Both the position numbers and the translations under genes were made by a program. A stretch of 64,000 bases of DNA. Source: Collinsella sp. 4_8_47FAA. Its GTDB lineage: Bacteria > Actinomycetota > Coriobacteriia > Coriobacteriales > Coriobacteriaceae. The DNA lies in NCBI RefSeq assembly GCF_000763055.1, contig NZ_KN214134.1, forward strand, positions 239,954 to 303,953, in the 5' to 3' direction. Below the pieces are notes generated by a model. It was not told the DNA's origin and did not search any database. It was given only the letters and a program-made list of their open reading frames with translations. Of the stretch, positions 1-64,000 are shown one piece after another (position 1 is the first letter of the stretch; the number at the start of each line of letters is the position of its first letter).

Positions 1-588
1 GTAGCCGACCTTGCGCCTGAGCTCCATGTTGGTCATGCCGTCGTAGCCCGCCGAGACCCAGCGGTAGATGGTCGACGGCGACAGGTCCACCGGGCCGCCG
101 TTGCGCGCCGCCATCTGCTCGGGCGAGAGCCCCCGGCGCAGGCAGTCCCTTATCGCCTCCAGCCTGGCCGCCGCGGCGGGCTCGTCGGCGTCTATCCCGC
201 GCCTGGACGAGACGAGGACCGAGTCGGCGCACAGCTGCGCGGCCCGGGCCTCGTAGAAGACGTGGGGGCGGCGCTTGCAGCCGATCGCGCGGTACCGGCC
301 GCAGCCGTTGCAGCATCGCGGCCACGCGGCCAGGCGCGGGCAGGCCGCCGACAGGTCGGCGGAGGCGTCCACGCGCTCGCCGCGCCTGGGCTTCGGCGCC
401 GTCACGAACCTGTGCGACGCCACCTCGGCGCTCACCGTCGAGGGCGACCTGCCCAGCTCCCTCGCGATCTCCCTGCACGACGCCCCGCGCTCCAGCATCC
501 TCTGGACCGTGTCCCGCTCGTGCCTCGTGAGCCTTCCGTAGGCCCTCGGGACCGCCCTCGCGGAGCCCCTATTCTTCTTTCCGGACAT
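1..588 (-). CDS. IS30-family transposase, N-terminal part (runs off the window)
   Basis: Leftward reading frame open to the window edge, 196 codons visible, starting at ATG 588 behind a GGAGG-like site. Residues about 19-56 form a helix-turn-helix of the type that opens IS30 transposases (RLTRHERDTVQ, then REIARELGRSPSTVSAEV). A Cys-rich stretch (about 83-108) follows, then the family's second helical motif around 155-185 (GLSPEQMAARN, LSPSTIYRWV). The DDE catalytic core would lie left of position 1. IS30 enzymes move their element by a circular or joined-end intermediate and favour palindromic targets. The 40-bp palindrome at 640-679 and the cut gene at 701-763 mark this end of the element. 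Confidence 0.85.
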   Translation of the reverse strand, partial: MSGKKNRGSARAVPRAYGRLTRHERDTVQRMLERGASCREIARELGRSPSTVSAEVASHRFVTAPKPRRGERVDASADLSAACPRLAAWPRCCNGCGRYRAIGCKRRPHVFYEARAAQLCADSVLVSSRRGIDADEPAAAARLEAIRDCLRRGLSPEQMAARNGGPVDLSPSTIYRWVSAGYDGMTNMELRRKVGY

Positions 589-639
589 GCCGTCCTCCGA
601 TCTCCCGGGGCCGGCCGGTCCGGCCCTCAGGGTATCGGG

Positions 640-679
640 TTCCCACATTCATCCGCACATGTGCGGATGAATGTGGGAA
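640..679. repeat. Perfect 40-bp palindrome at the IS30-like element end
   Basis: Positions 640-659 and 660-679 are exact reverse complements with no loop, centred on CACATGTG. A related half-copy (TTCGGATGAAGTT) follows at 683-695. It lies 52 bp upstream of the transposase start and just inside the point where a DUF2958-like gene is broken. It could be part of the terminal inverted repeat or an operator for the transposase. Confidence 0.7.
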
Positions 680-700
680 GTGTTCGGATGAAGTTGATAA

Positions 701-763
701 TCAAGGCTGTGAGTAAAGGGGCGGGAGCTTCTTCTGTAGCTCTTTCGTGAGTAGCTTCTGCAT
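701..763 (-). pseudogene. 5' remnant of a DUF2958-like gene cut by the IS element
   Basis: After an AGGAG site and ATG at 763, a leftward frame reads 20 codons beginning MQKLLTKELQKKLPPLYSQ and then stops. This matches what I know of the N-terminus of DUF2958 proteins, small proteins of unknown function common on plasmids and other mobile elements (a typical start is LLTKE, then LPPLYSQ). Similarity ends after the YSQ codons, where element sequence begins. I infer insertional truncation at about 701-706. Too short for independent proof. Confidence 0.5.
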
Positions 764-789
764 GTTATGATCTCCTGTGTGTTGTCGTG

Positions 790-812
790 GGAGGCCCCTT
801 CTCGGGGCCTCC
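790..812. terminator. 9-bp hairpin downstream of the leftward early gene
   Basis: Arms 790-798 and 804-812 pair perfectly around a 5-nt loop, nine bases beyond the stop codon at 821. No T-run follows on the minus strand, so this is either a weak terminator or an RNA-stabilising hairpin. Confidence 0.4.
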
Positions 813-820
813 TGCTTGCC

Positions 821-1357
821 CTAGGCCGCCTGCTCTGCCGGTCTGATGGGGTTAACCTCGCCAATGTTCCAATCAATGACCTTGGCACTCTGCCATTTGC
901 CTTGATCGTCCATGTAGTAGAAGCCATGCTTCCCGAAGTACTTCCTGACCTTTAAGGCCCCTGACTCGATGCCATCGGCTATGACCTGCTTTCGCAGATC
1001 CTTCACCATGTAAATAATGGCCTCCTCGTCGCTGTTGGCCTTGAATGCCTCGGTGATCTGGGCCAGATAGTTGTCGCAAGCCCTCATGATCTCCACCGGC
1101 TCGTAATCTGCCCTGGGGATCTCCTGTATTGGCCTGTGCTTCGTGGCCTCCACTGTGTACCTGCCAAGGTCTGGGTAGGCCATGTACTCGTTGACAAGCT
1201 TCAGGGCTGTTGCAAGCTCTAGGCCATCCTTTCGGCCCTGGGGGCCTTTCCTGAAGTAGCCTCGTGCTCTCATGCCCTCTACAATGGCCAAGATCGTGTG
1301 GTTGCTTACCAGCTGACCACCTACCATCAGATCCAAGCTCTCTTGCTTCCCTGCCAT
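821..1357 (-). CDS. Hypothetical phage or mobile-element protein, 178 aa
   Basis: Leftward gene starting at ATG 1357. This start is chosen because GAGAGG sits about 8 nt upstream; a longer frame to 1444 has no ribosome site. The protein is soluble and mixed-charge, with no signal peptide or membrane segment. The N-terminal half (LMVGGQLVSNHTILAIVEGM) looks helical, and an aromatic, basic patch near the C-terminus reads YFGKHGFYYMDDQGKW. I do not recognise the family. It is divergent from the HTH gene at 1580 across a region with three operator-like dyads, so it probably belongs to the leftward early operon, followed by the broken DUF2958-like gene. Codon use is less GC-rich than in the late phage genes. 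Confidence 0.7.
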   Translation of the reverse strand: MAGKQESLDLMVGGQLVSNHTILAIVEGMRARGYFRKGPQGRKDGLELATALKLVNEYMAYPDLGRYTVEATKHRPIQEIPRADYEPVEIMRACDNYLAQITEAFKANSDEEAIIYMVKDLRKQVIADGIESGALKVRKYFGKHGFYYMDDQGKWQSAKVIDWNIGEVNPIRPAEQAA

Positions 1358-1438
1358 GCTGCATCCTCTCTTCGGTTTTATAGGTGCCTGTCGGCTTCCT
1401 GGTGGCCTCTGTGGCCCCTGCTGACAGTTGATAGTATT

Positions 1439-1537
1439 GCACAATAGTTACTGTGCATAAGTGAGAATTGCACAATAGCTACTGGGCCACACAATATGCA
1501 CACAATAATAAATGTGCTAGCACTTTAGCTACTGTGC
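1439..1537. promoter_or_regulatory. Three 18-bp dyad operators in the divergent early region
   Basis: Near-identical imperfect palindromes lie at 1439-1456, 1470-1487 and 1520-1537. The shared pattern is GCAC, 2 nt, TAGCTA (TAGTTA in the first), 2 nt, GTGC (GGGC in the second). They sit between the leftward gene (start 1357) and the rightward HTH gene (start 1580), as expected for a phage switch. The third abuts a TATAAT box, so its occupant would block rightward transcription. The protein at 1580-1846 is the obvious candidate binder, by inference. Confidence 0.65.
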
Positions 1538-1543
1538 TATAAT
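1538..1543 (+). promoter_or_regulatory. Candidate -10 box of the rightward early promoter
   Basis: A perfect TATAAT directly follows the third operator, 37 bp before the start of the HTH gene. No good -35 box is visible about 17 bp upstream, which suits a regulated promoter. The predicted transcript start is near 1550. Confidence 0.45.
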
Positions 1544-1579
1544 CATGTGCAATAGTGATCAGATCTGAAGGGAGGGTGA

Positions 1580-1846
1580 ATGACACCAACAGAGGCGCTT
1601 AGGGAAATGCTCGACCGCTCGGGCATGAGCATGTACGCGCTTTCCAAGGCGATGGGCAAGAGCCGCAACTACATCGGGAACACGCTCAAGCAAGGTTCCG
1701 ACCTCGGAGCGTCCGGCCTGGCCGAGATGGCTTCTCACATGGGCTTTAAGCTCGTGCTCGACGGCTCGGGAGAGCCGATAGAGATAACCGAGAGGAGTGA
1801 CGATGCCGACGATAATCAAGGGCCAGCCAACAAGCGCCGAGGTTAG
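1580..1846 (+). CDS. Small HTH (Cro/C1-type) DNA-binding protein, 88 aa
   Basis: ATG 1580 follows a GGGAGG site. Residues about 12-45 form a helix-turn-helix (YALSKAMGKSRNYIGNTL) of the XRE/Cro-C1 kind, and a short C-terminal region follows with no peptidase or oligomerisation domain. At 88 residues it is Cro-sized. It directly follows the operator cluster, so it probably regulates its own and the divergent promoter. Its 3' end overlaps the next gene by 44 bp, implying coupled expression. The protein family is clear; whether it is repressor, Cro or activator is not. Confidence 0.75.
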   Translation: MTPTEALREMLDRSGMSMYALSKAMGKSRNYIGNTLKQGSDLGASGLAEMASHMGFKLVLDGSGEPIEITERSDDADDNQGPANKRRG

Positions 1847-2513
1847 GCGCAAGCTCAAGGAGGAGGGACGGCCCGTCGTGCTGTCCTGCTCGCTTGGCAA
1901 GGACTCGCTGGCAGCGTGGATCGCGCTTGAGGACGAGGGTATCGAGGTAGTGCCCATCTACTACTGGTCCATCCCAGGCCTTCCGATGGTCGAGCACAAC
2001 GTGAAGACGATCGAGGGCGTTTTCGGCGTGAAGATCCACCAGTACCCGCATCCCAGGTGGTCGAGGACGCTCAACAACTGCGTGTTCCAAAGCCCCGAGC
2101 ATTGCGACGTGATCGAAGCGGCGAACATGCCCGTGTTCGGCTACGACGACATGCGCCCGTTCATCCTGGAAGACCTCGGGCTTCCAGAGGACACGTGGTT
2201 CTGCGATGGCGTTCGCGCCTGCGACAACCCCTACCGCCGCGCGAGCCTCACCAAGCACGGCCTCATGAAGCTCACCACGCGCAAGGCGTCGGTGGTTGCC
2301 GACTGGACGAAATCTGAAGTGATGGCGGCGATCGATAGGCGCGGAATCGGCCTGCCGCCTGATTACGAGTTGTTCGGGCGAAGCTTCGACGGATTGGACA
2401 TGCGATTCATGAAGCCGCTGCGCGAGAAGCGCCCGAAGGACTTCGAGGTGGTCAAGCAGTGGTACCCGTTCATCGAGGCCGACGAGAAGAGGTGGGCGCA
2501 CTATGGGCTTTAA
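1803..2513 (+). CDS. Phage PAPS-reductase/PP-loop ATPase family protein
   Basis: A 236-residue protein starting at ATG 1803, seven bases after GAGAGG; a GTG at 1797 is possible but sits on the ribosome site. Residues 27-36 (LSCSLGKDSL) are the PP-loop that binds ATP-type substrates in phosphoadenosine phosphosulfate reductases and DndC-like enzymes. The body keeps the Rossmann-like pattern and ends with a helical region. Such proteins are frequent in phages; proposed roles are sulfur metabolism or nucleic-acid thiolation, but the substrate is unknown here. It overlaps the next gene by 11 bp, so the two probably act together. Confidence 0.8.
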   Translation: MPTIIKGQPTSAEVRRKLKEEGRPVVLSCSLGKDSLAAWIALEDEGIEVVPIYYWSIPGLPMVEHNVKTIEGVFGVKIHQYPHPRWSRTLNNCVFQSPEHCDVIEAANMPVFGYDDMRPFILEDLGLPEDTWFCDGVRACDNPYRRASLTKHGLMKLTTRKASVVADWTKSEVMAAIDRRGIGLPPDYELFGRSFDGLDMRFMKPLREKRPKDFEVVKQWYPFIEADEKRWAHYGL

Positions 2514-3081
2514 GTTCGAGAAGCCGCAGAAGGCGAAGGCCGAGAAGAAGGCCGTTGAGGCAGCGCAGCTCACCGATCACCAGAAGGAGTACCGAGACCG
2601 CGAGAAGCGCGAGGAGAAGCGCTTCCAGATGGCCGTCGATTCCGGCTTCTGGATCTGCTTCTGCTTCCATGACCAGGCCGATAGGGACAAGTTCGCCGAC
2701 CTGGTAAAGGCCGACGAGGACGGCTGGACTTACGGCGACGTCATCCGCCCCGTGTTCACCGAGCGAATCGGCTTGCAGAATAAGCGGCAGTTCAAGCCCA
2801 AGGAGCAGAAGGGCACACCCGTGCCGAACCCGCTTGCCGGGATCGAGCCCACGGGTGACCTCGAAGCCGACAGCTTCGCCGAGGCGAACGCAATCCTCAA
2901 GGCATTCCAGGCGATTGAGGTGAAGCCCTACTACGAGAACGTTTGGAGCAGCGTCTACCACGTTGTGTGCGTGTTCCGCGATTCAGACGACCTTGAAAGC
3001 TTCATCAGGGAGTACGCGCTTGCCAAGTACGGCGACCTGTACATGGACGGCTCGAAGATCCTTGGGGCCATGGGCGAATAG
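2503..3081 (+). CDS. Hypothetical protein paired with the PAPS-reductase-like gene
   Basis: A 192-residue protein whose ATG lies inside the 3' end of the preceding gene (11-bp overlap). The first 50 residues are Lys/Glu-rich and probably coiled coil. A compact domain follows with motifs FWICFCFHDQADRDKFADL (about 49-67) and YHVVCVFRDSDDLESFI near the C-terminus, which look like two copies of one beta-alpha fold. I do not recognise it. Tight coupling suggests a partner or substrate-presenting subunit of the PP-loop enzyme. A terminator follows at 3109. Confidence 0.7.
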   Translation: MGFKFEKPQKAKAEKKAVEAAQLTDHQKEYRDREKREEKRFQMAVDSGFWICFCFHDQADRDKFADLVKADEDGWTYGDVIRPVFTERIGLQNKRQFKPKEQKGTPVPNPLAGIEPTGDLEADSFAEANAILKAFQAIEVKPYYENVWSSVYHVVCVFRDSDDLESFIREYALAKYGDLYMDGSKILGAMGE

Positions 3082-3108
3082 GCCAATCTCACGCGCATAG
3101 GAGAATCT

Positions 3109-3134
3109 AAGGCGACCTACGGGTCGCCTTTTTT
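3109..3134 (+). terminator. Rho-independent terminator after the early operon
   Basis: A 9-bp perfect stem (3109-3117 with 3122-3130), a 4-nt loop and a run of six T ending the hairpin. It separates the PAPS-reductase pair from the packaging genes. Confidence 0.85.
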
Positions 3135-3160
3135 GTTCCCGAAAACGAGAGGAGGCAGGC

Positions 3161-3262
3161 ATGTTCGGTCGCATCCGTGCCGCAGCAGGCAACATCGCCA
3201 ACCGAGTCCGCTCTGCGTTCAGCCGCAGCCGTGGCAGCTCTTCTGGCCGCTCCTCCTACTAG
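3161..3262 (+). CDS. 33-residue basic Arg/Ser-rich peptide
   Basis: An ATG at 3161 with a strong ribosome site (GAGAGGAGG) opens a 34-codon frame. The peptide starts MFGRIRAAAGNIANRVRSAF, an amphipathic basic helix, and ends in an Arg/Ser/Gly tail with seven Arg overall. It lies between a terminator and the terminase genes. The good ribosome site and helix argue for a real product; function unknown (nucleic-acid or membrane binding are both compatible). Confidence 0.55.
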   Translation: MFGRIRAAAGNIANRVRSAFSRSRGSSSGRSSY

Positions 3263-3337
3263 AGGGGGCACCCGGGCGCAGCGCTAGCCGTTGCGCCCTT
3301 TCCATCTGAAAACGACAACCGATAGAGAGGAGCTGAA

Positions 3338-3577
3338 ATGGCCGCGAAGAAGGACAAGCCGACGCTGCCCGAAGACACAGACTGGCCCAAGGAGACCGTC
3401 GAGTGGTTCGAGGCGTGGCGCTCAAACCGTTGCAGCGACCATTGGGACGACCGCCAGCGGCAGTACGTCATGGACACGGCCATCGTCCACGCCCTCGTCT
3501 ACGGCTCCAACGACTTCGGGGCGCTGGCCGAGCTTCACAAGCGCCTGGCCTTCATGGGCCTCACGTTCGAGGACTGA
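3338..3577 (+). CDS. Small phage protein upstream of terminase, 79 aa
   Basis: ATG 3338 follows GAGAGGAG. The Trp-rich sequence (DTDWPKETVEWFEAWRS, then DHWDDRQRQYVMDTAIVHAL) resembles the short proteins that precede terminase in actinobacterial phages and that are sometimes called small-terminase-like. It is all-helical by appearance and has no membrane segment. Five bases separate it from the next gene. The role in packaging is inferred from position. Confidence 0.6.
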   Translation: MAAKKDKPTLPEDTDWPKETVEWFEAWRSNRCSDHWDDRQRQYVMDTAIVHALVYGSNDFGALAELHKRLAFMGLTFED

Positions 3578-3582
3578 TCGCC

Positions 3583-3996
3583 GTGAACGACCAGAACCTC
3601 ATCAAGCCCAAGAGGGATCAGACCGCAGAGCAGCGCAAGGCCGCAGCATCGAAGGCCGGCAAGGCGGCTGCGAAGAAGCGCCGCGAGAAGAAGCAGATGC
3701 AGGAGATAGCCAAGATCGTGCTGCACATGCCGTTCGAGGGAACGGACGCGCAGCTGGATGACTTGGAGGGCCTGAGCTTCGAGGACTACCCCGACCGCAA
3801 GCTCACGGTTTCCGAGATCTCGATCCTCAAGGTCGCCAAGAAGGCGATGCGCGGCGATATAGCTGCCATCCAGTTCCTGCGCGACACCGCAGGCGAGAAG
3901 CCCGTGGAGCAAATCGAGGTATCCGCCGACATCGGGGCCGCTTGCGACGAGATCGGCAAGCTCATCGAGGCGAAGCGCAATGCCGACAAGGGCTGA
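3583..3996 (+). CDS. Probable terminase small subunit (KGG-like N-terminus), 137 aa
   Basis: Starts at GTG 3583 with GAGG about 10 nt upstream, right after the previous stop. The basic N-terminus (TAEQRKAAASKAGKAAAKKRREKK) is the Lys/Arg-rich segment typical of DUF5681-like terminase-associated proteins, followed by helices (LTVSEISILKVAKKAMRGD) suited to DNA binding and oligomerisation. Its last 17 bases overlap the large subunit. Small subunits recognise the packaging site. The assignment rests mainly on order and general character. Confidence 0.6.
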   Translation: MNDQNLIKPKRDQTAEQRKAAASKAGKAAAKKRREKKQMQEIAKIVLHMPFEGTDAQLDDLEGLSFEDYPDRKLTVSEISILKVAKKAMRGDIAAIQFLRDTAGEKPVEQIEVSADIGAACDEIGKLIEAKRNADKG

Positions 3997-5257
3997 CCTT
4001 ATCGACCTGGTGTACGACTGCCCCGTTGACATCGCCGTGCGCCTCGGATTCGACAAGCTGACGTCTTTGCACAACGAGTGGATCAAGGACATGGTTTTCG
4101 GTACCGACGACGAAACGATCCAGGCGCACCGTGGCAGCTTCAAGACCACGTGCCTAGGCATCTCGTTCGCGTTTATCATCGTGCTGTTCCCCGGCCTGCG
4201 ATCCATGTTCCTGCGCAAGACGGACGACGACGTGGCGGAGGTCATGGCGGCCACGGCAAACGTGCTGCAAACCGACTACTTCCGCGGCATCGTGCGCATG
4301 CTCTACGGCGTGGAGCTTGAGCTTACGAGGGCCACGCAGTCGTCCGTATCCACCAACCTCAAGCAGGGCGTGTCTGGCGCTCCGCAGCTGCTAGGCCTGG
4401 GATGCGGAGGGTCACTGACCGGCAAGCACGCAGACCGCGTGTTCACAGACGACATCGTGAACGTGAAGGATCGCGTGTCGGCGGCGGAGCGCGAGCGCAT
4501 CAAGCTGATCTACCAGGAGTTGCAGAACATCCGAAACCGTGGCGGGCGCATCTTCAGCACGGGCACGCCGTGGCACAAGGACGACGCGTTCCAGCTGATG
4601 CCGAACATCCGCCGCTGGGACTGCTGGCAGACGGGCCTCATGAGCCGCGAGGAGATCGAGCAGGTGCGGGCCAGCATGTCGCCGTCCCTGTTCGCGGCGA
4701 ACTACGAGCTGAAGCACATCGCCGACGAGGACGCCATGTTCACCAACGCCAAGTTCTTCAAGGAGCCTGAGCTTCTGCGAGACGGCATAGGCCACATCGA
4801 CGCGAGCTACGGGGGCGCGGACTTCACGGCCTTCACGGCCATATGCAACAGGGGCGGCATCTGGTACTGCCTCATCCGCATGTGGCACAAGCACGTGGAC
4901 GACTGCCTGGACGAGATCATCGGGATTTGCAAGGCGCTGCGCATCGGCTCGATCCACTGCGAGATGAACGCCGACAAGGGGTACCTGCGCAAGGGCATCC
5001 TAAAGCGCGGCAGGCCGTGCGTGGGATACCAGGAGAAGGAGAACAAGTACCTGAAGATCAGCACGCACCTTCGCAGCGAGTGGGCGAACGTGCGGTTCCT
5101 TGACTGCGACGAGTACCCGCTTGACGCAGAGGCGCTGAACCAGGTGCTCGACTACAACGAGAACGCCGCGCACGACGACATGCCCGACTCCCTGGCGTCC
5201 GCGATCAGGCAATGGGAGAACCGACCCGGCATAAAGACCTTCAAGGGAGGTATCTGA
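3980..5257 (+). CDS. Terminase large subunit
   Basis: A 425-residue packaging motor ATPase/nuclease. The N-terminal ATPase has a Walker A-like loop (AHRGSFKTT, about residues 49-57), a Walker B (RVFTDDIV) and a coupling motif (STGTPWHKDD). The C-terminal RNase H-like nuclease begins with an Asp-bearing strand (HIDASYGGADFTA, about 273-285) and includes later acidic positions near HDDMPDSLASAI. The length is slightly short but complete. It overlaps the small subunit and is one base from the portal gene, the classic order. Confidence 0.92.
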   Translation: MPTRADLIDLVYDCPVDIAVRLGFDKLTSLHNEWIKDMVFGTDDETIQAHRGSFKTTCLGISFAFIIVLFPGLRSMFLRKTDDDVAEVMAATANVLQTDYFRGIVRMLYGVELELTRATQSSVSTNLKQGVSGAPQLLGLGCGGSLTGKHADRVFTDDIVNVKDRVSAAERERIKLIYQELQNIRNRGGRIFSTGTPWHKDDAFQLMPNIRRWDCWQTGLMSREEIEQVRASMSPSLFAANYELKHIADEDAMFTNAKFFKEPELLRDGIGHIDASYGGADFTAFTAICNRGGIWYCLIRMWHKHVDDCLDEIIGICKALRIGSIHCEMNADKGYLRKGILKRGRPCVGYQEKENKYLKISTHLRSEWANVRFLDCDEYPLDAEALNQVLDYNENAAHDDMPDSLASAIRQWENRPGIKTFKGGI

Positions 5258-5258
5258 T

Positions 5259-6698
5259 TTGAGCCACGAGTTCCATTCCTTCTACTACGACCAGATGCAG
5301 CGAGAGCCGTCCACCGACGACTTCCGCCTGCCCGCTGGAACCGAGATGACCGAGGAGCTGCTTCAGCGCCTGGTTGACGAGTTCGAGCAAGACCACAAGC
5401 CGCGCTACGAGTACCTGGACAAGGTGTACGACACGCACTACGCGATCTTCGACCGATCATGGCGCAAGAAGCCCGGCTACAAGCCGAACAACCGCCTGTC
5501 TGCCGACTTCTGCTACACCATCACGGACACGTTCGAGGGCTACTACATCGGCGTGCCCATGACGCTTTCGGTCAAGGGCGAGGACGACGGGCGCAAGAAG
5601 GCCGTGGAGGCGTTCATCGCCGACTATACGGCGAGAAACTTCCAGGAGGACGTGGACGCTGAATTGTCGGAGATGGCGTCGAAGTTCGGCCATGCCTACG
5701 AGATGCTGTACCAAGACGACGAGGGCTTGCCGCGATCCATCGCGGTGTCTCCGCTCACTTCGTTCATGGTCTACGACGATTCCGTGCTGAAGCGCCCCAT
5801 GTTCTTCGTCCGCTGGTTCTACGGCGACGACGGCGCTATCAAGGGCAGCTATTCCGATGCCCATGAGGTAGTGCCGTTCAGGCGCGGCGATGCCGGCTTG
5901 GAGTTCGGCGAGGCCGAGAGCCACAGCTTCGGCAGTGTGCCCGCCGTCGACTTCCGTCAGAACACCAAGGGGCGCGGCCTCTACGAGGGCGTGCTTTCCA
6001 TGGTCGAGCAGTACAACGCCGTGCTTTCCGAGAAGGCGAACGACGTGGAGTACTTCAGCGACTGCTACCTCGTGGTCAAGGGCAAAGAGCTTACCGATGA
6101 CGAGCTGGTGAACATCCGCGAGAACAAGGTGATCAACCTCTTCGGCGAGTCCTTGGAGGGCCTTGACGTGGTGTTCCTGGCGAAGCCCAACGCCGACTCC
6201 GTGCAGGAGAACCTTATCAACCGCCTTGAGCAGCTGATCTTCAAGATGGCGATGGTGCCCGACATCACTTCCGACAGCTTCGTCACCGCCTCTGGCATAG
6301 CGCTCAAGATGCGCATGATGCCCATGAGCAACCTCGCCCGCAAGAAAGACCGCAAGTTCAAGCGCGGCGTGCAGGAGCGCCTGAAGCTCCTAGCCGCCTA
6401 TCCGTTGAGCCAGGGCTTCAGCGGCGACGATTGGCAGATGGTCGATGTGACCATGCACCGCAATATGCCCGACGACTTGCAGAGCGAGGCATCGGTTGCT
6501 GGGCAGCTCTCGGGCATCGTGTCCGAGGAAACGCAGCTTTCCGTGCTCTCCTGTGTGAGCGATCCCAAAGCCGAGATGCAGCGCAAGCGAGACGAGCAGG
6601 AGGAGAAGGCCAACGCGGTAAGCGATGGCTATCCAACCAACCGAACGATCGAGACCAACCAAGAGGAAGGAACCAACGATGAAGGTAGCGACCTATAG
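5259..6698 (+). CDS. Portal protein (SPP1 gp6-like)
   Basis: A 479-residue protein starting at TTG 5259, set by the GGGAGG site about 10 nt upstream and the preceding stop. It has the length and order of SPP1-type portals: an N-terminal clip/wing region (YKPNNRLSADFCYTITDTFEGY), a central KGKELTDDELVN segment and a C-terminal crown rich in Glu and Asn. Twelve copies form the DNA gate at the capsid vertex and dock terminase and connectors. The 3' end overlaps the next gene by 20 bp. Confidence 0.88.
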   Translation: MSHEFHSFYYDQMQREPSTDDFRLPAGTEMTEELLQRLVDEFEQDHKPRYEYLDKVYDTHYAIFDRSWRKKPGYKPNNRLSADFCYTITDTFEGYYIGVPMTLSVKGEDDGRKKAVEAFIADYTARNFQEDVDAELSEMASKFGHAYEMLYQDDEGLPRSIAVSPLTSFMVYDDSVLKRPMFFVRWFYGDDGAIKGSYSDAHEVVPFRRGDAGLEFGEAESHSFGSVPAVDFRQNTKGRGLYEGVLSMVEQYNAVLSEKANDVEYFSDCYLVVKGKELTDDELVNIRENKVINLFGESLEGLDVVFLAKPNADSVQENLINRLEQLIFKMAMVPDITSDSFVTASGIALKMRMMPMSNLARKKDRKFKRGVQERLKLLAAYPLSQGFSGDDWQMVDVTMHRNMPDDLQSEASVAGQLSGIVSEETQLSVLSCVSDPKAEMQRKRDEQEEKANAVSDGYPTNRTIETNQEEGTNDEGSDL

Positions 6699-7110
6699 CC
6701 GAGGCAAGCAGCTTGCCATCCGCGAGGAGCCGGGCGGCGAGATCATCGGCACCATGGGAAACATGTCGGCGGCGCGGGTGGAGTCCGTCGCCGACGGCTG
6801 GGTCGAGCTGACGATGGGCGGATACGTGCGCGAAGACCTCGTGAGCATCTACGGCCTAGTCGATATGACAACCTACAGCATCAAGCAGCCCGAGACAGTG
6901 CCAAAGGAACCGCAGCAGGAAATGGATGCCGTCACGCCTGCCGAGCAGCCAGGCGAAATCGAAGCCAAGGAGCAGCCGGCAGAGGACAGCGGCGAGCTTG
7001 GCAGCATGAAGCTCAACGACCTGCGCGAGCTTGCCCGCAACAGCGGCGTGAAGATCCCGAAGAACGCCACCAAGGACAAGATCATCGAGCTGTTGCTTTC
7101 CAATGAGTAA
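6679..7110 (+). CDS. Phage head-region protein with SH3-like and SAP/Rho-N-like domains
   Basis: A 143-residue protein; ATG 6679 is chosen for the GAGGAAGG site upstream. Residues 1-60 look like a bacterial SH3 fold (REEPGGEIIGTMGN, VADGWVELTMGGYV). A Glu/Pro-rich linker follows (about 70-105). Residues 108-143 (KLNDLRELARNSGVKIPKN, then KDKIIELLL) match the helix-extended-helix of SAP/Rho-N domains, which bind nucleic acid. It lies between portal and head morphogenesis protein, so a head-assembly or DNA-contact role is inferred. Confidence 0.65.
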   Translation: MKVATYSRGKQLAIREEPGGEIIGTMGNMSAARVESVADGWVELTMGGYVREDLVSIYGLVDMTTYSIKQPETVPKEPQQEMDAVTPAEQPGEIEAKEQPAEDSGELGSMKLNDLRELARNSGVKIPKNATKDKIIELLLSNE

Positions 7111-8626
7111 GCCGAGCGACGAATACTGGCGCGAGAGGCGCGACGAGTTCTTGCAGCAGCTGACCAAGGACGAGGCCGATCTATCAAAGCGGCTTTCCAA
7201 GGTCTACGCATCCGAGGCGGCGAAGCTCGACCGCATGATCGCGGCCTACTACGCCAAGTACGGCGAGGGCAAGGTGATCGAGTACCGCCGCCTGCTGCAA
7301 TCAATCAGCGCGGAAGACCGCACGCTGCTCATGGAGCGCATGGACGAGTTCGCCAAGAAGTACCCGCAGTACGCCGACCTCATGCCGGTGCGCGAGAGCA
7401 TCTACCGCCTGAACGAGCTTGAGGCCATCCAGATGCAGATACGCTTGCAGCAGCTTGAGATCGGTGCGATCGAGCAGGAGGAGTTCCGCAGGCACTTCGA
7501 GGAGCAGGCGCGGCGTGCCGCCAACATCGCAGCCGAGGAGCTTGGCTTTGGCAAGGAGTTCTACCGCTACGACTCCGAGGTCGTGCGTGCGACGGTTGGA
7601 GCTGCCTGGGCGGCGGGCGGAGACTTCTCGGCCAACATCTGGGCGAACCGCGAGAAGCTGGCGAGCTACCTCAACGACGACTTCTCAAAGCTGATCGCAC
7701 GCGGCGTCTCGTACGACGAGATTTCGCGCGAGCTTCGCCAGAGGCTCAACCACAGCGGCGCGAAGACCGCCATGCGCCTTGTGTACACAGAGGGAACGTA
7801 CCTTTTCAACGAGGCGCAGGCACGCGTGCACGAGTCGGAGTTCGACAGCTATGCGCTGTCGTGCATCCACGACGGCAGGGCCTGCGAGGTGTGCCGCGAG
7901 CTTGAGTCCTACCAGAAGCAGCACCCGGCGAAGTTCTCCGAGCGCATGCCGGGCACGAACTTCCCGCCGATGCACCCGTGGTGCCGCTGCTCGTACACCC
8001 TTGAGGTTGCCGACTGGGACAAGTGGATCGACGATTACGTTGCAAAGCGCGGCGGAGATTCGGCGACCCACGCCATGACGCTGCGATCAAATGCCATGGT
8101 TCGAGAACCTGCCACCACGTCCCTGCTCGAATCGCTTCAACGCGCCGGCTCGACGCTGGCGGGACTTGATTTCAGGCTCAAGGGCCAGCAGTCGTTGGCG
8201 CGGAAGATCCGAACGGACTCGCACAAGCTCGACGTGAGCGAGAAGGATGCATCCGATGGCATAAACGATGTGCTGCGCTACACCTACGTGCTGCCCGTGG
8301 AGTCGTTTGCTGACGAGTTCGCGCGCATCAGGCAGGCGCTTGAGAAGGCAGGCTATACTGTAATCAAGGTCAAGAACACGCTAGGTGACGCGGCAAGCGC
8401 CTACCGTGGCGTCAACACGCAGTTCGAGACGCCCGACGGCTTCAAGTTCGAGCTTCAGTTCCACACGAAGCAGAGCCTCGACGTGAAGGAGCGCAACCAC
8501 GCGCTCTACGAGGAGGAGCGGCTTGAGGACACCCCGCTTGAGCGCAAGTGGGAGCTTCGCCGCGAGATGGCCGACAACGCCGCCAGGATCAAGACGCCGC
8601 CGAACATCGAGGAGGTTCGCAGATGA
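7103..8626 (+). CDS. MuF/SPP1 gp7-type head protein fused to a RelA/SpoT-like domain
   Basis: A 507-residue protein. Residues about 150-300 form the phage Mu gpF (minor capsid) domain with Cys/His ligands at C254, C261, C264, H291, C294 and C296. From about 345 there is an extra domain with synthetase-like signatures: RLKGQQSLARKI (358-369), DGINDVLRY (385-393), SAYRGVNTQF (432-441) and FELQFHT (449-455), which correspond to the R-x-K-S-x2-K, D..R, GYRSxH and EhQhRT blocks of RelA/SpoT (p)ppGpp synthetases. MuF proteins with variable C-terminal effector domains are known in temperate phages. I infer a toxin or alarmone-synthetase module carried in the head. The next gene overlaps by four bases. 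Confidence 0.8.
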   Translation: MSKPSDEYWRERRDEFLQQLTKDEADLSKRLSKVYASEAAKLDRMIAAYYAKYGEGKVIEYRRLLQSISAEDRTLLMERMDEFAKKYPQYADLMPVRESIYRLNELEAIQMQIRLQQLEIGAIEQEEFRRHFEEQARRAANIAAEELGFGKEFYRYDSEVVRATVGAAWAAGGDFSANIWANREKLASYLNDDFSKLIARGVSYDEISRELRQRLNHSGAKTAMRLVYTEGTYLFNEAQARVHESEFDSYALSCIHDGRACEVCRELESYQKQHPAKFSERMPGTNFPPMHPWCRCSYTLEVADWDKWIDDYVAKRGGDSATHAMTLRSNAMVREPATTSLLESLQRAGSTLAGLDFRLKGQQSLARKIRTDSHKLDVSEKDASDGINDVLRYTYVLPVESFADEFARIRQALEKAGYTVIKVKNTLGDAASAYRGVNTQFETPDGFKFELQFHTKQSLDVKERNHALYEEERLEDTPLERKWELRREMADNAARIKTPPNIEEVRR

Positions 8627-8832
8627 TCTACTACACAGACGACTCCCGCAGGCGCGTGTCACGCTTCGACGCGGAGCAGCAGGTATGCGAAACCTACGAC
8701 TTCACGCTCGGGCGCTGGGTGTTCGACACCGAGGTGTTCGGAACACAAAGCGGCGACCTATGGCTGGACGAAATCGGCCAGAAAGAGGCCGAGACAATCA
8801 TAAGAAAGCGCGACAAGGCGCTGCACCGATAA
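8623..8832 (+). CDS. Small protein overlapping the MuF-Rel gene; candidate immunity protein
   Basis: A 69-residue protein whose ATG overlaps the MuF-Rel stop (ATGA, 4 bp), so translation is coupled. It begins MIYYTDDSRRRVSRFD and contains QQVCETYDFTLGRWVFDTEV, an acidic, aromatic beta-rich stretch, and ends in a basic helix. I do not recognise it. Small genes directly downstream of polymorphic-toxin effectors often encode their immunity proteins, so this is the natural candidate. A structural head role is the alternative. Confidence 0.55.
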   Translation: MIYYTDDSRRRVSRFDAEQQVCETYDFTLGRWVFDTEVFGTQSGDLWLDEIGQKEAETIIRKRDKALHR

Positions 8833-8878
8833 CAATCAGGCGAAAACCGAATAGACATCTCACCTCAACGGCACAATC

Positions 8879-8908
8879 AAGGCCCCCAACACGGGGGCCT
8901 TTTCTTTT
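8879..8908 (+). terminator. Rho-independent terminator after the MuF pair
   Basis: A 9-bp perfect GC-rich stem (8879-8887 with 8893-8901), a 5-nt loop and a TTTTCTTTT tail. It closes the packaging/portal transcription unit. Confidence 0.85.
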
Positions 8909-8924
8909 GCGTCAAGGAGGAGCC

Positions 8925-9185
8925 ATGGAGATCGAATACATCACCCGCGCTGGGTGCCCGTCATGCGAGGCGTACCGCCGTGCTGTCATAGAGCCGCTGT
9001 CCGAGGAGTACCCGGGGCGCGTGAGGGTTCACCGGGCATGGGACGGCTTCATGGAGAGGCTGAACAACGCCGAACGCATCACCCGCGTTCCCATGGTGGT
9101 CGTCACCGACGGCGGGCGCGAGGTCATGCGCCTGCTTGAGATGCCAACGCTTGAGCGCCTTGAGGACATCCTGGAACCCGCCTGA
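8925..9185 (+). CDS. Thioredoxin/glutaredoxin-like phage protein, 86 aa
   Basis: ATG 8925 follows AAGGAGGAG. The short protein has the beta-strand/CxxC start of a thioredoxin fold (EIEYITRAGCPSCEAYRRAV; CPSC at residues 10-13) and a cis-proline-like segment (RVPMVVVTDGG). It is glutaredoxin-sized. Likely a dithiol redox protein; it could serve phage ribonucleotide reduction or the upstream PAPS-reductase-like enzyme, which normally needs such a donor. The link is inferred. Confidence 0.7.
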   Translation: MEIEYITRAGCPSCEAYRRAVIEPLSEEYPGRVRVHRAWDGFMERLNNAERITRVPMVVVTDGGREVMRLLEMPTLERLEDILEPA

Positions 9186-9342
9186 CTAGCGAATCTCACG
9201 CATGAAGGACACTCGCATGGTCAAAGACCGACCGAGCGTTGAAGTCGATAAAAGCCACGGTTCGGGCAGGCGTGGAACCCGCTAAAAGCTACGGAAAACG
9301 TGCAGGCATGAGCCACGAGAAACCTTATGGAGGGTGCGAAGC

Positions 9343-10044
9343 ATGGCAAAGGACGGAAACCGACAGAAGTTCGCCGGCGTAGCTGGCGGAAACCTCACAC
9401 CGCCGCAGCAAGGCGGAGACGAGGGTGCAGGAGGCGCGGCCGATGGGACCGGAACCGACGGCGCAGACCCCAGCGACGGCCAGCAAGGTGAAGCCGAAGG
9501 CCACGATGGCGAGGAAGGCAAGCCAAAGCCGAAAGGCAAGACCTACACCGACGCCGACGTGGACGAGATCGTGAAGAAGCGCATCTCGCGCGAGCGTGCG
9601 CAGATCGAGAAGCAAATCCGCGAGCAGATCAAGCAGGAGGCAGACGACCAGCGCAGCGAGGCCGAGAAGCTTGCTGGCATGAACGACTTGCAGCGTGCGC
9701 AGTACGCGCTCAAGAAAGCCAACGCCGAGAAGGCGGCGCTTGAGCGCCGCATCAACCTGTCCGAGCAGATGGGCGTTGCACGCGCCGAGCTGAAGGCCGC
9801 TGGCATCGACCTCGGCGACGAGCTTCTTTCCATGTTCGTGACGGAGAAGGCGGACGACACCAACGCCGCGATCTCCAAGGTCAAGGAGCTTTTCCCCAAG
9901 GCGGTAGACGCCGCAGTGCAGGAAGTGCTCAAGCGCGAACCGCCCAAGACGGGCAGCGAGGGCAAGCCCCAATCCTTCGGCGCGAGCTTCGCAGCCGCAT
10001 ACAGCAACCGAATGAACGGAGGAAAGAAAGATGCCGCTCAATAA
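9343..10044 (+). CDS. Capsid scaffolding protein (DUF4355-like)
   Basis: A 233-residue protein; ATG 9343 has GGAGGG eight bases upstream. A Gly/Asp/Gln-rich disordered N-terminus (1-65) leads into a highly charged coiled coil (VDEIVKKRISRERAQIEKQI, then EQIKQEADDQ) and helices with a conserved-looking LGDELLSMFV. This is the layout of DUF4355 scaffold proteins, which shape the procapsid and then leave. It lies directly before the decoration-like and capsid genes and overlaps the next by 14 bp. Confidence 0.82.
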   Translation: MAKDGNRQKFAGVAGGNLTPPQQGGDEGAGGAADGTGTDGADPSDGQQGEAEGHDGEEGKPKPKGKTYTDADVDEIVKKRISRERAQIEKQIREQIKQEADDQRSEAEKLAGMNDLQRAQYALKKANAEKAALERRINLSEQMGVARAELKAAGIDLGDELLSMFVTEKADDTNAAISKVKELFPKAVDAAVQEVLKREPPKTGSEGKPQSFGASFAAAYSNRMNGGKKDAAQ

Positions 10045-10345
10045 GGCGTTCACCTACGGCGAGTCCGAAAGCATCCTCGATTCCGAGGTGGGCATCGTCG
10101 CTAAGACGCGAACCGCTACCCAGGCCATGGCCAAGGAGGTAGACGGTCGCAAGATCATCAAGGCCGGTGCGCTGTTCACCGGCACCGACGAGTTCGGCGT
10201 GTTCCTTGAGGACTACGACATGACGGACACCGACAAGTGCCCCGTCGCCGTGATCTTCCAGGGCCGACTCAAGGCCGACAAGGTATCCACCGAGGCCAAG
10301 GCCAAGAAGGCGGACTTCGCCGCCGCAGGCCTCTACCTCGTGTAA
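10031..10345 (+). CDS. Head decoration-like protein, 104 aa
   Basis: ATG 10031 follows GGAGGAAAG inside the scaffold gene. The protein is small and beta-rich (GRKIIKAGALFTGTDEFGVF, then CPVAVIFQGRL), with the size and place of phage head-stabilisation proteins encoded between scaffold and major capsid. No signal or membrane segment. The identification is by position and character only. Confidence 0.6.
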   Translation: MPLNKAFTYGESESILDSEVGIVAKTRTATQAMAKEVDGRKIIKAGALFTGTDEFGVFLEDYDMTDTDKCPVAVIFQGRLKADKVSTEAKAKKADFAAAGLYLV

Positions 10346-10361
10346 GAAAGGAGCAGCTTAG

Positions 10362-11450
10362 ATGCGTCCCATTTCCGAGCTCATCACCGAGCGCGACATG
10401 CTCGACTTCTCGCAGGGCTTCAACGTCCAGCGAAACTACCTCGGCTCCCGACTGTTCCCGGATCAAAAGACCCAGTACATCGAGGCCGAGTACTCCCGCA
10501 TCGTGGAGAACGGCAACCTTCCCACCGTGGCAATGATCCACGGCTTCGACACCGAGGCGCACATCGCCTCCCGCGTTCCGTTCGAGCGCGTCGTCACCGA
10601 GCAGCTGCTCATCAAGGAGAAGATCAACCTCACCGAGCGCCTGCGCCTCGTCACGCGCGGCCTCGACATGCAGATGGACTCCGTGCGCCGCTACTGCTTC
10701 GACGACGTTGCCCGCATGGCAGAGTCCGTCGTCGCCCGCGTCGAGAAGGCCAAGATGGAGGCCCTTTCCACGGGCAAGATGACCATCAACGAGAACAACG
10801 TCTCGATGGAGGTCGATTTCGGCGTCCCCAGCGACCAGAAGGTAGCCACCAAGTGGGCCGTCGCCGACGCCGACATCATCGGCGACATCGACAAATGGGT
10901 GACCATCGCCAACGGCAAGGGCCAGACCCCCACCGTCGCAATCACCTCCAAGAAGGTGTTCTCCCTTATCCAGCGCAACGCAGCCGTGCAGAAGGCGATC
11001 TTCGGCATCAACGGTGCCGGCATCCTGCCGAGCCTCGCGCAGGTCAACAACCTGCTCGCGCAGCAGTTCAACGGCCTCACGCTGAACATCGACGAGGAGC
11101 GCTACGGCGTGATCGACACCGCCGCCGACTCCATGAAGGTTACCCAGGGCCGCTTCTTCCCCGAGGACAAATTCGTCATGTGCTCCGTCGGTTACGACGG
11201 CTCCGTTGGCACCGGCCTTTGGGGCGTAACCCCCGAGGAGCTTGAGCAGGGCGGCGCGTTCGACGAGAAGCGCCAGGAGCAGTACGTCACCTGCGTTCGC
11301 TGGGACACCCAAGACCCGGTTGCCACGTGGACTAAGGCCTCCGGCCTGTTCATCCCCGTGCTTCCCAACGTCTACGGCCACATCATCGCCACCATCGACA
11401 CGACCTCCGAGCAGGCGCTCGAAAATGGCGATCGCCCGGTAGAGGGCTAG
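10362..11450 (+). CDS. Major capsid protein (phage capsid E family)
   Basis: A 362-residue protein with ribosome site AAGGAG. Features of the capsid E family include the N-terminal arm (FQ-like NYLGSRLFPDQKTQYIEAEY), the segment HIASRVPFERVVTEQLLIKEK and the long central domain ending in YGHIIATIDTTSEQAL. The HK97 fold is expected. It is preceded by scaffold and decoration genes and followed by connector genes. It is complete and of normal size. Confidence 0.9.
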   Translation: MRPISELITERDMLDFSQGFNVQRNYLGSRLFPDQKTQYIEAEYSRIVENGNLPTVAMIHGFDTEAHIASRVPFERVVTEQLLIKEKINLTERLRLVTRGLDMQMDSVRRYCFDDVARMAESVVARVEKAKMEALSTGKMTINENNVSMEVDFGVPSDQKVATKWAVADADIIGDIDKWVTIANGKGQTPTVAITSKKVFSLIQRNAAVQKAIFGINGAGILPSLAQVNNLLAQQFNGLTLNIDEERYGVIDTAADSMKVTQGRFFPEDKFVMCSVGYDGSVGTGLWGVTPEELEQGGAFDEKRQEQYVTCVRWDTQDPVATWTKASGLFIPVLPNVYGHIIATIDTTSEQALENGDRPVEG

Positions 11451-11452
11451 CC

Positions 11453-11797
11453 ATGGCATCCCTCGCAGACCGCGTAAAGGCGCGTTACCTGGAAGACGAG
11501 GCAGTGCCGGCAGACGCCGTTATCGAGGAGATGATCGCGACGGTATCAGACCGCCTGTGCATCCGTCTCAAGGTGGCCGAGCTGCCGCGCCTCGCCGAGT
11601 CGATCGCCGTGGATGCGGCGATCAAGGCCCTGCGCCTGCGCGGCTACGAGGGCAGCACCTCCGAATCTGCATCGGACGGCGGCAGCATGTCGAACTCCTT
11701 CGTTGACGACGTGCTGTCCGCCTATTCCGCCGACATCGAGGCCCTGCGCGATGCGTGCCATCCCAAGGGCATCAAGTTCATGGGGGCGCGGCGATGA
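11453..11797 (+). CDS. Head-tail connector protein (gp6-like)
   Basis: A 114-residue, mostly helical protein (VPADAVIEEMIATVSDRLC, LPRLAESIAVDAAIKALRLR) with the pattern of the phage connector family that forms a ring under the portal. It sits two bases after the capsid gene and overlaps the next gene by four bases. Confidence 0.8.
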   Translation: MASLADRVKARYLEDEAVPADAVIEEMIATVSDRLCIRLKVAELPRLAESIAVDAAIKALRLRGYEGSTSESASDGGSMSNSFVDDVLSAYSADIEALRDACHPKGIKFMGARR

Positions 11798-12108
11798 GGT
11801 GGTACAGGGCGGCTGCGATCAAGCGCGAGCAAACGGGCACCGACGAGCTGCACAACCCCGTGTGCTCCGAGGTGTCCGCCTTCGACTTCTTCGTTCGCGT
11901 AGGCCCGTGGCACAAGGTCAAGGCAGACAACGCGGGCAACGCCTACGACGGCGTTACCCGCTCACTGCTCACCAAGAGGCCCGCAGCAGACTTCGGCGGA
12001 ATGTGCGCGGTCGAGGTGAAGGGCCACGCCTACGAGCTGGCGAACGTATCAGCGGACGGCGATACGACCGTCCTCACCGTGAAGGGGTTCAAGCCATGGG
12101 TTTTGTGA
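11794..12108 (+). CDS. Head closure protein (head-tail joining)
   Basis: A 104-residue protein starting at ATG 11794 (ATGA overlap with the connector). Its small beta-barrel character (AVEVKGHAYELANVSADGD, then TVLTVKGF) and place are those of head-closure/stopper proteins such as SPP1 gp16. The 3' end overlaps the next gene by 13 bp. Confidence 0.7.
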   Translation: MRWYRAAAIKREQTGTDELHNPVCSEVSAFDFFVRVGPWHKVKADNAGNAYDGVTRSLLTKRPAADFGGMCAVEVKGHAYELANVSADGDTTVLTVKGFKPWVL

Positions 12109-12461
12109 TCCAAGACGTGAACGACCTCGCGGGAAAGCTGAAGCGGCTTTCCTCCGTGCGCTTCGATGCGGTCATCACGAAGAACATGGCCCAGATCTTC
12201 AACCGTGGCAAAGCCGACGGCGGAACGCCCGTATCGACCGAGAAGACCAGGCCGGGCGGGCCGCACGGCGAGCTGCGCATGTCGCTAGGCCACTCGGGAG
12301 ACACCGTTGGCTACACGAAGAGCTATGCGCCGCACGTCGAGTACGGCCACCGAACCGTGAACGGCGGTTACGTGCAGGGCCAGCGGTTCCTCAAGCGGAA
12401 CGTGGACACGCAGCGCCCGATTTTCAAGCAAGACCTGATCGACCAGCTGAAGAAGCTCTAA
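12096..12461 (+). CDS. HK97 gp10-like tail-completion protein
   Basis: A 121-residue protein from ATG 12096. It has the gp10 family pattern: an N-terminal helix (DVNDLAGKLKRLSSVRFD), a basic Gly/Pro loop (PVSTEKTRPGGPHGELR) and the signature APHVEYGHRTV followed by QRFLKRNVD. The family helps join head and tail. Correct order between closure and tail-terminator genes. Confidence 0.82.
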   Translation: MGFVIQDVNDLAGKLKRLSSVRFDAVITKNMAQIFNRGKADGGTPVSTEKTRPGGPHGELRMSLGHSGDTVGYTKSYAPHVEYGHRTVNGGYVQGQRFLKRNVDTQRPIFKQDLIDQLKKL

Positions 12462-12470
12462 GGAGGAACG

Positions 12471-12890
12471 ATGCCGCGAGCAGTGCAGCGCCTAAGCCTG
12501 GCCGTGTTTCTCGGTTGCCTCATTGACGCGATCGAGCAGGGCACCGGCACGAAATGCTACGACAGCCCCGAAAACAGGGCTTCTCCGCTATACAGCGTGG
12601 AGCTTCAGAACACGCAGCCAGAGAACACCAAGACCATGTACATCGACGCGATCAGCGTATGGGTTCACTGCATAAGCGAGCCTGTGCGCCCGTACAGCAA
12701 CGCAAAGGTTCTCGGCATGATCCAGCGCCTTGAGCAGGCGCTTGCGGATGGGTTCGAGCTGCCCGAACCGTTCTCCCTATACCGCACGACCTTCGACGGC
12801 GTGCAGACGCTCAAGAAAGACGAAACCGACGAGGGGCACGCGATCGTGGGGGTAACCTTCCGCGTTTGCTACGGCCTCCGCGTCAAATAA
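12471..12890 (+). CDS. Tail terminator-like protein, 139 aa
   Basis: ATG 12471 follows AAGGAGG. A mixed alpha/beta protein (AVFLGCLIDAIEQGTGTKCYD, ISVWVHCISEPVRPYSN, IVGVTFRVCYGL) of the size and place of DUF3168/DUF5072 tail terminators, which cap the growing tube. Sequence support for the exact family is modest; position is strong. Confidence 0.65.
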   Translation: MPRAVQRLSLAVFLGCLIDAIEQGTGTKCYDSPENRASPLYSVELQNTQPENTKTMYIDAISVWVHCISEPVRPYSNAKVLGMIQRLEQALADGFELPEPFSLYRTTFDGVQTLKKDETDEGHAIVGVTFRVCYGLRVK

Positions 12891-12906
12891 CGAGAAAGGG
12901 GCCGCA

Positions 12907-13446
12907 ATGGCTTCCGTTACCGACAACAAGCTCGTTGGGTGCGACTTCGACTCCGCCACCGCAAAGGCGCTCAACGGCAACGACATCGTGGCGCTCGTGA
13001 CAGACAGCACGGGCGCGAACCTTCTGGCCGTGGCGGGACAGCAGGGGCTTTCCTTCAACCTCAACCAGGACACCACCGAGGCGGCCACCAAAGACGACGC
13101 CATCGGCGGTTGGAAGCTGCGCTTCGCCAGCAACAAGGACTGGGACGCGTCCATCGACGGCCTCTACTCGCCCGACGACGAGGCCACGAAGATGGTCGCC
13201 AAGGCGCTCGCCGACGGCACCTACCTCTGCCTGAAGATCTGCAAGCGCATCCGCTCAACCGCGAACACCAAGTACGTCCCCCTGCGCATGGGCCTGGCGA
13301 TTGTCACCTCCGACACCTTCGAGGCGCCGAACGACGACAACACCACCTATTCCATGGAGTTCCAAGGCTCCGGCAAGCCGTGGCTCTACGAGACCGCGAC
13401 CGAAGACCAGATCACCGCAGCGACCGTGACCGTCACCAACGACTAA
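12907..13446 (+). CDS. Major tail (tube) protein
   Basis: A 179-residue protein with GAAAGG ahead of ATG 12907. A tail-tube beta-sandwich is suggested by the alternating strands GLSFNLNQDTTEAATKDD, GWKLRFASNKDWDASIDGLY and TYSMEFQGSGKPWLYET, as in TP901-1-type tube proteins. It sits between the terminator and the frameshifted chaperone genes, the canonical place. Confidence 0.85.
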   Translation: MASVTDNKLVGCDFDSATAKALNGNDIVALVTDSTGANLLAVAGQQGLSFNLNQDTTEAATKDDAIGGWKLRFASNKDWDASIDGLYSPDDEATKMVAKALADGTYLCLKICKRIRSTANTKYVPLRMGLAIVTSDTFEAPNDDNTTYSMEFQGSGKPWLYETATEDQITAATVTVTND

Positions 13447-13457
13447 GGAGCACACGA

Positions 13458-13919
13458 ATGGCAGAAGAGAAGGATTTCGACGAGTTCATCGAGGGCAACG
13501 AGTCCGACGAGGAGCTGGAAGACGCCCTCGAAGATTCCGTCAAGGAGGAGTTCAAGGGAGAGCTTGAGCAGGACATCGAAGAGATGGAGCGCGCAACGTT
13601 CACCGTCAAGGGGCGCGAGTGCGAGATCGCCTTCACGCGAAAGCGCATCGACCTCTACGAGGAACGCCACACGCCCATCATCGCCTCTTTCTACAAGAAC
13701 GACGGCATGTTCACGTTCAAGGAGCTTTCCGCCATTGCCGGCTACGGTCTGAAGCTCGTGGGCGGCGGCTACTTCATCCCGAACAAGGGCGAGGAGATTG
13801 TTAACAAGCTGATCGAGGCCAACGGCTACCCCGCCGTGTACCAGGCCGTGATGCTGGCCCTTCAGCGCGACTGCGCTTTTTTATTCATGGGCGCACAGAA
13901 CGCGCTCTCACTCGCCTAA
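13458..13919 (+). CDS. Tail assembly chaperone, short form (gpG-like)
   Basis: A 153-residue protein from ATG 13458. A very acidic N-terminus (residues 1-45, Glu/Asp-rich) precedes a compact domain (RATFTVKGRECEIAFTRKRI, FTFKELSAIAGYGLKLVG). Tail chaperones of siphoviruses come in two forms from one start by programmed frameshift; the slippery heptamer is at 13877-13883, 13 codons before the stop. They coat the tape measure before tube assembly. Confidence 0.85.
   Translation: MAEEKDFDEFIEGNESDEELEDALEDSVKEEFKGELEQDIEEMERATFTVKGRECEIAFTRKRIDLYEERHTPIIASFYKNDGMFTFKELSAIAGYGLKLVGGGYFIPNKGEEIVNKLIEANGYPAVYQAVMLALQRDCAFLFMGAQNALSLA
13877..13883 (+). promoter_or_regulatory. -1 programmed frameshift site TTTTTTA
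   Basis: In the frame of the chaperone this reads T TTT TTA, an exact X_XXY_YYZ slippery heptamer. Slipping back one base opens a frame with no stop until 14303-14305. The equivalent site in many siphoviruses makes the G-T fusion. Confidence 0.85.
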
Positions 13920-14305
13920 CGGGCTTCGAGTACTTCAAGACCGTTCAAAAGCGCGGCGAGGATGCCGAAGACGCCGCCCTGTTCCACAGGGAGGCCGATT
14001 TCGCGTTCTTCGCCGCGCGTCTCGGCTGGGACTACGAGCAGTACGCCCAGCACACGCCCGTCCAGCTCATGTTCGTGCGCAAGGAGCTTGAGACCGCGAC
14101 GGTTCGCGACTCCAACCTGCTCAAGGATGCGGTTCAGGTCGCCGTAGCCAACTGCCTTTCCAAGAAGACCTACAAGCTCTGGCAGAAGCGCAACGGCGAG
14201 TTCCGCGAGACGGACTTCACCCACGCCGAGATCGACGCTCTGAAGGAGCAATACCGCAAGAACCCGCCTTGGACGCCATGGGGAGGTGCGAAACCGAATG
14301 GCTGA
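13880..14305 (+). CDS. Tail assembly chaperone, frameshifted extension (gpGT-like)
   Basis: This is the -1 frame reached by slippage at 13877-13883. The joined product is 13458-13880 plus 13880-14305, 282 residues. The extension begins IHGRTERALTRLTGFEYFKT and continues with FAARLGWDYEQYAQHTPVQL and a basic, helical C-terminus (CLSKKTYKLWQKRN). It has no start codon with a ribosome site of its own at its 5' end. Its last eight bases overlap the tape-measure start at 14298. Confidence 0.82.
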   Translation, partial: FIHGRTERALTRLTGFEYFKTVQKRGEDAEDAALFHREADFAFFAARLGWDYEQYAQHTPVQLMFVRKELETATVRDSNLLKDAVQVAVANCLSKKTYKLWQKRNGEFRETDFTHAEIDALKEQYRKNPPWTPWGGAKPNG

Positions 14306-16895
14306 TTACGTTCTATCCGCAAAGGGAACCTACGACGGCTCCAACATGGACGGCGGCCTCGACAAGTCCGCATCCAAATTGAGCGGCCTCAAGGACACCG
14401 CCAAGTCCGTAGGCTCGCAGGTGGCGGGCTTCTTCGCTACAAGCTTCGGCAGCGTCGGAAAGTCCATCGCCACCGCGATCGGCACGGTGACCGCAGGCGT
14501 CACAACGCTAGCCGCGACCGGCGGCATGAGCCGCGCTCTCAACATCGAGAAGGCGCAGGCCATGTTCAAGGGCATGAAGCTCGAATGGGGCGACTTCTAC
14601 CAGACGATCCAAGATTCCGTAGACGGCACCGCCTTCGGCTTCGACACAGCAGCGACGGCTGCGGCGCAGCTGGCGGCTTCCGGCGTCGCGGCAGGCTCCG
14701 ACATGGAAAAGGCCCTCAACGGCTGCGTCGGCACAGCCGCAACGTTCTCTCAAGACCTCGGCGACCTCTCGTCGATCTGGGCAAAGGTTGCCGCCAACGG
14801 CAAGCTCTCGGGCGAGCAGGTGGCCCAGTTCACCGATCGAGGCATCAACGCGATCTCCGTGCTGTCCACCTATCTCAGCAAGTCCTCCGACGAGGTCTCC
14901 GCCATGGTCACAGCCGGCAAGATCGACTTCCAGACGTTCTCCGACGCCATGTACGCGTCTTTCGGCGATTCCGCAAAAGCAGCCAACGAGTCGTTCACCG
15001 GCTCCATGGCGAACATGAAGGCGGCGCTTTCCAAGATCGGCCAGGACTGGATGACCCCGCTCAAGGACTCCGCCATCCCCGTGTTCAACTCCATCCGCGG
15101 GGTTCTCAACTCGTGCCGCGCGGCCCTCAAGCCGCTTTCCACGGCTTTCGGCGAATTCCTGGGCGTCACCTACGATGCCCAGGGCAACCTCACGCGCACC
15201 GGCGGAGCAGTCGAGAAGCTTTGCACGTTCCTCGACGGGCTGGCCGAGAAGATCAAGGGCGTAGACTTGTCGCAACTCGGCACGGGCGGACAAGTTGCCG
15301 CTGCTGCTCTTGCGGCGCTCGCTGCCGTATCCCTCGGCGGGCTTATCGGCCAGATCCCCGTTCTCGGCGCTTTGGCGAACTCGCTCACGGGCGGGATCAT
15401 TCCTGCAATTAAGGGTGTTGCCACAGGCTTTGCGGCGCTGAGCGCACCTGCCGCCGTTGCCGTTGCCGCTATCACTGCATTTGCGGCGATCTTCGCTTAC
15501 AGCATGGCCACCAACGAGGCGTTCCGAAACCAAATCATCGGCATAGCATCCAGCATCGCGTCATCGCTTGCCCCCGCGTTCCAGTCGCTCACCGGGCTTG
15601 CCGAACCGCTCCAAGGTCTCTTTGCCGCCGCCGTTATCGTTGTGAACAGCTTCGCGCTCGCACTTGGCGGCCTGGTGGCTGCGGTGGCCCCTGTGATCGC
15701 CACCATTGTTTCGGGACTCGTGCCGATCATCAGCACGATCATCGACGCGGTGGGCCAGATCGCGCTCGTGATAACGACGACGCTCTGCCCGATTATCCAG
15801 CAGGTTACCGACCTCATAACGGCCAACATGCCCGTTATCCAAGAGGTCATCACCGGCGTTCTGACGGTGATCCAGACGATAATCAGCACGGTTCTGCCCG
15901 TCATGGTCGAGATCTTCAGCTCAACCATGGCCGCCATCCAGGCCGTTATCGATGCCGTCTGGCCGTACATCTCTGCAATCGTCACGGCGGCGATGAACGC
16001 CATCCAGGCAATCGTGACGATTGTCCTCGGCATCATCAACCAGGACTGGGGCAGCGTGTGGAACGGCATCCAGGCGCTCGCTTCGAGCGTATGGATCATC
16101 ATCGAGAACATCGTCAACGGCGGTGTCGTGTTCATCCAGGCGGTCATCACGAACGGCCTTGCGCTGATCCAAAGCGTCTGGGATTCCATCTGGTCGGCGA
16201 TCGGCGATTGGGTGGCGAACCTCTGGAACACGATCAAGTCCGTCGTGCAGGGCGGCATAAACAACGTCAAGTCGTTCATCTCAAGCGGCCTCTCGACCGT
16301 GCAGGGCCTTTGGAACTCGGCATGGAGCACCGTGCAGAGCATCCTCAACAACGCTTGGAGCGGGATCACCAACGGCGTTTCGAGCGGCATCAACTCCGTG
16401 GTGAGCTTCGTTTCCTCGATCCCCGGGCGCATCGTCGGCGCACTCGGCAACCTCGGCTCACTGCTCTACAGCGCCGGCAGCTCCATCGTGAGTGGCCTGC
16501 TCAACGGCATCAAGTCGACCATCGGCGGCGTCTACGACTTCGTGTCCGGCATCGCCGGAACGATCGCGAGCCTGAAAGGCCCGAAGCGCAAGGACTTGAG
16601 GCTCCTGATCCCCAACGGCGGCTGGATCATGCAGTCGCTCGAAACGGGCCTCAAGAAGCGCTTCGAGGGCGTGAAGGACACCGTTTCGGGCTTCGCCGAC
16701 GAGCTGAGCATGTCGTTCGGCGGGCCTGATGTCACCTACGAGACCGGAGCCGCAGCCGCAGTCGGAGCGGTGGCCGGCGGCGACACCTATTACATGACCA
16801 TCGACGGCAACACGGCAGACGCAGACATCGCGGTGGCTAACGCCATCGACGTGCTGGTATCCGCCGCACGCCGCTCTTCCACGGCGAGGAGGTAG
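14298..16895 (+). CDS. Tape measure protein
   Basis: An 865-residue protein that sets tail length. ATG 14298 is preferred (GGGAGG 11 nt upstream); a GTG at 14286 lies on that site. Residues about 60-240 match the TMP-repeat/N-terminal conserved region (ALNIEKAQAMFKGMKLEWGD, AAAQLAASGVAAGSDMEKAL, SVLSTYLSKSSDEVSAMV). Several long hydrophobic helices follow (about 330-560) and then Trp-containing repeats (NLWNTIK, GLWNSAWSTV). Length predicts a tail of roughly 130 nm by the usual 0.15 nm per residue. Confidence 0.93.
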   Translation: MADYVLSAKGTYDGSNMDGGLDKSASKLSGLKDTAKSVGSQVAGFFATSFGSVGKSIATAIGTVTAGVTTLAATGGMSRALNIEKAQAMFKGMKLEWGDFYQTIQDSVDGTAFGFDTAATAAAQLAASGVAAGSDMEKALNGCVGTAATFSQDLGDLSSIWAKVAANGKLSGEQVAQFTDRGINAISVLSTYLSKSSDEVSAMVTAGKIDFQTFSDAMYASFGDSAKAANESFTGSMANMKAALSKIGQDWMTPLKDSAIPVFNSIRGVLNSCRAALKPLSTAFGEFLGVTYDAQGNLTRTGGAVEKLCTFLDGLAEKIKGVDLSQLGTGGQVAAAALAALAAVSLGGLIGQIPVLGALANSLTGGIIPAIKGVATGFAALSAPAAVAVAAITAFAAIFAYSMATNEAFRNQIIGIASSIASSLAPAFQSLTGLAEPLQGLFAAAVIVVNSFALALGGLVAAVAPVIATIVSGLVPIISTIIDAVGQIALVITTTLCPIIQQVTDLITANMPVIQEVITGVLTVIQTIISTVLPVMVEIFSSTMAAIQAVIDAVWPYISAIVTAAMNAIQAIVTIVLGIINQDWGSVWNGIQALASSVWIIIENIVNGGVVFIQAVITNGLALIQSVWDSIWSAIGDWVANLWNTIKSVVQGGINNVKSFISSGLSTVQGLWNSAWSTVQSILNNAWSGITNGVSSGINSVVSFVSSIPGRIVGALGNLGSLLYSAGSSIVSGLLNGIKSTIGGVYDFVSGIAGTIASLKGPKRKDLRLLIPNGGWIMQSLETGLKKRFEGVKDTVSGFADELSMSFGGPDVTYETGAAAAVGAVAGGDTYYMTIDGNTADADIAVANAIDVLVSAARRSSTARR

Positions 16896-16897
16896 AC

Positions 16898-19207
16898 GTG
16901 GGAACCTATACAAGAGAGATCCAGATCGCGGGGCTCAACCGCTGGTATTGCGGCTACATCTCGGTCGATGCGGTGAACACCGTCAATGACACCACCTCGC
17001 GCATCACAGTCACCGCCGCGCTCGAAGACAAGTACGCCGCGCAGTACGGCACGCACTATGACGTAATCGTCAACGGCGTCACCTACAGGTCGCGCGACGT
17101 GCTGCTCAACAACTACGGCAACTGGGCCACGCGCGACGCCGTGACCTTCACCGTGGACGTCGGGCGCGGAGCCAGCGGCTGGAACTGCTCCGTGCAGATC
17201 CACGTCTACGGCAAGACGTACAACAACTACTACGGCAGCGCGGGCGGCGACGCCTGGGCAACGGAGTACGCTTGGATTCCCCAGCGCGGGTACTCGCAGC
17301 CGCATCCGCCCAGGAATCCGAAGCTTGCTCGCGTTTCCGACACCTCGCACAAGATCACGTGGGACGTCGATTACACGGGCATGGACGGCGCATACCCTTG
17401 GGCTGGCGTGTACGTCGATCGACGCACCGACGACGGCTCATGGGTCAATATTGCCGACGTGTCGTGGGACGTGACCAACTACACCGACAACTCCACGAAG
17501 CCGGGCCATAAATACGAGTACCGCCTTTGCGCCCACGGCCCTGGCGGCAATTCCACGCACGTGTCCTGCGGAACTGCCTACACCACGCCCTCCGCGCCAT
17601 CGCGCGTGGAGGCCGTTAAGGCGGGCGCCACCGAAGTAACGCTTCGCGTCTACGGTGCTTGGACATATGCAGCCGCATGGGACATCCAGCGCTCGACGGA
17701 CGGCGGCAGCACATGGTCGTCCATAACGGCCAGCACCGAGGGTGAAGACCCCGCTTGGCTCGACCTGCACGACAAGGCCGCTCCTGCGGGAACGGTCGTA
17801 TACGGGGTCAGGGCCAAGCGCGGAAGCCTTGCCTCCTCGTGGGTCAAATCGAACTCCGTCACGACGATCACGCCGCCGCTCGCCCCGAAGGTGACCGCAA
17901 GCTCCGTCGTGCCGACCGGAACAGCGGCAAGCGTGGCATGGGTGCCCAACCATCAGGACGGCTCGGCACAGACCGCCGCGCAGATCGAGTTCAGCGGCCC
18001 AGAGACGATCACCAAGTCGTACACGACCGCCAAAAGCGCATCCGTGGCGCTCGCGAAAGGCAACTGGAAGGCGCGCGTGCGCACCAAGGGCCTCCATGCC
18101 GATTGGGGCGCATGGTCTGGATATGTGGCGATCGTCGTCGCCGACTACCCGCAGTGCTGGGTGGCATCGCCCGCCACCGATGGCATCCTGATCGACCAGG
18201 TTCCGCTCACCGTAAGCGTGGCCGCGTCCGACGAGACGGGCATCGCCCAGGCAACGCTTTCCCTTGCCGAGGTCGGCGGCGCAGTTGTCGCCACCGCAGA
18301 CGTCACGAGCTTGCAGCCCGTGCAGTTCGGCAGCTACGCGACCATCAAAAACGGCATCGACTACATGCTCACGCTTGTGGTCGTCGGCGGCTCCGGGTTG
18401 TCGAAAACCGCCACGCGCCGATTCAGGACGCATTGGGCGGAACCTGCGACGCCGGTGGTCACCGTTTCCTACGGCGACGACCTTACATGCCACGTGAAGG
18501 TCGAGAACGGCGTTTCAGCCTACAACGTCGAGGAAACGACGTTTATCGGCCCGATGACCTACGACGAGGACAACAACGAGCTTCCCATGTTGGGAACGAT
18601 CACGTGCGATGGCCACGAGCTTGTGCTTGGCAGCGCAGCGAAGTGCGAGAGCTTCATCGTCGAGCGAATCTACGACGATGATTCAAGCACGCTGGCAAGC
18701 GGCCTGCTCGATGCCCAGGAGACGATCGACCGCGTTCCGCCGCTCAATGCGGACATGAAGTACCGCGCAACAGGCACGGCCGCGAACGGAACGTCTGCGT
18801 ATGCCGAGATCGACGCGAAGCTGCTTGCGAGCTGCATGGCGCTCAATTTCGGGCAGGATGCGTCAACGCTCATCAAGATGGAGCTTGATGCGGGCTACTC
18901 CACGTCTGCGGCGCGCAGCTACAAGAGCTACCACTTCGCCGACGGCGGGGAGAACGGCGGGCTTCCGATGTCGTACCCGCTCGACGAGTGCGACCTTGCC
19001 ACATCCGCCTCGTGCCTTTTCCGCCGCGACGGCCACGACGCCTTCCGACGCGCCATGAAGAGCCAATGGCAGGGCTGGTGGCGCGGCCTCGCTGGCGAGC
19101 GCGCCTTCGGAGCGATGACGTTCAGCGAATCGCTCAAAGCGCCTGGGCTTTGGTCGGCATCCGTGAAGATAGAGCACGACGTATTCGAGGAGCCGAACAA
19201 TGCCTGA
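16898..19207 (+). CDS. Distal tail protein with fibronectin-III-like domains
   Basis: A 769-residue protein from GTG 16898, three bases after the tape measure. Residues 1-130 form a beta-rich N-terminal domain (IQIAGLNRWYCGYISVDAVN). From about 140 there are tandem Ig/FN3-like modules (PPRNPKLARVSDTSHKITWD, TPSAPSRVEAVKAGATEVTL, PPLAPKVTASSVVPTG). The C-terminal 120 residues form a separate domain (LPMSYPLDECDLATSASCLF). It probably sits at the tail tip and may touch the host surface. It overlaps the next gene by eight bases. Confidence 0.75.
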   Translation: MGTYTREIQIAGLNRWYCGYISVDAVNTVNDTTSRITVTAALEDKYAAQYGTHYDVIVNGVTYRSRDVLLNNYGNWATRDAVTFTVDVGRGASGWNCSVQIHVYGKTYNNYYGSAGGDAWATEYAWIPQRGYSQPHPPRNPKLARVSDTSHKITWDVDYTGMDGAYPWAGVYVDRRTDDGSWVNIADVSWDVTNYTDNSTKPGHKYEYRLCAHGPGGNSTHVSCGTAYTTPSAPSRVEAVKAGATEVTLRVYGAWTYAAAWDIQRSTDGGSTWSSITASTEGEDPAWLDLHDKAAPAGTVVYGVRAKRGSLASSWVKSNSVTTITPPLAPKVTASSVVPTGTAASVAWVPNHQDGSAQTAAQIEFSGPETITKSYTTAKSASVALAKGNWKARVRTKGLHADWGAWSGYVAIVVADYPQCWVASPATDGILIDQVPLTVSVAASDETGIAQATLSLAEVGGAVVATADVTSLQPVQFGSYATIKNGIDYMLTLVVVGGSGLSKTATRRFRTHWAEPATPVVTVSYGDDLTCHVKVENGVSAYNVEETTFIGPMTYDEDNNELPMLGTITCDGHELVLGSAAKCESFIVERIYDDDSSTLASGLLDAQETIDRVPPLNADMKYRATGTAANGTSAYAEIDAKLLASCMALNFGQDASTLIKMELDAGYSTSAARSYKSYHFADGGENGGLPMSYPLDECDLATSASCLFRRDGHDAFRRAMKSQWQGWWRGLAGERAFGAMTFSESLKAPGLWSASVKIEHDVFEEPNNA

Positions 19208-20282
19208 TTGGAAGAAGCGCTTCGCATCGTCCTACCGCTACATGCGCGTAGACCGCAAGACGAACCTAGACGTCGAGCGGCTTAGGAACATCTGCAACGG
19301 CGGGACGATCGAGCGCAACCTGGATACCAACTACGAGACGGGCAAGGTCAGCTACAAGGGCGCGCTAGACCTCGGGAGCGACCTTTTGCGCGTGTACCTT
19401 GAGGCAGCGTTCCCAGATGGCTCTATTCACCTTGAGCCTCTTGGAACCTTCCTCGTGTCAACGCCGAAGCGCCCGATCGGCCAGGCGCTGGCCGAGGCAG
19501 ACCTTTCCGGGCGATTGGCCGAAGTTGACGAGGACGAGTTCGACCAGCCGAGATCGGTTCCCGCCGGCACGAACGCCGTTGACTATGCGGCGAAGCTGCT
19601 GCGCGAGGCCGGCCTTGAGGTGATCGCCGACCAATCGGACTTCAAGCTCACGACGGCGTGGGTGGTCGGAGCGATCGGAAACGGAGAGAGCAACTACCGA
19701 ACCCGCCTAAAGGCTGTCAACGCGCTTCTCGCGGCGGCTGGGTTCAGCTCCGCTTCATGCGACCCGCTGGGCCGAGTGCTGCTGCGGAAGTACATCGAGC
19801 CCGACAAGCGAGCGCCAACCATGGTCATGGAAGAGGGCAAGGGCGCACGCTTCGTGGACGACGGCACCGAGGAGTTCGACAAGTCGAAGGTAGCGAACGT
19901 CGTCCATATCGACTACTCGACGAGCGACGAGAGCATACGCGGCACCGCCATCGACTCCGACCCGAACAGCGAGTACTCGACCGTGCGCCGTGGCTGGCGC
20001 AAGGCGGTTTCCTACACGCGAAGCGAGCTTCCTCACGGAAGCACAGCAGCCGAGCGGCAGGCAAACGCGAATGCCGAGGCGCAAAGCCTGCTTGCCACAG
20101 AGCAATCGGCTATCCACCGCCTAACGGCCACACACATCTACGCGCCCGTCGGCATTTCCGACGCTATCGACGTGCGCTGGCCAAGCGAGGGTATCAGCGG
20201 GAACTTCGCAATCAGGAAGCAGACTCTCACCCTCGTGGGAGGATGCCCGATGGAATTGGAGATGAGACGCTTTGAACGTTAA
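19200..20282 (+). CDS. Tail/baseplate hub-like protein, 360 aa
   Basis: Starts at ATG 19200 inside the preceding gene. The order after the distal tail protein and before an OB-fold-like protein, and motifs such as GALDLGSDLLRVYLEAAF, LAEADLSGRLAEV and VNALLAAAGFSSASCDPLG, suit the tail-associated hub proteins (gp27-like fold) of actinobacterial siphoviruses. No peptidase motif seen. It overlaps the next gene by 11 bases. Confidence 0.6.
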   Translation: MPDWKKRFASSYRYMRVDRKTNLDVERLRNICNGGTIERNLDTNYETGKVSYKGALDLGSDLLRVYLEAAFPDGSIHLEPLGTFLVSTPKRPIGQALAEADLSGRLAEVDEDEFDQPRSVPAGTNAVDYAAKLLREAGLEVIADQSDFKLTTAWVVGAIGNGESNYRTRLKAVNALLAAAGFSSASCDPLGRVLLRKYIEPDKRAPTMVMEEGKGARFVDDGTEEFDKSKVANVVHIDYSTSDESIRGTAIDSDPNSEYSTVRRGWRKAVSYTRSELPHGSTAAERQANANAEAQSLLATEQSAIHRLTATHIYAPVGISDAIDVRWPSEGISGNFAIRKQTLTLVGGCPMELEMRRFER

Positions 20283-20526
20283 CGACATAAGCAACGCGGG
20301 CGACATGCTCGCCGAGCTTTTCACGCCGAAAGGCGGCTCGGGCCATTCCATGGGCTTCGCCACGGTCAAATCGATATCCGACGCGAAGGTTACCGTCTCG
20401 ATGTCGGGGGCCACGCTTTCCGGTCTACCGATGACCACTGGCTGTTCAAGCGCCAAGGCGGGCGACCGCTGCATTGTCGAGACGATCGGGCCGCAGGCCA
20501 TAGTAACCGGAATCATCGCGAAGTAG
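20272..20526 (+). CDS. Small baseplate protein, OB-fold-like, 84 aa
   Basis: TTG start at 20272 inside the hub gene. Five short strands (FATVKSISDAKVTVSMSGAT, DRCIVETIGPQAIVTGII) suggest a small OB-type barrel like those attached to tail hubs. The family is uncertain. Confidence 0.55.
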   Translation: MNVNDISNAGDMLAELFTPKGGSGHSMGFATVKSISDAKVTVSMSGATLSGLPMTTGCSSAKAGDRCIVETIGPQAIVTGIIAK

Positions 20527-20536
20527 AGGAGGTGCG

Positions 20537-21262
20537 ATGGCAGACGAAACGCAGATCGCGGCGTTTGTCCTCAACGAGAACGGCAACATCGACCGCGTGA
20601 GAACGACTGACGGCTCTATTTACCGCATCGAGTCAACGCTTGCCGTGGAGGCGGCGGAAGAGGCAAAGACAGCAGCCGCCAACTGCAAGACCATGACGGA
20701 AAGCGCTGAAACGGCCGAGAAAACGCGCGTGTCCAACGAGAACGCTCGGAAAACGGCTGAGACCGAGCGCGGCAACAACGAGACGTCGCGCAAGAACGCC
20801 GAGACGTCGCGCAAGAACGCCGAGACAACACGTCAAGACAACGAAACTGCGCGAAAGAATGCCGAAACCACGCGCCAGAACAACGAGACGAGCCGATCGA
20901 ACGCCGAGATCGAACGCAAAAAGGCCGAAAGCCAGCGCCATGACGAGCATATCGCCGACCAACAGGCATCGAGCAACGCGACCTCGGCGGCAAACGGCGC
21001 GGCATCGCGTGCTGACGCGGCGGCCAACCAGGCGTTGCAGATCGCCAACTCCGTTGCGCAAGGAAGCGCGGGCGATTCGGACATCGCGGCGCTGCGCGAG
21101 CAGAACGCGATCCTGGCAAACATGCTCGCTGAGTCGAGCGGCAAGTTCGTGTTCATGGACGGCACGGTGTACGCGCCGTCTTCAAAGGCAACGTTCGAGG
21201 ACGGAACCGTAAAACTCGGTTCCTCCTGCACGGTATCCGGCACGACCATCGTGCTCGCATAG
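20537..21262 (+). CDS. Tail fibre protein with 7-residue coiled-coil repeats
   Basis: A 241-residue protein with GGAGG ahead of ATG 20537. The N-terminal 30 residues (ETQIAAFVLNENGNIDRVRT) probably attach to the baseplate. Residues about 60-140 are tandem heptads of the form K-N-A-E-T-(S/T)-R and relatives, a long polar trimeric coiled coil. The C-terminal 50 residues are a small beta domain (FVFMDGTVYAPSSKATFEDG). It lies 12 bases before the DGR target, so it likely forms the stalk that presents it. Confidence 0.75.
   Translation: MADETQIAAFVLNENGNIDRVRTTDGSIYRIESTLAVEAAEEAKTAAANCKTMTESAETAEKTRVSNENARKTAETERGNNETSRKNAETSRKNAETTRQDNETARKNAETTRQNNETSRSNAEIERKKAESQRHDEHIADQQASSNATSAANGAASRADAAANQALQIANSVAQGSAGDSDIAALREQNAILANMLAESSGKFVFMDGTVYAPSSKATFEDGTVKLGSSCTVSGTTIVLA
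20750..20940 (+). repeat. Tandem 21-bp repeats in the tail fibre gene
   Basis: Units encoding the heptads above recur with AAGAACGCCGAGAC at 20790 and 20811 (exact 21-bp spacing) and diverged copies on both sides. The stalk length could change by recombination between units. Confidence 0.7.
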
Positions 21263-21274
21263 AAAGGAAAACGA

Positions 21275-22192
21275 ATGGCAAACGTAAACGCCGAGCGCTT
21301 TAACGTGAACGGGGTGAGCCACGAGATCATCGACTCACTGGCCCGCACCAACGCCACCACGGCTCTCAACAACGCCGAGTACAACCGACAGGGCCTGATC
21401 GGCAAGTACCCGGGCCAGTCGCTCGCAACGCTTCTCGCGGGCGAGGTCTCCGGCTCCGCCACCATCTACGACGCGCTGCACAAGCGCGTGCAGGCCGCGA
21501 ACTTCAGCGGCATGCGCGTGGGCGACTACATCGACGTGCCGCTCGTGAGCGCGTCAAACGTGGCGGCCCAGCAGTCCGTGCGCTTCCTGCTTGCGCACTT
21601 CGACCCGTACTACCAGTGCGGCGACAGCGCCAAGGGCCACCACATCGCGTTCATCGCGTCCGCGCCCGTCGCCGTGGCCAAGACCGTCACCGGCGTGGCC
21701 AACGACAGCTTCCTGATGTGGAACACGACCAACACGAACCAGGGCACCGCCGACCAGAAATGCCCCTACCCCAACAGCAACCTCAAGGCGTGGGAGACGG
21801 CCTTCGAGGCGTGCCTGCCCGAGGGGCTGACCAAGTACCTGCTGACCCAGCGCGTCCTGCTTGAGGAGCGGTACAGCGCCAGCGGCGCGCTCAACGACTC
21901 CAACTCGTGGAGCTGGCAGGATATCGGCAAGGTGTTCTCGCTGTCCGAGATGGAGGTGTACGGCTGCCCAGTGTGGGGCACCAAGGGCTACAGCGTCGGC
22001 TTCGACTGCCAGTGGGACCTGTTCAGGGACACCGCGCACCGAATCAACGGAACTCGGTACCCTTGGTGGTTGCGTTCCGTCATGGGTGGCTCGTCGTCCA
22101 GCGTGTGCTGCGTCAGCCACTACGGCCATGCCTCCTGCTACTCGGCGACGGGCGTCTGGGTTCGCCCCCGCCCCGGCTTCCTCGTCGGCTAG
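21275..22192 (+). CDS. DGR-diversified tail receptor-binding protein
   Basis: A 305-residue protein with GAAAGG ahead of ATG 21275. The N-terminal 60 residues are helical; the rest resembles the DUF6273/C-type-lectin-like domain used as a display scaffold by gut-phage DGRs (WGTKGYSVGFDCQWDLF, WWLRSVMGG, GVWVRPRPGF). The last 43 codons are the variable repeat. Relative to the template, residues 263, 276, 279, 281, 282, 283, 287 and 288 are changed (N-P, N-S, Y-C, N-S, N-H, N-Y, N-S, Y-C). These would sit in the ligand-binding face. It follows the fibre gene and precedes Avd and reverse transcriptase. Confidence 0.92.
   Translation: MANVNAERFNVNGVSHEIIDSLARTNATTALNNAEYNRQGLIGKYPGQSLATLLAGEVSGSATIYDALHKRVQAANFSGMRVGDYIDVPLVSASNVAAQQSVRFLLAHFDPYYQCGDSAKGHHIAFIASAPVAVAKTVTGVANDSFLMWNTTNTNQGTADQKCPYPNSNLKAWETAFEACLPEGLTKYLLTQRVLLEERYSASGALNDSNSWSWQDIGKVFSLSEMEVYGCPVWGTKGYSVGFDCQWDLFRDTAHRINGTRYPWWLRSVMGGSSSSVCCVSHYGHASCYSATGVWVRPRPGFLVG
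22054..22181 (+). repeat. DGR variable repeat (VR)
   Basis: Aligned without gaps to 22792-22919, the 128-bp repeat differs at 11 sites: 22061, 22062, 22101, 22110, 22116, 22118, 22121, 22133, 22134, 22137 and 22177. All 11 are adenines in the template (five to C, four to G, two to T). The 108 non-adenine positions are identical. The 3' end is GC-rich (CGCCCCCGCCCCGG), as in initiation-of-mutagenic-homing sites. Confidence 0.97.
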
Positions 22193-22220
22193 CCAGCCGA
22201 GTGCTCTATACTCTGCTTTT

Positions 22221-22245
22221 AGGCGACCGCCTTGCGCGGTCGCCT
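22221..22245. promoter_or_regulatory. Perfect 10-bp hairpin downstream of the VR
   Basis: Arms 22221-22230 and 22236-22245 pair exactly around CTTGC, 40 bp after the VR. DGR retrohoming in the Bordetella phage needs a DNA hairpin just beyond the VR, so this is a candidate equivalent. It could instead be an RNA hairpin in tandem with the next terminator. Confidence 0.55.
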
Positions 22246-22248
22246 CCT

Positions 22249-22272
22249 GCCCGCGAAGCGGGCCGTTTTTTT
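22249..22272 (+). terminator. Rho-independent terminator after the DGR target
   Basis: A 6-bp GC stem (22249-22254 with 22258-22263), a GAA loop and seven T at 22266-22272. It would limit readthrough from the tail genes into avd. Confidence 0.7.
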
Positions 22273-22296
22273 CGCCGCTATTCCCAGGAGGTGCAC

Positions 22297-22767
22297 GTGA
22301 GCGGCGTCTACCAGCGCAACCGCGAGGTGTCCGAGTACAAGTTCTTCACGCAGGCCATCGCCATCCGCGTGGAGGTCAACAAGCTGATGGCGTCGTCCTC
22401 CGTGGTCCCGAAGGCCTACCGGCTGCTGAATGCGGTGCCGACCGTGGAGACGGCGCGCAGCATCGTGTACAACGTCAACCGCGCCGACTGCTTCTACCCC
22501 AACACCTCGTTCAACGCGCTGGAGAGGAAACGCTACCTGACGCTGGCCATAGCTGACTGCGAGCAGCTGATGCTGGACATGCAGTGCCTCATGGATATCG
22601 GCCTGCCCGTGAACGCCAACCGCTTCGAGGAGCTGGCGGCCATGGTCGAGGAGGAGATCAGGCTGCTGAAGGGCGCGCGCAAGAACGTGCGCGTGACGGG
22701 CAAGAAGTCCACCGAGGAGCGCATAGCCGAGGCCGAGGCCGAGCTAGAGCGCCTGCGTTCGCTATAA
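22297..22767 (+). CDS. avd: DGR accessory variability determinant (Avd)
   Basis: A 156-residue protein from GTG 22297 with AGGAGGT five bases upstream. It is all-helical, with the four-helix pattern of Avd: a first helix (EYKFFTQAIAIRVEVNKLMA), a Pro/Tyr turn (SSVVPKAYRLLNAV), an Asn/Arg helix (ARSIVYNVNRADC) and a third (AIADCEQLMLDMQCLMDIG), then a basic tail. Avd forms a pentameric barrel that binds reverse transcriptase and template RNA. It lies between VR and TR, the common order. Its stop codon overlaps a TATAAT box. Confidence 0.88.
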   Translation: MSGVYQRNREVSEYKFFTQAIAIRVEVNKLMASSSVVPKAYRLLNAVPTVETARSIVYNVNRADCFYPNTSFNALERKRYLTLAIADCEQLMLDMQCLMDIGLPVNANRFEELAAMVEEEIRLLKGARKNVRVTGKKSTEERIAEAEAELERLRSL

Positions 22768-22768
22768 T
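22763..22768 (+). promoter_or_regulatory. Possible -10 box for the template-repeat RNA
   Basis: A perfect TATAAT, preceded by GC, overlaps the avd stop codon 24 bp upstream of the TR. No convincing -35 box. A local promoter would decouple TR RNA from the late transcript; this is weak evidence. Confidence 0.3.
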
Positions 22769-22791
22769 GGACGGCGGTCGCGCCTTGTTTA

Positions 22792-22919
22792 TCGGTACAA
22801 TTGGTGGTTGCGTTCCGTCATGGGTGGCTCGTCGTCCAACGTGTGCTACGTCAACAACAACGGCCATGCCAACTACTACTCGGCGACGGGCGTCTGGGTT
22901 CGCCCCCGCCCCGGATTCC
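22792..22919 (+). repeat. DGR template repeat (TR)
   Basis: The non-coding template copied into the VR. It contains 20 adenines, of which 11 are changed in the current VR. Adenines are concentrated in AAC and TAC codons of the matching frame (for example CAACAACAACGG), the usual design giving wide residue choice without stop codons. It lies between avd and the reverse transcriptase. The RNA probably extends into 22920-23122, a 200-bp leader with no gene. Confidence 0.97.
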
Positions 22920-23122
22920 CTTACTGCCAGACCGAGTAGGCCCCAGGGCCGAAAGCAGAGCGCGGAGAGGAAGGAAGGCGCGACCGTCGGGCATGCGCCC
23001 GTAAATACGCACCCCGCGAGGGTGGCCGGACGCTGCTTGCATGGCGCGGCGCTCCGTGGCTTCGCCGCGTTTCATGGCCATACCTCAAGCGGCTGTCAGA
23101 GCCACATTGCAAGCCGTGCGGG

Positions 23123-24364
23123 GTGCCTTCTGTGAACTCCGAGCAAAGGCGGGCGGCGCGCCGGAAGCGCCGCGAGGAGAAGCGGGCCAAGGCAAAGGCC
23201 GAGCGCGTCAAGGCGTGCACCCTTGAGACGGTGGCCGACCTCAACAGCCTGTGCAAGGCCTCCAAGCAGGCCGCGCGTGGCGTCATGTGGAAGGCCTCGA
23301 CGCAGCGGTACATGAAGGACTACCTGCGAAACGCCGTGAAATCGCGCCAAGACCTTTTGGAGGGCCGCGACATATGCCGGGGTTTCATCCGCTTCGACCT
23401 GTGGGAGCGCGGCAAGCTGCGCCACATCAGTGCAGTGCACTTCCCCGAGCGCGTGGTGCAGAAGTCGCTGTCCCAGAACGCCCTCGTGCCCGCGATAGTC
23501 CCCACGCTCGTATCCGCGAACTCCGCCAACATCAAGGGGCGCGGCACCGACTACGCCCTTAAGCTGCTCAAGCGCCACCTGGCCGACCACTGGCGGCGGC
23601 ATGGGCGCGAGGGCTACATACTGCTGGGCGACTTCTCCGACTACTTCGCGCGCATTGCCCACGAGCCGGTCAAGCGGCAGGTGGCCGACGCGCTGCTCGA
23701 CCCGCGCGTGGTCGCCCTTGAGCACCGCCTGATAGACGCGCAGGGCGAGGTCGGCCTGGGCCTGGGCAGCGAGCCAAACCAGATATGCGCGGTGGCGCAC
23801 CCCAACCGCATCGACCACTACGTGGCCGAGATGCTGCGCCCCGAGGCCTACGGGCGCTACATGGATGACTTCTACCTGATCCACGAGTCCAAGGAGTACC
23901 TGCAAGTGTGCCTTCTGCTGATAGAGCACGAGTGCGCGAAGCTCGGCATCGCGCTGAACCCGCGCAAGACCCGCGTGGTGAAGCTGACGCGCGGCTTCAC
24001 GTGGCTGAAGAAGCGCATCTTCTACACCGAAACGGGCCGCATCGTCATGAAGCCGTGCCGCGACTCCATCACGCGCGAGCGACGCAAGCTGAAGAAGATG
24101 GCCCGCATGGTGGCCGAGGGGGTCATGACGCCCGAGCAGGTGCAGCAGAGCTACCAGAGCTGGCGCGGCGGCATGGCTCACTTGGACGCGCACCGCAGCG
24201 TGCTGGCCATGGACGCGCTGTACCGCAGCCTGTTCGAAAATCTCGCGGGGGGGGGGGTTGCTCAATGCAATCAAGCCCGAGAGACGATTCGGGCGGAACG
24301 CCCTCGCCATAGCGGAAGGGCGGCAACTCAAAACGGCGGCCTAGACGGGTCGAAAACGAAATAA
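23123..24364 (+). CDS. DGR reverse transcriptase
   Basis: A 413-residue protein, GTG 23123 or 23132 (no clear ribosome site). A basic N-terminus is followed by RT blocks: HISAVHFPERVVQKSL (101-116), motif 3 LLGDFSDYF with D170, motif 4 GLGLGSEPNQ (211-220, the DGR-type replacement of QGxxxSP), catalytic YMDD (246-249), LGIALNPRKTRVV and FTWLKKRIF. It has no RNase H or maturase domain. It makes adenine-mutagenised cDNA from the TR with Avd. The end is affected by an 11-G run at 24247-24257; as written, the tail is GGGVAQCNQ and onward. With one G fewer it would end LLNAIKPERRFGRNALAIAE plus eight residues, at 24344. Confidence 0.93.
   Translation: MPSVNSEQRRAARRKRREEKRAKAKAERVKACTLETVADLNSLCKASKQAARGVMWKASTQRYMKDYLRNAVKSRQDLLEGRDICRGFIRFDLWERGKLRHISAVHFPERVVQKSLSQNALVPAIVPTLVSANSANIKGRGTDYALKLLKRHLADHWRRHGREGYILLGDFSDYFARIAHEPVKRQVADALLDPRVVALEHRLIDAQGEVGLGLGSEPNQICAVAHPNRIDHYVAEMLRPEAYGRYMDDFYLIHESKEYLQVCLLLIEHECAKLGIALNPRKTRVVKLTRGFTWLKKRIFYTETGRIVMKPCRDSITRERRKLKKMARMVAEGVMTPEQVQQSYQSWRGGMAHLDAHRSVLAMDALYRSLFENLAGGGVAQCNQARETIRAERPRHSGRAATQNGGLDGSKTK
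24247..24257 (+). repeat. Run of 11 G in the reverse transcriptase gene
   Basis: Eleven consecutive G just after the conserved RT core. The length decides which of three frames encodes the last 30 or so residues. It is either a phase-variable tract or a sequencing/assembly indel. Confidence 0.85.
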
Positions 24365-24374
24365 CCAAGACAGC

Positions 24375-24403
24375 GAAGGCGTGCTGCGGCGCGCCTTCTT
24401 TCT
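24375..24403 (+). terminator. Terminator after the DGR
   Basis: GAAGGCG (24375-24381) pairs with CGCCTTC (24392-24398), followed by TTTCTT. It closes the DGR unit before the lysis region. Confidence 0.65.
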
Positions 24404-24482
24404 TCGCGCCCGCCCAAACGGCCAGGCAATCTCACGGCGCTAATACGATGGCGGCACATTCCCCGATAAGGAAGGAGTCCGC

Positions 24483-24809
24483 ATGGACACTGAGGAAGAC
24501 ATGCCGCGCCCCGACGAGCTTCGAGACGGCACCCTGGCCGAGGTCAACGCCCTGCGCGACTTGCTGTCGCAGATCGGCGACCCCGACGCGGCGCACGACG
24601 CGGGCGTTATCGACGATGACGAGTACGTGGAGCGGAAGGCGCGAAAGCTCGCCTACACCTCCGCGCTCGCCGCCTACGCCAACGGCGAGGTGCCCGACCT
24701 CCCGGCGCTGCTCGAACAGATGCGCGAGCAGGCGTCCCAGCCGACGCAGACCGAGACCAACACGGCGAACATCGACTACCTGCTCATGACCGTGGGAGGT
24801 GACCAGTAA
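24483..24809 (+). CDS. Hypothetical acidic phage protein, 108 aa
   Basis: ATG 24483 with AAGGAG upstream. It is helical and acidic (LRDGTLAEVNALRDLLSQIG, VIDDDEYVERKARKLAYTSA) and ends with a polar Gln/Thr tail. Not recognised. It shares its last base with the next ATG. Position between the tail/DGR and lysis modules suggests a small tail accessory or a chaperone. Confidence 0.65.
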   Translation: MDTEEDMPRPDELRDGTLAEVNALRDLLSQIGDPDAAHDAGVIDDDEYVERKARKLAYTSALAAYANGEVPDLPALLEQMREQASQPTQTETNTANIDYLLMTVGGDQ

Positions 24810-24976
24810 TGGCTACGAAGAAAACCGTTGAGCATTCCAAGCACTTCGCGAAGGTCAAGAAGTACTACGACAAAGACCTTTGGAGCAAGGCGCGCGTCTA
24901 CAAGGCTGTCGAGTGCAAATGGATCACCGCCGACGAGTACAAGGAAATCACCGGCGAGGAGTACACGGCCGAATAG
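24809..24976 (+). CDS. XkdX family phage protein, 55 aa
   Basis: ATG 24809 overlaps the preceding stop (TAATG) and has GGGAGG upstream. The short sequence shows the XkdX pattern: KVKKYYDKDLWSKARVYKAV, then WITADEYKEITGEEY. XkdX proteins are found near the lysis genes of PBSX-like and other Gram-positive phages, with no known function. Easy to miss because of its length. Confidence 0.8.
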   Translation: MATKKTVEHSKHFAKVKKYYDKDLWSKARVYKAVECKWITADEYKEITGEEYTAE

Positions 24977-24996
24977 GCGGAAGGAGGGCGCCCAGG

Positions 24997-25410
24997 ATGG
25001 AAGTGCTCAAGCTTTTTGCGCCTTACGGACCGGCTTGGCTTGGCGGCGTGCTCCTGACGCTCGTTGCGTTCTACTTCGGGAGACAATTTCTTGAGGAGTA
25101 CAAACGCCAAAACCAGCGGAAGGGCGAGCTCGACCTGAAGCGCGAGGAGCGCAAGCAGGCCGAAGTCGACGAGAGGGCGCAGCGCGACCGCGAGCGGTCC
25201 CAAATGGAGGGGCGCATCGCCGCCCAGATGGAGCGCAGCAACACCCTGATTGAAGGAATGAAAACGCTCATGGAGTCGGTTGTCGCGTCAAATGACGTCC
25301 TCCACGCGGACTTGGTCCACAGCCAGGCGCGTAGCCAGGGCATGGCCGAGAAGGTCGACCATATCTACGACCGAGTCGACCTCATGTACAACAAGGAGAC
25401 AGGGAGATAA
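24997..25410 (+). CDS. Membrane-anchored coiled-coil protein of the lysis module, 137 aa
   Basis: ATG 24997, placed by GGAGGG upstream. One membrane segment (about residues 12-30, PAWLGGVLLTLVAFYFG) is followed by a long charged coiled coil (FLEEYKRQNQRKGELDLKRE onward) to the end. The layout is like the accessory membrane proteins that accompany holins in actinobacterial phages. It is two bases from the holin-like gene. Confidence 0.65.
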   Translation: MEVLKLFAPYGPAWLGGVLLTLVAFYFGRQFLEEYKRQNQRKGELDLKREERKQAEVDERAQRDRERSQMEGRIAAQMERSNTLIEGMKTLMESVVASNDVLHADLVHSQARSQGMAEKVDHIYDRVDLMYNKETGR

Positions 25411-25412
25411 AG

Positions 25413-25721
25413 ATGACTGATATACAGGCAGGACTCACGGTGCTGACCGTCCTCGTGGTGCCCTATATCGTGCAGGCTATCAAGACGAAGGCGATGACCG
25501 GCAATGTCGCCCGCTGGACGGCCATCGCAGTATCGGCGCTGTGCGGCGCATTGACGGCCATGGCCGGGGGTATGCCGACTGACCCCACGGCGTGGGTTAC
25601 GTCCATCTTCGCCGCGGTAGGCGGCGTGCAGGTGGCATATGCAGCCTTCAAGGCGGTCGGCGTGACAGACAAGTGGCTCGACGCGCTGCTTGCCATGGGC
25701 ACTCCGAAGAAGGACGACTAG
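25413..25721 (+). CDS. Holin-like membrane protein, 102 aa
   Basis: A short protein with membrane segments at about 8-24 (LTVLTVLVVPYIVQAI), 36-52 (WTAIAVSALCGALTAMAG) and 62-80 (AWVTSIFAAVGGVQVAYAAF), and a charged C-terminus (GTPKKDD). Size, topology and place before two lytic enzymes fit a holin. Confidence 0.75.
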   Translation: MTDIQAGLTVLTVLVVPYIVQAIKTKAMTGNVARWTAIAVSALCGALTAMAGGMPTDPTAWVTSIFAAVGGVQVAYAAFKAVGVTDKWLDALLAMGTPKKDD

Positions 25722-25723
25722 GA

Positions 25724-26374
25724 ATGGGCGGCAAGCGCCTCGTGCGCATCGCCGCCGCCATCTCGCTGCTTGCTTTGCTCGCCGCCTTCGCCGACGTGGC
25801 GCTTATAGCCTCTAACGTGCCGAAGGTGCCGAAGGAAGAGCCTTTGCCCGTCATCTACGACAAGCCGCTCGACAAGCCCGCCGAGGTGCCCGTCTACCTC
25901 CAAGCAGACGAGCGCTGGGGCGGGCTTTCGTATGCGGGCGAAGACCTGGCTGCTGCCGGCTGCGGCCTCACGTGCGCGGCCATGGCGTGGGAATGGCTCT
26001 ACGGACAGGCATGCACGCCTGCGCAGATGCTGGGCTTCGTTGGCGAATCGTGCCTCACGGACGGCGTGAACGACATGGAAAAGTTCTGCCGTTGGATGAA
26101 CGCGAACGACCAGGCTTTGGGCTACACGCCTATCCACGACAACGCCGATGACGCCTTGGACGAGGCGGCTGACGGCTGGATGGTGTTTTGCAGCCTAACT
26201 GGCCAGCTCCGCGAAGGCGGCAAGAACTACGGCGGGCACATCGTCCTGCTTTGCGGATGGGACGGCGAGGCGGCGACCTTCCACGACCCCTACGAGGGCG
26301 TGGTGAGGCTGAGCCGCGAGCAGTACGAACAAGTTGATTGGGCTTATTTCATAGCGATAGGGAGCGCTGAATAG
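25724..26374 (+). CDS. Membrane-anchored C39-like cysteine peptidase (lysis module)
   Basis: A 216-residue protein from ATG 25724. An N-terminal signal anchor (about 5-30, [20 protein letters not shown]) is followed by a peptidase C39_2-type papain-like fold: [20 protein letters not shown] carries the nucleophile Cys, and [12 protein letters not shown] the His. Possible roles are cleavage of wall peptide cross-links or of a host/phage protein. It lies between holin and endolysin. A host gene at 59521 encodes a protein of the same fold. Confidence 0.72.
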
Positions 26375-26375
26375 A

Positions 26376-27404
26376 ATGAACGGAATAGACATCAGCAATT
26401 GGCAGAACGGCATCAACCTCGCGGCTGTCCCGTTCGACTTCGTTATCTGCAAGGCTACCGAGGGCACGCGCTACGTGTCGCCCGACTGCGACCGCCAAAT
26501 CCAGCAGGCGATCGGTCTTGGCAAGCTCGTCGGCGTGTACCACTACGTCAACGGAGGTGATGCCGAGGCGGAGGCCGAGTACTTCTATGAGCGCTGCAAG
26601 GGCTACGTCGGCAAGGCCGCGTTCTTCATCGACTGGGAGGAGCGGGGCAACAAGGCATGGGGCGACACGTCCTACCTCAAGGCCATGGCAGAGCGTTTGG
26701 CCGAGCTTCTTGGCGTGAGCGTGGATCGCATCGGTATCTACGCATCCAAGAGCGTGTTCCCGTGGGGCCTCACCGATGCTAAGACGTGGGTGGCGCAGTA
26801 CGCCGACATGAATCCCACTGGCTACCAGGACGCGCCGTGGCACGAGGGCGCTTACGATTGCGCCATCCGCCAGTACTCCTCTTGCGGGCGCTTGGACGGC
26901 TGGGCGGGCAACCTCGACATCAACAAGTGCTATATCTCCCGCGCGGAGTGGGAGGCCATGGTGGGCGGCTCCAACGGCGATCCCGACTCGCTTATCCACG
27001 GCATCGACGAGACGCCTGCAGCAGACCTCGCGGCGAAGGTGCTCGCTGGCGAGCTCGGAGACGGCGACGACCGCAAGCACGCGCTGGGCGACCGCTACCA
27101 GGAGGTGCAGTCGCTCGTGAACCACATTCTCACGGCATCCGCCGAGGATCTGGCCGCTGAGACCTGGGCGGGCGATTACGGCAACGGCAGCCGCCGCAAG
27201 GCTGTTTTGGGGCCGCGCTACGACGAGGTTATGGCGGTCATCAACGGGCAGGCCGAAACCGAGCAGGTGTACGTGGTGCAAAGCGGCGACACCCTTTCCG
27301 GAATCGCCTCAAAGTACGGCACGACCTATCAGGATCTCGCCGCCAAGAACGGCATCTCAAACCCGAATCTGATCTATCCCGGCATGCGCCTGGTTGTTTC
27401 CTAG
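26376..27404 (+). CDS. Endolysin: GH25 muramidase with two CW_7 repeats and LysM
   Basis: A 342-residue lysozyme. The GH25 barrel spans about 1-195, with Asp5 in [11 protein letters not shown] and the acidic pair in [11 protein letters not shown]. Two Cpl-7-type wall-binding repeats follow (about 212-248, [20 protein letters not shown]; about 255-292, [20 protein letters not shown]). A C-terminal LysM occupies about 298-342 ([20 protein letters not shown]). It cuts the glycan strand of peptidoglycan. No signal peptide, so it depends on the holin. It starts one base after the peptidase gene. Confidence 0.95.
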
Positions 27405-27494
27405 GCCGCTCGTGGTATCCTAACGAAGATAATCGTGCCGATTGCGCACACCTCGGTTCGAGGAGATGCGCAAACGGTGCACCAGAAGATTATG
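27405..27494. other. Gap after the endolysin
   Basis: No gene. It holds an imperfect hairpin (27438-27472: TTGCGCA with TGCGCAA outside, CCTCG with CGAGG inside). Confidence 0.4.
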
Positions 27495-27522
27495 ACGGCG
27501 TCGCGAGAGCGGCGCCGTTTTT
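27495..27522 (+). terminator. Terminator of the phage lysis operon
   Basis: ACGGCG (27495-27500) pairs with CGCCGT (27513-27518), followed by TTTTGGTTT. Confidence 0.65.
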
Positions 27523-27591
27523 GGTTTGTGGGGGCCGTCGGCGGATTCGAGCCGTCGACACCCGCGTCACTCATTTCCCCGCGGGGGAGTT

Positions 27592-27614
27592 TTCGAATCC
27601 GCCCGGGGGCACCA
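27592..27614 (+). other. tRNA 3'-end-like sequence; candidate prophage attachment site (attR)
   Basis: The stretch reads as T-loop (TTCGAAT), 3' T-stem (CCGCC), 3' acceptor (CGGGGGC), discriminator A and CCA, the last 23 nt of a tRNA. The matching 5' half is absent here, as expected for an attR left by a phage that integrates in a tRNA 3' end. An inverted partner GGCGGATTCGA lies at 27540-27550, so a chance hairpin is the alternative. The intact tRNA should then be left of the prophage, outside the window. Confidence 0.45.
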
Positions 27615-27626
27615 GAGGAATATCGA

Positions 27627-27660
27627 GCCCGGTACCGCTACGGTGCCGGGTTCTTCTGGT
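27627..27660. terminator. GC-rich hairpin at the prophage/host junction
   Basis: CCCGGTACCG pairs with CGGTGCCGGG (one G-T) and is followed by TTCTTCTGGTT. An outer pairing ACCAGA (27611-27616) with TCTGGT (27655-27660) extends it. Confidence 0.5.
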
Positions 27661-27680
27661 TCAATGCCATGTCAAAAACG

Positions 27681-27715
27681 AAGCGCCCGCTTGCTGGGGG
27701 AGCAAGCGGGCGCTT
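27681..27715 (-). terminator. Strong terminator of the pknB operon
   Basis: A perfect 15-bp stem (27681-27695 with 27701-27715), a 5-nt loop, and on the minus strand a CGTTTTTGAC tail. It lies 51 bp beyond the pknB stop. Confidence 0.9.
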
Positions 27716-27765
27716 CTGAGCGAATATGTTTGCGGCCATAGCCGCTGCAGGTGATGGGTTGTCGA

Positions 27766-29712
27766 CTAGTTAGTCGTCGTGCCGGAATCGTCACCCGAGG
27801 TGGAGCCAGAAAGTGCGACCGTCAGCGTAATCGTGCTGTCGGTGGACTGCTTTCCAGTGGGGGAGACGCCCGTAACGGTGGCATCCTCGTTACCGCTTAC
27901 GGGATTGCCGTTCTGGTCACAGAAGCCAATGTTATAGAAACCGGCGTTGTTGAGCGCGGTAACGGCGGCGGAAATGCTCTTGCCGTACAGGTTGCCCGGG
28001 ACGGTGGCCTTGCCGGACTTCTTGGCGATGACGACGGTAATCGTGGCGCCGGGCTTCTGCTTGCCGCTGGGGTTCCAGCTGATCACGGTGCCCTCGGTAA
28101 CCGAGTCGTTCTCCTGGTAGCTCACGTCGACACCAAAGCCTGCCATATCGAGGGCGTTGCGCGCCTGGGCCTCGGTCATGTCGGTCAGGTCGGGGACGGA
28201 CGTGGTATCCGGGCCGCTCGAGACCTTGTACGAGATGGTCGTGCCCTTCGCGACTTCCTTACCGGCTTCGGTGCCCTGCTCAAAGACCTGGCCCTCATCA
28301 GCCTCGTTGGCCTCCTCGGAGGCGTTGCCCTTCAGGCCAACGCTTGCCAGTGCGGCTTCTGCTTGGTCCTTGGTCAGGCCGACAAGTTTGGGAACCTCAA
28401 CCTTTTCGGAGGGCTTGGGGCCCTTGGAGATTACCAGGTTCACCTTGGTGCCCTTGGTCTTCTTGGCGTTACCGTTGGGGGTCTGCTCGGCAACCTTGCC
28501 CTCGTCGACGTCGTCGTTGTAGCTCTGGTCGACGGTGCCGACCTCCAGGCCGGCTTCCTTGATCAGCTCGACGGCAGTCTGCTGGTCCTTGCCCAGCACA
28601 TCGGGCACGGTGACCTGCTCGCCGCCAAAGAGTCCTGTGGCAAAGGCCACCACGATGCCGATGACGGCAACGGCTGCCACCACGGCGGCGATGATCTTGT
28701 TCTTGTTGGATTTGGGCTTTTCGACCTCGTAGGAGCCGGTGGAGCCCGAAACCGAGCTACGGGCGGTATTCTGGCCGCTCACGCCCGAGACGGGACGCAC
28801 CATGGCGCGCGTCTGATCGGAAAGCTCGCGAGTCTTGGTGGCGCCCAGCTCACCGGGGGCACCGATGATGCGCGTGGGCTCCGAGACGTTGACGGCACGG
28901 CCCGACAGGTAGCTGTTGAGCACCTGACGAAGCTCGTCGGCGGTCTGGAAGCGGTTTGCCGGGTCCTTCTCCATGCACTTGAGGATGATGCGCTCAAGGT
29001 CGGCGTCGACACCGGAGTTGATCTGGCTCGGCGGAATAGGCAACTCGTTGACTTGCTTGAGTGCGACCGAGATGGCGTCGTCACCGTCAAAGGGAACGCG
29101 GCCGGTGGCGCACTCGTACATCACGACGCCCAGCGAGTAGATATCCGAGGTGGGGCCGAGGTCCTGACCGCGGGTCTGCTCGGGGCTGACGTAGTGGGCG
29201 GTTCCCAGCACGTTGTTGTCTTGCGTGAGGTGGCTGTTCTTGGCGCGCGCGATGCCAAAGTCCATCACCTTGATGTTGCCGTCGGGCAGCACCATGATGT
29301 TCTGCGGCTTAATGTCGCGGTGGATGATCTCGTGCTTGTGGGCGACCGAAAGCGCAGAGCTGATCTGCGAGCCGATCTGGGCGACCTTCTTGGGGTCGAG
29401 GGCGCCGTGGCTCTTGATGCCGCTCTTAAGGTCGGTGCCGCGCAGGTACTCCATGACGATGTAATAGGTGTCGCCGTCCTTGCCCCAATCGTAGACGCCC
29501 ACGATATAGGGGGAGGAGAGACCGGCTGCTGCCTGGGCCTCCTGCTTAAAGCGTGCGGCGAAGGTTGCGTCGCCAGCATACTGCGGCAGCATGATCTTGA
29601 CGGCTACCGTGCGGTCGAGGACCTGGTCCTGTGCACGGTAGACGGTCGCCATGCCGCCTGTTCCCACCTTATCCTTGAGGAGGTATCTTCCCCCGAGGAC
29701 CCTCTGTTCCAT
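27766..29712 (-). CDS. pknB: Ser/Thr protein kinase with four PASTA domains
   Basis: A 648-residue protein from ATG 29712 (AGGAG seven bases upstream; a start five codons earlier is less likely). The kinase domain spans 8-270: Gly loop GTGGMATVY, K39, HRDIKPQN with D133, DFG 151-153. A juxtamembrane linker follows, a membrane helix (about 341-363), then four extracellular PASTA modules (about 366-431, 436-500, 502-566, 568-636), which bind muropeptides or lipid II. It is last in the kinase/FHA/phosphatase/SEDS-PBP operon, as in mycobacteria, and probably senses wall state and controls division and growth. Confidence 0.95.
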   Translation of the reverse strand: MEQRVLGGRYLLKDKVGTGGMATVYRAQDQVLDRTVAVKIMLPQYAGDATFAARFKQEAQAAAGLSSPYIVGVYDWGKDGDTYYIVMEYLRGTDLKSGIKSHGALDPKKVAQIGSQISSALSVAHKHEIIHRDIKPQNIMVLPDGNIKVMDFGIARAKNSHLTQDNNVLGTAHYVSPEQTRGQDLGPTSDIYSLGVVMYECATGRVPFDGDDAISVALKQVNELPIPPSQINSGVDADLERIILKCMEKDPANRFQTADELRQVLNSYLSGRAVNVSEPTRIIGAPGELGATKTRELSDQTRAMVRPVSGVSGQNTARSSVSGSTGSYEVEKPKSNKNKIIAAVVAAVAVIGIVVAFATGLFGGEQVTVPDVLGKDQQTAVELIKEAGLEVGTVDQSYNDDVDEGKVAEQTPNGNAKKTKGTKVNLVISKGPKPSEKVEVPKLVGLTKDQAEAALASVGLKGNASEEANEADEGQVFEQGTEAGKEVAKGTTISYKVSSGPDTTSVPDLTDMTEAQARNALDMAGFGVDVSYQENDSVTEGTVISWNPSGKQKPGATITVVIAKKSGKATVPGNLYGKSISAAVTALNNAGFYNIGFCDQNGNPVSGNEDATVTGVSPTGKQSTDSTITLTVALSGSTSGDDSGTTTN

Positions 29713-29844
29713 TCCTGCTCCTAACATAACTATTCGCTCAACGATGTGTGTAGTACCTACGATGTGGCCGCTGGGGCCGTGTGGCGCGTTGCCGCTAACT
29801 CTTAGGCCGCGGCGCGCCTCGGGTGTCCGATTCGATCATGGGCA

Positions 29845-32715
29845 TCACGCTCCCTGTGCGGCAAGCGCCGCGGTCAGGACGATACCGGCGATCTTGGCGG
29901 CCTTGACGTCATGCTTGTCGTAATCCTCCAAGGCCACCGAGATGGCGACCGTGGGTGAATCGTAAGGTGCAAAGCCAACGAACATCGAGTTGACGTTGGT
30001 GCCGCCGGTCTCGGCCGAGCCGGTCTTGCCGGCGACCTTGACGCCGGGGATCTGGGCATCGGTGCCGGTGCCGGACTGGACGACGGCAAGCATGGCCTGC
30101 TTGACCTGGTCGGCCGTGGCGGAGCTGACGGCCTGCCCCAGCGAGCGGGACTGCGTGGTCTTTACCACGGTTCCGTCCGGGGCGAGTACCTGGGCTACAA
30201 AGTACGGGTCCATGACCACGCCACTGTTAGCGATGGCGGCGGCAATCACGGCGTTTTGCATGACGGTGGTCTGCGGGCCGGGCGTGTGGTCCATGCCGAC
30301 AGGCTGGCCGGCGCCGGCCCAGGCAGTCTCCCACTCGGTCATGAGCGACGGGTCGGCCATGATGGAGGCCGCGGAGGTCAGGTCCTGGCCGAGCTTTTGG
30401 CCGTAGCCAAAGGCGTTGGCAAACTGTACGAGCGTGTTTGCGCCAACTTCGTTTGCCACCTGGCCAAAGACGACGTTGGAGGACACGGCAAAGGCCTGCT
30501 GCAGGCTGATGGTGCCGTAGCTCTCGTTGGCATAGTTGGTGACCGGTGCGTTGCCGATATCCATGGAGCCGGGCGCCTGGTAGGTGCTGGTCAGGCTGGC
30601 GGTACCGGTCTCGAGTGCCGCGGAAAGCGTAACGACCTTAAACGTGGAGCCCGGCGTGTACAGCGCGTCCATGGCGCGATTGTACATGGAGCCGTCCTCG
30701 CCGCCGCCCGTCTGCAGCAGGGCATCGATGTTGGTGTTGTCGTAGGTGGGCGAGCTGGCACATGCGAGCACCGCGCCGGTACGCGGGTCGATGACCACTA
30801 CAGCGCCCTTAAAGCCCTTGAGTGCCTGCTCAGCAGCCGTCTGGATGCGCGAGTCGATGGTGAGCTTGGCGGTGTTGCCCGGCTGGGTCTGGCCCGCGAG
30901 CGACGCGATGGCATTGTTCCAGCTGGAGTAGTCCTTAGAACCGGTGAGCGTGTCGTTCATGACGCTCTCGATGGCGGTGGTGCCATACTGCTGGCTCACG
31001 TAGCCAACCACGTGAGCTGCCAGGTTACCGTTGGGGTAGGAGCGTACGTAGGTGCCGTCCTCCTGCTGCAGCGACTCGGCCAGCGTCACGCCGTCGGACG
31101 TGATGATGGAGCCGCGCTGGATGTACTTGGAGCGGGCGATGGTGTGGTTGTTGGTCGGCATGTCCTGATAGTCCTTGGCCTTAATGACCTGGACATAGGT
31201 GAGGTTGCCGATAAGGATGGCGAACAGCGCCGTAAAGGCGAGCACCGCGCGGGTTAGACGGTTGGCAAGAGCAACGCGGCCGAGCACACCGGATTCAGGC
31301 GTGTCGAGCAGGCGACGGCGCATGCGCGAGCCGACGGAATGGCTGCCGCTGCCGTAGGAAGACGAGGTGGCAAAGCGCGTGCCCGTCGGGGCGGCGGCAG
31401 ATGCGACCTGATCATCGGTGATGGCGGCCATGGTGCCGGTGCCGGTAAGCTCGGCCTCGCGTCCGGTCGCCTCGTCACCGGCGCGCAGCAGGAGCGCGAC
31501 GATGATAAAGCTCGCCAGCAGAGAGGAGCCGCCCTGGCTCATAAAGGGCAGGGTGACGCCGGTCAGCGGGATCAGGCGGGTTACGCCGCCAACGATCAAG
31601 AAGGCCTGGAAGCTGATGGCGGCCGTAAGGCCTGTGGCACTAAAGGCGGCGAGGTCGGATTTAGCGCGGGCAGCCGTGGTGAGGCCACGCACGGCAAAGA
31701 GCATAAACAGGATGAGCACGGCGCCGCCGCCCAAAAGGCCCATCTCCTCGCCGATAGCCGAGAAGATAAAGTCGGACTCGACGACAGGGATGTTGTTGGC
31801 CATGCCGTTGCCGATGCCAACACCGACCAGACCGCCATCGGCAAGCGAGAAGAGCGACTGGACGATCTGGTAGCCCTGACCCTGGGCGTCCTTAAACGGA
31901 TCGACCCAAACCTGGAAACGCACCTGAACGTGCGACAGGAACTTGTAGGCGCCCACGGCTCCAACGGCTAAGAGCGCAAGGCCGATAACGACATACGAAA
32001 AGCGCCCCGTGGCAACGTAGAGCATCAGCAAGAAGATGGTGTAGAACAGCACGGCCGAACCCAGGTCGCGTTCGAAGACGACGACGAGCAGGCACACACC
32101 CCACACGGCAAACAACGGCAGTAGCAGTCGCAGGCGAGGGATCTTAAAGCCCAAGATCTTGCGGTTGGAGATGGAGAGCAGCTCGCGGTTCTCGGCCAGG
32201 TACCCGGCCAGGAACAGCACGATAAAGACCTTGGCGAACTCGCCGGGCTGGATGGTAAAGCCCGCGATGCGAATCCACAGCTTGGAGCCCGAGATCGTGG
32301 TGCCGATAAAGATAGGCAGCATCAGCAGGATGATGCCGATGATGCCAAAGGTGTACTTGTAGCGCATGACCACGTCGAGGTTTTTGACTAGTGCAAGCGT
32401 TCCCACCATGAGCGCCACCGAGACAAACAGGATGATGAGCTGTGAGATGGCGAGAGCGGGGGCGAGACGCGTCACGAACGTGATGCCGATGCCCGAAAGT
32501 ATAAATACGATGGGCAGGATGGCGGGGTCGGCACCGGGCGCCAAGATGCGCACGGCAATGTGGGCCGCGGCAAAGGCGGCAAAGAGGCCGATCGGTACGG
32601 CGAGCGTCTCAAAGGAGATGGCAGCGCCCGCGGTGAGGACGTACATCGCATACAGCAGGATGACGGGGAACGCCGAGGCGATGAGCAAGAGCAGCTCGGT
32701 GTTGCGGCGACTCAT
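29845..32715 (-). CDS. Fused SEDS glycosyltransferase (RodA/FtsW) and class B PBP transpeptidase
   Basis: A 956-residue single polypeptide. ATG 32715 is preferred (AGGGAG nine bases upstream). Residues 1-412 are a ten-helix SEDS polymerase with the catalytic-type Asp in VVFERDLGSA (D217) and the IQPGEFAKV and LPFMSQGGSSLL motifs. A 65-residue Ser/Gly linker leads to a membrane helix (about 487-505) and a class B PBP: dimerisation region, then S690-T-F-K693, S745-S-N747 and K897-T-G899. Mycobacteria encode these as separate adjacent genes, rodA and pbpA. The fusion would enforce 1:1 coupling of glycan polymerisation and cross-linking. Confidence 0.93.
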   Translation of the reverse strand: MSRRNTELLLLIASAFPVILLYAMYVLTAGAAISFETLAVPIGLFAAFAAAHIAVRILAPGADPAILPIVFILSGIGITFVTRLAPALAISQLIILFVSVALMVGTLALVKNLDVVMRYKYTFGIIGIILLMLPIFIGTTISGSKLWIRIAGFTIQPGEFAKVFIVLFLAGYLAENRELLSISNRKILGFKIPRLRLLLPLFAVWGVCLLVVVFERDLGSAVLFYTIFLLMLYVATGRFSYVVIGLALLAVGAVGAYKFLSHVQVRFQVWVDPFKDAQGQGYQIVQSLFSLADGGLVGVGIGNGMANNIPVVESDFIFSAIGEEMGLLGGGAVLILFMLFAVRGLTTAARAKSDLAAFSATGLTAAISFQAFLIVGGVTRLIPLTGVTLPFMSQGGSSLLASFIIVALLLRAGDEATGREAELTGTGTMAAITDDQVASAAAPTGTRFATSSSYGSGSHSVGSRMRRRLLDTPESGVLGRVALANRLTRAVLAFTALFAILIGNLTYVQVIKAKDYQDMPTNNHTIARSKYIQRGSIITSDGVTLAESLQQEDGTYVRSYPNGNLAAHVVGYVSQQYGTTAIESVMNDTLTGSKDYSSWNNAIASLAGQTQPGNTAKLTIDSRIQTAAEQALKGFKGAVVVIDPRTGAVLACASSPTYDNTNIDALLQTGGGEDGSMYNRAMDALYTPGSTFKVVTLSAALETGTASLTSTYQAPGSMDIGNAPVTNYANESYGTISLQQAFAVSSNVVFGQVANEVGANTLVQFANAFGYGQKLGQDLTSAASIMADPSLMTEWETAWAGAGQPVGMDHTPGPQTTVMQNAVIAAAIANSGVVMDPYFVAQVLAPDGTVVKTTQSRSLGQAVSSATADQVKQAMLAVVQSGTGTDAQIPGVKVAGKTGSAETGGTNVNSMFVGFAPYDSPTVAISVALEDYDKHDVKAAKIAGIVLTAALAAQGA

Positions 32716-32731
32716 AAGCGGCACTCCCTTT

Positions 32732-34531
32732 CTAATTCTTATCGGAGGCTTCGGCCTCGGCGGACTGTTCGGCGGTTTTCTCGGAATCTGATTCGGAGGT
32801 CGATCCCTGATTGGTGTTGTCGCGAATCGTTTGCGCGTCGATCACCTGGCGGGTCTGCTCCTCGTCGATCTGGTGGCGGTACTTGGATATCGTGTCCTGC
32901 GCATCGTCGACACTTGTTTGCGGAATACCCGCCTTGAGGCGGTTTTGCGTGTCTTCGGGCAGGTCGGATAGCTTGATGCTGGTTTCGCTTTCGAGCCAGT
33001 GGAGCTTGAGTCCGAGTGGCTTGCCGGGCAGGCCGCGCCAGACGGCGACATTGCCCTGGTAGGTACCCAGGTAGTACGAGCCGGTGACACCCGTGTAGGC
33101 CCAGATGCCAGCTGCCAGCACAAAGACGAGGGCCAGGATGGCGGCGATAGTAACGTTGCGGCGACGCACGCGTTGCGCCTCGCGCATGACGCCATCGTCA
33201 ACCAGGTCAACGACTACTACGGTCACGTTGTCGTGGCCGCCGGCGGCAAGCGCCGCGTCCACTAGGTTGTCGACGCAGATTTGCGCGGTTGAGGACTGCG
33301 TGGCGATGTTCTCGATATCGCTATCGGGAATCATGCTCGAAAGGCCGTCGGAGCACAGGATCAGACGGTCACCTTCCTCGATATGCAGAGTGAAGTGGTC
33401 GGCATACATAGCGGGGTCCGAGCCCAGCGCGCGGGTGATGACCGAACGGTTGGGGTGGACGCGAGCCTCGTCTGCCGTGATTTCGCCGGCGTCCACGAGT
33501 TCTTCCACATAGGAGTGGTCGCGGGTCACGCGGATGAGCGTGCCCTCGTGGAGCAGGTAGGCGCGCGAGTCGCCCACGTGGGCGATGGCGAGCGTGTCGT
33601 TTTCGATATAGGCGCAAGTGGCTGTGCAGCCCATGCCAGGCTTGCCCAGGCCGTTCAGGGCCGCCTCGATTACGGCGGCGTTGGCTGCCTCGACGGCTGC
33701 GGCCAGGCGTGCTGCGTCGGCGGACTGTGGGGCCGTCTTGGCTATAGTCTCGACAGCGATAGAAGAGGCCACCTCGCCGGCGGCGTGACCACCCATGCCG
33801 TCGCATACGCAAAAGAGCGGCGACTGCACCAGGTAGGAATCCTCATTGTGCGGGCGCACACAGCCAACGTCGGAGCGGGCGCCCCACATGAGTTGCGTGG
33901 TGGTACCGGCATCATAGGTCGAGTCGGTCTCGATGCGCTCCTCGGTCAGGGGCTCAAAGCTCATGGTCGAGCCGGGGTCTTTGAGCTTGGCCTCAACGGC
34001 AGCAACGTCGATCTCGGCGGTGTCACCGGGAGAGACGGTGTCGGTCTCGGCGTTTGATTCGGAATCACCGGTGTCCGGGGAGTCGGGCTCCTCGGAAACG
34101 CGGGCGGTCGACTCGTCGTCTTGCGGGCTGACGTCTATAGGCTCGGGCGCCGGCGCAGACGCGGGCGCAACCTCGGATACCGGGGCTATGGGAAACGCCG
34201 GCGCGGCGGGCTCGGGTGCCGCAAACACCGCAGCGCTCTCGTTGATTGCCGCGGCGACGGGCTCTGCAAAGTGAGCCGGCACCGGGGTTGCTTCGGGCGC
34301 TGTGGGCTGTTCCGCAGCATGTGCGCCGATGGGCGCCGCTACGGCATCCTCTTCGTCCTCGTTATCGGCGAGATCCGAAATATCATGCGTTACATGCGAA
34401 AGAGGCAGGGAGAACACAGTGTCCTCGGGTTCCACGGGTGCGGAGCCCGCCGGAGCGGCGTGGGCCGGCGCAGCTGTGGCGGCAGCCGGTGCCTCGGTCA
34501 TAGTTGCGGACTTGTTCTCCTCGTCGATCAT
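32732..34531 (-). CDS. pstP: Membrane PP2C Ser/Thr phosphatase with long acidic N-terminus
   Basis: A 599-residue protein. Residues 1-205 are a low-complexity Ala/Pro/Glu region not usual for PstP. The PP2C domain spans about 213-443 with metal ligands in NEDS (D231), DGMGGHAAGE (D244), GDSRAYLL (D321), CSDGLSSM (D395) and GGHDN (D434). A membrane helix (about 460-482) and an extracellular tail follow. It should reverse the phosphorylations made by the operon's kinases. Its ATG overlaps the fhaB stop by four bases. Confidence 0.92.
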   Translation of the reverse strand: MIDEENKSATMTEAPAAATAAPAHAAPAGSAPVEPEDTVFSLPLSHVTHDISDLADNEDEEDAVAAPIGAHAAEQPTAPEATPVPAHFAEPVAAAINESAAVFAAPEPAAPAFPIAPVSEVAPASAPAPEPIDVSPQDDESTARVSEEPDSPDTGDSESNAETDTVSPGDTAEIDVAAVEAKLKDPGSTMSFEPLTEERIETDSTYDAGTTTQLMWGARSDVGCVRPHNEDSYLVQSPLFCVCDGMGGHAAGEVASSIAVETIAKTAPQSADAARLAAAVEAANAAVIEAALNGLGKPGMGCTATCAYIENDTLAIAHVGDSRAYLLHEGTLIRVTRDHSYVEELVDAGEITADEARVHPNRSVITRALGSDPAMYADHFTLHIEEGDRLILCSDGLSSMIPDSDIENIATQSSTAQICVDNLVDAALAAGGHDNVTVVVVDLVDDGVMREAQRVRRRNVTIAAILALVFVLAAGIWAYTGVTGSYYLGTYQGNVAVWRGLPGKPLGLKLHWLESETSIKLSDLPEDTQNRLKAGIPQTSVDDAQDTISKYRHQIDEEQTRQVIDAQTIRDNTNQGSTSESDSEKTAEQSAEAEASDKN

Positions 34532-34944
34532 CGACGGTTCACCTTCATGACCACATCGCCAATCTGGACTTCGTCGCCCTCGCGCAGCGTCGCGGGCTCC
34601 ACGAGCTGGCGGCCGTTGACGAGCGTGCCGTTAAGCGAGTTGAGGTCCTCGATGATGAGCGCCGGGCCCTGCAGCGAAAAGCGCGCATGCGAGGCCGAGA
34701 CGAACGGTTCATTGATGCAGATGTCCGAAGATGGCGAGCGACCGACGATGACGGGGCCGAGCATGTCTACGTGGATGCCGCGGATACCGCGCGGACCCTT
34801 GTCCACATCAATCGTCCAGATAGCCGAGTCGCGGCGCTGCCCGCGCACAAGTCCCACGCCGGTCTTCATGACGGCGAACAGGAAGATATAGAGCAGGGCG
34901 ACCAAGACGATGCGGCCTGCAAAAAGGACGATATCGATGTTCAT
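34528..34944 (-). CDS. fhaB: Membrane-anchored FHA-domain protein
   Basis: A 138-residue protein. One N-terminal membrane helix (about 5-28) is followed by an FHA domain (about 60-136) with GRSPSSDI, SASHARF and LNSLNGTLVNG, the phosphothreonine-binding residues. It equals mycobacterial FhaB/FipA, which links PknA/B signalling to the divisome. Six bases separate it from fhaA. Confidence 0.9.
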   Translation of the reverse strand: MNIDIVLFAGRIVLVALLYIFLFAVMKTGVGLVRGQRRDSAIWTIDVDKGPRGIRGIHVDMLGPVIVGRSPSSDICINEPFVSASHARFSLQGPALIIEDLNSLNGTLVNGRQLVEPATLREGDEVQIGDVVMKVNRR

Positions 34945-34950
34945 AAGCGA

Positions 34951-35964
34951 CTATCCCCTAAATTCAAAGGTACTCAGGCCAAACGTCAGCAGATCGCCGT
35001 TGCGCAGCGGGCAGCGCGTAATGCGGCGGTTGTTGACGAGCGTGCCGTTGGTGGAATTGAGGTCCTCGATCGACCAATCCGAGCCCGTAAAGGTGAGCTG
35101 GGCGTGGCGGCGCGACACGTTGGGGTCGCGCAGGGCAATGTCGGAAACTGAGCGCTCGCGACCGATGGTCACCTGTGCGGAGGTGATGCTATGGCTCTCG
35201 CCGCTCACGACGTCGACGAGCTGGGCGAGCGGGCGCTGCGGGGCGCGAGTGCTCGCCATGTTGGAGGCGATGCCGGCTGCGGCGCCTAGGCCCACGGCGG
35301 CACCGGTCGCGGCGGCTCCGCCCATGCCGGCAAGCGCGTCGCGCGAGACGGTCTGCGGCACCGGGATGGGTGCGGCGGCGGGGTCGGGGACGCTAGGCGC
35401 GAAGGGGTCTGCCACGGCAAGCGGGTCGGGAGCGGCGGCGCGAGGCGTCGGCTGCTGCTGGGGCATGGCGGCGGGGCGCTGCTGCTGCGGGGCAGCAAAC
35501 TGCTGCTGGCCGGCGCGCGGGGCGCTGGCGGCACGGCTTGCCGCGGAGTTGTTCTGGCCCAGGCCGTTTTGATAGGCGCGCTCTTCTTCGTACAGGCGGC
35601 CGAGCGTGGGGGCATCGACGTTCTCGGCAAAGACCGAGAACTTGCCGGCGCGCAGCTGCGGATCGATCATAAAGCGCACGAGGGGCTCGCCGACAAAGAC
35701 ATAGCGGCGCTTTTCGGCCTGCGCCTTCACGAACTCGCGGACCTCGCGCGAAAGCTCGGGGTAGAACGGGGCGAGCATGGGATCGTCGTCGGCGGCGATA
35801 AGGATGGTATAGAGTGCCGGCGCCGTGTTGACGCCGTTAATCACCAGAGTCTGATCCTCCATGTCGCGAGCGGCCTGCTTAGCAAGCTTCTTAAAGGAGA
35901 ACGGGGCACGGGTGGCACCGAAGATGCCGGCCACGTGGTCCTCGAAGATGTTCAGGAAGTTCAC
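34951..35964 (-). CDS. fhaA: FHA-domain protein with DUF3662 N-terminus
   Basis: A 337-residue protein. Residues 1-115 are the DUF3662 domain of FhaA (FEDHVAGIFGATRAPFSFKK, PELSREVREFVKAQ). A Gln/Pro/Ala-rich linker (about 135-240) leads to a C-terminal FHA domain (about 258-334: IGRERSVSDIALRD, VSRRHAQL, LNSTNGTLVNN). In mycobacteria FhaA binds phosphorylated MviN and other wall proteins. The ATG overlaps the upstream kinase stop by four bases. Confidence 0.92.
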   Translation of the reverse strand: MNFLNIFEDHVAGIFGATRAPFSFKKLAKQAARDMEDQTLVINGVNTAPALYTILIAADDDPMLAPFYPELSREVREFVKAQAEKRRYVFVGEPLVRFMIDPQLRAGKFSVFAENVDAPTLGRLYEEERAYQNGLGQNNSAASRAASAPRAGQQQFAAPQQQRPAAMPQQQPTPRAAAPDPLAVADPFAPSVPDPAAAPIPVPQTVSRDALAGMGGAAATGAAVGLGAAAGIASNMASTRAPQRPLAQLVDVVSGESHSITSAQVTIGRERSVSDIALRDPNVSRRHAQLTFTGSDWSIEDLNSTNGTLVNNRRITRCPLRNGDLLTFGLSTFEFRG

Positions 35965-37814
35965 GAAAGATCACTCTCCGTATAGGTTCTTTGGTATCCG
36001 AGCAAATATAGGCATATCCCAACGATTATAGAGGATAGGGTTCCCGCAACCGCCGCCTTGGCGACGACCGCGGCTGCAAGGCTGGCAATTTCCATATGGT
36101 GTGCAAGACAGGACGCCGCTGCGCAGCCGATGCCGGTGACAGCGATGGCGGCGATTGCGGCAAGGTTTGAGCCCTGGTCGGCACGCTTGGCATGGGCATT
36201 GAGCAGCGCGGATGATGCTGCGGCAGTTGCCGCGACCAGCACAAAGGCAGTCCAAAGGAGCGGATCTCCCAGCGCTGCGGCAACGTTACCGAGCCCCAGC
36301 ACGCCTCCGGCTGAAAGCGCGACCGTGGCCAGACGGGCAAAAAGCGCGCCCATGCCCGTTGCCGCGGCGGCGCTTGCCGGGCCGAGCCAAAATGAAGCGA
36401 CGCCGGCGGCGACCCCAGCTGCCAGGAAGGTATTGCCGGTCAGACAGCCAAGCGCGAGTGCACAGGTGAGCGCGGAGCTCGCGGCAGCCTCGGTACGACC
36501 CCAAGCGATCCACCAACCGGACATGGCGGCGGCAAAGATCACCGCGACGGGCAGTATCGACAGGATGCCCTGCGCCTGCATGGTGGTGTTGGCCATGAGT
36601 ACCAAAAAGCCCACAGCCGAGATGGCCGAGCCGATCTGGGGGGCCAGGCCAGCCGCCGCTCCGATCGCGATGGCCGCAATGACCAGGCCGGGAAGCGCCG
36701 CGACCCCGGCCGTTTGCATCAGCAAAAAGCTAAAGGTACCGCACGTTAGCGCCGAGATAGCGCGCATGGTGTAGTCGCGCGCATGGCTCCAGCGCGTGCC
36801 CGCCCAGCCGAGTGCGGGGTCGATCTCGATGGCGTCGTCCTCGTAGTGCGACGGCTCGATATCGTCGAGCTCCTGCTCGTCATCCGAAAGCTCGCCAACC
36901 ATTTGCTCCAGGCTGCGACGGCCTTCGCGCACGCTGCCCAGACTGGCAAGGAGCTGGTCGCAAAATGCCTCGATGCTGTTGGGGCGGTCCTGCGGCATGG
37001 GGGAGAGCGCGCTCATGAGCGCGGCCTCGGCTCCCGGGGGAAAGTGTGGTATCAGCTCGCTGGGATAGGTGGCGCCGCCGATGATGCGGCCGAGCGAGTC
37101 GGCGGGCGTGGCCGCCATAAAGGGAGCGCTGCCGCACAGGCCCTCGTAGATCACACAGGCAAGGGCAAAGACATCAGCGCGTTCGTCGACCGTGCCGGTC
37201 TCGATATCGAGCTGCTCGGGCGGCATGTAGCCGATGGTGCCGCCGCGCGAACCGCCAAAGCCACCGGCGGACGACAGTCGCGCCATGCCAAAGTCGGTGA
37301 GCTTTACATTGCCCGAGTGGTCGATGAGCACGTTGGCGGGCTTAATGTCCAGGTGGAGTACGCCATTACTGTGGGCGAAGGTGAGCGCCTGGCCCAGGGC
37401 ATCGGCAATGGCCGCGGCCTCGTCAAAGGTAAGTGAGTGGCCGTCCACGCGATGCAAAAACTCGGCCAGCGACATGCCATCGACATATTCCATAACCAGG
37501 TAGGCATAGGCTGTGTCGTGCGTAAAGTCGATGACCTGCACGATGTTGGGATGTTGAAGCATAGCGGCAGTGTGCGCCTCGCGCAGGACATCCATGATGT
37601 CGCTGGCGGGCATGCCGGCACCGTTGATAAGGGGGATGCGCTTAATGGCGACGCGGCGGCGCAGATGCGTGTCGCGGCAGATCTCGATGGAGCCAAAACC
37701 GCCGGTCGCAAGTGTCTCGAGCGGCTGGTACCGCTTGAGCAGCTCGCGAGAGCTGGTGCCCTCCAAAGGAACGTCCGGCGAGAACCGGGCGGTATGTTGC
37801 GAGAAAAGCGGCAT
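35961..37814 (-). CDS. Ser/Thr kinase with multi-helix membrane domain
   Basis: A 617-residue protein from ATG 37814 (GAGGG seven bases upstream). The kinase domain spans about 25-300: Gly loop TGGFGSIE, VAIKRI Lys, catalytic loop LHLDIKPANV and DFG in LTDFGMARL. The HRD arginine is replaced by Leu (a non-RD kinase), so activation-loop control may differ. An acidic linker precedes about eight to ten hydrophobic helices (about 355-605) with no extracellular sensor. It opens the operon where mycobacteria place fhaA, so it may take the place of PknA. Confidence 0.88.
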   Translation of the reverse strand: MPLFSQHTARFSPDVPLEGTSSRELLKRYQPLETLATGGFGSIEICRDTHLRRRVAIKRIPLINGAGMPASDIMDVLREAHTAAMLQHPNIVQVIDFTHDTAYAYLVMEYVDGMSLAEFLHRVDGHSLTFDEAAAIADALGQALTFAHSNGVLHLDIKPANVLIDHSGNVKLTDFGMARLSSAGGFGGSRGGTIGYMPPEQLDIETGTVDERADVFALACVIYEGLCGSAPFMAATPADSLGRIIGGATYPSELIPHFPPGAEAALMSALSPMPQDRPNSIEAFCDQLLASLGSVREGRRSLEQMVGELSDDEQELDDIEPSHYEDDAIEIDPALGWAGTRWSHARDYTMRAISALTCGTFSFLLMQTAGVAALPGLVIAAIAIGAAAGLAPQIGSAISAVGFLVLMANTTMQAQGILSILPVAVIFAAAMSGWWIAWGRTEAAASSALTCALALGCLTGNTFLAAGVAAGVASFWLGPASAAAATGMGALFARLATVALSAGGVLGLGNVAAALGDPLLWTAFVLVAATAAASSALLNAHAKRADQGSNLAAIAAIAVTGIGCAAASCLAHHMEIASLAAAVVAKAAVAGTLSSIIVGICLYLLGYQRTYTESDLS

Positions 37815-37958
37815 GGCCAACCCTCGTGCGTTTAAAGTTCGTTTGCGAGCGGCGGGCGCGGGGCCGAGCCGTTCGCGGTGGCATAGATGCTGCTAGTGTA
37901 GCACGCTCGGGTGCATGGGGAGGATAGCGGGATGCGAGGCTGCCCGTCTGGCTTGGCC
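37815..37958. other. Gap between convergent-looking leftward units
   Basis: 144 bp without a gene, holding the promoter region of the kinase operon; no clear -35/-10 pair was picked out. Confidence 0.4.
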
Positions 37959-38675
37959 TTAGCGCTTCTTCTTGTTCTTCTTCTGCTTGCGCTGCTTGCC
38001 CTTGTTGTCCTGGGGCTTGTCGCCCTGCTTGGCCTCGGCGGCGGCCTTCTCGGCCTTCATTTTCTTCTTCTTGGTCTCGATGCGGAGTTTTTTGTTGATG
38101 CGGGCCTTGAGGAAGGGACCGAACTGCTCGGCATCGCCACGGACGAAGGTGTCCTTGGGGATCGTCACGCCCTGGTCGGCGAACATGGCCACAAAGATGC
38201 GCTCGCCGTCGAGTACGTGGTCGAGCTTGTCAAACGGGAAGAACTGCGACTTGCCGCTCTTGCCCCAAACCATCAGGCCGTCCTCGTTGGCGGCGACGCG
38301 GCGATAGCGGCCACCCATGGACTCGTCGGCCTCGACGGCGTCGATAAAGTCGCGGGCGAGCGTGTGGTGCAGGTTCTTGCTCCACCAGGCCAAAAAGGCG
38401 CCGAACACGATCAACACGACGCCGAACTTGATCCAGCTGCCGCCGGCCACCAGCATGCCGATGCCGATGAGCGCGGCAACTGCCGCGGCGACATACAGCG
38501 AGCCGCGACGCCTGGGCGAGGCGACCAGGCGGGCGAAGTCGGTGACCAGGTCGTTTTCGTACTGGTACTCGTTGAGGTACAGGATGCCGTCATCGGCTGC
38601 GGCCTGCTCCTCGAGCGCGACCTCGACCTGGTCGGCTGCTTCGGAGGGAACGAGGTTGCTCTCTGCGTCTGCCAT
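37959..38675 (-). CDS. YcxB-like membrane protein with Lys-rich tail
   Basis: A 238-residue protein. Two membrane helices (about 58-75 and 80-96, SLYVAAAVAALIGIGMLVAG and GVVLIVFGAFLAWW), then a YcxB-type cytosolic domain (GRYRRVAANEDGLMVWGKSG, FPFDKLDHVLDGERIFVAMF) and a highly basic tail from about 195 (KKKKMKAEKA). Function unknown. It is divergent from dnaX. Confidence 0.75.
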   Translation of the reverse strand: MADAESNLVPSEAADQVEVALEEQAAADDGILYLNEYQYENDLVTDFARLVASPRRRGSLYVAAAVAALIGIGMLVAGGSWIKFGVVLIVFGAFLAWWSKNLHHTLARDFIDAVEADESMGGRYRRVAANEDGLMVWGKSGKSQFFPFDKLDHVLDGERIFVAMFADQGVTIPKDTFVRGDAEQFGPFLKARINKKLRIETKKKKMKAEKAAAEAKQGDKPQDNKGKQRKQKKNKKKR

Positions 38676-38791
38676 GCTCTTTGGACTCCTATCGCGGCGG
38701 GCTCGCCGTACGGGTTATTATGGAATGCAGTATGCCGTGCGACCGCATGGCCGCCGCGGCAACAAGACTCAGTATACCCGGGGGAGCACCC

Positions 38792-41260
38792 ATGGAATCG
38801 TTGTACCGAAAGTATCGCCCGCTCACCTTTGACTCCGTGGTGGGCCAGCAGCATATCGTCTCGACGCTCGAGCACGCCATCACCGAGGGGCGCCTGTCCC
38901 ACGCCTACCTGTTCTGCGGACCGCGCGGCACGGGCAAGACCACCATGGCGCGCATTCTGGCCAAGGCGCTGCTGTGCCGCAATGCCGAGGCGGCGCGCGC
39001 CGAGGGTGCAAGCGGCTGCATGCCCGACGGTACTTGCGAGGAGTGCGAGCTCATTGCCGAGGGTAACCACCCCGATGTCTACGAGCTCGATGCCGCAAGC
39101 CGTACCGGCGTGGACAACGTGCGCGAGGAGATCATCAACTCCGTCAACTTTGCCCCAGTGCGCGGCAAGTACAAGATTTATATCATCGACGAGGTCCACA
39201 TGCTCACGACGGCGGCGTTCAACGCGCTGCTCAAGACGCTTGAGGAGCCGCCGGCACACGTGATCTTTGTGCTGTGCACCACCGACCCGCAAAAGATTCT
39301 GGAGACCATTCTCTCACGCTGCCAGCGCTTCGATTTCCACCGCATCGGCAACGAGGATATCGAGCATCGCCTGTCTTACGTGTGCGAGCAGGAGGGCTTC
39401 GATTACGACGACGAGGCACTCGCCATTGTGGCGCGCCATGCCAAGGGCGGTATGCGCGACGCGCTTTCCACGCTGGAGCAGCTGAGCGTCTTTGGCAACG
39501 GTTCTGTGCATGCGGACGACGCCCGCTCGCTTTTGGGCGAGGTTTCGGACCAGATTCTGGGCGAGTTTTCCCGCGCCATTGCCGATCGCGATGTTGCCGA
39601 GCTCTATGGACTGATCCGTGCGCAGGTCGAGGAGGGCAATGACCTGCTGGAGCTGACGCGCGACCTGGTGGCGCATGTGCGCGACGTGTACGTTGCCTGC
39701 GTTGCCGGTGCCCGTGCCGAGCTGTTTGAGGGCGGCTCCGAGCAGGCCGAGGCGCTTGCTGCCGAGGCCGCTGCCTTTGGCGAGCATCCTGCCGACCGCC
39801 TGGCCCGCGTGCTGACGGTGCTCGACGATGCCGCACTGGAGATGAGGGGCGCGAGCGACGTGCGCCTGGTGCTCGAGATTGCCTGCACGCGTCTGGCGCG
39901 TCCCGAGGCCGATTTAACGATTGAGGCATTGGCCGAGCGCGTGGCACGCCTGGAGGCCATGATTGCCAACGGCGCCGTGCCGGCGAGCGTGGCTGCTGCT
40001 CAGGCCGCCGCGCCTGCAGCATCCGTACCCGCTGCTGCCCAACAGCCGACGCTCATTTCGGGCGCTCGTGCTGCCGCTCCGGCGGCATCCGCTGCCCCCG
40101 CTGCTACGTCCGCGCGCCAGGGCGGTATGCCTTGGGACCGCGGCGCTGCTGTTCCGGCTGCCCAGCCTGCGACCAAGTCCGCGGCTCCTGCGCCGGCGCC
40201 CAGACCTGTAACGCCTGCACGTCAGCCCGTTGCGGCTCCGGCTTCCGCGCCTGCTGCATCGACCGTGTCGGTGTCCAAGCCCAACAACGCCGCCCAGGTT
40301 GCCGCCGCCGGTGCTGCCGAGACCCCCGCGGTTGAGGACGCCGGCGAGCTCCAGCGCAAATGGGCCGAGGTCGTCGAGCGCGTCAAGGCTCGTCAGGCCT
40401 CCTACGCAGGGCTTTTGCTCAACGCCCGCGCCACGGCCGACGACGGCTCCAAGCTCACGGTCTCGTTCCCCGCGGGTTCGACTTTTGCCATTAAGATGCT
40501 CGGTCGCGCCGATACGCAGTCGGTGGTTCTGCCGACGGTCTGCGCGGTCTTCGGTCGTCGCACCGTCGACTACGTCCTGGATGGAGGTGGCACGCCGGCT
40601 CCTCAACATGAGGAGCATTCTCCATCTGCACGGGCTGCGGCATCTGCGGACCCGCAACCCGTGTCCTCGGCGGCCCCTGCATTCTCGAGCGCCAGCGCGC
40701 CGCAGCAGCAAGCAGCACCGGTAGCGGCATCGACCCCGTCGGCGCCTAAGCCAGCCGCGGCCAAATCGGCTGCTTCGGTCCCCACGCCCAAGCCTGCCGC
40801 TGCGCCTGCGCCCAAGTCATCCGACCTGGGCAAGGCCCCCTGGCTGCGCTCGGACAACCCTGCCGGCGCTCCCGCCACGGGCAAGCTCCCGACTGAGCCC
40901 GCGCCCCGCGCGCCCGAGCGCGCGTCCGCTCCCAAGGCTCAGCCGTCCGCGCAGTCTGCACCGTGGGAATCCGAGCAGGTGCCCTACGACGATGCCATGG
41001 TCGCCGGTTTTGCCGCCGATGCAGGCGGGGACGATCTGCCCCCGTTCGACGTGCCGGCCACGGCGTCCGCGCCCAAGCCCGCTGCAACTGCCCCCAAAGA
41101 GGAGGACGCTCCTGCAGCTCCCTGGGAGTCCAACCCCGGCGCGGGCAGTCCCTTCGGCCATCAGGGCGCAGCCCCAAGCATCCCGCAGACCGAGGACGAG
41201 GCCAAAGACCTCATCCGCAGCGTCTTCGGTCAGGCCACCATCTTCAAGCCGGTGGAGTAG
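38792..41260 (+). CDS. dnaX: DNA polymerase III gamma/tau subunit
   Basis: An 822-residue protein; ATG 38792 starts the conserved MESLYRKYRPLTFDSVVGQQ. The clamp-loader AAA+ domain has Walker A GPRGTGKT (43-50), zinc Cys at 62, 76, 82 and 85, Walker B IIDEVHML and the SRC sensor (ILSRCQRF). Beyond about 370 the protein is a long Ala/Pro-rich tau-like region with one folded segment (about 515-595, RKWAEVVERVKARQASYAGL) and a conserved-looking end (TEDEAKDLIRSVFGQATIFK). It is much longer than usual because of low-complexity spacers. It heads the dnaX-ybaB-recR group. Confidence 0.95.
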   Translation: MESLYRKYRPLTFDSVVGQQHIVSTLEHAITEGRLSHAYLFCGPRGTGKTTMARILAKALLCRNAEAARAEGASGCMPDGTCEECELIAEGNHPDVYELDAASRTGVDNVREEIINSVNFAPVRGKYKIYIIDEVHMLTTAAFNALLKTLEEPPAHVIFVLCTTDPQKILETILSRCQRFDFHRIGNEDIEHRLSYVCEQEGFDYDDEALAIVARHAKGGMRDALSTLEQLSVFGNGSVHADDARSLLGEVSDQILGEFSRAIADRDVAELYGLIRAQVEEGNDLLELTRDLVAHVRDVYVACVAGARAELFEGGSEQAEALAAEAAAFGEHPADRLARVLTVLDDAALEMRGASDVRLVLEIACTRLARPEADLTIEALAERVARLEAMIANGAVPASVAAAQAAAPAASVPAAAQQPTLISGARAAAPAASAAPAATSARQGGMPWDRGAAVPAAQPATKSAAPAPAPRPVTPARQPVAAPASAPAASTVSVSKPNNAAQVAAAGAAETPAVEDAGELQRKWAEVVERVKARQASYAGLLLNARATADDGSKLTVSFPAGSTFAIKMLGRADTQSVVLPTVCAVFGRRTVDYVLDGGGTPAPQHEEHSPSARAAASADPQPVSSAAPAFSSASAPQQQAAPVAASTPSAPKPAAAKSAASVPTPKPAAAPAPKSSDLGKAPWLRSDNPAGAPATGKLPTEPAPRAPERASAPKAQPSAQSAPWESEQVPYDDAMVAGFAADAGGDDLPPFDVPATASAPKPAATAPKEEDAPAAPWESNPGAGSPFGHQGAAPSIPQTEDEAKDLIRSVFGQATIFKPVE

Positions 41261-41281
41261 CTGCGCAGGCGGGTATACTGC

Positions 41282-41755
41282 TCAAGAAGAGGACCCCTTG
41301 TCCGGGCGCATCTGTATTTCGGACATGTGTAGTGTGGTGCCGCGTATGTCGCATTCGAGCAGACAGGTGCGTGACGGTCGGCCTAGGATGCTGAGGTCGA
41401 TACGATACGTCGCATGGCTGTCCGTGTACTCGACTTGCTCGGCGTTAATGGTTGCTCCGATTGCCAAATAAACGCCTAGCTCGGCATCGACAATCTTGAA
41501 GTCCTTTATCTTGACCTTGAACTCTTGATAGAGGGACGGGCTGTTGTAGTAGACGGTTCGGGTTCCGTCGGTGCACTCATCGGTCGTCTCCCATTTGACG
41601 ACGGGCTGGTCCGAGCTGGCTATCAGTAGTTCTGCTCCAAAGGCTATAGCATGGGTGATGATAACCAGTAATGCCCAGCCGACAAAGAGATAGAGAACCA
41701 CATATGCAACGGGGTGTTTTGAGCGGATGTTTTGGAGCACGTCGGGGGCATTCAT
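41282..41755 (-). CDS. Hypothetical membrane protein, 157 aa
   Basis: Start at ATG 41755 set by GGAGG six bases upstream. One membrane helix (about 19-42, VAYVVLYLFVGWALLVIITH) with a short cytosolic N-terminus and a beta-rich outer domain (VYYNSPSLYQEFKVKIKDFK, TCLLECDIRGTTLHMSEI). Not recognised. It is antisense to and convergent with dnaX, interrupting the usual dnaX-ybaB adjacency, and a little AT-richer than its neighbours, so it may be an insertion. Confidence 0.65.
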   Translation of the reverse strand: MNAPDVLQNIRSKHPVAYVVLYLFVGWALLVIITHAIAFGAELLIASSDQPVVKWETTDECTDGTRTVYYNSPSLYQEFKVKIKDFKIVDAELGVYLAIGATINAEQVEYTDSHATYRIDLSILGRPSRTCLLECDIRGTTLHMSEIQMRPDKGSSS

Positions 41756-42095
41756 GGGGCACCTCCAAATTGCTGTCTGTGACAATCAAATTATACCCTG
41801 CCATCATGAGCGCCGCCTCGAGCAGCGGTTCGGCATTTTGTTATCTAGCTGGATGCAGATAATGCCGGATTCCGGCTCTACAAGATTTAGCTTTCAATAT
41901 TATGCAGATGCGAATTATTCAACTTTGCATAATCTTTGGGCGCGGCTTGCACTCCAGGACATGTATATCGACTGAGGGAACACGTCCGCCCCGCTTGCTT
42001 GCCCCGCGCCGTGGTACGATTTTTGAGTTTGAAAGTCCCGCCGTGCTCCGGCTGCCCTTGCAGCTTGTCGCGCGGCCGCACGTAAAGGAGCCATC
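41756..42095. other. 340-bp gap between the membrane protein and ybaB
   Basis: No gene seen. On the minus strand TATAAT (41795-41790) lies 35 bp upstream of the membrane-protein start. An AT-rich stretch at 41880-41935 may hold the ybaB promoter. I tested for an SRP RNA core and found none. Confidence 0.4.
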
Positions 42096-42416
42096 ATGGC
42101 CGGTATGAACATGCAGCAGATGATGAAGCAGGCTCGCAAGATGCAGGAGCAGCTTGCCGCCGCGCAGGAGAACCTCAAGTCCCAGACCGTCGACGCCTCT
42201 GCCGGCGGCGGTATGGTCAAGGTGACCGTCAACGGCGAGATGGAGCTCGTCAACCTCACCATCGACCCCGATGCTCTCGATCCCGAGGACGTCGATATGC
42301 TGCAGGACATGATCATGGCTGCCGTCAACGAGGCCGTCCGCGGCGTCAACGAGCTCGCCAACAAGCAGATGGGCGCCATCACCGGCGGCCTCAACATCCC
42401 GGGCATGCCGTTCTAA
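42096..42416 (+). CDS. ybaB: YbaB/EbfC nucleoid-associated protein
   Basis: A 106-residue DNA-binding dimer. [19 protein letters not shown] and the core [20 protein letters not shown] are characteristic; the N- and C-terminal helices carry Lys/Gln. AAGGAG precedes the ATG. Normally it lies between dnaX and recR, as here. Confidence 0.95.
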
Positions 42417-42429
42417 GACACGCATATAT

Positions 42430-43026
42430 ATGAGTGCGAATCACAGTCTGCAAAAACTGCTCGATGAGCTGGGCCGTCTGCCGGGCATTGGTCCCAAGTC
42501 GGCCCAGCGCATCGCCTATTACCTGCTCGAGGCCGATGCCGAGGAGGCCCGCCGCCTGGCCGAGGCCATCCTGGAGGTCAAGCAGGAGGTCCACTTTTGC
42601 AGTCGTTGCTTTAACTACGCCACGGCCGATGAGTGCTCCATCTGCCAGGACCCGATGCGCGACACCACTCGCATTTGCGTTGTGGGCGAGCCGCGCGACG
42701 TCCAGGCGATCGAGCGCACGGGCAGCTACCACGGCCTCTACCACGTATTGGGCGGTGTGATCAGCCCCATGGACAAGATTGGTCCCGAGCAGTTGCACAT
42801 CCGCGAGCTGCTGGCACGCTTGGGCCACGAGGACATCCACGAGGTCATCATCGCCACCAACCCCAATATTGAGGGCGAGACCACGGCGAGCTACCTGGCC
42901 CGCACTATCAAGCCGCTGGGCGTCGAGGTATCGCGTCTGGCAAGCGGCCTTCCCGTGGGCGGCGACCTGGAGTATGCCGACGAGCTTACGCTTGGGCGCG
43001 CCATCGAGGCCCGTCGCGCGATTTAG
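42430..43026 (+). CDS. recR: Recombination protein RecR
   Basis: A 198-residue protein of normal length. Helix-hairpin-helix ([20 protein letters not shown]), zinc finger [16 protein letters not shown], Toprim acidic residues in [15 protein letters not shown] and [13 protein letters not shown], and the C-terminal Walker B-like [12 protein letters not shown]. It forms a clamp with RecO/RecF in gap repair. Thirteen bases after ybaB. Confidence 0.96.
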
Positions 43027-43231
43027 GTGGCGAGCCTGCTCCTGCCGTATGTTTTCCTCGCGACGCACGGGGTAGTCATAATTTCCCCGTGCGACTGTGA
43101 GTTTGTTGTGCAACAAAGATGCTTCGTATCCGCTTATCGCATGGATGCTTCCGCTCGCATCCTTAATTTGCCCATTCGTTGCGCAACCTTTTGGGTTCGC
43201 TGATACACTCAAATATGGATTTGAATGAATG

Positions 43232-43256
43232 CGCCGCTCCCAAGCGGCGTGTTTTT
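43232..43256 (+). terminator. Hairpin with T-run just before the next gene
   Basis: A 7-bp stem (43232-43238 with 43243-43249), CCCA loop and GTTTTT tail, ending three bases before the ribosome site of the following gene. It may terminate recR or attenuate the downstream operon. An in-frame ATG at 43215 would place it inside the coding sequence instead. Confidence 0.55.
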
Positions 43257-43271
43257 GTTGGAGGAGAACGC

Positions 43272-44177
43272 ATGCGGCCCGGTGGCACTCAGACAAAGCG
43301 CGGCGCCGCGGTGCGCATGCGGCGCCGACTGGGCTTGGCGCCGCGGGCGTACGCACTGCTGTCTTGCTCGCTGGTGCTGGTCATAGCTGGCGTTTCTGCC
43401 TATGGCATGACCGTGCCGTCCATGATGCAGGCGCATGCCGCACGCGAACCGCGCGTGGGGCATGAGGTCAAAAGTGATCTGGGTACCACGACTGGATATG
43501 CTTGGGCAAGTGTGGTCGCGCATATTGTGTTTGGCACCGACGATGCGGACGGCGCCGAGGCCCCGGACAACGAAGTCACGCTTGCCAATGGCAAAACCAT
43601 CGTGCTCACCAACACCAAGATCATCGATCGGTTGTCCAACAATAGCGTGGCGGCAACGGTGAATAAGGTCGAGCAGCAGAAGGAGCAGGACGCCCAGCAG
43701 TCCGGAAAGCCCGGTAGCTCGGATACTTCTGGCTCCGGCTCGAATTCGTCGAGTTCGAGCGGCGGCTCTGGGTCGGGCTCCTCTACCGGAGGGTCTGGAA
43801 ATGGCGGCTCGACGGGCGGCAACACTGACAACGATGCAAACTCCGGTGGCCTTTCCGCTGCTGAGGAAGAGAGCATTCACAGTTGGCTTGTGACCAAGTA
43901 CAACATGCTCGACGGCTACGTTTCTCGTGCCAATGACGTGGTCTCGACCTATAACTCTACGGGAGATCCCAGGCCGTGCGACAGCCTGGTCGGGGAGATG
44001 TTTGTCATTCGAGCCGAGTTCGGTCGTCAGACATTCTCGCCCCGGTCAAAGTGGTATCAGCAGTATGCCAATCTGTGGGGCTGTTACACCAACCTATGTC
44101 AATGGGTCGGCCATTACGGCGATGATGACGTCGCACTCGGTAACTTCAACAATAACGTGGCGGCGCTTGCCCTATGA
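43272..44177 (+). CDS. Secreted/anchored Ser/Gly-rich protein upstream of the second kinase
   Basis: A 301-residue protein; ATG 43272 follows GGAGGAG, though ATG 43215 is in frame. A basic N-terminus and one hydrophobic segment (about 22-42, ALLSCSLVLVIAGVSAYGMT) form a signal anchor. After an extracellular acidic part there is a Ser/Gly/Asn linker (about 145-190) and a helical C-terminal domain (WLVTKYNMLDGYVSRANDVV, RSKWYQQYANLWGCYTNLCQ). Not recognised. It overlaps the kinase start by four bases, so it may be the outer sensor or the target of that kinase. Confidence 0.7.
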   Translation: MRPGGTQTKRGAAVRMRRRLGLAPRAYALLSCSLVLVIAGVSAYGMTVPSMMQAHAAREPRVGHEVKSDLGTTTGYAWASVVAHIVFGTDDADGAEAPDNEVTLANGKTIVLTNTKIIDRLSNNSVAATVNKVEQQKEQDAQQSGKPGSSDTSGSGSNSSSSSGGSGSGSSTGGSGNGGSTGGNTDNDANSGGLSAAEEESIHSWLVTKYNMLDGYVSRANDVVSTYNSTGDPRPCDSLVGEMFVIRAEFGRQTFSPRSKWYQQYANLWGCYTNLCQWVGHYGDDDVALGNFNNNVAALAL

Positions 44178-46018
44178 TGACCGATCTTGCATCCACCACA
44201 CCACAATCGCTCGGTCGCGATTCCATGGTCGGCCTGCGCCTGGCGCGTGTCGACGGGTTTGAGCCGGCCATTGCGCTCGGTCAGGACGAACTGCCTGCCT
44301 ATCTGCGTCGTTTTACGATGCTGTTTGCCGACGAAGCCACCATGCGCCGTGGCGGTATCGGCCGCGTGACGCGTGCCGTCAACGCCCAAGGCGAGGCCGT
44401 GGCACTCAAGCAGCTCATCTTGCCGACGCGCGATGAGTTTGACGACGATGCAGCTCACGAGGCGCTGGTCGCCAAGTTCAAGGCGGCGTTTCGGGAGGAA
44501 TACGAATGCCATCGCGCCCTTTCGGGTCTTAAGGGCTTTCCCCGCCTCTATGGCTGGGGCGAGGTCGACGGTGTGCCTGCAATTGTCATGGAATGGGTCG
44601 AGGGCGAGACGCTTGCCCGCTTGCGTTCGCGACTCGCCGTGGACGATGCCGGACGCCTGTCGCCGCTTGTGGCGGCGCGTCTGGGTCGCGACCTGTTTGA
44701 TCTGCTCTGCCGTATGAGCCTGGTGGGTGAGGGCTTTGTCCATCGCGATATCTCGCCCGCTAATATTATGGTGCGTACGGCGCGTCTACCGCTTGACCGG
44801 CAGCTTGCCGAGGGCACCTTTGACCTGTGCCTGATCGACTTTGGCTCGTCGCTGGCGCTCGAGCCTGCGTCGGCCGTGGCCGGTACCGGCGGCAAGGCGT
44901 CGTTTACGGAGCGCTATGCCACGCTGCGTCGCGCGACGGTTGCCTATGCCCCACCCGAGATGCTCACCGACGATATTCCCGATCTGCGCGCTTTGCGTAT
45001 GTCGCCGGCGATTGACGTCTATGCCGCGGCAAGCACGGTTTACGAGCTCATTGCCGGCGTCGCGCCATACGAAGCCGCGCCGAGCACTTCGGGCACCTCG
45101 GGTTCGCGCAAAAAGACGCGCGACATCGCGAGCCCCTACCGTCTCAAGATGGACACGCGGCCCGACTATCCCATTGGTGCCCATGCGCCCGGTTGTGATT
45201 TGACTCAGCTGCTTCGTCGTGAGCCCGATGTGGCGCTCGCCGCGGCCGAGCAGGCCCAGCAGCTAGGGCTTGAGCCGGATTCCGAAGAGCTACGTGATGC
45301 GCTGGCGTTTGTCGATGCCCAGCTGTTCGACGTGGTGATGGCCTGTCTGTCCAGCCATCAAAAAGATCGTCCCGAGCCGGCGGCGGTCGAGGCGGCGCTC
45401 TCGGCGTTTTGTGACCACTATGCGCAAAATGTCGGTCGTTCGCTCCGCGGCGAGCCGCTCACGCCGTGCCCCATGGATGCGTCTGGCCGCGCGGTTCGTC
45501 GCGCGCTGATGGTCGGCGCGACGGTCGTCTGTGGCGTGGTTTGGGCTGTGGTCGTGGTTTCGGCCGCGCTGCTGGCGTCGGGCGCTCGCGTGACGGCGAC
45601 TTTGGGATCGCTCGTGTGGTCTGGGTCGCTACCGGGTATTATTGCCGCACTGGCGTTGGCGCTGCCAGACATAGCCGGCGTTGCCGCGGGGGCACTTGCG
45701 CGCGATCGGCGCTCGGGCTTCCTGCAGGGTGTGCTTGCGCTTTCTGCCTGCGAGGTTCCGGTGCTGGTTGTGGCTGCATGTAGTGTATTTTCCCAACGCG
45801 CCGTGATGGGCGGCCTTGTTGCCGCTCTGGTTGCAACCTATACGCTTACGTGGTTTTTGCTTGCGATGGGCTTTGCCTTTGAACTTCCCGTTTCGGCACC
45901 GCGACGCACAAAAGCCCAGATGGCGACTCCGCTTGCCGGTGGAGCCGCAGCTGCCCGTACTTTTGGCGGACCTGTTGAAGTATCGTCCGATTCTATTTCT
46001 ACGACCAAGGAGGCCTAG
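44174..46018 (+). CDS. Ser/Thr kinase-like membrane protein (second module)
   Basis: A 614-residue protein. Kinase domain about 45-415: GGIGRVTRA loop, Lys in AVALKQLIL, catalytic loop VHRDISPANIMV and DFG in LIDFGSSLAL. The usual HRDxK lysine is Ser, so catalysis may rely on another residue. A large insertion lies between the activation segment and C-lobe (about 300-345). Four or five C-terminal membrane helices (about 440-560) follow. It overlaps the preceding gene and is four bases from an FHA gene, which likely reads its phosphothreonines. Confidence 0.82.
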   Translation: MMTDLASTTPQSLGRDSMVGLRLARVDGFEPAIALGQDELPAYLRRFTMLFADEATMRRGGIGRVTRAVNAQGEAVALKQLILPTRDEFDDDAAHEALVAKFKAAFREEYECHRALSGLKGFPRLYGWGEVDGVPAIVMEWVEGETLARLRSRLAVDDAGRLSPLVAARLGRDLFDLLCRMSLVGEGFVHRDISPANIMVRTARLPLDRQLAEGTFDLCLIDFGSSLALEPASAVAGTGGKASFTERYATLRRATVAYAPPEMLTDDIPDLRALRMSPAIDVYAAASTVYELIAGVAPYEAAPSTSGTSGSRKKTRDIASPYRLKMDTRPDYPIGAHAPGCDLTQLLRREPDVALAAAEQAQQLGLEPDSEELRDALAFVDAQLFDVVMACLSSHQKDRPEPAAVEAALSAFCDHYAQNVGRSLRGEPLTPCPMDASGRAVRRALMVGATVVCGVVWAVVVVSAALLASGARVTATLGSLVWSGSLPGIIAALALALPDIAGVAAGALARDRRSGFLQGVLALSACEVPVLVVAACSVFSQRAVMGGLVAALVATYTLTWFLLAMGFAFELPVSAPRRTKAQMATPLAGGAAAARTFGGPVEVSSDSISTTKEA

Positions 46019-46021
46019 GTC

Positions 46022-46960
46022 ATGGCATCTCAAGTTGAGCTCACCCCATGCGGGGCCATGTTTGACATCTTTAAGCGCGCGGCGCATCTGAGCCATATCG
46101 AGCTGTGCGGCTTGGTGCTTTCGTCCCGTCCGCTCGCCGACGGCCGCAGCCCGCAGAGCCGAGCCGCCGATCGCTCTTGGGTTTCCCGCTTTATCGTTCG
46201 CGCGCCGGTCGGCACGCTTCAGCAGCGCTACTTTGCCGAATACGGTACCTCGGCTGCGCGTATTATGTCGCAACTGGCCCTGCGCCAGCGCAATCCCATG
46301 GACTCCACGGCTGTGATCAATATGGTGTGCGGTCCTGCAGGTGAACCGATGGTACGCGCGCTCGAAGAGTGCCACCAGGACACGAATCTCTATCGCAACG
46401 CGCTCGATCGCCTGTCCCAGGCGGCGGAACTCATGCCCGCCGAGCGCGCCGAGGCCGTGCTGGTGCTGTTTGTCGCCGTCGGTTGTTCGGCGGATGTGCG
46501 GTCCTCGGTGAACTATGCCATCGACTACGCGCACGCGACCTGTGGCGGAGGCACATCCACGCCGCGTTCGCTTGGCATGTCGATGACCGCGGGCGAACGC
46601 GAACCCGCCCCGGCGCACCCCTTGGGCTTGCTGCGCGTACAAAACAGTTTTGTCGTGAGCGCCCCGCGCTGGATTCAGCCGAGTGAGCAGGGTGTTGAGA
46701 TTGGCGCGCTGGCCACTGGTGAGGGCGATATTACCGACGTCGGCGACGATGTCTCGGCCCGCCATGCCCATATCTGGTGCGATGCTCAAAATATCTGGCA
46801 TGTCGAGGACTTGTCGTCCACCAACGGAACCGTGGTGGTAAACGGGGCCACGCGCGTCTGCATTCAGGTCGAGCCCGGCCGTTCCGCCCAGCTCAATCCC
46901 GGCGACGAGCTCAAGCTCGGCGAATCCACTACCTACGCCATTCTCTTCGGTGCCCTCTAG
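46022..46960 (+). CDS. FHA-domain protein (intact copy)
   Basis: A 312-residue protein with AAGGAGG upstream. Residues 1-175 are a helical domain I do not recognise (MFDIFKRAAHLSHIELCGLV, SRFIVRAPVGTLQQRYFAEY). The C-terminal FHA domain (about 205-308) has IQPSEQGVEIGALATGEG, VSARHAHIW and LSSTNGTVVVNG; the usual first-loop GR is replaced by GA. It partners the preceding kinase. A second copy of its 3' half lies at 53272-53696. Confidence 0.85.
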   Translation: MASQVELTPCGAMFDIFKRAAHLSHIELCGLVLSSRPLADGRSPQSRAADRSWVSRFIVRAPVGTLQQRYFAEYGTSAARIMSQLALRQRNPMDSTAVINMVCGPAGEPMVRALEECHQDTNLYRNALDRLSQAAELMPAERAEAVLVLFVAVGCSADVRSSVNYAIDYAHATCGGGTSTPRSLGMSMTAGEREPAPAHPLGLLRVQNSFVVSAPRWIQPSEQGVEIGALATGEGDITDVGDDVSARHAHIWCDAQNIWHVEDLSSTNGTVVVNGATRVCIQVEPGRSAQLNPGDELKLGESTTYAILFGAL

Positions 46961-46992
46961 CCGGCAGATAGGGACGTTCCTTTTCTGCCGGC
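46960..46992. repeat. Intergenic inverted repeat after the FHA gene
   Basis: GCCGGCAGA (46960-46968) pairs with TCTGCCGGC (46984-46992); the loop holds TAGGGACGTTCC. The AGGGAC word also occurs in the inverted repeats at 53712 and 59443. Confidence 0.65.
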
Positions 46993-47302
46993 ACTTGGGG
47001 ACACTCCTCGGCGCGCCAGAGCCAGTCGCCCGGGGATGGAGGGGCCATTTTGGCCCTTGGCGGTCAGTCGGGGCGAAACTAGAAGATCTTTCCGATTCGC
47101 GGCTGTTCATGCTTGTAGAGCATCTAAAACAATAGGATGTTATTCTGGAATATGCCGGGTGCGTGAACTTGCCTGTCTTAGCCTTAATAAGGTATAGGGG
47201 AGTTTGGCTCAGGGGTTCCGTCTTGTTCTTCAGCGCAGTATTGTGGGACAGATTTGCTGAGATTGGCGCCTTACACCGCAGAGCGCACGGAAGGCTCTCG
47301 AT
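46993..47302. other. Left boundary of the AT-rich island
   Basis: No convincing gene. Composition changes from GC-rich to AT-rich around 47100, which I take as the island edge. Confidence 0.45.
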
Positions 47303-47910
47303 TTGTGTTCTGGCCCCAGAATACAGGGCCTGATACTTACCAACTGTGGCATGGATGTAACATCTGTAGAAATCAACCCTTTTGTTGTCGACCTTTGTAA
47401 GAAAAACACTGCCATCAACTCTTTGGATGACGAAACTAGGGTGCTTGAGGGGAGCCTTTACTCCCCTCTGAGAGATGACTCATGTTTTTCGCTTGTCGTT
47501 GTGAATCCTCCGTTACTGCCGATTCCGGATGAGATTCCTTATCCCTTCGTTTGAGATGGAGGACAATCGGGTCTGGATAAAACACTTCGTATTCTTAAGG
47601 GTGGCGATACGCATTTAGAGAAAAACGGTAAATACTGCTAATAGGGGTGACGACGATGGTGCAGGGGCGACCCGCGATGCTCTCATCAATACGTCGGATA
47701 CTTGGGAAATCAGGTCTAGATGCATGTATGATGATGCTGTGTGGCTATTCAATTAATCCGCGTTCCGAATGGGTGCAGGGTATAGCTGCGACATCGTATG
47801 CTTTTGACCCGGCGCGATACTCAGATATTTCTGAGGCGGTTGACGAAGTTTATACGCACTATGCCGCGCAAGGCGTTTCGGAAGTTTGCACATCTACGTT
47901 ACGGGCTTAG
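47303..47910 (+). pseudogene. Decayed SAM-dependent methyltransferase
   Basis: Two frames read parts of one protein. Frame one (47303-47554) gives the class I methyltransferase core (GMDVTSVEINPFVVDLCKKN, then FSLVVVNPPLLPIP with the NPP motif) and then a stop. The last part, in another frame (47647-47910), carries a plausible C-terminus (QGRPAMLSSIRRILGKSGLD, EWVQGIAATSYAFDPARYSD). The 5' end is also missing. At least one frameshift and one stop mark it as dead. Confidence 0.65.
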
Positions 47911-48034
47911 GTTTCTTCAAGCGAGCAGGCCGGTTGCGTTATTTCGAGCGATTTTTCTAGTCTAGACGACAAAAGGCAAAGGATTTGATGGGTATAAAAC
48001 GCGGACGTTTGTGGGCGGATGCTCAAATCTATTG

Positions 48035-48080
48035 TGGCAATCGGGCGGTTGAAAAAGATATTTCAACCGCCCGATTGCCA
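48035..48080. repeat. 20-bp perfect inverted repeat
   Basis: 48035-48054 and 48061-48080 pair exactly around a 6-nt loop. It lacks a T-run on either strand. It lies 146 bp before the ABC transporter. Confidence 0.8.
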
Positions 48081-48225
48081 GGTTCGTCGGAGGAGATGTC
48101 CGATTCCGACTCTTTTGTAGGAAGAGCTTGAGATCGTATTGGCCCAAGGCAATCTTAAAGCAGTCTCATTGGCAAATCTTCGCTCCTGTTGTGTTGAGGT
48201 GTAAGGTATCAGTGATTGATGTTTT

Positions 48226-49878
48226 GTGGCGGGTAGATTGGGGCCTTCCTTGATTCGATGCGTTCTCTCGAGGTTCATCAGAGCAAAAGGGGCTTTCGTC
48301 TTCATTGCTATCACGGTGATTGGAACCGCTCTCTCCTATGCCATGCCATACGTGAACGGGAAATTCTTAGATTTTCTTCTCGGTAACCGCAGCGAAAGAG
48401 ACGCCGTACTCTTCGCGCTCCTGGTTGCGTCAATAGGAGTTTTCTCCACCCTCTTTACTTATTTTGCAGGAACACTTTCCATTCGCATAACCACGAGACT
48501 TTCCTTTGATCTTCTCAGGGAGGCCGTCTTGCGTTTTGAAAGAGACGATTACTTGGTGAGTCGGACCATCGATCCAGCCTATACAACGCAACGGATTATT
48601 TCCGACTCCAGCGTGGTCTCATCCTTCGTTTTGGCGAATTTTATCAGTGCGCCGCTGTCCATTGTAGCCATTCCCATCGTATTGCTTATCATATGGTCAA
48701 TTGATTCAACTCTCGCGGTGTTTTCCATCATTCTCCTCATCGTGTATTTCTGTGTAATTACTGGGTTGAGGAAACTTTTGTATAGGGTCACGTATGAGAA
48801 GAAAGAGGCGGACAGCGCCTTTTACGCCGCAATTGCATCGCAGCTTAATCAGATTCTCAACATTCAACTGACATCTTCGTACGGCAAGAGCGAACAAGCG
48901 CTCGACGCTGGGTTTAAGAGCTATTTTCCCAAAGTTTTGCGCTCCGGAAAGCTATCATATTCTCTGACATCGCTCGATGGTCTTTTCGCAGCGTTGTTTC
49001 AAGCGGTGATACTTGTTGTTTCCGGAGTACGAATCATTAACGGAACTATGTCAATAGGCGAGTACACTATCATCGGTACATACTTCGCGGTTCTCTTTAA
49101 GACTTTGAAAAGTATGATGTCATTGTTCAAATCCTATCAAGATGCCAAAGCATCATGGGATAGGACGGCTATCGCGACGAGAGAAAAGGAGAGATCGGGG
49201 TGGAATCGGACCGATTTAGCTAAACTCGATGAAATAAATGACATTTCGGTATCTGATTTGGAATTCTCGGTTGCCCTTCCAGACGGATCTGTCCGAGAGG
49301 TCCTCGGCGGGTTTTCTTTCAAGTTTTCCGGTCCTGGTACATATTGCATAGTTGGGGAAAACGGAAGAGGCAAGACGTCACTTCTTTACTTGATACTCGG
49401 GCTATACTCATCGAAAGGCAAAGTAAAATACAACGGCGTGCCAATCGAAGAATGCGACTTGGATTACATACGTGCGAGAGAGATATCGTGCTGCCCACAG
49501 TCGTGCTTCGCGCCGGACGAAACGGTGAAAGAGCTGTTAGAGTATTTCGACACGCCCTTTTCTTCCTATCACCGGGGTGTAGATGGCCTACTTTCGCTGG
49601 AAAACAGCGTGAAGGAGTTGCTCGGGAAACGTTGCTCCGCGCTTTCGGGCGGTGAGCTGCGCCGAGTGTACTTATGGTCGGCGATTTCACGCAAGTCGTC
49701 AGTTTTGGTACTCGACGAGCCCACGACTGGGTTAGACGCTGTAAGCCGCGCCGAGCTTGCGGCCTATGTTAAGCGCAACAAGCAAAGCCAGCTGATCATC
49801 GTTGTCTCTCACGATGACGAGATGGTCGGCGCGGTAGAAGGGGTAGTGGATTTAGGCAGCATGTACCAGGGTAAATGA
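48226..49878 (+). CDS. ABC exporter (fused membrane and ATPase domains)
   Basis: A 550-residue half-transporter. The GTG start at 48226 is uncertain because no clear ribosome site is seen. Six membrane helices (about 15-300) form an exporter-type domain. The ATPase has Walker A GENGRGKTSL (about 381-390), signature LSGGELRRVYLW and Walker B VLVLDEPTTGLD, with the switch His in VVSHDDE. The substrate is unknown; no C39 peptidase domain is fused. It converges on the RiPP cluster and is the only transporter in the island, so export of the modified peptides is a reasonable inference. Confidence 0.85.
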   Translation: MAGRLGPSLIRCVLSRFIRAKGAFVFIAITVIGTALSYAMPYVNGKFLDFLLGNRSERDAVLFALLVASIGVFSTLFTYFAGTLSIRITTRLSFDLLREAVLRFERDDYLVSRTIDPAYTTQRIISDSSVVSSFVLANFISAPLSIVAIPIVLLIIWSIDSTLAVFSIILLIVYFCVITGLRKLLYRVTYEKKEADSAFYAAIASQLNQILNIQLTSSYGKSEQALDAGFKSYFPKVLRSGKLSYSLTSLDGLFAALFQAVILVVSGVRIINGTMSIGEYTIIGTYFAVLFKTLKSMMSLFKSYQDAKASWDRTAIATREKERSGWNRTDLAKLDEINDISVSDLEFSVALPDGSVREVLGGFSFKFSGPGTYCIVGENGRGKTSLLYLILGLYSSKGKVKYNGVPIEECDLDYIRAREISCCPQSCFAPDETVKELLEYFDTPFSSYHRGVDGLLSLENSVKELLGKRCSALSGGELRRVYLWSAISRKSSVLVLDEPTTGLDAVSRAELAAYVKRNKQSQLIIVVSHDDEMVGAVEGVVDLGSMYQGK

Positions 49879-50249
49879 TGACAAGTGTAGTGCTACCCAA
49901 CTGGCAGAGATAACAAAAAGGCGATGCAGATGCACGTAGCATTCAGGCGGTTCGGACTCGGTGCCTTCACGCCATCGCAACGCTTTCAGATATAGTTCTC
50001 GTTCTCTTACTAAAGGAAACTTTAGTCTACGTCATCTTGTCGAGACAGAGGTGAAGCGAAGTGTTGTCGCGACGTATCTTATTCCAGGTGGCTCAGTATC
50101 AGCGTGAGAATCGCACCAAAGTGTACTTACGATTCTCGTGTCCCACGGACAACATGAGCTGAGCATTGAGGTTCCACCCTTTGCTGCAACTACACGGGGT
50201 TGGACGGCAATGAATATGCCGGGCCGCATACCACGCGCAGCGGGGGTCC
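49879..50249. other. 371-bp gap after the ABC exporter
   Basis: No intact gene. A frame at about 50035-50107 reads a short protein-like piece (VETEVKRSVVATYLIPGG) before a stop and may be a gene scrap. Confidence 0.35.
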
Positions 50250-50375
50250 ATGTCCCAGTATGTTGCCTACAGCAGCCTCGATGTCCACGCACACATCATC
50301 TCTGCCTTCGCGTTCAATCCATTTGCCGGAGAGTGCGAGGGTTGCCAGGCCGTAGAATTCGAGCCGAACAAATGA
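50250..50375 (+). pseudogene. Remnant of an IS110-family transposase N-terminus
   Basis: A 41-codon frame from ATG 50250 reads MSQYVAYSSLDVHAHIISAF and onward, close to the RNase-H-like N-terminus of IS110 transposases (pattern YVGLDVHK). It stops soon after, with no further domain. A sign of past insertion in the island. Confidence 0.4.
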
Positions 50376-50469
50376 AATGCGGTATCAGCGCATAGGATTA
50401 AACTGACGATTGCTTTGCACTGAGAATACGCTTGGAAAGCCGCTATGGGTGGCGGCCCGGGTTAAATAG

Positions 50470-50516
50470 AGAAGCCCGTCCGATCACTTTCATGTGGCGA
50501 ACGGTCGGGCTTCTTA
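50470..50516 (-). terminator. Hairpin ending the RiPP operon
   Basis: AGAAGCCCGTCCG (50470-50482) pairs with 50502-50514 with one mismatch. On the minus strand it lies 63 bp beyond the last small gene and is followed by CTATTT. It could serve both directions. Confidence 0.6.
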
Positions 50517-50578
50517 TTCCACTTGCCAATGCTCGGCTCATATTGGAAGAAAGCTACGCTAATGTTTGCGTGACACTC

Positions 50579-50686
50579 CTATTTTCTCCGAAGAAAGAGT
50601 CGGATAATGAAGAATAGAATTAAAAAAGGTGCCAGATATAACGCAAGTATAAAGGCTAATCCAACGAGACCTTGCAATAATGGCAT
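50579..50686 (-). CDS. 35-residue membrane peptide at the end of the RiPP operon
   Basis: ATG 50686 with GGGAGGAG upstream opens a 36-codon frame. It begins MPLLQGLVGLAFILALYLA, continues hydrophobic to about 30 and ends RLFLRRK, i.e. a single membrane helix with a basic C-terminus. Small peptides like this can be immunity factors or maturation helpers in bacteriocin clusters. The strong ribosome site supports translation; the function is unknown. Confidence 0.6.
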   Translation of the reverse strand: MPLLQGLVGLAFILALYLAPFLILFFIIRLFLRRK

Positions 50687-50764
50687 AACTCCTCCCAGAC
50701 ACGAGATTTTGGTATTTGTTCCCATCTTATTCTGAATTGGACCAAATAGTTCCTAGCCACAAAA

Positions 50765-50944
50765 CTACTCGTCAACTGGATCGCACCAATCTGCTGGCAA
50801 AACACAGCTTGATTCTTTATCGACATAGCACCAATCCGCAACAGGGCACTCGGCGATGTCGTAAAAATTGCATATATCAACTCCAAGACAACAAGGCTCA
50901 ACGGGAGGATGTTCATTTGAACCAACAGGATGGATATGCTTCAT
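50765..50944 (-). CDS. RiPP precursor peptide 1 (59 aa, Cys/Asp-rich)
   Basis: Leftward ATG 50944 after GAGGAG. The peptide begins MKHIHPVGSNEHPPVEP and has seven Cys at 18, 19, 25, 33, 39, 47 and 54 amid Asp, Glu, Trp and Pro. It aligns with precursor 2 along its length: same MKHIHP start, C-L-G then D-I-C, Y-D-x-A, then three more Cys with similar spacing. The short basic leader and acidic Cys-rich core suit thioether installation by the maturase at 51348. The core could act as an antimicrobial, signal or metal-binding peptide. Confidence 0.8.
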   Translation of the reverse strand: MKHIHPVGSNEHPPVEPCCLGVDICNFYDIAECPVADWCYVDKESSCVLPADWCDPVDE

Positions 50945-50974
50945 AACAGCTCCTCACCTTAATCCAATTAGAGA

Positions 50975-51178
50975 CTACGTTTGATCAATGCCACAGTGAT
51001 CTACAACGCAGATGCTGCCGCCATCCATGTCATAGTCGCAGTAATCGTATGCACCACAGCCATCTGCTTTATCATAAACAGTACAGATGTCAGTAATGCC
51101 CAAGAGGCAGTCAAAAGACATCGGCTTCACGCCTGCCTCGTCGCCACTTCCTGGATTAATCGGATGAATATGCTTCAC
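50975..51178 (-). CDS. RiPP precursor peptide 2 (67 aa, six Cys in the last 44 residues)
   Basis: Leftward GTG 51178 with AGGGAGG seven bases upstream. It starts MKHIHPINPGSGDEAG and carries Cys at 24, 32, 41, 47, 57 and 62, interleaved with nine Asp and several Thr, Tyr and Gly. Six Cys within 44 residues is the hallmark after which SCIFF/ranthipeptide precursors were named, although the spacing differs from clostridial SCIFF. Clostridial SCIFF also starts with MKHI. The 170-bp distance from the maturase suggests the same operon. Confidence 0.82.
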   Translation of the reverse strand: MKHIHPINPGSGDEAGVKPMSFDCLLGITDICTVYDKADGCGAYDYCDYDMDGGSICVVDHCGIDQT

Positions 51179-51347
51179 GACTACCTCCCTTTGAGTGCAG
51201 AAAAACCTCAATATTGTGTATAACAAACCAAGATGTCTAGTTCACCATATTTCTAGAATGGTTTCGGCGAACGTAGCAATAAGCTTCGCAGACGGTAATC
51301 AGAAGAACGAACACCTCCACAATGGTGACAGCAATGCGCTGAACCGC
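51179..51347 (-). other. Spacer between maturase and precursors
   Basis: Contains a possible 25-32-codon hydrophobic frame in phase with the maturase after its stop (core VEVFVLLITVCEAYCYVRR), but no good ribosome site, so I do not call it a gene. Confidence 0.3.
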
Positions 51348-52706
51348 TTATTCCGATACAGTAGCTTCTCGTTGATTTTTCTCCTGCGAAGATGAGTGGC
51401 GGGAAATAAGGTCAAAAGCCATCTCGTAGCACATTTTTCTATATTCACATGATGCAGGGTGTAGACTCTTGGGCAAGTAGCCGTGCTCGTCTGCAGCCTC
51501 CCAGCTACAGCCCCCACCACAGAAAGACCGAGCCCAACAGTCCGTACAGTCAATTCTTTTTTCGACACCCTGACTCCAGTTTTCAATATACCTAGTTTCG
51601 TCAATTCCGGTGACGATGTTGCCCATTTTGAATCGCATCATCCCGACAAACCTGTGACAGGGGTATACGTCCCCTTCGGGAGTCACGGAAATAAAACGCC
51701 TGCCAGCCCCGCATCCGACAAAGGCGATCCTGTTGCTCATAATCAAATCAACTGCAGTTTTCAATGTTCTAAACAAGGGCTTTTCCCCTTGATCAATCTG
51801 TTTGAGATATTGATCCGCCAAATCTATTAGGCCCGCCCTGATTTTGTTTAATGAGTGTTCGTCGAGTTTGATATTCTCATCGAATGAGCTCACGGGCGAG
51901 AAGTAAATCCTTCTGAAGCCCATCTCTTTAAACTGAAGATAGTCTTCAACAAGGTTACAGTTATTATTTGTTAAGGTCGCTCTTGCGCCGAAGGGGAACG
52001 ACTCGGAAAAACGACGAACGTTTTTGTCGATATCGGAGAAAGAGCCGCCTCCCGTCTTGTACGGGCGCGATGCATCGTGCTTGCATCCTGTACCATCGAG
52101 ACTAATCAGAACAGAAAACCCGTGCTCCTTGAAAGAATTCACAGCAGTGTCATTCAAAAGCGTTCCGTTGGTCGTAATAGAATAGGTAAAGTTTCTATTG
52201 GGGTATATTCTTTTTGAATAGTCGACCGTTTTCCATATCAGCGGCTCGTTAATCATGGGTTCCCCACCAAAAAAGACGATCGCAAGCGTTTCGTTTTCCG
52301 ATGAACTTGCGACGAGGTAGTCGACCGCCTTGAAGGCTATCTCGTCTGTCATCAGCAGAGGAGACGTTCCATAATCTCCTTTACCGGCAAAACAGTAACT
52401 ACAACCAAGGTTGCATGCATGTGAAACGTGGAGTTCGATGGATCTAAGTTTTCGAGGCGTGTCTTTTGTTAAGAAAGTCCGCTCAGACAATCGTTTATAC
52501 TCATCAATGTCGTCTTCAAGTTCTGCTATGGTCGTTTGGTCGTAGCCTTTCGCAGCAAGTGACTTTGTTAGCAACTTCGAGTTGACCGTTCTTCCCGATG
52601 CTTCAAATATGCGAAGCGCATCTTCTGATGCTTGGTCAACCTGAAAGCAATTGCGAGTGACCTCATCGAAGCAGTAACGACGATCACTTACTGAGAAAAA
52701 ATGCAT
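51348..52706 (-). CDS. Radical SAM-SPASM peptide maturase (SCIFF/ranthipeptide type)
   Basis: A 452-residue protein. ATG 52706 is preferred because GAGG lies five bases upstream; a GTG ten codons earlier is possible. Residues 1-85 resemble a RiPP recognition element region (HFFSVSDRRYCFDEVTRN). The radical SAM core has C98-x3-C102-x2-C105 (HACNLGCSYCFAGKGDYG), FFGGEPMIN and TTNGTLL. The SPASM region supplies further cluster Cys (332, 350, 387, 390, 396, 400, 420, 426), with VTPEGDVYPCHRFVG and DCWARSFCGGGC. These blocks closely match maturases that link Cys sulfur to a neighbouring carbon. It should act on the two precursors downstream. Confidence 0.9.
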   Translation of the reverse strand: MHFFSVSDRRYCFDEVTRNCFQVDQASEDALRIFEASGRTVNSKLLTKSLAAKGYDQTTIAELEDDIDEYKRLSERTFLTKDTPRKLRSIELHVSHACNLGCSYCFAGKGDYGTSPLLMTDEIAFKAVDYLVASSSENETLAIVFFGGEPMINEPLIWKTVDYSKRIYPNRNFTYSITTNGTLLNDTAVNSFKEHGFSVLISLDGTGCKHDASRPYKTGGGSFSDIDKNVRRFSESFPFGARATLTNNNCNLVEDYLQFKEMGFRRIYFSPVSSFDENIKLDEHSLNKIRAGLIDLADQYLKQIDQGEKPLFRTLKTAVDLIMSNRIAFVGCGAGRRFISVTPEGDVYPCHRFVGMMRFKMGNIVTGIDETRYIENWSQGVEKRIDCTDCWARSFCGGGCSWEAADEHGYLPKSLHPASCEYRKMCYEMAFDLISRHSSSQEKNQREATVSE

Positions 52707-53271
52707 ACGTTCCTCAATTTCATGCTGGACTGGCACTAACCTTGTTTATTGTTGCGCAGCTATAAAAAACCACCAGCGGGGATTCGGTGTGCGGCCCAAT
52801 CGGACTCCCAAAAGGTTCTATTTGAGACTGGCAAGCTTTGTGTTGTTGGCACTTCGACAGCGCTCTTTATTCCAACATGGAGCCTCGCAGTTTGAGTCGA
52901 CTTGCCTCTGGAAGGTCCGATCTTAACTTGATTTAGGATGAAAACAGATTACAGGCGCGCTCCTCTAGAAAGAAAGGAAACCAATCGCCGCCTTTCACCA
53001 GGAAAGTTTTTATAGCCCACCTCGAGCAAAATGAAAGATGCGAGAGCGATTGGGGAACAACGCGAATCTCCCCTTTTGGGTGGGAGCGAGCCTTCAGCCA
53101 CCGGCGAACGACTCGCCCTGGTCAGAATCTGGAAGTGGTGCCGGGCCGCTTGGGCCTCCCCGGTGACTTCGTGGGGCTTACCTGCCTGACGTCGAGGAGT
53201 ACATCCGCAAGATTCGTTCCCTATGCCGTTTGCTCTCACGCCCGCCTTAGTTCCAAGTCGGGCGAGCCGCC
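52707..53271. other. 565-bp gap at the right edge of the island
   Basis: No intact gene. The left 200 bp are AT-rich and should hold the leftward RiPP promoter. From about 53040 GC rises; a frame around 53160-53246 reads a protein-like scrap (AYLPDVEEYIRKIRSL) before a stop, probably a host gene fragment. Confidence 0.4.
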
Positions 53272-53696
53272 GCGCTCATGCGACCCGTGGCGGCGACACG
53301 TCGACGCCGCGCTCGCTGAGCACATCTTCGGTCGCGGGCGAGCACGAGGTCGCGCCGGCGCATCCGCTGGGACTGCTGTGCGTGCAAAACGGCTACGTGG
53401 TGAGCGTCCCGCGCTGGATTCAGCCGAGTGAGGAAGGCGTTGAGATCGGCGCGCTGGCAACGGGGGAGGGCGGCATCACCGACGACGTCTCGGCCCGCCA
53501 TGCCCATATCTGGTGCGACGAGTCTGGCGCATGGTTTGTCGAGGACCTGTCGTCCACTAACGGCACCGTGGTGGTAAACGGGGTCACGAGTGTGTGTATT
53601 CAAGTAGAGCCCGGCCGCTCCGCCCGGCTCAGCCCCGGTGACGAGCTCAAACTCGGCGAATCCACCACCTACGCCATCCTCCTCGGCGCCCTCTAA
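53272..53696 (+). pseudogene. 5'-truncated second copy of the FHA-domain gene
   Basis: The reading frame from about 53272 is nearly identical at protein level to residues 175-312 of the gene at 46022 (GG-TSTPRSL, APAHPLGLL, WIQPSE-GVEIGALATGEG, VSARHAHIWCD, LSSTNGTVVVNG, ELKLGESTTYAIL). The N-terminal 175 residues are absent and the frame upstream is unrelated. A three-residue deletion sits after GITD. The FHA fold itself is complete, so a short product cannot be excluded, but no ribosome site is visible. Confidence 0.75.
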
Positions 53697-53711
53697 CTCA
53701 TCCCCTCAATG

Positions 53712-53778
53712 AGTTGCGGTGAAATAGGGACTGATTAAGGCCGTTAACAGCAAAAACAGTCCCTATTTCACCGCAACT
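53712..53778. repeat. 22-bp perfect inverted repeat
   Basis: 53712-53733 and 53757-53778 are exact reverse complements with a 23-nt loop. They contain ATAGGGACTG. Located 15 bp after the truncated FHA copy. Confidence 0.9.
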
Positions 53779-54175
53779 GCTGTGGGGTTCCAGGGGACTG
53801 TGTCCGTCGGTGCCGGGCGCACAATAGTCACCCGAGGTAAACCTTTACCGGCCACCTATATTCGCCGAAATATGGCTTGACGGCGGGGTACAATAAACCC
53901 GCATGCGGATTTCCGTTGCGGGCGCTTCCCATCGCCGGGGCGTGCCCGGGAGCATCCGGCATGCGGCCTTTGCGGCGCTCGGTCATGTGCAAGACGGGTA
54001 GCTGGGCCTGTGGAGCGCGTGCAGCCCTCCTCGCCTCGGCATGCCTTCTCTCCACGCCATGTACCTGCTGCTGAGTCCGCCTGCCAGATGATTGGAAGCA
54101 ACAACGAAAATCCCATCACGCCAATATCCCGGCGATCGCCGGGGCCTGTATACCTATATGAGAGGAGAGGGGTAT
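53779..54175. other. 397-bp leader region of the oxidoreductase gene
   Basis: No gene seen. A TACAAT-like box at 53890-53895 could be the promoter -10, which would give a GC-rich 5' leader of about 270 nt. No riboswitch family recognised. Confidence 0.35.
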
Positions 54176-57715
<3,540 letters not shown>

Positions 57716-57725
57716 GTCTCCCACC

Positions 57726-57850
57726 GCAGGATCTGAGGACTGACCTTCGCGGACGTCCTCGGACATGAAAGAACCCCCGCTGCGCACTACGTGCGGCGGG
57801 GGTTCTTTCGTCCTGCGGAGCGTCCGCGAAGGTCAGTCCTCAGATCCTGC
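57726..57850. repeat. 125-bp nested cruciform
   Basis: Outer arms 57726-57755 and 57821-57850 are exact 30-bp reverse complements. Inside, 57767-57780 pairs with 57796-57809 (14 bp), and GCAC/GTGC close the tip. The inner hairpin with TTCTTTCG may terminate nifJ. Confidence 0.9.
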
Positions 57851-58369
57851 TACGACTACGTCCTCGGATGTGATGGCGGATGAAGGACGTGGTTGTGGGG
57901 GGCTTTTGTCCCCTTCGCTGTTTCGCGACTTTGCCGCGAAACCTCGTGCCACTTTGGAGATAGATGGGGGACTTGGCTGTTGCCGCCTTTTCGGAGCTTT
58001 TCTTTATTCCTTATGCTGGATGAAAAGCCCCTTGTTTTTGCAGGGGTGCATACTCAACTTATAAGTGCATAGAATCTCGTATAGTGCGAGTAAGATATTG
58101 CGCTGTCCGTTTTGTGTTTAGCAGAGATGTAGTTTGCATAATCCGACATAATCCTCGCTGCATTTAAATAAAGTTGCACGTAAATGGCGTAGATATGTCT
58201 GAGCTGGGGTTCTGTACGCTGAGCGGACAAAACCGACCGTTCACCGTTCTGCTATTTTCAAAATGAATAAAATGAGCGATAAAGAGAATATAAACCTTAA
58301 TAAACTCGCGTATCGCACGGACGCGGGTTATTAATGGGTTGTAGGCCTTTTACAGAAAGGATTCCAGCA
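57851..58369. other. 519-bp control region upstream of carbamate kinase
   Basis: No convincing gene. The last 300 bp are AT-rich. Noted: GTGCATA twice (58043 and 58065), the ARG-box-like ATGAATAAAATGA (58262-58274) and several TATAAA/TAATAAA stretches. Regulation by arginine or oxygen-type regulators is plausible for arcC but not shown. Confidence 0.4.
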
Positions 58370-59332
58370 ATGTCTAAGCCTCTTGGCAAGCCCGATCGTA
58401 TTGTCGTCGCCCTTGGCGGCAACGCCCTCGGCAACAACCCCGTCGAGCAGATCGAGGCCGTGAGCAACACCGCCCACGCTCTCCTCGGCCTCATCGAGCA
58501 GGGCAACGAGATCATCATCACCCACGGCAACGGCCCGCAGGTCGGCATGATCCAGAACGCCTTCGCCGCTGCCCACGATGCCATCGGTACCCCCGAGATG
58601 CCGCTGCCCGAGTGCGGCGCCATGTCCCAGGGCTACATTGGTTATCACCTGCAGCAGGGCATCGGCCGCGAGATGCACAAGCGCTATAAGCGTTGGCACG
58701 CCGCCACCGTCGTCACCCAGATCGAGTGCGATCCCGATGATCCCGCGTTCAAGAACCCGACCAAGCCGATCGGCCCCTTCTACACCGAGGAGCAGGCCAA
58801 GGAGTTCATGGCCGAGGATCCCTCCAAGGTCTTCGTCGAGGATTCCGGCCGCGGCTGGCGTCGCGTCGTCGCTTCCCCCGATCCCAAGAAGATCGTCGAG
58901 GCCGACTCCATCCTCAACCTGCTCGACAACGAGTTCATCGTCATCGCCTGCGGTGGCGGCGGCATCCCCGTTGTCCGCGACTACGAGAACAAGGGCTGCT
59001 ACAAGGGCGTTCCCGCCGTCATCGACAAGGACCTGGGCGGCGAGCTGCTGGCCGAGGACTGCGACGCCGACGTCCTGTTCCTGCTGACCGCCGTTGAGCA
59101 TGTCGCCATCAACTTTGGCAAGCCCAACCAGGAGGAGCTCGAGGACCTCACCGCCGACGAGGCCGAGCGCCTGGCCGACGAGGGCCAGTTCGGCAAGGGT
59201 TCCATGGAGCCCAAGGTCCGCGCTGCCATCAAGTTCGCCCGTTCCCGCAAGGGCCGCACCTGCATCATCGGCGCTCTGGACAAGGCTGCCGAGACCATGG
59301 CCGGTCTCTCCGGTACCCGCATCCACGAGTAG
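58370..59332 (+). CDS. arcC: Carbamate kinase
   Basis: A 320-residue protein; ATG 58370 with AGAAAGG nine bases upstream. Signatures: VVALGGNALG at the N-terminus, ITHGNGPQVGMIQN, SQGYIGYHLQQ, IACGGGGIPV, AVIDKDLGGELLAEDCDADV and GSMEPKVRAAIKFA. The enzyme makes ATP and carbamate (then ammonia and CO2) from carbamoyl phosphate, the last step of arginine-deiminase or related pathways. arcA and arcB are not in the window; a permease and amidohydrolase follow, suggesting nitrogenous substrate use. Confidence 0.96.
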   Translation: MSKPLGKPDRIVVALGGNALGNNPVEQIEAVSNTAHALLGLIEQGNEIIITHGNGPQVGMIQNAFAAAHDAIGTPEMPLPECGAMSQGYIGYHLQQGIGREMHKRYKRWHAATVVTQIECDPDDPAFKNPTKPIGPFYTEEQAKEFMAEDPSKVFVEDSGRGWRRVVASPDPKKIVEADSILNLLDNEFIVIACGGGGIPVVRDYENKGCYKGVPAVIDKDLGGELLAEDCDADVLFLLTAVEHVAINFGKPNQEELEDLTADEAERLADEGQFGKGSMEPKVRAAIKFARSRKGRTCIIGALDKAAETMAGLSGTRIHE

Positions 59333-59397
59333 TCTCTACTCTGTTGCCTCTCTCGTGGGCGCCAGGCAAAGCGCCTACAAACTAGCCTCTCTTCATG

Positions 59398-59430
59398 AGC
59401 CCCGCAGCCCGCTCCGGCTGCGGGGCTTTT
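59398..59430 (+). terminator. Terminator of arcC
   Basis: A 12-bp GC-rich stem (59398-59409 with 59416-59427) followed by TTTTGCT. Confidence 0.85.
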
Positions 59431-59442
59431 GCTATTCACCTA

Positions 59443-59494
59443 GTCATTAGGGACGTTCTTAAATGACTAGTCAAACAAGAGCGTCCCTAATGAC
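59443..59494. repeat. 18-bp inverted repeat with TTAGGGACG
   Basis: 59443-59460 pairs with 59477-59494 except for one G-T position. ATGACTAG motifs flank it (59463-59470, 59516-59523). Confidence 0.8.
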
Positions 59495-59520
59495 CACTCA
59501 TTTAAGTCTGTCCTCAATGA

Positions 59521-60522
59521 CTAGTAGTAGGCCCACATGGCTTCGACTTCGTTGAGGACCTCTACGACGCCCCAGCGGCGGGCGCTGCGGCTGGCCGAGT
59601 TGGGGTCGTAGACGCCAATTTGGTTGGCATCGTCGATGCCGTAGAGCACGATGTAGTGGCCTACGTTGGTAAACGTACCGGGGCGCACTGCGGCGATGAC
59701 GGGCGCACCCGAGCGAAGTGCTTGGGTAATCGATTCGCGATCGTTATAGAGCTGTGTTCCGTTGAGCCCCAGCTGCCACGCACCGCCTGTCATAAACGAC
59801 CACTCGGTGGCACCAGTGGGGGCGTAGTTGCCGGCTTCGGCCAGCGCGCATATATCGACCGGCGTCTTATCGGTATGGCCGGTCTTAAAGATATAGACCA
59901 TGGTGAGGCAGGTGGGACCGCAAGCGTTTTCGCGAATAGTGCCACCGGCATAGGGCAGCTCCGACCATGCGGGGTCAATTTGGTAGATGTGGGGCATGGT
60001 GCCGGCCTGCCATTGCGAGCGTGGGGTCGAGAACGCAAAGGAGTAACCGGGCGCGACGGGAGCTTTAAGCAGCTTGTCCTCGGCAGTGGGCTCAAGACCG
60101 GCTGATCCGTGGGAGATACAGGATCCCGAAAACACAAAGACGAGGCAGGCGGCGATGGAGCAAAGCGCAAGGCGTAGGCGGCGGGCCGGAAGCGCGTGGC
60201 TTGTGGTGTGCGACGCGGGGTGAGGGGAGGAATTGCCGCGATCGCGTTGAGGTCGCGAAAAGGAACGCTTGACGTAGTAGTCGGTCTTACGGCGATCGTA
60301 GCGGCGTGGCTGCGATGTGTCGGTCTGACGTTGGCGTGTGCTCGTGCTCACGCGGTCTGACTGCTGCACGGTACGGCTTTGCTGCCGCGAAGAAGCCCCG
60401 GGCTGCTCTTGGGGGCGCTGCGGGTTGTCGTTGTCGGAGGTGCTTCTGGGCGTTGGCGTGGTGCGGCCGGCAAGGCGCACGCTTTGTGGCCGTTGGTCGC
60501 CGTCATTGTATCCGTATGCCAT
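59521..60522 (-). CDS. Membrane-anchored C39-like cysteine peptidase
   Basis: A 333-residue protein; ATG 60522 has AAGGTGA upstream. A long disordered Gln/Arg/Ser N-terminus (1-105) is followed by a membrane segment (about 115-132, LRLALCSIAACLVFVFSG) and a C39_2 papain-like domain: nucleophile in ENACGPTCLTMVY, His in NVGHYIVLYGI and Asp in IGVYDPNSAS. It should act outside the cell on peptide or wall bonds; the substrate is unknown. The phage protein at 25724 has the same fold. Confidence 0.75.
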   Translation of the reverse strand: MAYGYNDGDQRPQSVRLAGRTTPTPRSTSDNDNPQRPQEQPGASSRQQSRTVQQSDRVSTSTRQRQTDTSQPRRYDRRKTDYYVKRSFSRPQRDRGNSSPHPASHTTSHALPARRLRLALCSIAACLVFVFSGSCISHGSAGLEPTAEDKLLKAPVAPGYSFAFSTPRSQWQAGTMPHIYQIDPAWSELPYAGGTIRENACGPTCLTMVYIFKTGHTDKTPVDICALAEAGNYAPTGATEWSFMTGGAWQLGLNGTQLYNDRESITQALRSGAPVIAAVRPGTFTNVGHYIVLYGIDDANQIGVYDPNSASRSARRWGVVEVLNEVEAMWAYY

Positions 60523-60876
60523 TCGAATCACCTTGCCTCATGTGTAACTTGTCTATCCTACATAAAAAGATGCACGACACATGGGTATGTGCGCCAAAAG
60601 CCTGACAAATGGTATGAACGTTGCCGCGCCGCGCGCCAAGCGTCACGGCAACAGGTCTTCAAAAGCAGACAAGATGAAAGCGTCCAAGACGAATGACGTC
60701 TCCCGCCGTTCGTCCCAAAAACGGTGCCGCTCGTTTTGCAGTTCTGCCTTCGGTCGAGCTGCGAGCGGCGCTGCTGCGCCAAGGCCGTATCTTAAAGCCA
60801 TGGAATAAAAGCGCGCGGCAAAACGGACCGCGCAAGGGGTGACGCCAAGGGCGTCAAAAAGGAAAGGAGGGGAACA
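60523..60876. other. 354-bp divergent promoter region
   Basis: No convincing gene. It separates the leftward peptidase from the rightward permease. A small hairpin GACGCC/GGCGTC lies at 60841-60856, just before the permease ribosome site. Confidence 0.4.
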
Positions 60877-62328
60877 ATGGCGGACAAGAACGCAGAAGTT
60901 GCAGTCGAGGATAACGGCGGCATGAAGAAAACGCTCTCGCTCTGGAACTTCTTCACCATCGGCTTTGGTGCCATTATCGGTACCGGTTGGGTTCTGCAGG
61001 TCGGCGACTGGATGGTCGTGGGCGGCGGTCCCGTTCCCGCTATGATCGCATTCCTCTTGGGTGCAATCTTCCTCGTGCCCGTCGGAGCTGTTTTCGGTGA
61101 GCTCACGGCTGCTATCCCCATCTCGGGCGGCATCGTCGAGTATGTCGATCGTAGCTTTGGCCGTACACTGAGCTACATCACCGGATGGCTTTTGGCCCTG
61201 GGCAACGGCATCCTGTGCCCGTGGGAGGCCATCGCCATTTCGACCCTCGTGTCCGAGATGTTCGGCAGCCTACCCGGTCTTGAGTGGCTGCGCGCCGTCA
61301 AGCTCTACACCATCCTGGGGGCCGACGTCTACCTGTTCCCGACGCTGATCGCGCTCGGCTTTGCAGTCTACGTCATCTTCCTCAACTTCCGCGGCGCCAG
61401 CTCGGCCGCCAAGCTCCAGGCCTTCCTGACCAAGGCCCTGCTCTGCGGCATGCTGCTCGCCATGGGCGTCTCGCTGTTCACCGGCTCGCCTGACAATGCC
61501 ATGCCCGTGTTCTCCCAGGTCACCGGCGCTGGCGGCGGCAAGGCCGCTACCGAGAGCACCAGCCTGTTCGCCGGCATCGTGTCGGTCTTGGTTCTGACTC
61601 CGTTCTTCTACGCCGGTTTCGACACCATTCCTCAGCAGGCTGAGGAAGCAGCCGAGGGCCTCAACTGGAACAAGTTCGGCAAGATCATCTCCCTGGCCCT
61701 GCTGGCCGCAGGCGGCTTCTACATGGTCTGCATCTACTCGTTCGGCACCATCCTCGACTGGCATGAGTTTGTTAAGAGCCCGGTTCCCGCGCTCGCCTGC
61801 CTCAAGGGCATCAACATGCTCCTGTACCTGGCCATGCTCGTCATCGCCACGCTTGGACCCATGGGCCCGATGAACTCCTTCTACGGCGCCACGAGCCGCA
61901 TCATGCTCGCCATGGGCCGCAAGGGCCAACTGCCCGAGCAGTTCGCCGAGGTCGACCCCAAGTCCGGCGCTCCCAAGCTTGCCTGCGTCGTTCTGGGCGT
62001 CATCACCGTCGTCGGACCGTTTTTGGGCAAGAACATGCTCATCCCTCTGACCAACGTGTCGGCTCTCGCCTTCATCTTCTCCTGCGGCATGGTCGCCCTC
62101 GCTTGCCTGCGCATGCGCTTCACCGAGCCCGACCTGCCTCGTCCCTACGAGGTGCCCGGCGGCAAGTTTGGTATCTGCCTCGCCATCGGTGCCTGCGCCA
62201 TCATCATCGGCCTGCTCGTGATTCCGTTCTCTCCCGCCTCCCTCAACATGGTGGAGTGGAGCATCGTGATCGGCTGGTTGGCTATTGGCCTGGCCCTCAT
62301 GGCTTTCACCAATTCCCGCAAAAAGTAA
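60877..62328 (+). CDS. APC-family amino-acid permease
   Basis: A 483-residue transporter with AAAGGAGGGG upstream. Twelve membrane helices; helix 1 has GFGAIIGTGWVLQVG, the substrate-carboxylate loop of APC transporters. Helix 6 (VSVLVLTPFFYAGFDTIPQQ) and the loop FYGATSRIMLAMGRKGQLP are also typical. The substrate is not deducible; the neighbouring amidohydrolase suggests uptake of an amino acid or dipeptide-like compound it hydrolyses. Confidence 0.9.
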   Translation: MADKNAEVAVEDNGGMKKTLSLWNFFTIGFGAIIGTGWVLQVGDWMVVGGGPVPAMIAFLLGAIFLVPVGAVFGELTAAIPISGGIVEYVDRSFGRTLSYITGWLLALGNGILCPWEAIAISTLVSEMFGSLPGLEWLRAVKLYTILGADVYLFPTLIALGFAVYVIFLNFRGASSAAKLQAFLTKALLCGMLLAMGVSLFTGSPDNAMPVFSQVTGAGGGKAATESTSLFAGIVSVLVLTPFFYAGFDTIPQQAEEAAEGLNWNKFGKIISLALLAAGGFYMVCIYSFGTILDWHEFVKSPVPALACLKGINMLLYLAMLVIATLGPMGPMNSFYGATSRIMLAMGRKGQLPEQFAEVDPKSGAPKLACVVLGVITVVGPFLGKNMLIPLTNVSALAFIFSCGMVALACLRMRFTEPDLPRPYEVPGGKFGICLAIGACAIIIGLLVIPFSPASLNMVEWSIVIGWLAIGLALMAFTNSRKK

Positions 62329-62348
62329 CGCCGAGCCGGGGCGGATCG

Positions 62349-62377
62349 GGTGCGCGGGACCCTCTCTTCCGCGCACC
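62349..62377. terminator. GC-rich hairpin between permease and amidohydrolase
   Basis: GGTGCGCGG (62349-62357) pairs with CCGCGCACC (62369-62377). There is no T-run, so it may be a processing hairpin within an operon. Confidence 0.5.
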
Positions 62378-62459
62378 GAACCCGGCGCCACTTGGGTAGC
62401 TTTGTGAGGCCTTAACCCAACACGGCCTCGCCCACTATATGGATCCATAAGGAGGAACC

Positions 62460-63737
62460 ATGTCCACTAAGTATGCAATCGTTGGCGGCAAGCTCATCGA
62501 CGGTACCGGTGCCGAGCCGGTCGAGAACTCCCTCGTTCTCGTCGACGACAACGGCAAGATCGAGTACGCCGGCGCCATGCAGGACCTTCCCGAGGGCGTT
62601 GAGGTCATCGACGCCGCCGGCAAGACCGTCCTTCCCGGCCTGATCGACACCCACCTGCACTTCTCGGGCAACTTGACCGATGATGACACCGACTGGGTCA
62701 TGCAGCCGCTCCTCGAGAAGCAGGCCGTCGCCGTCAAGCAGGCCTACGACTGCCTCACCCACGGCCTCACCACCGTCTGCGAGATCGGCCGCTTTGGTAT
62801 CCAGATCCGTGACTGCATCGACAAGGGCGTCTTCAAGGGCCCGCGCGTTCTGGCCACCGGCCTTGGCTTCTGCCGCGTTGCCGGCCACGGCGACTCCCAC
62901 CACTGCAGCCAGGAGCTCAACAAGGAATCGCACCCCTGGGGCGATCAGGTCGACGGTCCTTGGGATCTGCGTAAGGCCGTCCGTCGTCGCCTGCGCGAGA
63001 ACCCCGATGCCATCAAGATCTGGGCTACCGGTGGCGGCATCTGGCGCTGGGACTCCGGCCGCGACCAGCACTACTGCTCCGAGGAGATTCAGGCCGTGGT
63101 CGAAGAGGCAAAGATGGTCGGCATCCCCGTGTGGAGCCACTGCTACAACAACCACGCCGCTGCCTACGATTCCGTTCGCTTTGGCTGCGAGCAGCTGATC
63201 CACGGCTTCGATATCGATGAGCGCACCATGGACCTCATGGCCGAGCAGGGCACCTTCTTCACCCCGACGATCGCCTTCCTGCCCACCTGGTACGCCACCT
63301 ATCCGCCCGTCTACGTCCCCGAGTTGCACGACAAGTACGAGGGCATCCTGGTTGAGAAGGAGCTGCAGCGCAACTACGACTGCCTGCGCGAGGCCAAGAA
63401 GCGCGGCGTCGTCATGACGATCGGCTCCGACTCCTTCTCCTTCGTTACCCCGTACGGCACCTGCTCCATCGAGGAGATGTACGAGTTCGTCGACAAGATC
63501 GGCTTCACCCCGGTCGAGACCATCACCTGTGCCACCCTCAACGGTGCCAAGATGTGCCACATCGAGGACGAGACCGGTTCCATCGAGGCCGGCAAGTGCG
63601 CCGACCTGCTGGTCGTCAACGGTGACGTCGCCGCCGACATCCACGTGCTCAACACCGACAACATGGACGTCATCATGAAGGACGGCTGGATTGTCGAGGG
63701 CGGCACCTTCGGCGAGGCAAACAAGTACAGCGCCTAA
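62460..63737 (+). CDS. Metal-dependent amidohydrolase
   Basis: A 425-residue enzyme with AAGGAGG upstream. The amidohydrolase barrel shows H65-x-H67 in LPGLIDTHLHFSG, the carboxylated-Lys candidate in AIKIWATGGG, His in VWSHCYNN and LIHGFD, and Asp in TIGSDSFSF. The C-terminal strand (IEAGKCADLLVVNGDV) closes the composite beta-sandwich. Closest in feel to imidazolonepropionase/Xaa-Pro dipeptidase-type members that hydrolyse cyclic amides or dipeptides. Probably paired with the permease. Confidence 0.88.
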   Translation: MSTKYAIVGGKLIDGTGAEPVENSLVLVDDNGKIEYAGAMQDLPEGVEVIDAAGKTVLPGLIDTHLHFSGNLTDDDTDWVMQPLLEKQAVAVKQAYDCLTHGLTTVCEIGRFGIQIRDCIDKGVFKGPRVLATGLGFCRVAGHGDSHHCSQELNKESHPWGDQVDGPWDLRKAVRRRLRENPDAIKIWATGGGIWRWDSGRDQHYCSEEIQAVVEEAKMVGIPVWSHCYNNHAAAYDSVRFGCEQLIHGFDIDERTMDLMAEQGTFFTPTIAFLPTWYATYPPVYVPELHDKYEGILVEKELQRNYDCLREAKKRGVVMTIGSDSFSFVTPYGTCSIEEMYEFVDKIGFTPVETITCATLNGAKMCHIEDETGSIEAGKCADLLVVNGDVAADIHVLNTDNMDVIMKDGWIVEGGTFGEANKYSA

Positions 63738-63795
63738 GCTACCGTTCATCGATGGCTTGATGTAAAACACAGTATTTGATTGCATAATGCAATGG

Positions 63796-63821
63796 AGAGG
63801 GTCGCTTGCGGCCCTCTTTAT
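63796..63821 (+). terminator. Terminator after the amidohydrolase
   Basis: AGAGGG (63796-63801) pairs with CCCTCT (63812-63817), followed by TTATT. Confidence 0.7.
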
Positions 63822-63855
63822 TGCTATGGGGTGCGTCGGTAAGAAGGAGATGACG

Positions 63856-64000
63856 GTGGATCTCAATAGGCTGATTCTGGGCAAGAGCTACAACTCTACC
63901 AAGGTCTTTCGTACCGCTCAGCATGTGGTTCAAGCCATCTTGCTCGGTATTGTCGTTCCGCTGCTTATCCTGCTGCTCATCTGGGATCTAACCGATAATC
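63856..64000 (+). CDS. Membrane protein, N-terminal part (runs off the window)
   Basis: GTG 63856 has AAGGAG six bases upstream; an ATG six bases earlier would sit on that site. The 48 visible codons begin MDLNRLILGKSYNSTKVFRT and enter a membrane helix (VVQAILLGIVVPLLILLLIW). The family cannot be told from this piece. Confidence 0.6.
   Translation, partial: MDLNRLILGKSYNSTKVFRTAQHVVQAILLGIVVPLLILLLIWDLTDN

What the first reader, a model, noticed from the sequence alone, without database searches (positions are those of the whole stretch)
21275..24364. Complete, apparently active diversity-generating retroelement in the prophage tail region
Seen: VR 22054-22181 and TR 22792-22919 align over 128 bp with 11 differences, all at template adenines; the other 108 positions are identical. 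Avd and a YMDD reverse transcriptase with the DGR-type motif 4 flank the TR. Known: DGRs (Bordetella phage BPP-1 type) mutate adenines to vary ligand-binding proteins. Inference: the target is the receptor-binding tip carried on the coiled-coil fibre encoded just upstream, so this prophage can change host range. Eight residues are already changed.
Basis: partly seen in the sequence, partly recalled or inferred. Interest (0 to 1): 0.92.

Follow-up and report, generated by a model that had tools for sequence, protein, structure and literature searches.

The report
Mutator element with slippery enzyme tail
A gut-bacterium prophage carries a standard gene-diversifying retroelement, and its reverse transcriptase ends in a slippery run of 11 Gs that related phages keep in the same place at different lengths, as if a genetic switch chooses the enzyme's tail and perhaps how strongly the phage mutates its own binding protein.

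Summary
VR 22054-22181 and TR 22792-22919 match over 128 bp with 11 differences, all at TR adenines (P 7e-11). Avd, RT, a DUF6273 target and a BPP-1-type DNA hairpin after VR complete an ordinary diversity-generating retroelement (DGR) in a Collinsella prophage. The spacer between TR and RT is Rfam RT-2 RNA. Comparison with relatives supports adenine mutagenesis.

The only G/C homopolymer of 7 or more in the 64 kb window is a G11 inside the RT gene, just after the conserved enzyme ends. Related phages have G7-G13 or C9-C10 at this spot (17 of 206 RT loci, P 2e-24), and lengths differ even between close strains. The tract length decides the reading frame of the RT's tail. In coriobacterial members one frame ends in Ala-Ala, as the ssrA degradation tag does (11/15 GC-rich tract loci against 3/41 controls). 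That frame shows signs of conservation even where it is out of frame.

I read this as a contingency switch of the RT C-terminus, probably tuning DGR activity (degradation is inferred). The DGR is a known kind; the switch appears unreported in the papers I could search.

The parts
20537..21262 (+). Coiled-coil, tail-fibre-like protein upstream of the target
   Evidence: ORF; weak PHROG matches to tail fibre / minor tail proteins
21275..22192 (+). DGR target (variable protein), 305 aa, DUF6273 domain at residues 158-298 with VR at its C-terminus
   Evidence: Pfam PF19789 E 2.8e-7, above the curated cut-off; orthologues in relatives
22054..22181 (+). Variable repeat (VR)
   Evidence: 128 bp, 11 differences to TR, all at TR adenines
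22185..22200 (+). DNA hairpin TCGGCT-AGCC-AGCCGA just after VR, over the target's stop codon
   Evidence: Found in relatives with different but complementary stems; BPP-1 needs such a hairpin for retrohoming (PMC3240598)
22222..22272 (+). Terminator-like hairpins and T7 between target and Avd
   Evidence: Sequence
22297..22767 (+). Avd, 156 aa, GTG start with AGGAGGT ahead of it
   Evidence: No family-model match; predicted helix bundle, mean pLDDT 80; matches 4dwl/8ub7 Avd, TM about 0.6 by query and 0.8 by target
22792..22919 (+). Template repeat (TR), 20 adenines
22922..23146 (+). RT-2 RNA (Rfam RF03077) = DGR spacer region between TR and RT
   Evidence: 139 bits against a gathering score of 40, E 1.9e-32; starts 3-23 nt after TR in relatives
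23132..24364 (+). DGR reverse transcriptase (start GTG 23132 or 23123), YMDD, motif LGSEPNQ
   Evidence: RVT_1 E 6.4e-11; PHROG 1423 reverse transcriptase E 3e-65; alignment A1
24247..24257 (+). G11 homopolymer just after the conserved RT end; the only G/C run of 7 or more in the window
   Evidence: same place in relatives with G6-G13 or C9-C10
24258..24344 (+). Out-of-frame alternative RT tail (LLNAIKPERRFGRNALAIAEGRQLKTAA*), which another tract length would bring into frame

Best explanation
This is a diversity-generating retroelement of a Collinsella prophage. The RT, with Avd and the RT-2 spacer RNA, copies TR RNA into cDNA with errors at adenines; the cDNA replaces VR at the 3' end of a DUF6273 tail protein, guided by the GC-rich 3' end of VR and the hairpin over the stop codon. 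The parts are shown; the reaction is inferred from BPP-1. On top of this, a G/C homopolymer placed just after the RT's conserved C-terminal end changes length by slippage, so the RT is made with one of three different tails (C-terminal phase variation). In the coriobacterial lineages one tail ends in Ala-Ala like the ssrA tag. I infer that adding or removing it changes RT stability through ClpXP, so that hypermutation of the binding protein is turned up or down reversibly. Tract, position, length differences and alternative tails are shown; reversible switching within a population is inferred; degradation is the least certain step.
For: DGR. Tract position: 17 of 206 distinct RT loci have a G/C run of 7 or more within 120 nt of the RT core end, against 17 such runs in the other 1.6 Mb (0.29 expected, P 2e-24); in the window it is the only one in 64 kb, and in each tract locus the only one. 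Length differences: close C. aerofaciens-type relatives with near-identical flanks have G6, G8, G8, G10, G10 and G11, and a deleted copy G13, giving three different tails. Homopolymer kept while the base changes: sister RTs L094 (G10) and L005 (C10). Alternative tail: Ala-Ala end in one frame in 11/15 GC-rich tract loci against 3/41 GC-rich non-tract loci, Fisher 2.6e-6; one of the 3 is itself a G6 allele. In that frame the changes between L215/L217 and L215/L194 in the alignable codons are all at third positions (0,0,5 and 0,0,4), although it is out of frame in L215 and L194. The host has clpX, and a frame of its tmRNA holds a tag-like NNSSFEPMALAA*. C-terminal phase variation by homopolymers is described in Helicobacter canadensis (PMC2823697).
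Against: No reads were available, so within-population length variation is not shown, and a homopolymer length in an assembly can be off by one. Six tract loci (L193, L218, L223, L228, L254, L284) have no Ala-Ala frame, so the degron idea does not cover the whole set. Many relatives have no tract and no tail and still show diversified VRs, so the tail is not needed for activity. VR difference counts are similar whether the Ala-Ala tail is in frame (9-16) or not (6-15). The tract loci are related, so the statistics overstate independence. Between the window and L144 the Ala-Ala frame is only weakly conserved (codon position changes 8, 3, 7; last 16 codons 3, 1, 6).
Confidence: 0.7

Rival explanations
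1. Plain DGR; the RT's C-terminus beyond the core is unconstrained and the homopolymer is neutral decay at a gene end.
For: RTs without any tail exist and their VRs are diversified. [quoted passage not shown]
Against: No other G/C run of 7 or more lies in these loci, so other gene ends lack it. The tract is found as G or C at the same spot in sister RTs. The Ala-Ala frame is kept out of frame with third-position changes in L194/L215/L217.
Confidence: 0.17
2. The tract is a programmed slippage site for transcription or translation: each allele makes a fixed mixture of tails without DNA length change.
For: Long homopolymers can cause polymerase or ribosome slippage (general knowledge), and conservation of an out-of-frame tail would also follow.
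Against: Lengths change the genomic frame between close relatives, which fixed programming would not need. Both G and C tracts occur.
Confidence: 0.2
3. The switch is real but the Ala-Ala tail does something other than degradation, such as binding Avd, RNA or a phage protein; or the frames matter because one reads into the terminator hairpin after RT, as in L218, L223 and L228.
For: Tails in L193, L218, L223, L228, L254 and L284 lack Ala-Ala; one frame of several runs through a terminator-like hairpin.
Against: Repeated LAA/AAA/RAA ends in otherwise diverged tails match the ssrA-type signal.
Confidence: 0.3
4. The window's G11 is an assembly error and the true allele is a constant length.
For: Homopolymers are error-prone in sequencing (general knowledge).
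Against: Independent assemblies of different genomes all show long tracts of differing length at this spot, including few-contig genomes.
Confidence: 0.05

Closest known systems
Bordetella phage BPP-1 DGR (mtd, avd, TR, brt)
   Same: Target-VR-hairpin-avd-TR-spacer-RT arrangement; adenine-only VR/TR differences; Avd fold; hairpin after VR at the stop codon (PMC3240598)
   Different: RT only 25% identical; target is DUF6273 rather than Mtd; hairpin has a 6-bp stem and AGCC loop instead of 7-10 bp and GRNA; tract at the RT end in this clade
Faecalibacterium and gut-phage DGRs with DUF6273 targets (PMC11792537, PMC10743442)
   Same: VR at the C-terminus of a DUF6273 domain in gut prophages; related RT
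   Different: RT about 30% identical; the tract and switchable tail are not mentioned in the passages I read
Roseburia phage Shimadzu DGR
   Same: Closest annotated phage RT (53.6% identity) with an annotated Avd and a tail fibre gene upstream
   Different: No homopolymer; RT ends KGGPQP*
C-terminal phase variation genes of Helicobacter canadensis (PMC2823697)
   Same: Homopolymer near the 3' end of a gene; length changes swap the C-terminus
   Different: Those are bacterial genes with population read evidence; here it is a phage DGR reverse transcriptase, comparative evidence only
ssrA / ClpXP C-terminal degrons
   Same: Tails ending LAA, AAA, RAA or similar
   Different: Encoded in the gene in one reading frame; degradation untested

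Membership tests
Diversity-generating retroelement | TR/VR pair differing only at TR adenines | tested here: met
   11/11 differences at adenines, P 7e-11; same in most relatives
Diversity-generating retroelement | DGR-type reverse transcriptase next to TR | tested here: met
   PHROG 1423 E 3e-65; homologous to BPP-1 brt at 25%; YMDD; motif LGSEPNQ has N where the usual motif has S
Diversity-generating retroelement | Accessory protein (Avd or similar) | tested here: met
   Predicted fold matches Avd 4dwl and 8ub7; no sequence-model match
Diversity-generating retroelement | GC-rich VR 3' end (IMH) and hairpin downstream | tested here: met
   Hairpin 22185-22200 with complementary changes in relatives; stem 6 bp and loop AGCC depart from the 7-10 bp, GRNA pattern of PMC3240598
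Diversity-generating retroelement | Structured spacer RNA between TR and RT | tested here: met
   RT-2 RNA 22922-23146
Diversity-generating retroelement | Target with a C-type-lectin-like variable domain | tested here: inconclusive
   DUF6273 by Pfam, which a paper models as C-lectin (PMC10743442); my own model of this domain was too poor
Diversity-generating retroelement | Mutagenic retrohoming observed | not testable with these tools
   Needs reads or an assay; comparative signs only
Homopolymer-driven C-terminal phase variation | Long homopolymer late in the reading frame | tested here: met
   G11 after the RT core
Homopolymer-driven C-terminal phase variation | Lengths differ between close relatives and change the frame | tested here: met
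   G6/G8/G10/G11 among C. aerofaciens-type loci
Homopolymer-driven C-terminal phase variation | Length variation inside one population | not testable with these tools
   No reads available
ssrA-type ClpXP degron | C-terminal Ala-Ala | tested here: met
   In one frame in 11/15 GC-rich tract loci; in the window it is out of frame at present
ssrA-type ClpXP degron | Degradation by ClpXP | not testable with these tools
   Host has clpX; no assay

The most novel reading that the evidence does not exclude
A contingency locus controls a targeted hypermutator: slippage of a G/C tract in a DGR reverse transcriptase adds or removes an ssrA-like degradation tail, so phage populations hold sub-lines with fast and slow diversification of their binding protein.
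Probability: 0.38. Interest if true: 0.85.

Novelty: new variant of a known kind. Interest (0 to 1): 0.62.

Why it matters
How DGR activity is regulated in nature is described as an open question (PMC12875486). A slippage tract that swaps the tail of the mutagenic enzyme would be a simple heritable setting of mutation rate at one gene: one kind of programmed variation controlling another. It can be tested with existing reads and simple tail fusions. It would also explain why these RT genes look frame-shifted at their ends. Separately, the position of RT-2 RNA next to TR in every case checked gives a likely job (DGR spacer RNA) to an Rfam family known to me only by its name and its nearness to reverse transcriptases.

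Tried and rejected
- Pfam, PHROG and NCBIfam for Avd: no match; resolved by fold.
- Structure of the target: C-terminal domain predicted with pLDDT under 50, so the viral-library matches were not used as evidence.
- A second DGR copy or remote VR in the own genome: only a 36-bp chance-like match on contig C4.
- L144 as a living 'in-frame' allele: rejected, because an in-frame deletion fuses Avd to the RT end and removes TR and the active site.
- ARAGORN's tmRNA tag (ARQPGDFPDTGATSC) was set aside for the frame with NNSSFEPMALAA*; this is my reading.
- Link between tail state and number of VR changes: none seen.
- Read-through into the next gene as the purpose of the frames: no frame joins it except by chance in L111.
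- A viral scan for close relatives of L217 found nothing new.
- Papers joining DGRs with homopolymer phase variation: none found. The 2017 paper that I recall as describing the RT-2 motif was not held.
Full report
Observation. The repeat pair is real. VR 22054-22181 and TR 22792-22919 match over 128 bp; all 11 differences are at the 20 TR adenines (P 7e-11). Eight residues differ. One of the 11 (22177) is the same in all close relatives compared (TR A, VR C), so it belongs to the IMH/IMH* difference and not to recent mutagenesis.

Setting. The window lies in contig C1 of a 2.28 Mb genome whose nearest named relatives are Collinsella aerofaciens and other Collinsella. Phage genes run from terminase (3980-5257) through portal, head, tape measure and tail to a GH25 lysin (26376-27404); host cell-wall and kinase genes follow from 27.7 kb. 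The DGR sits between the tail genes and the lysis genes.

Parts of the DGR. The target is a 305-aa protein with a DUF6273 domain whose C-terminus is VR. Papers report VRs at the C-terminus of DUF6273 in gut phages and model it as C-type lectin (PMC11792537, PMC10743442). A 6-bp hairpin with a 4-nt loop covers the stop codon just after VR, and relatives keep a hairpin there with different complementary stems, as in BPP-1 (PMC3240598). Avd is divergent in sequence, but its predicted fold matches Bordetella Avd and the DGR complex. Between TR and RT lies Rfam RT-2 RNA (139 bits). In relatives RT-2 also starts 3-23 nt after TR, so RT-2 in these elements is the DGR spacer, the part that in BPP-1 recruits RT-Avd and primes cDNA (PMC12875486). 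I could not check whether this identity is already published.

Activity. Of the related loci read, most have a TR/VR pair with adenine-only differences. L093 and L095 share an identical TR, and their VRs differ from it only at adenines (6 and 15 sites). The window's TR has lost four adenines present in the close relatives' TRs (AAT to CAT, AAC to TAC, AAC to GGC); VR shares these letters, so TR was probably rewritten from a VR, or mutated and then copied.

The unexpected feature. The RT gene carries G11 at 24247-24257, right after the conserved end of the enzyme. It is the only G/C run of 7 or more in the window. Relatives have runs at the same place: G8 (L092), G8 (L111), G6 (L095), G10 (L093, L096), G13 (L144), G9 (L003), G8 (L004), G10 (L094), C10 (L097), C10 (L005), C9 (L193), G8 (L194), G9 (L215), G7 (L217), C9 (L218), C10 (L223, L228), G10 (L254), G8 (L284). 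Over 206 distinct RT loci, 17 have such a run within 120 nt of the core end, against 17 in the remaining 1.6 Mb (expected 0.29, P 2e-24). A tree of 69 RTs needs at least five gains or losses, and sister RTs carry G10 and C10. A homopolymer is therefore kept although its base, and so the encoded residue (Gly or Pro), changes. The whole own genome has four places with G9 or more, this one included.

What the tract changes. The run is too late to truncate the enzyme; it selects one of three tails. Present tails differ between close relatives: window and L092 read ..GGVAQCNQ..K*, L093 and L096 read ..GGGCSMQ..SQ*, L095 reads ..GGAQCRP..K*. In coriobacterial members one frame ends in Ala-Ala: LKTAA, LKAAA, LPRAA, LKRAA, LQMAA, VRIAA, LPLAA. 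It is the frame in use in L094, L097, L005 and L217 and out of frame in the other intact elements, the window included. An Ala-Ala end occurs in 11 of 15 GC-rich tract loci and 3 of 41 GC-rich non-tract loci (Fisher 2.6e-6). In L215, L217 and L194 the alignable codons of this frame differ only at third positions although two of the three read another frame now. This suggests that the frame is translated some of the time.

Interpretation. Homopolymer slippage that swaps C-termini was proposed as C-terminal phase variation in Helicobacter canadensis (PMC2823697). The same logic here would act on a hypermutation enzyme. Because the alternative end looks like the ssrA tag, and the host has clpX and a tmRNA frame ending MALAA, I propose that the tail sets RT stability. 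From memory, frameshifts near the end of the phage Mu repressor gene change its sensitivity to Clp proteases, which would be a precedent. This step is inference. Six tract loci outside the main group lack Ala-Ala, and tail-less RTs work, so the tail is regulatory at most.

Limits. No reads, no expression data; tract length in an assembly may be wrong by one base, so the present state of this strain is uncertain. Related loci are not independent. Not finding a paper in the held library does not prove novelty.

Verdict. Known kind of element, confirmed, with a probable new mode of control.

Noticed in passing
window 22792-22919 (TR): This TR has lost four adenines that the close relatives' TRs keep, and VR shares the new letters, which suggests TR was rewritten from VR or mutated itself.
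   Followed up: partly
window 22922-23146; L003, L005, L006, L015, L017, L021, L022: Rfam RT-2 RNA (RF03077) lies 3-23 nt after TR in every DGR checked that has it, so the family looks like the DGR spacer RNA; some related DGRs (L007-L012) do not match it.
   Followed up: partly
L144 (Collinsella aerofaciens BSD2780120875b): Decayed DGR: an in-frame deletion fuses the front of Avd to the end of RT, removing TR, spacer and active site, while the target with VR remains; tract G13.
   Followed up: partly
G000:C3:363234 (L189): G9 tract inside an acyltransferase-like reading frame of the host genome, a possible contingency gene.
   Followed up: no
G000:C1:164059 (L183) and C1:190770 (L185): G10 and G9 runs in the host genome, outside any long open frame or in short ones.
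   Followed up: no
G063:C6:42303-50128 (L111, L109): Two different DGR reverse transcriptases within 8 kb on one Collinsella contig, in opposite orientation, one with the tract and one without.
   Followed up: no
L063, L073, L076, L080, L081: Related DGRs in which one TR matches two VRs upstream, apparently two targets.
   Followed up: no
L218, L223, L228: C-tract RTs in which one frame of the tail reads through a terminator-like hairpin (..RGFLLP).
   Followed up: partly
window 1797-2513: Phosphoadenosine phosphosulfate reductase-like gene at the head of the phage gene block.
   Followed up: no
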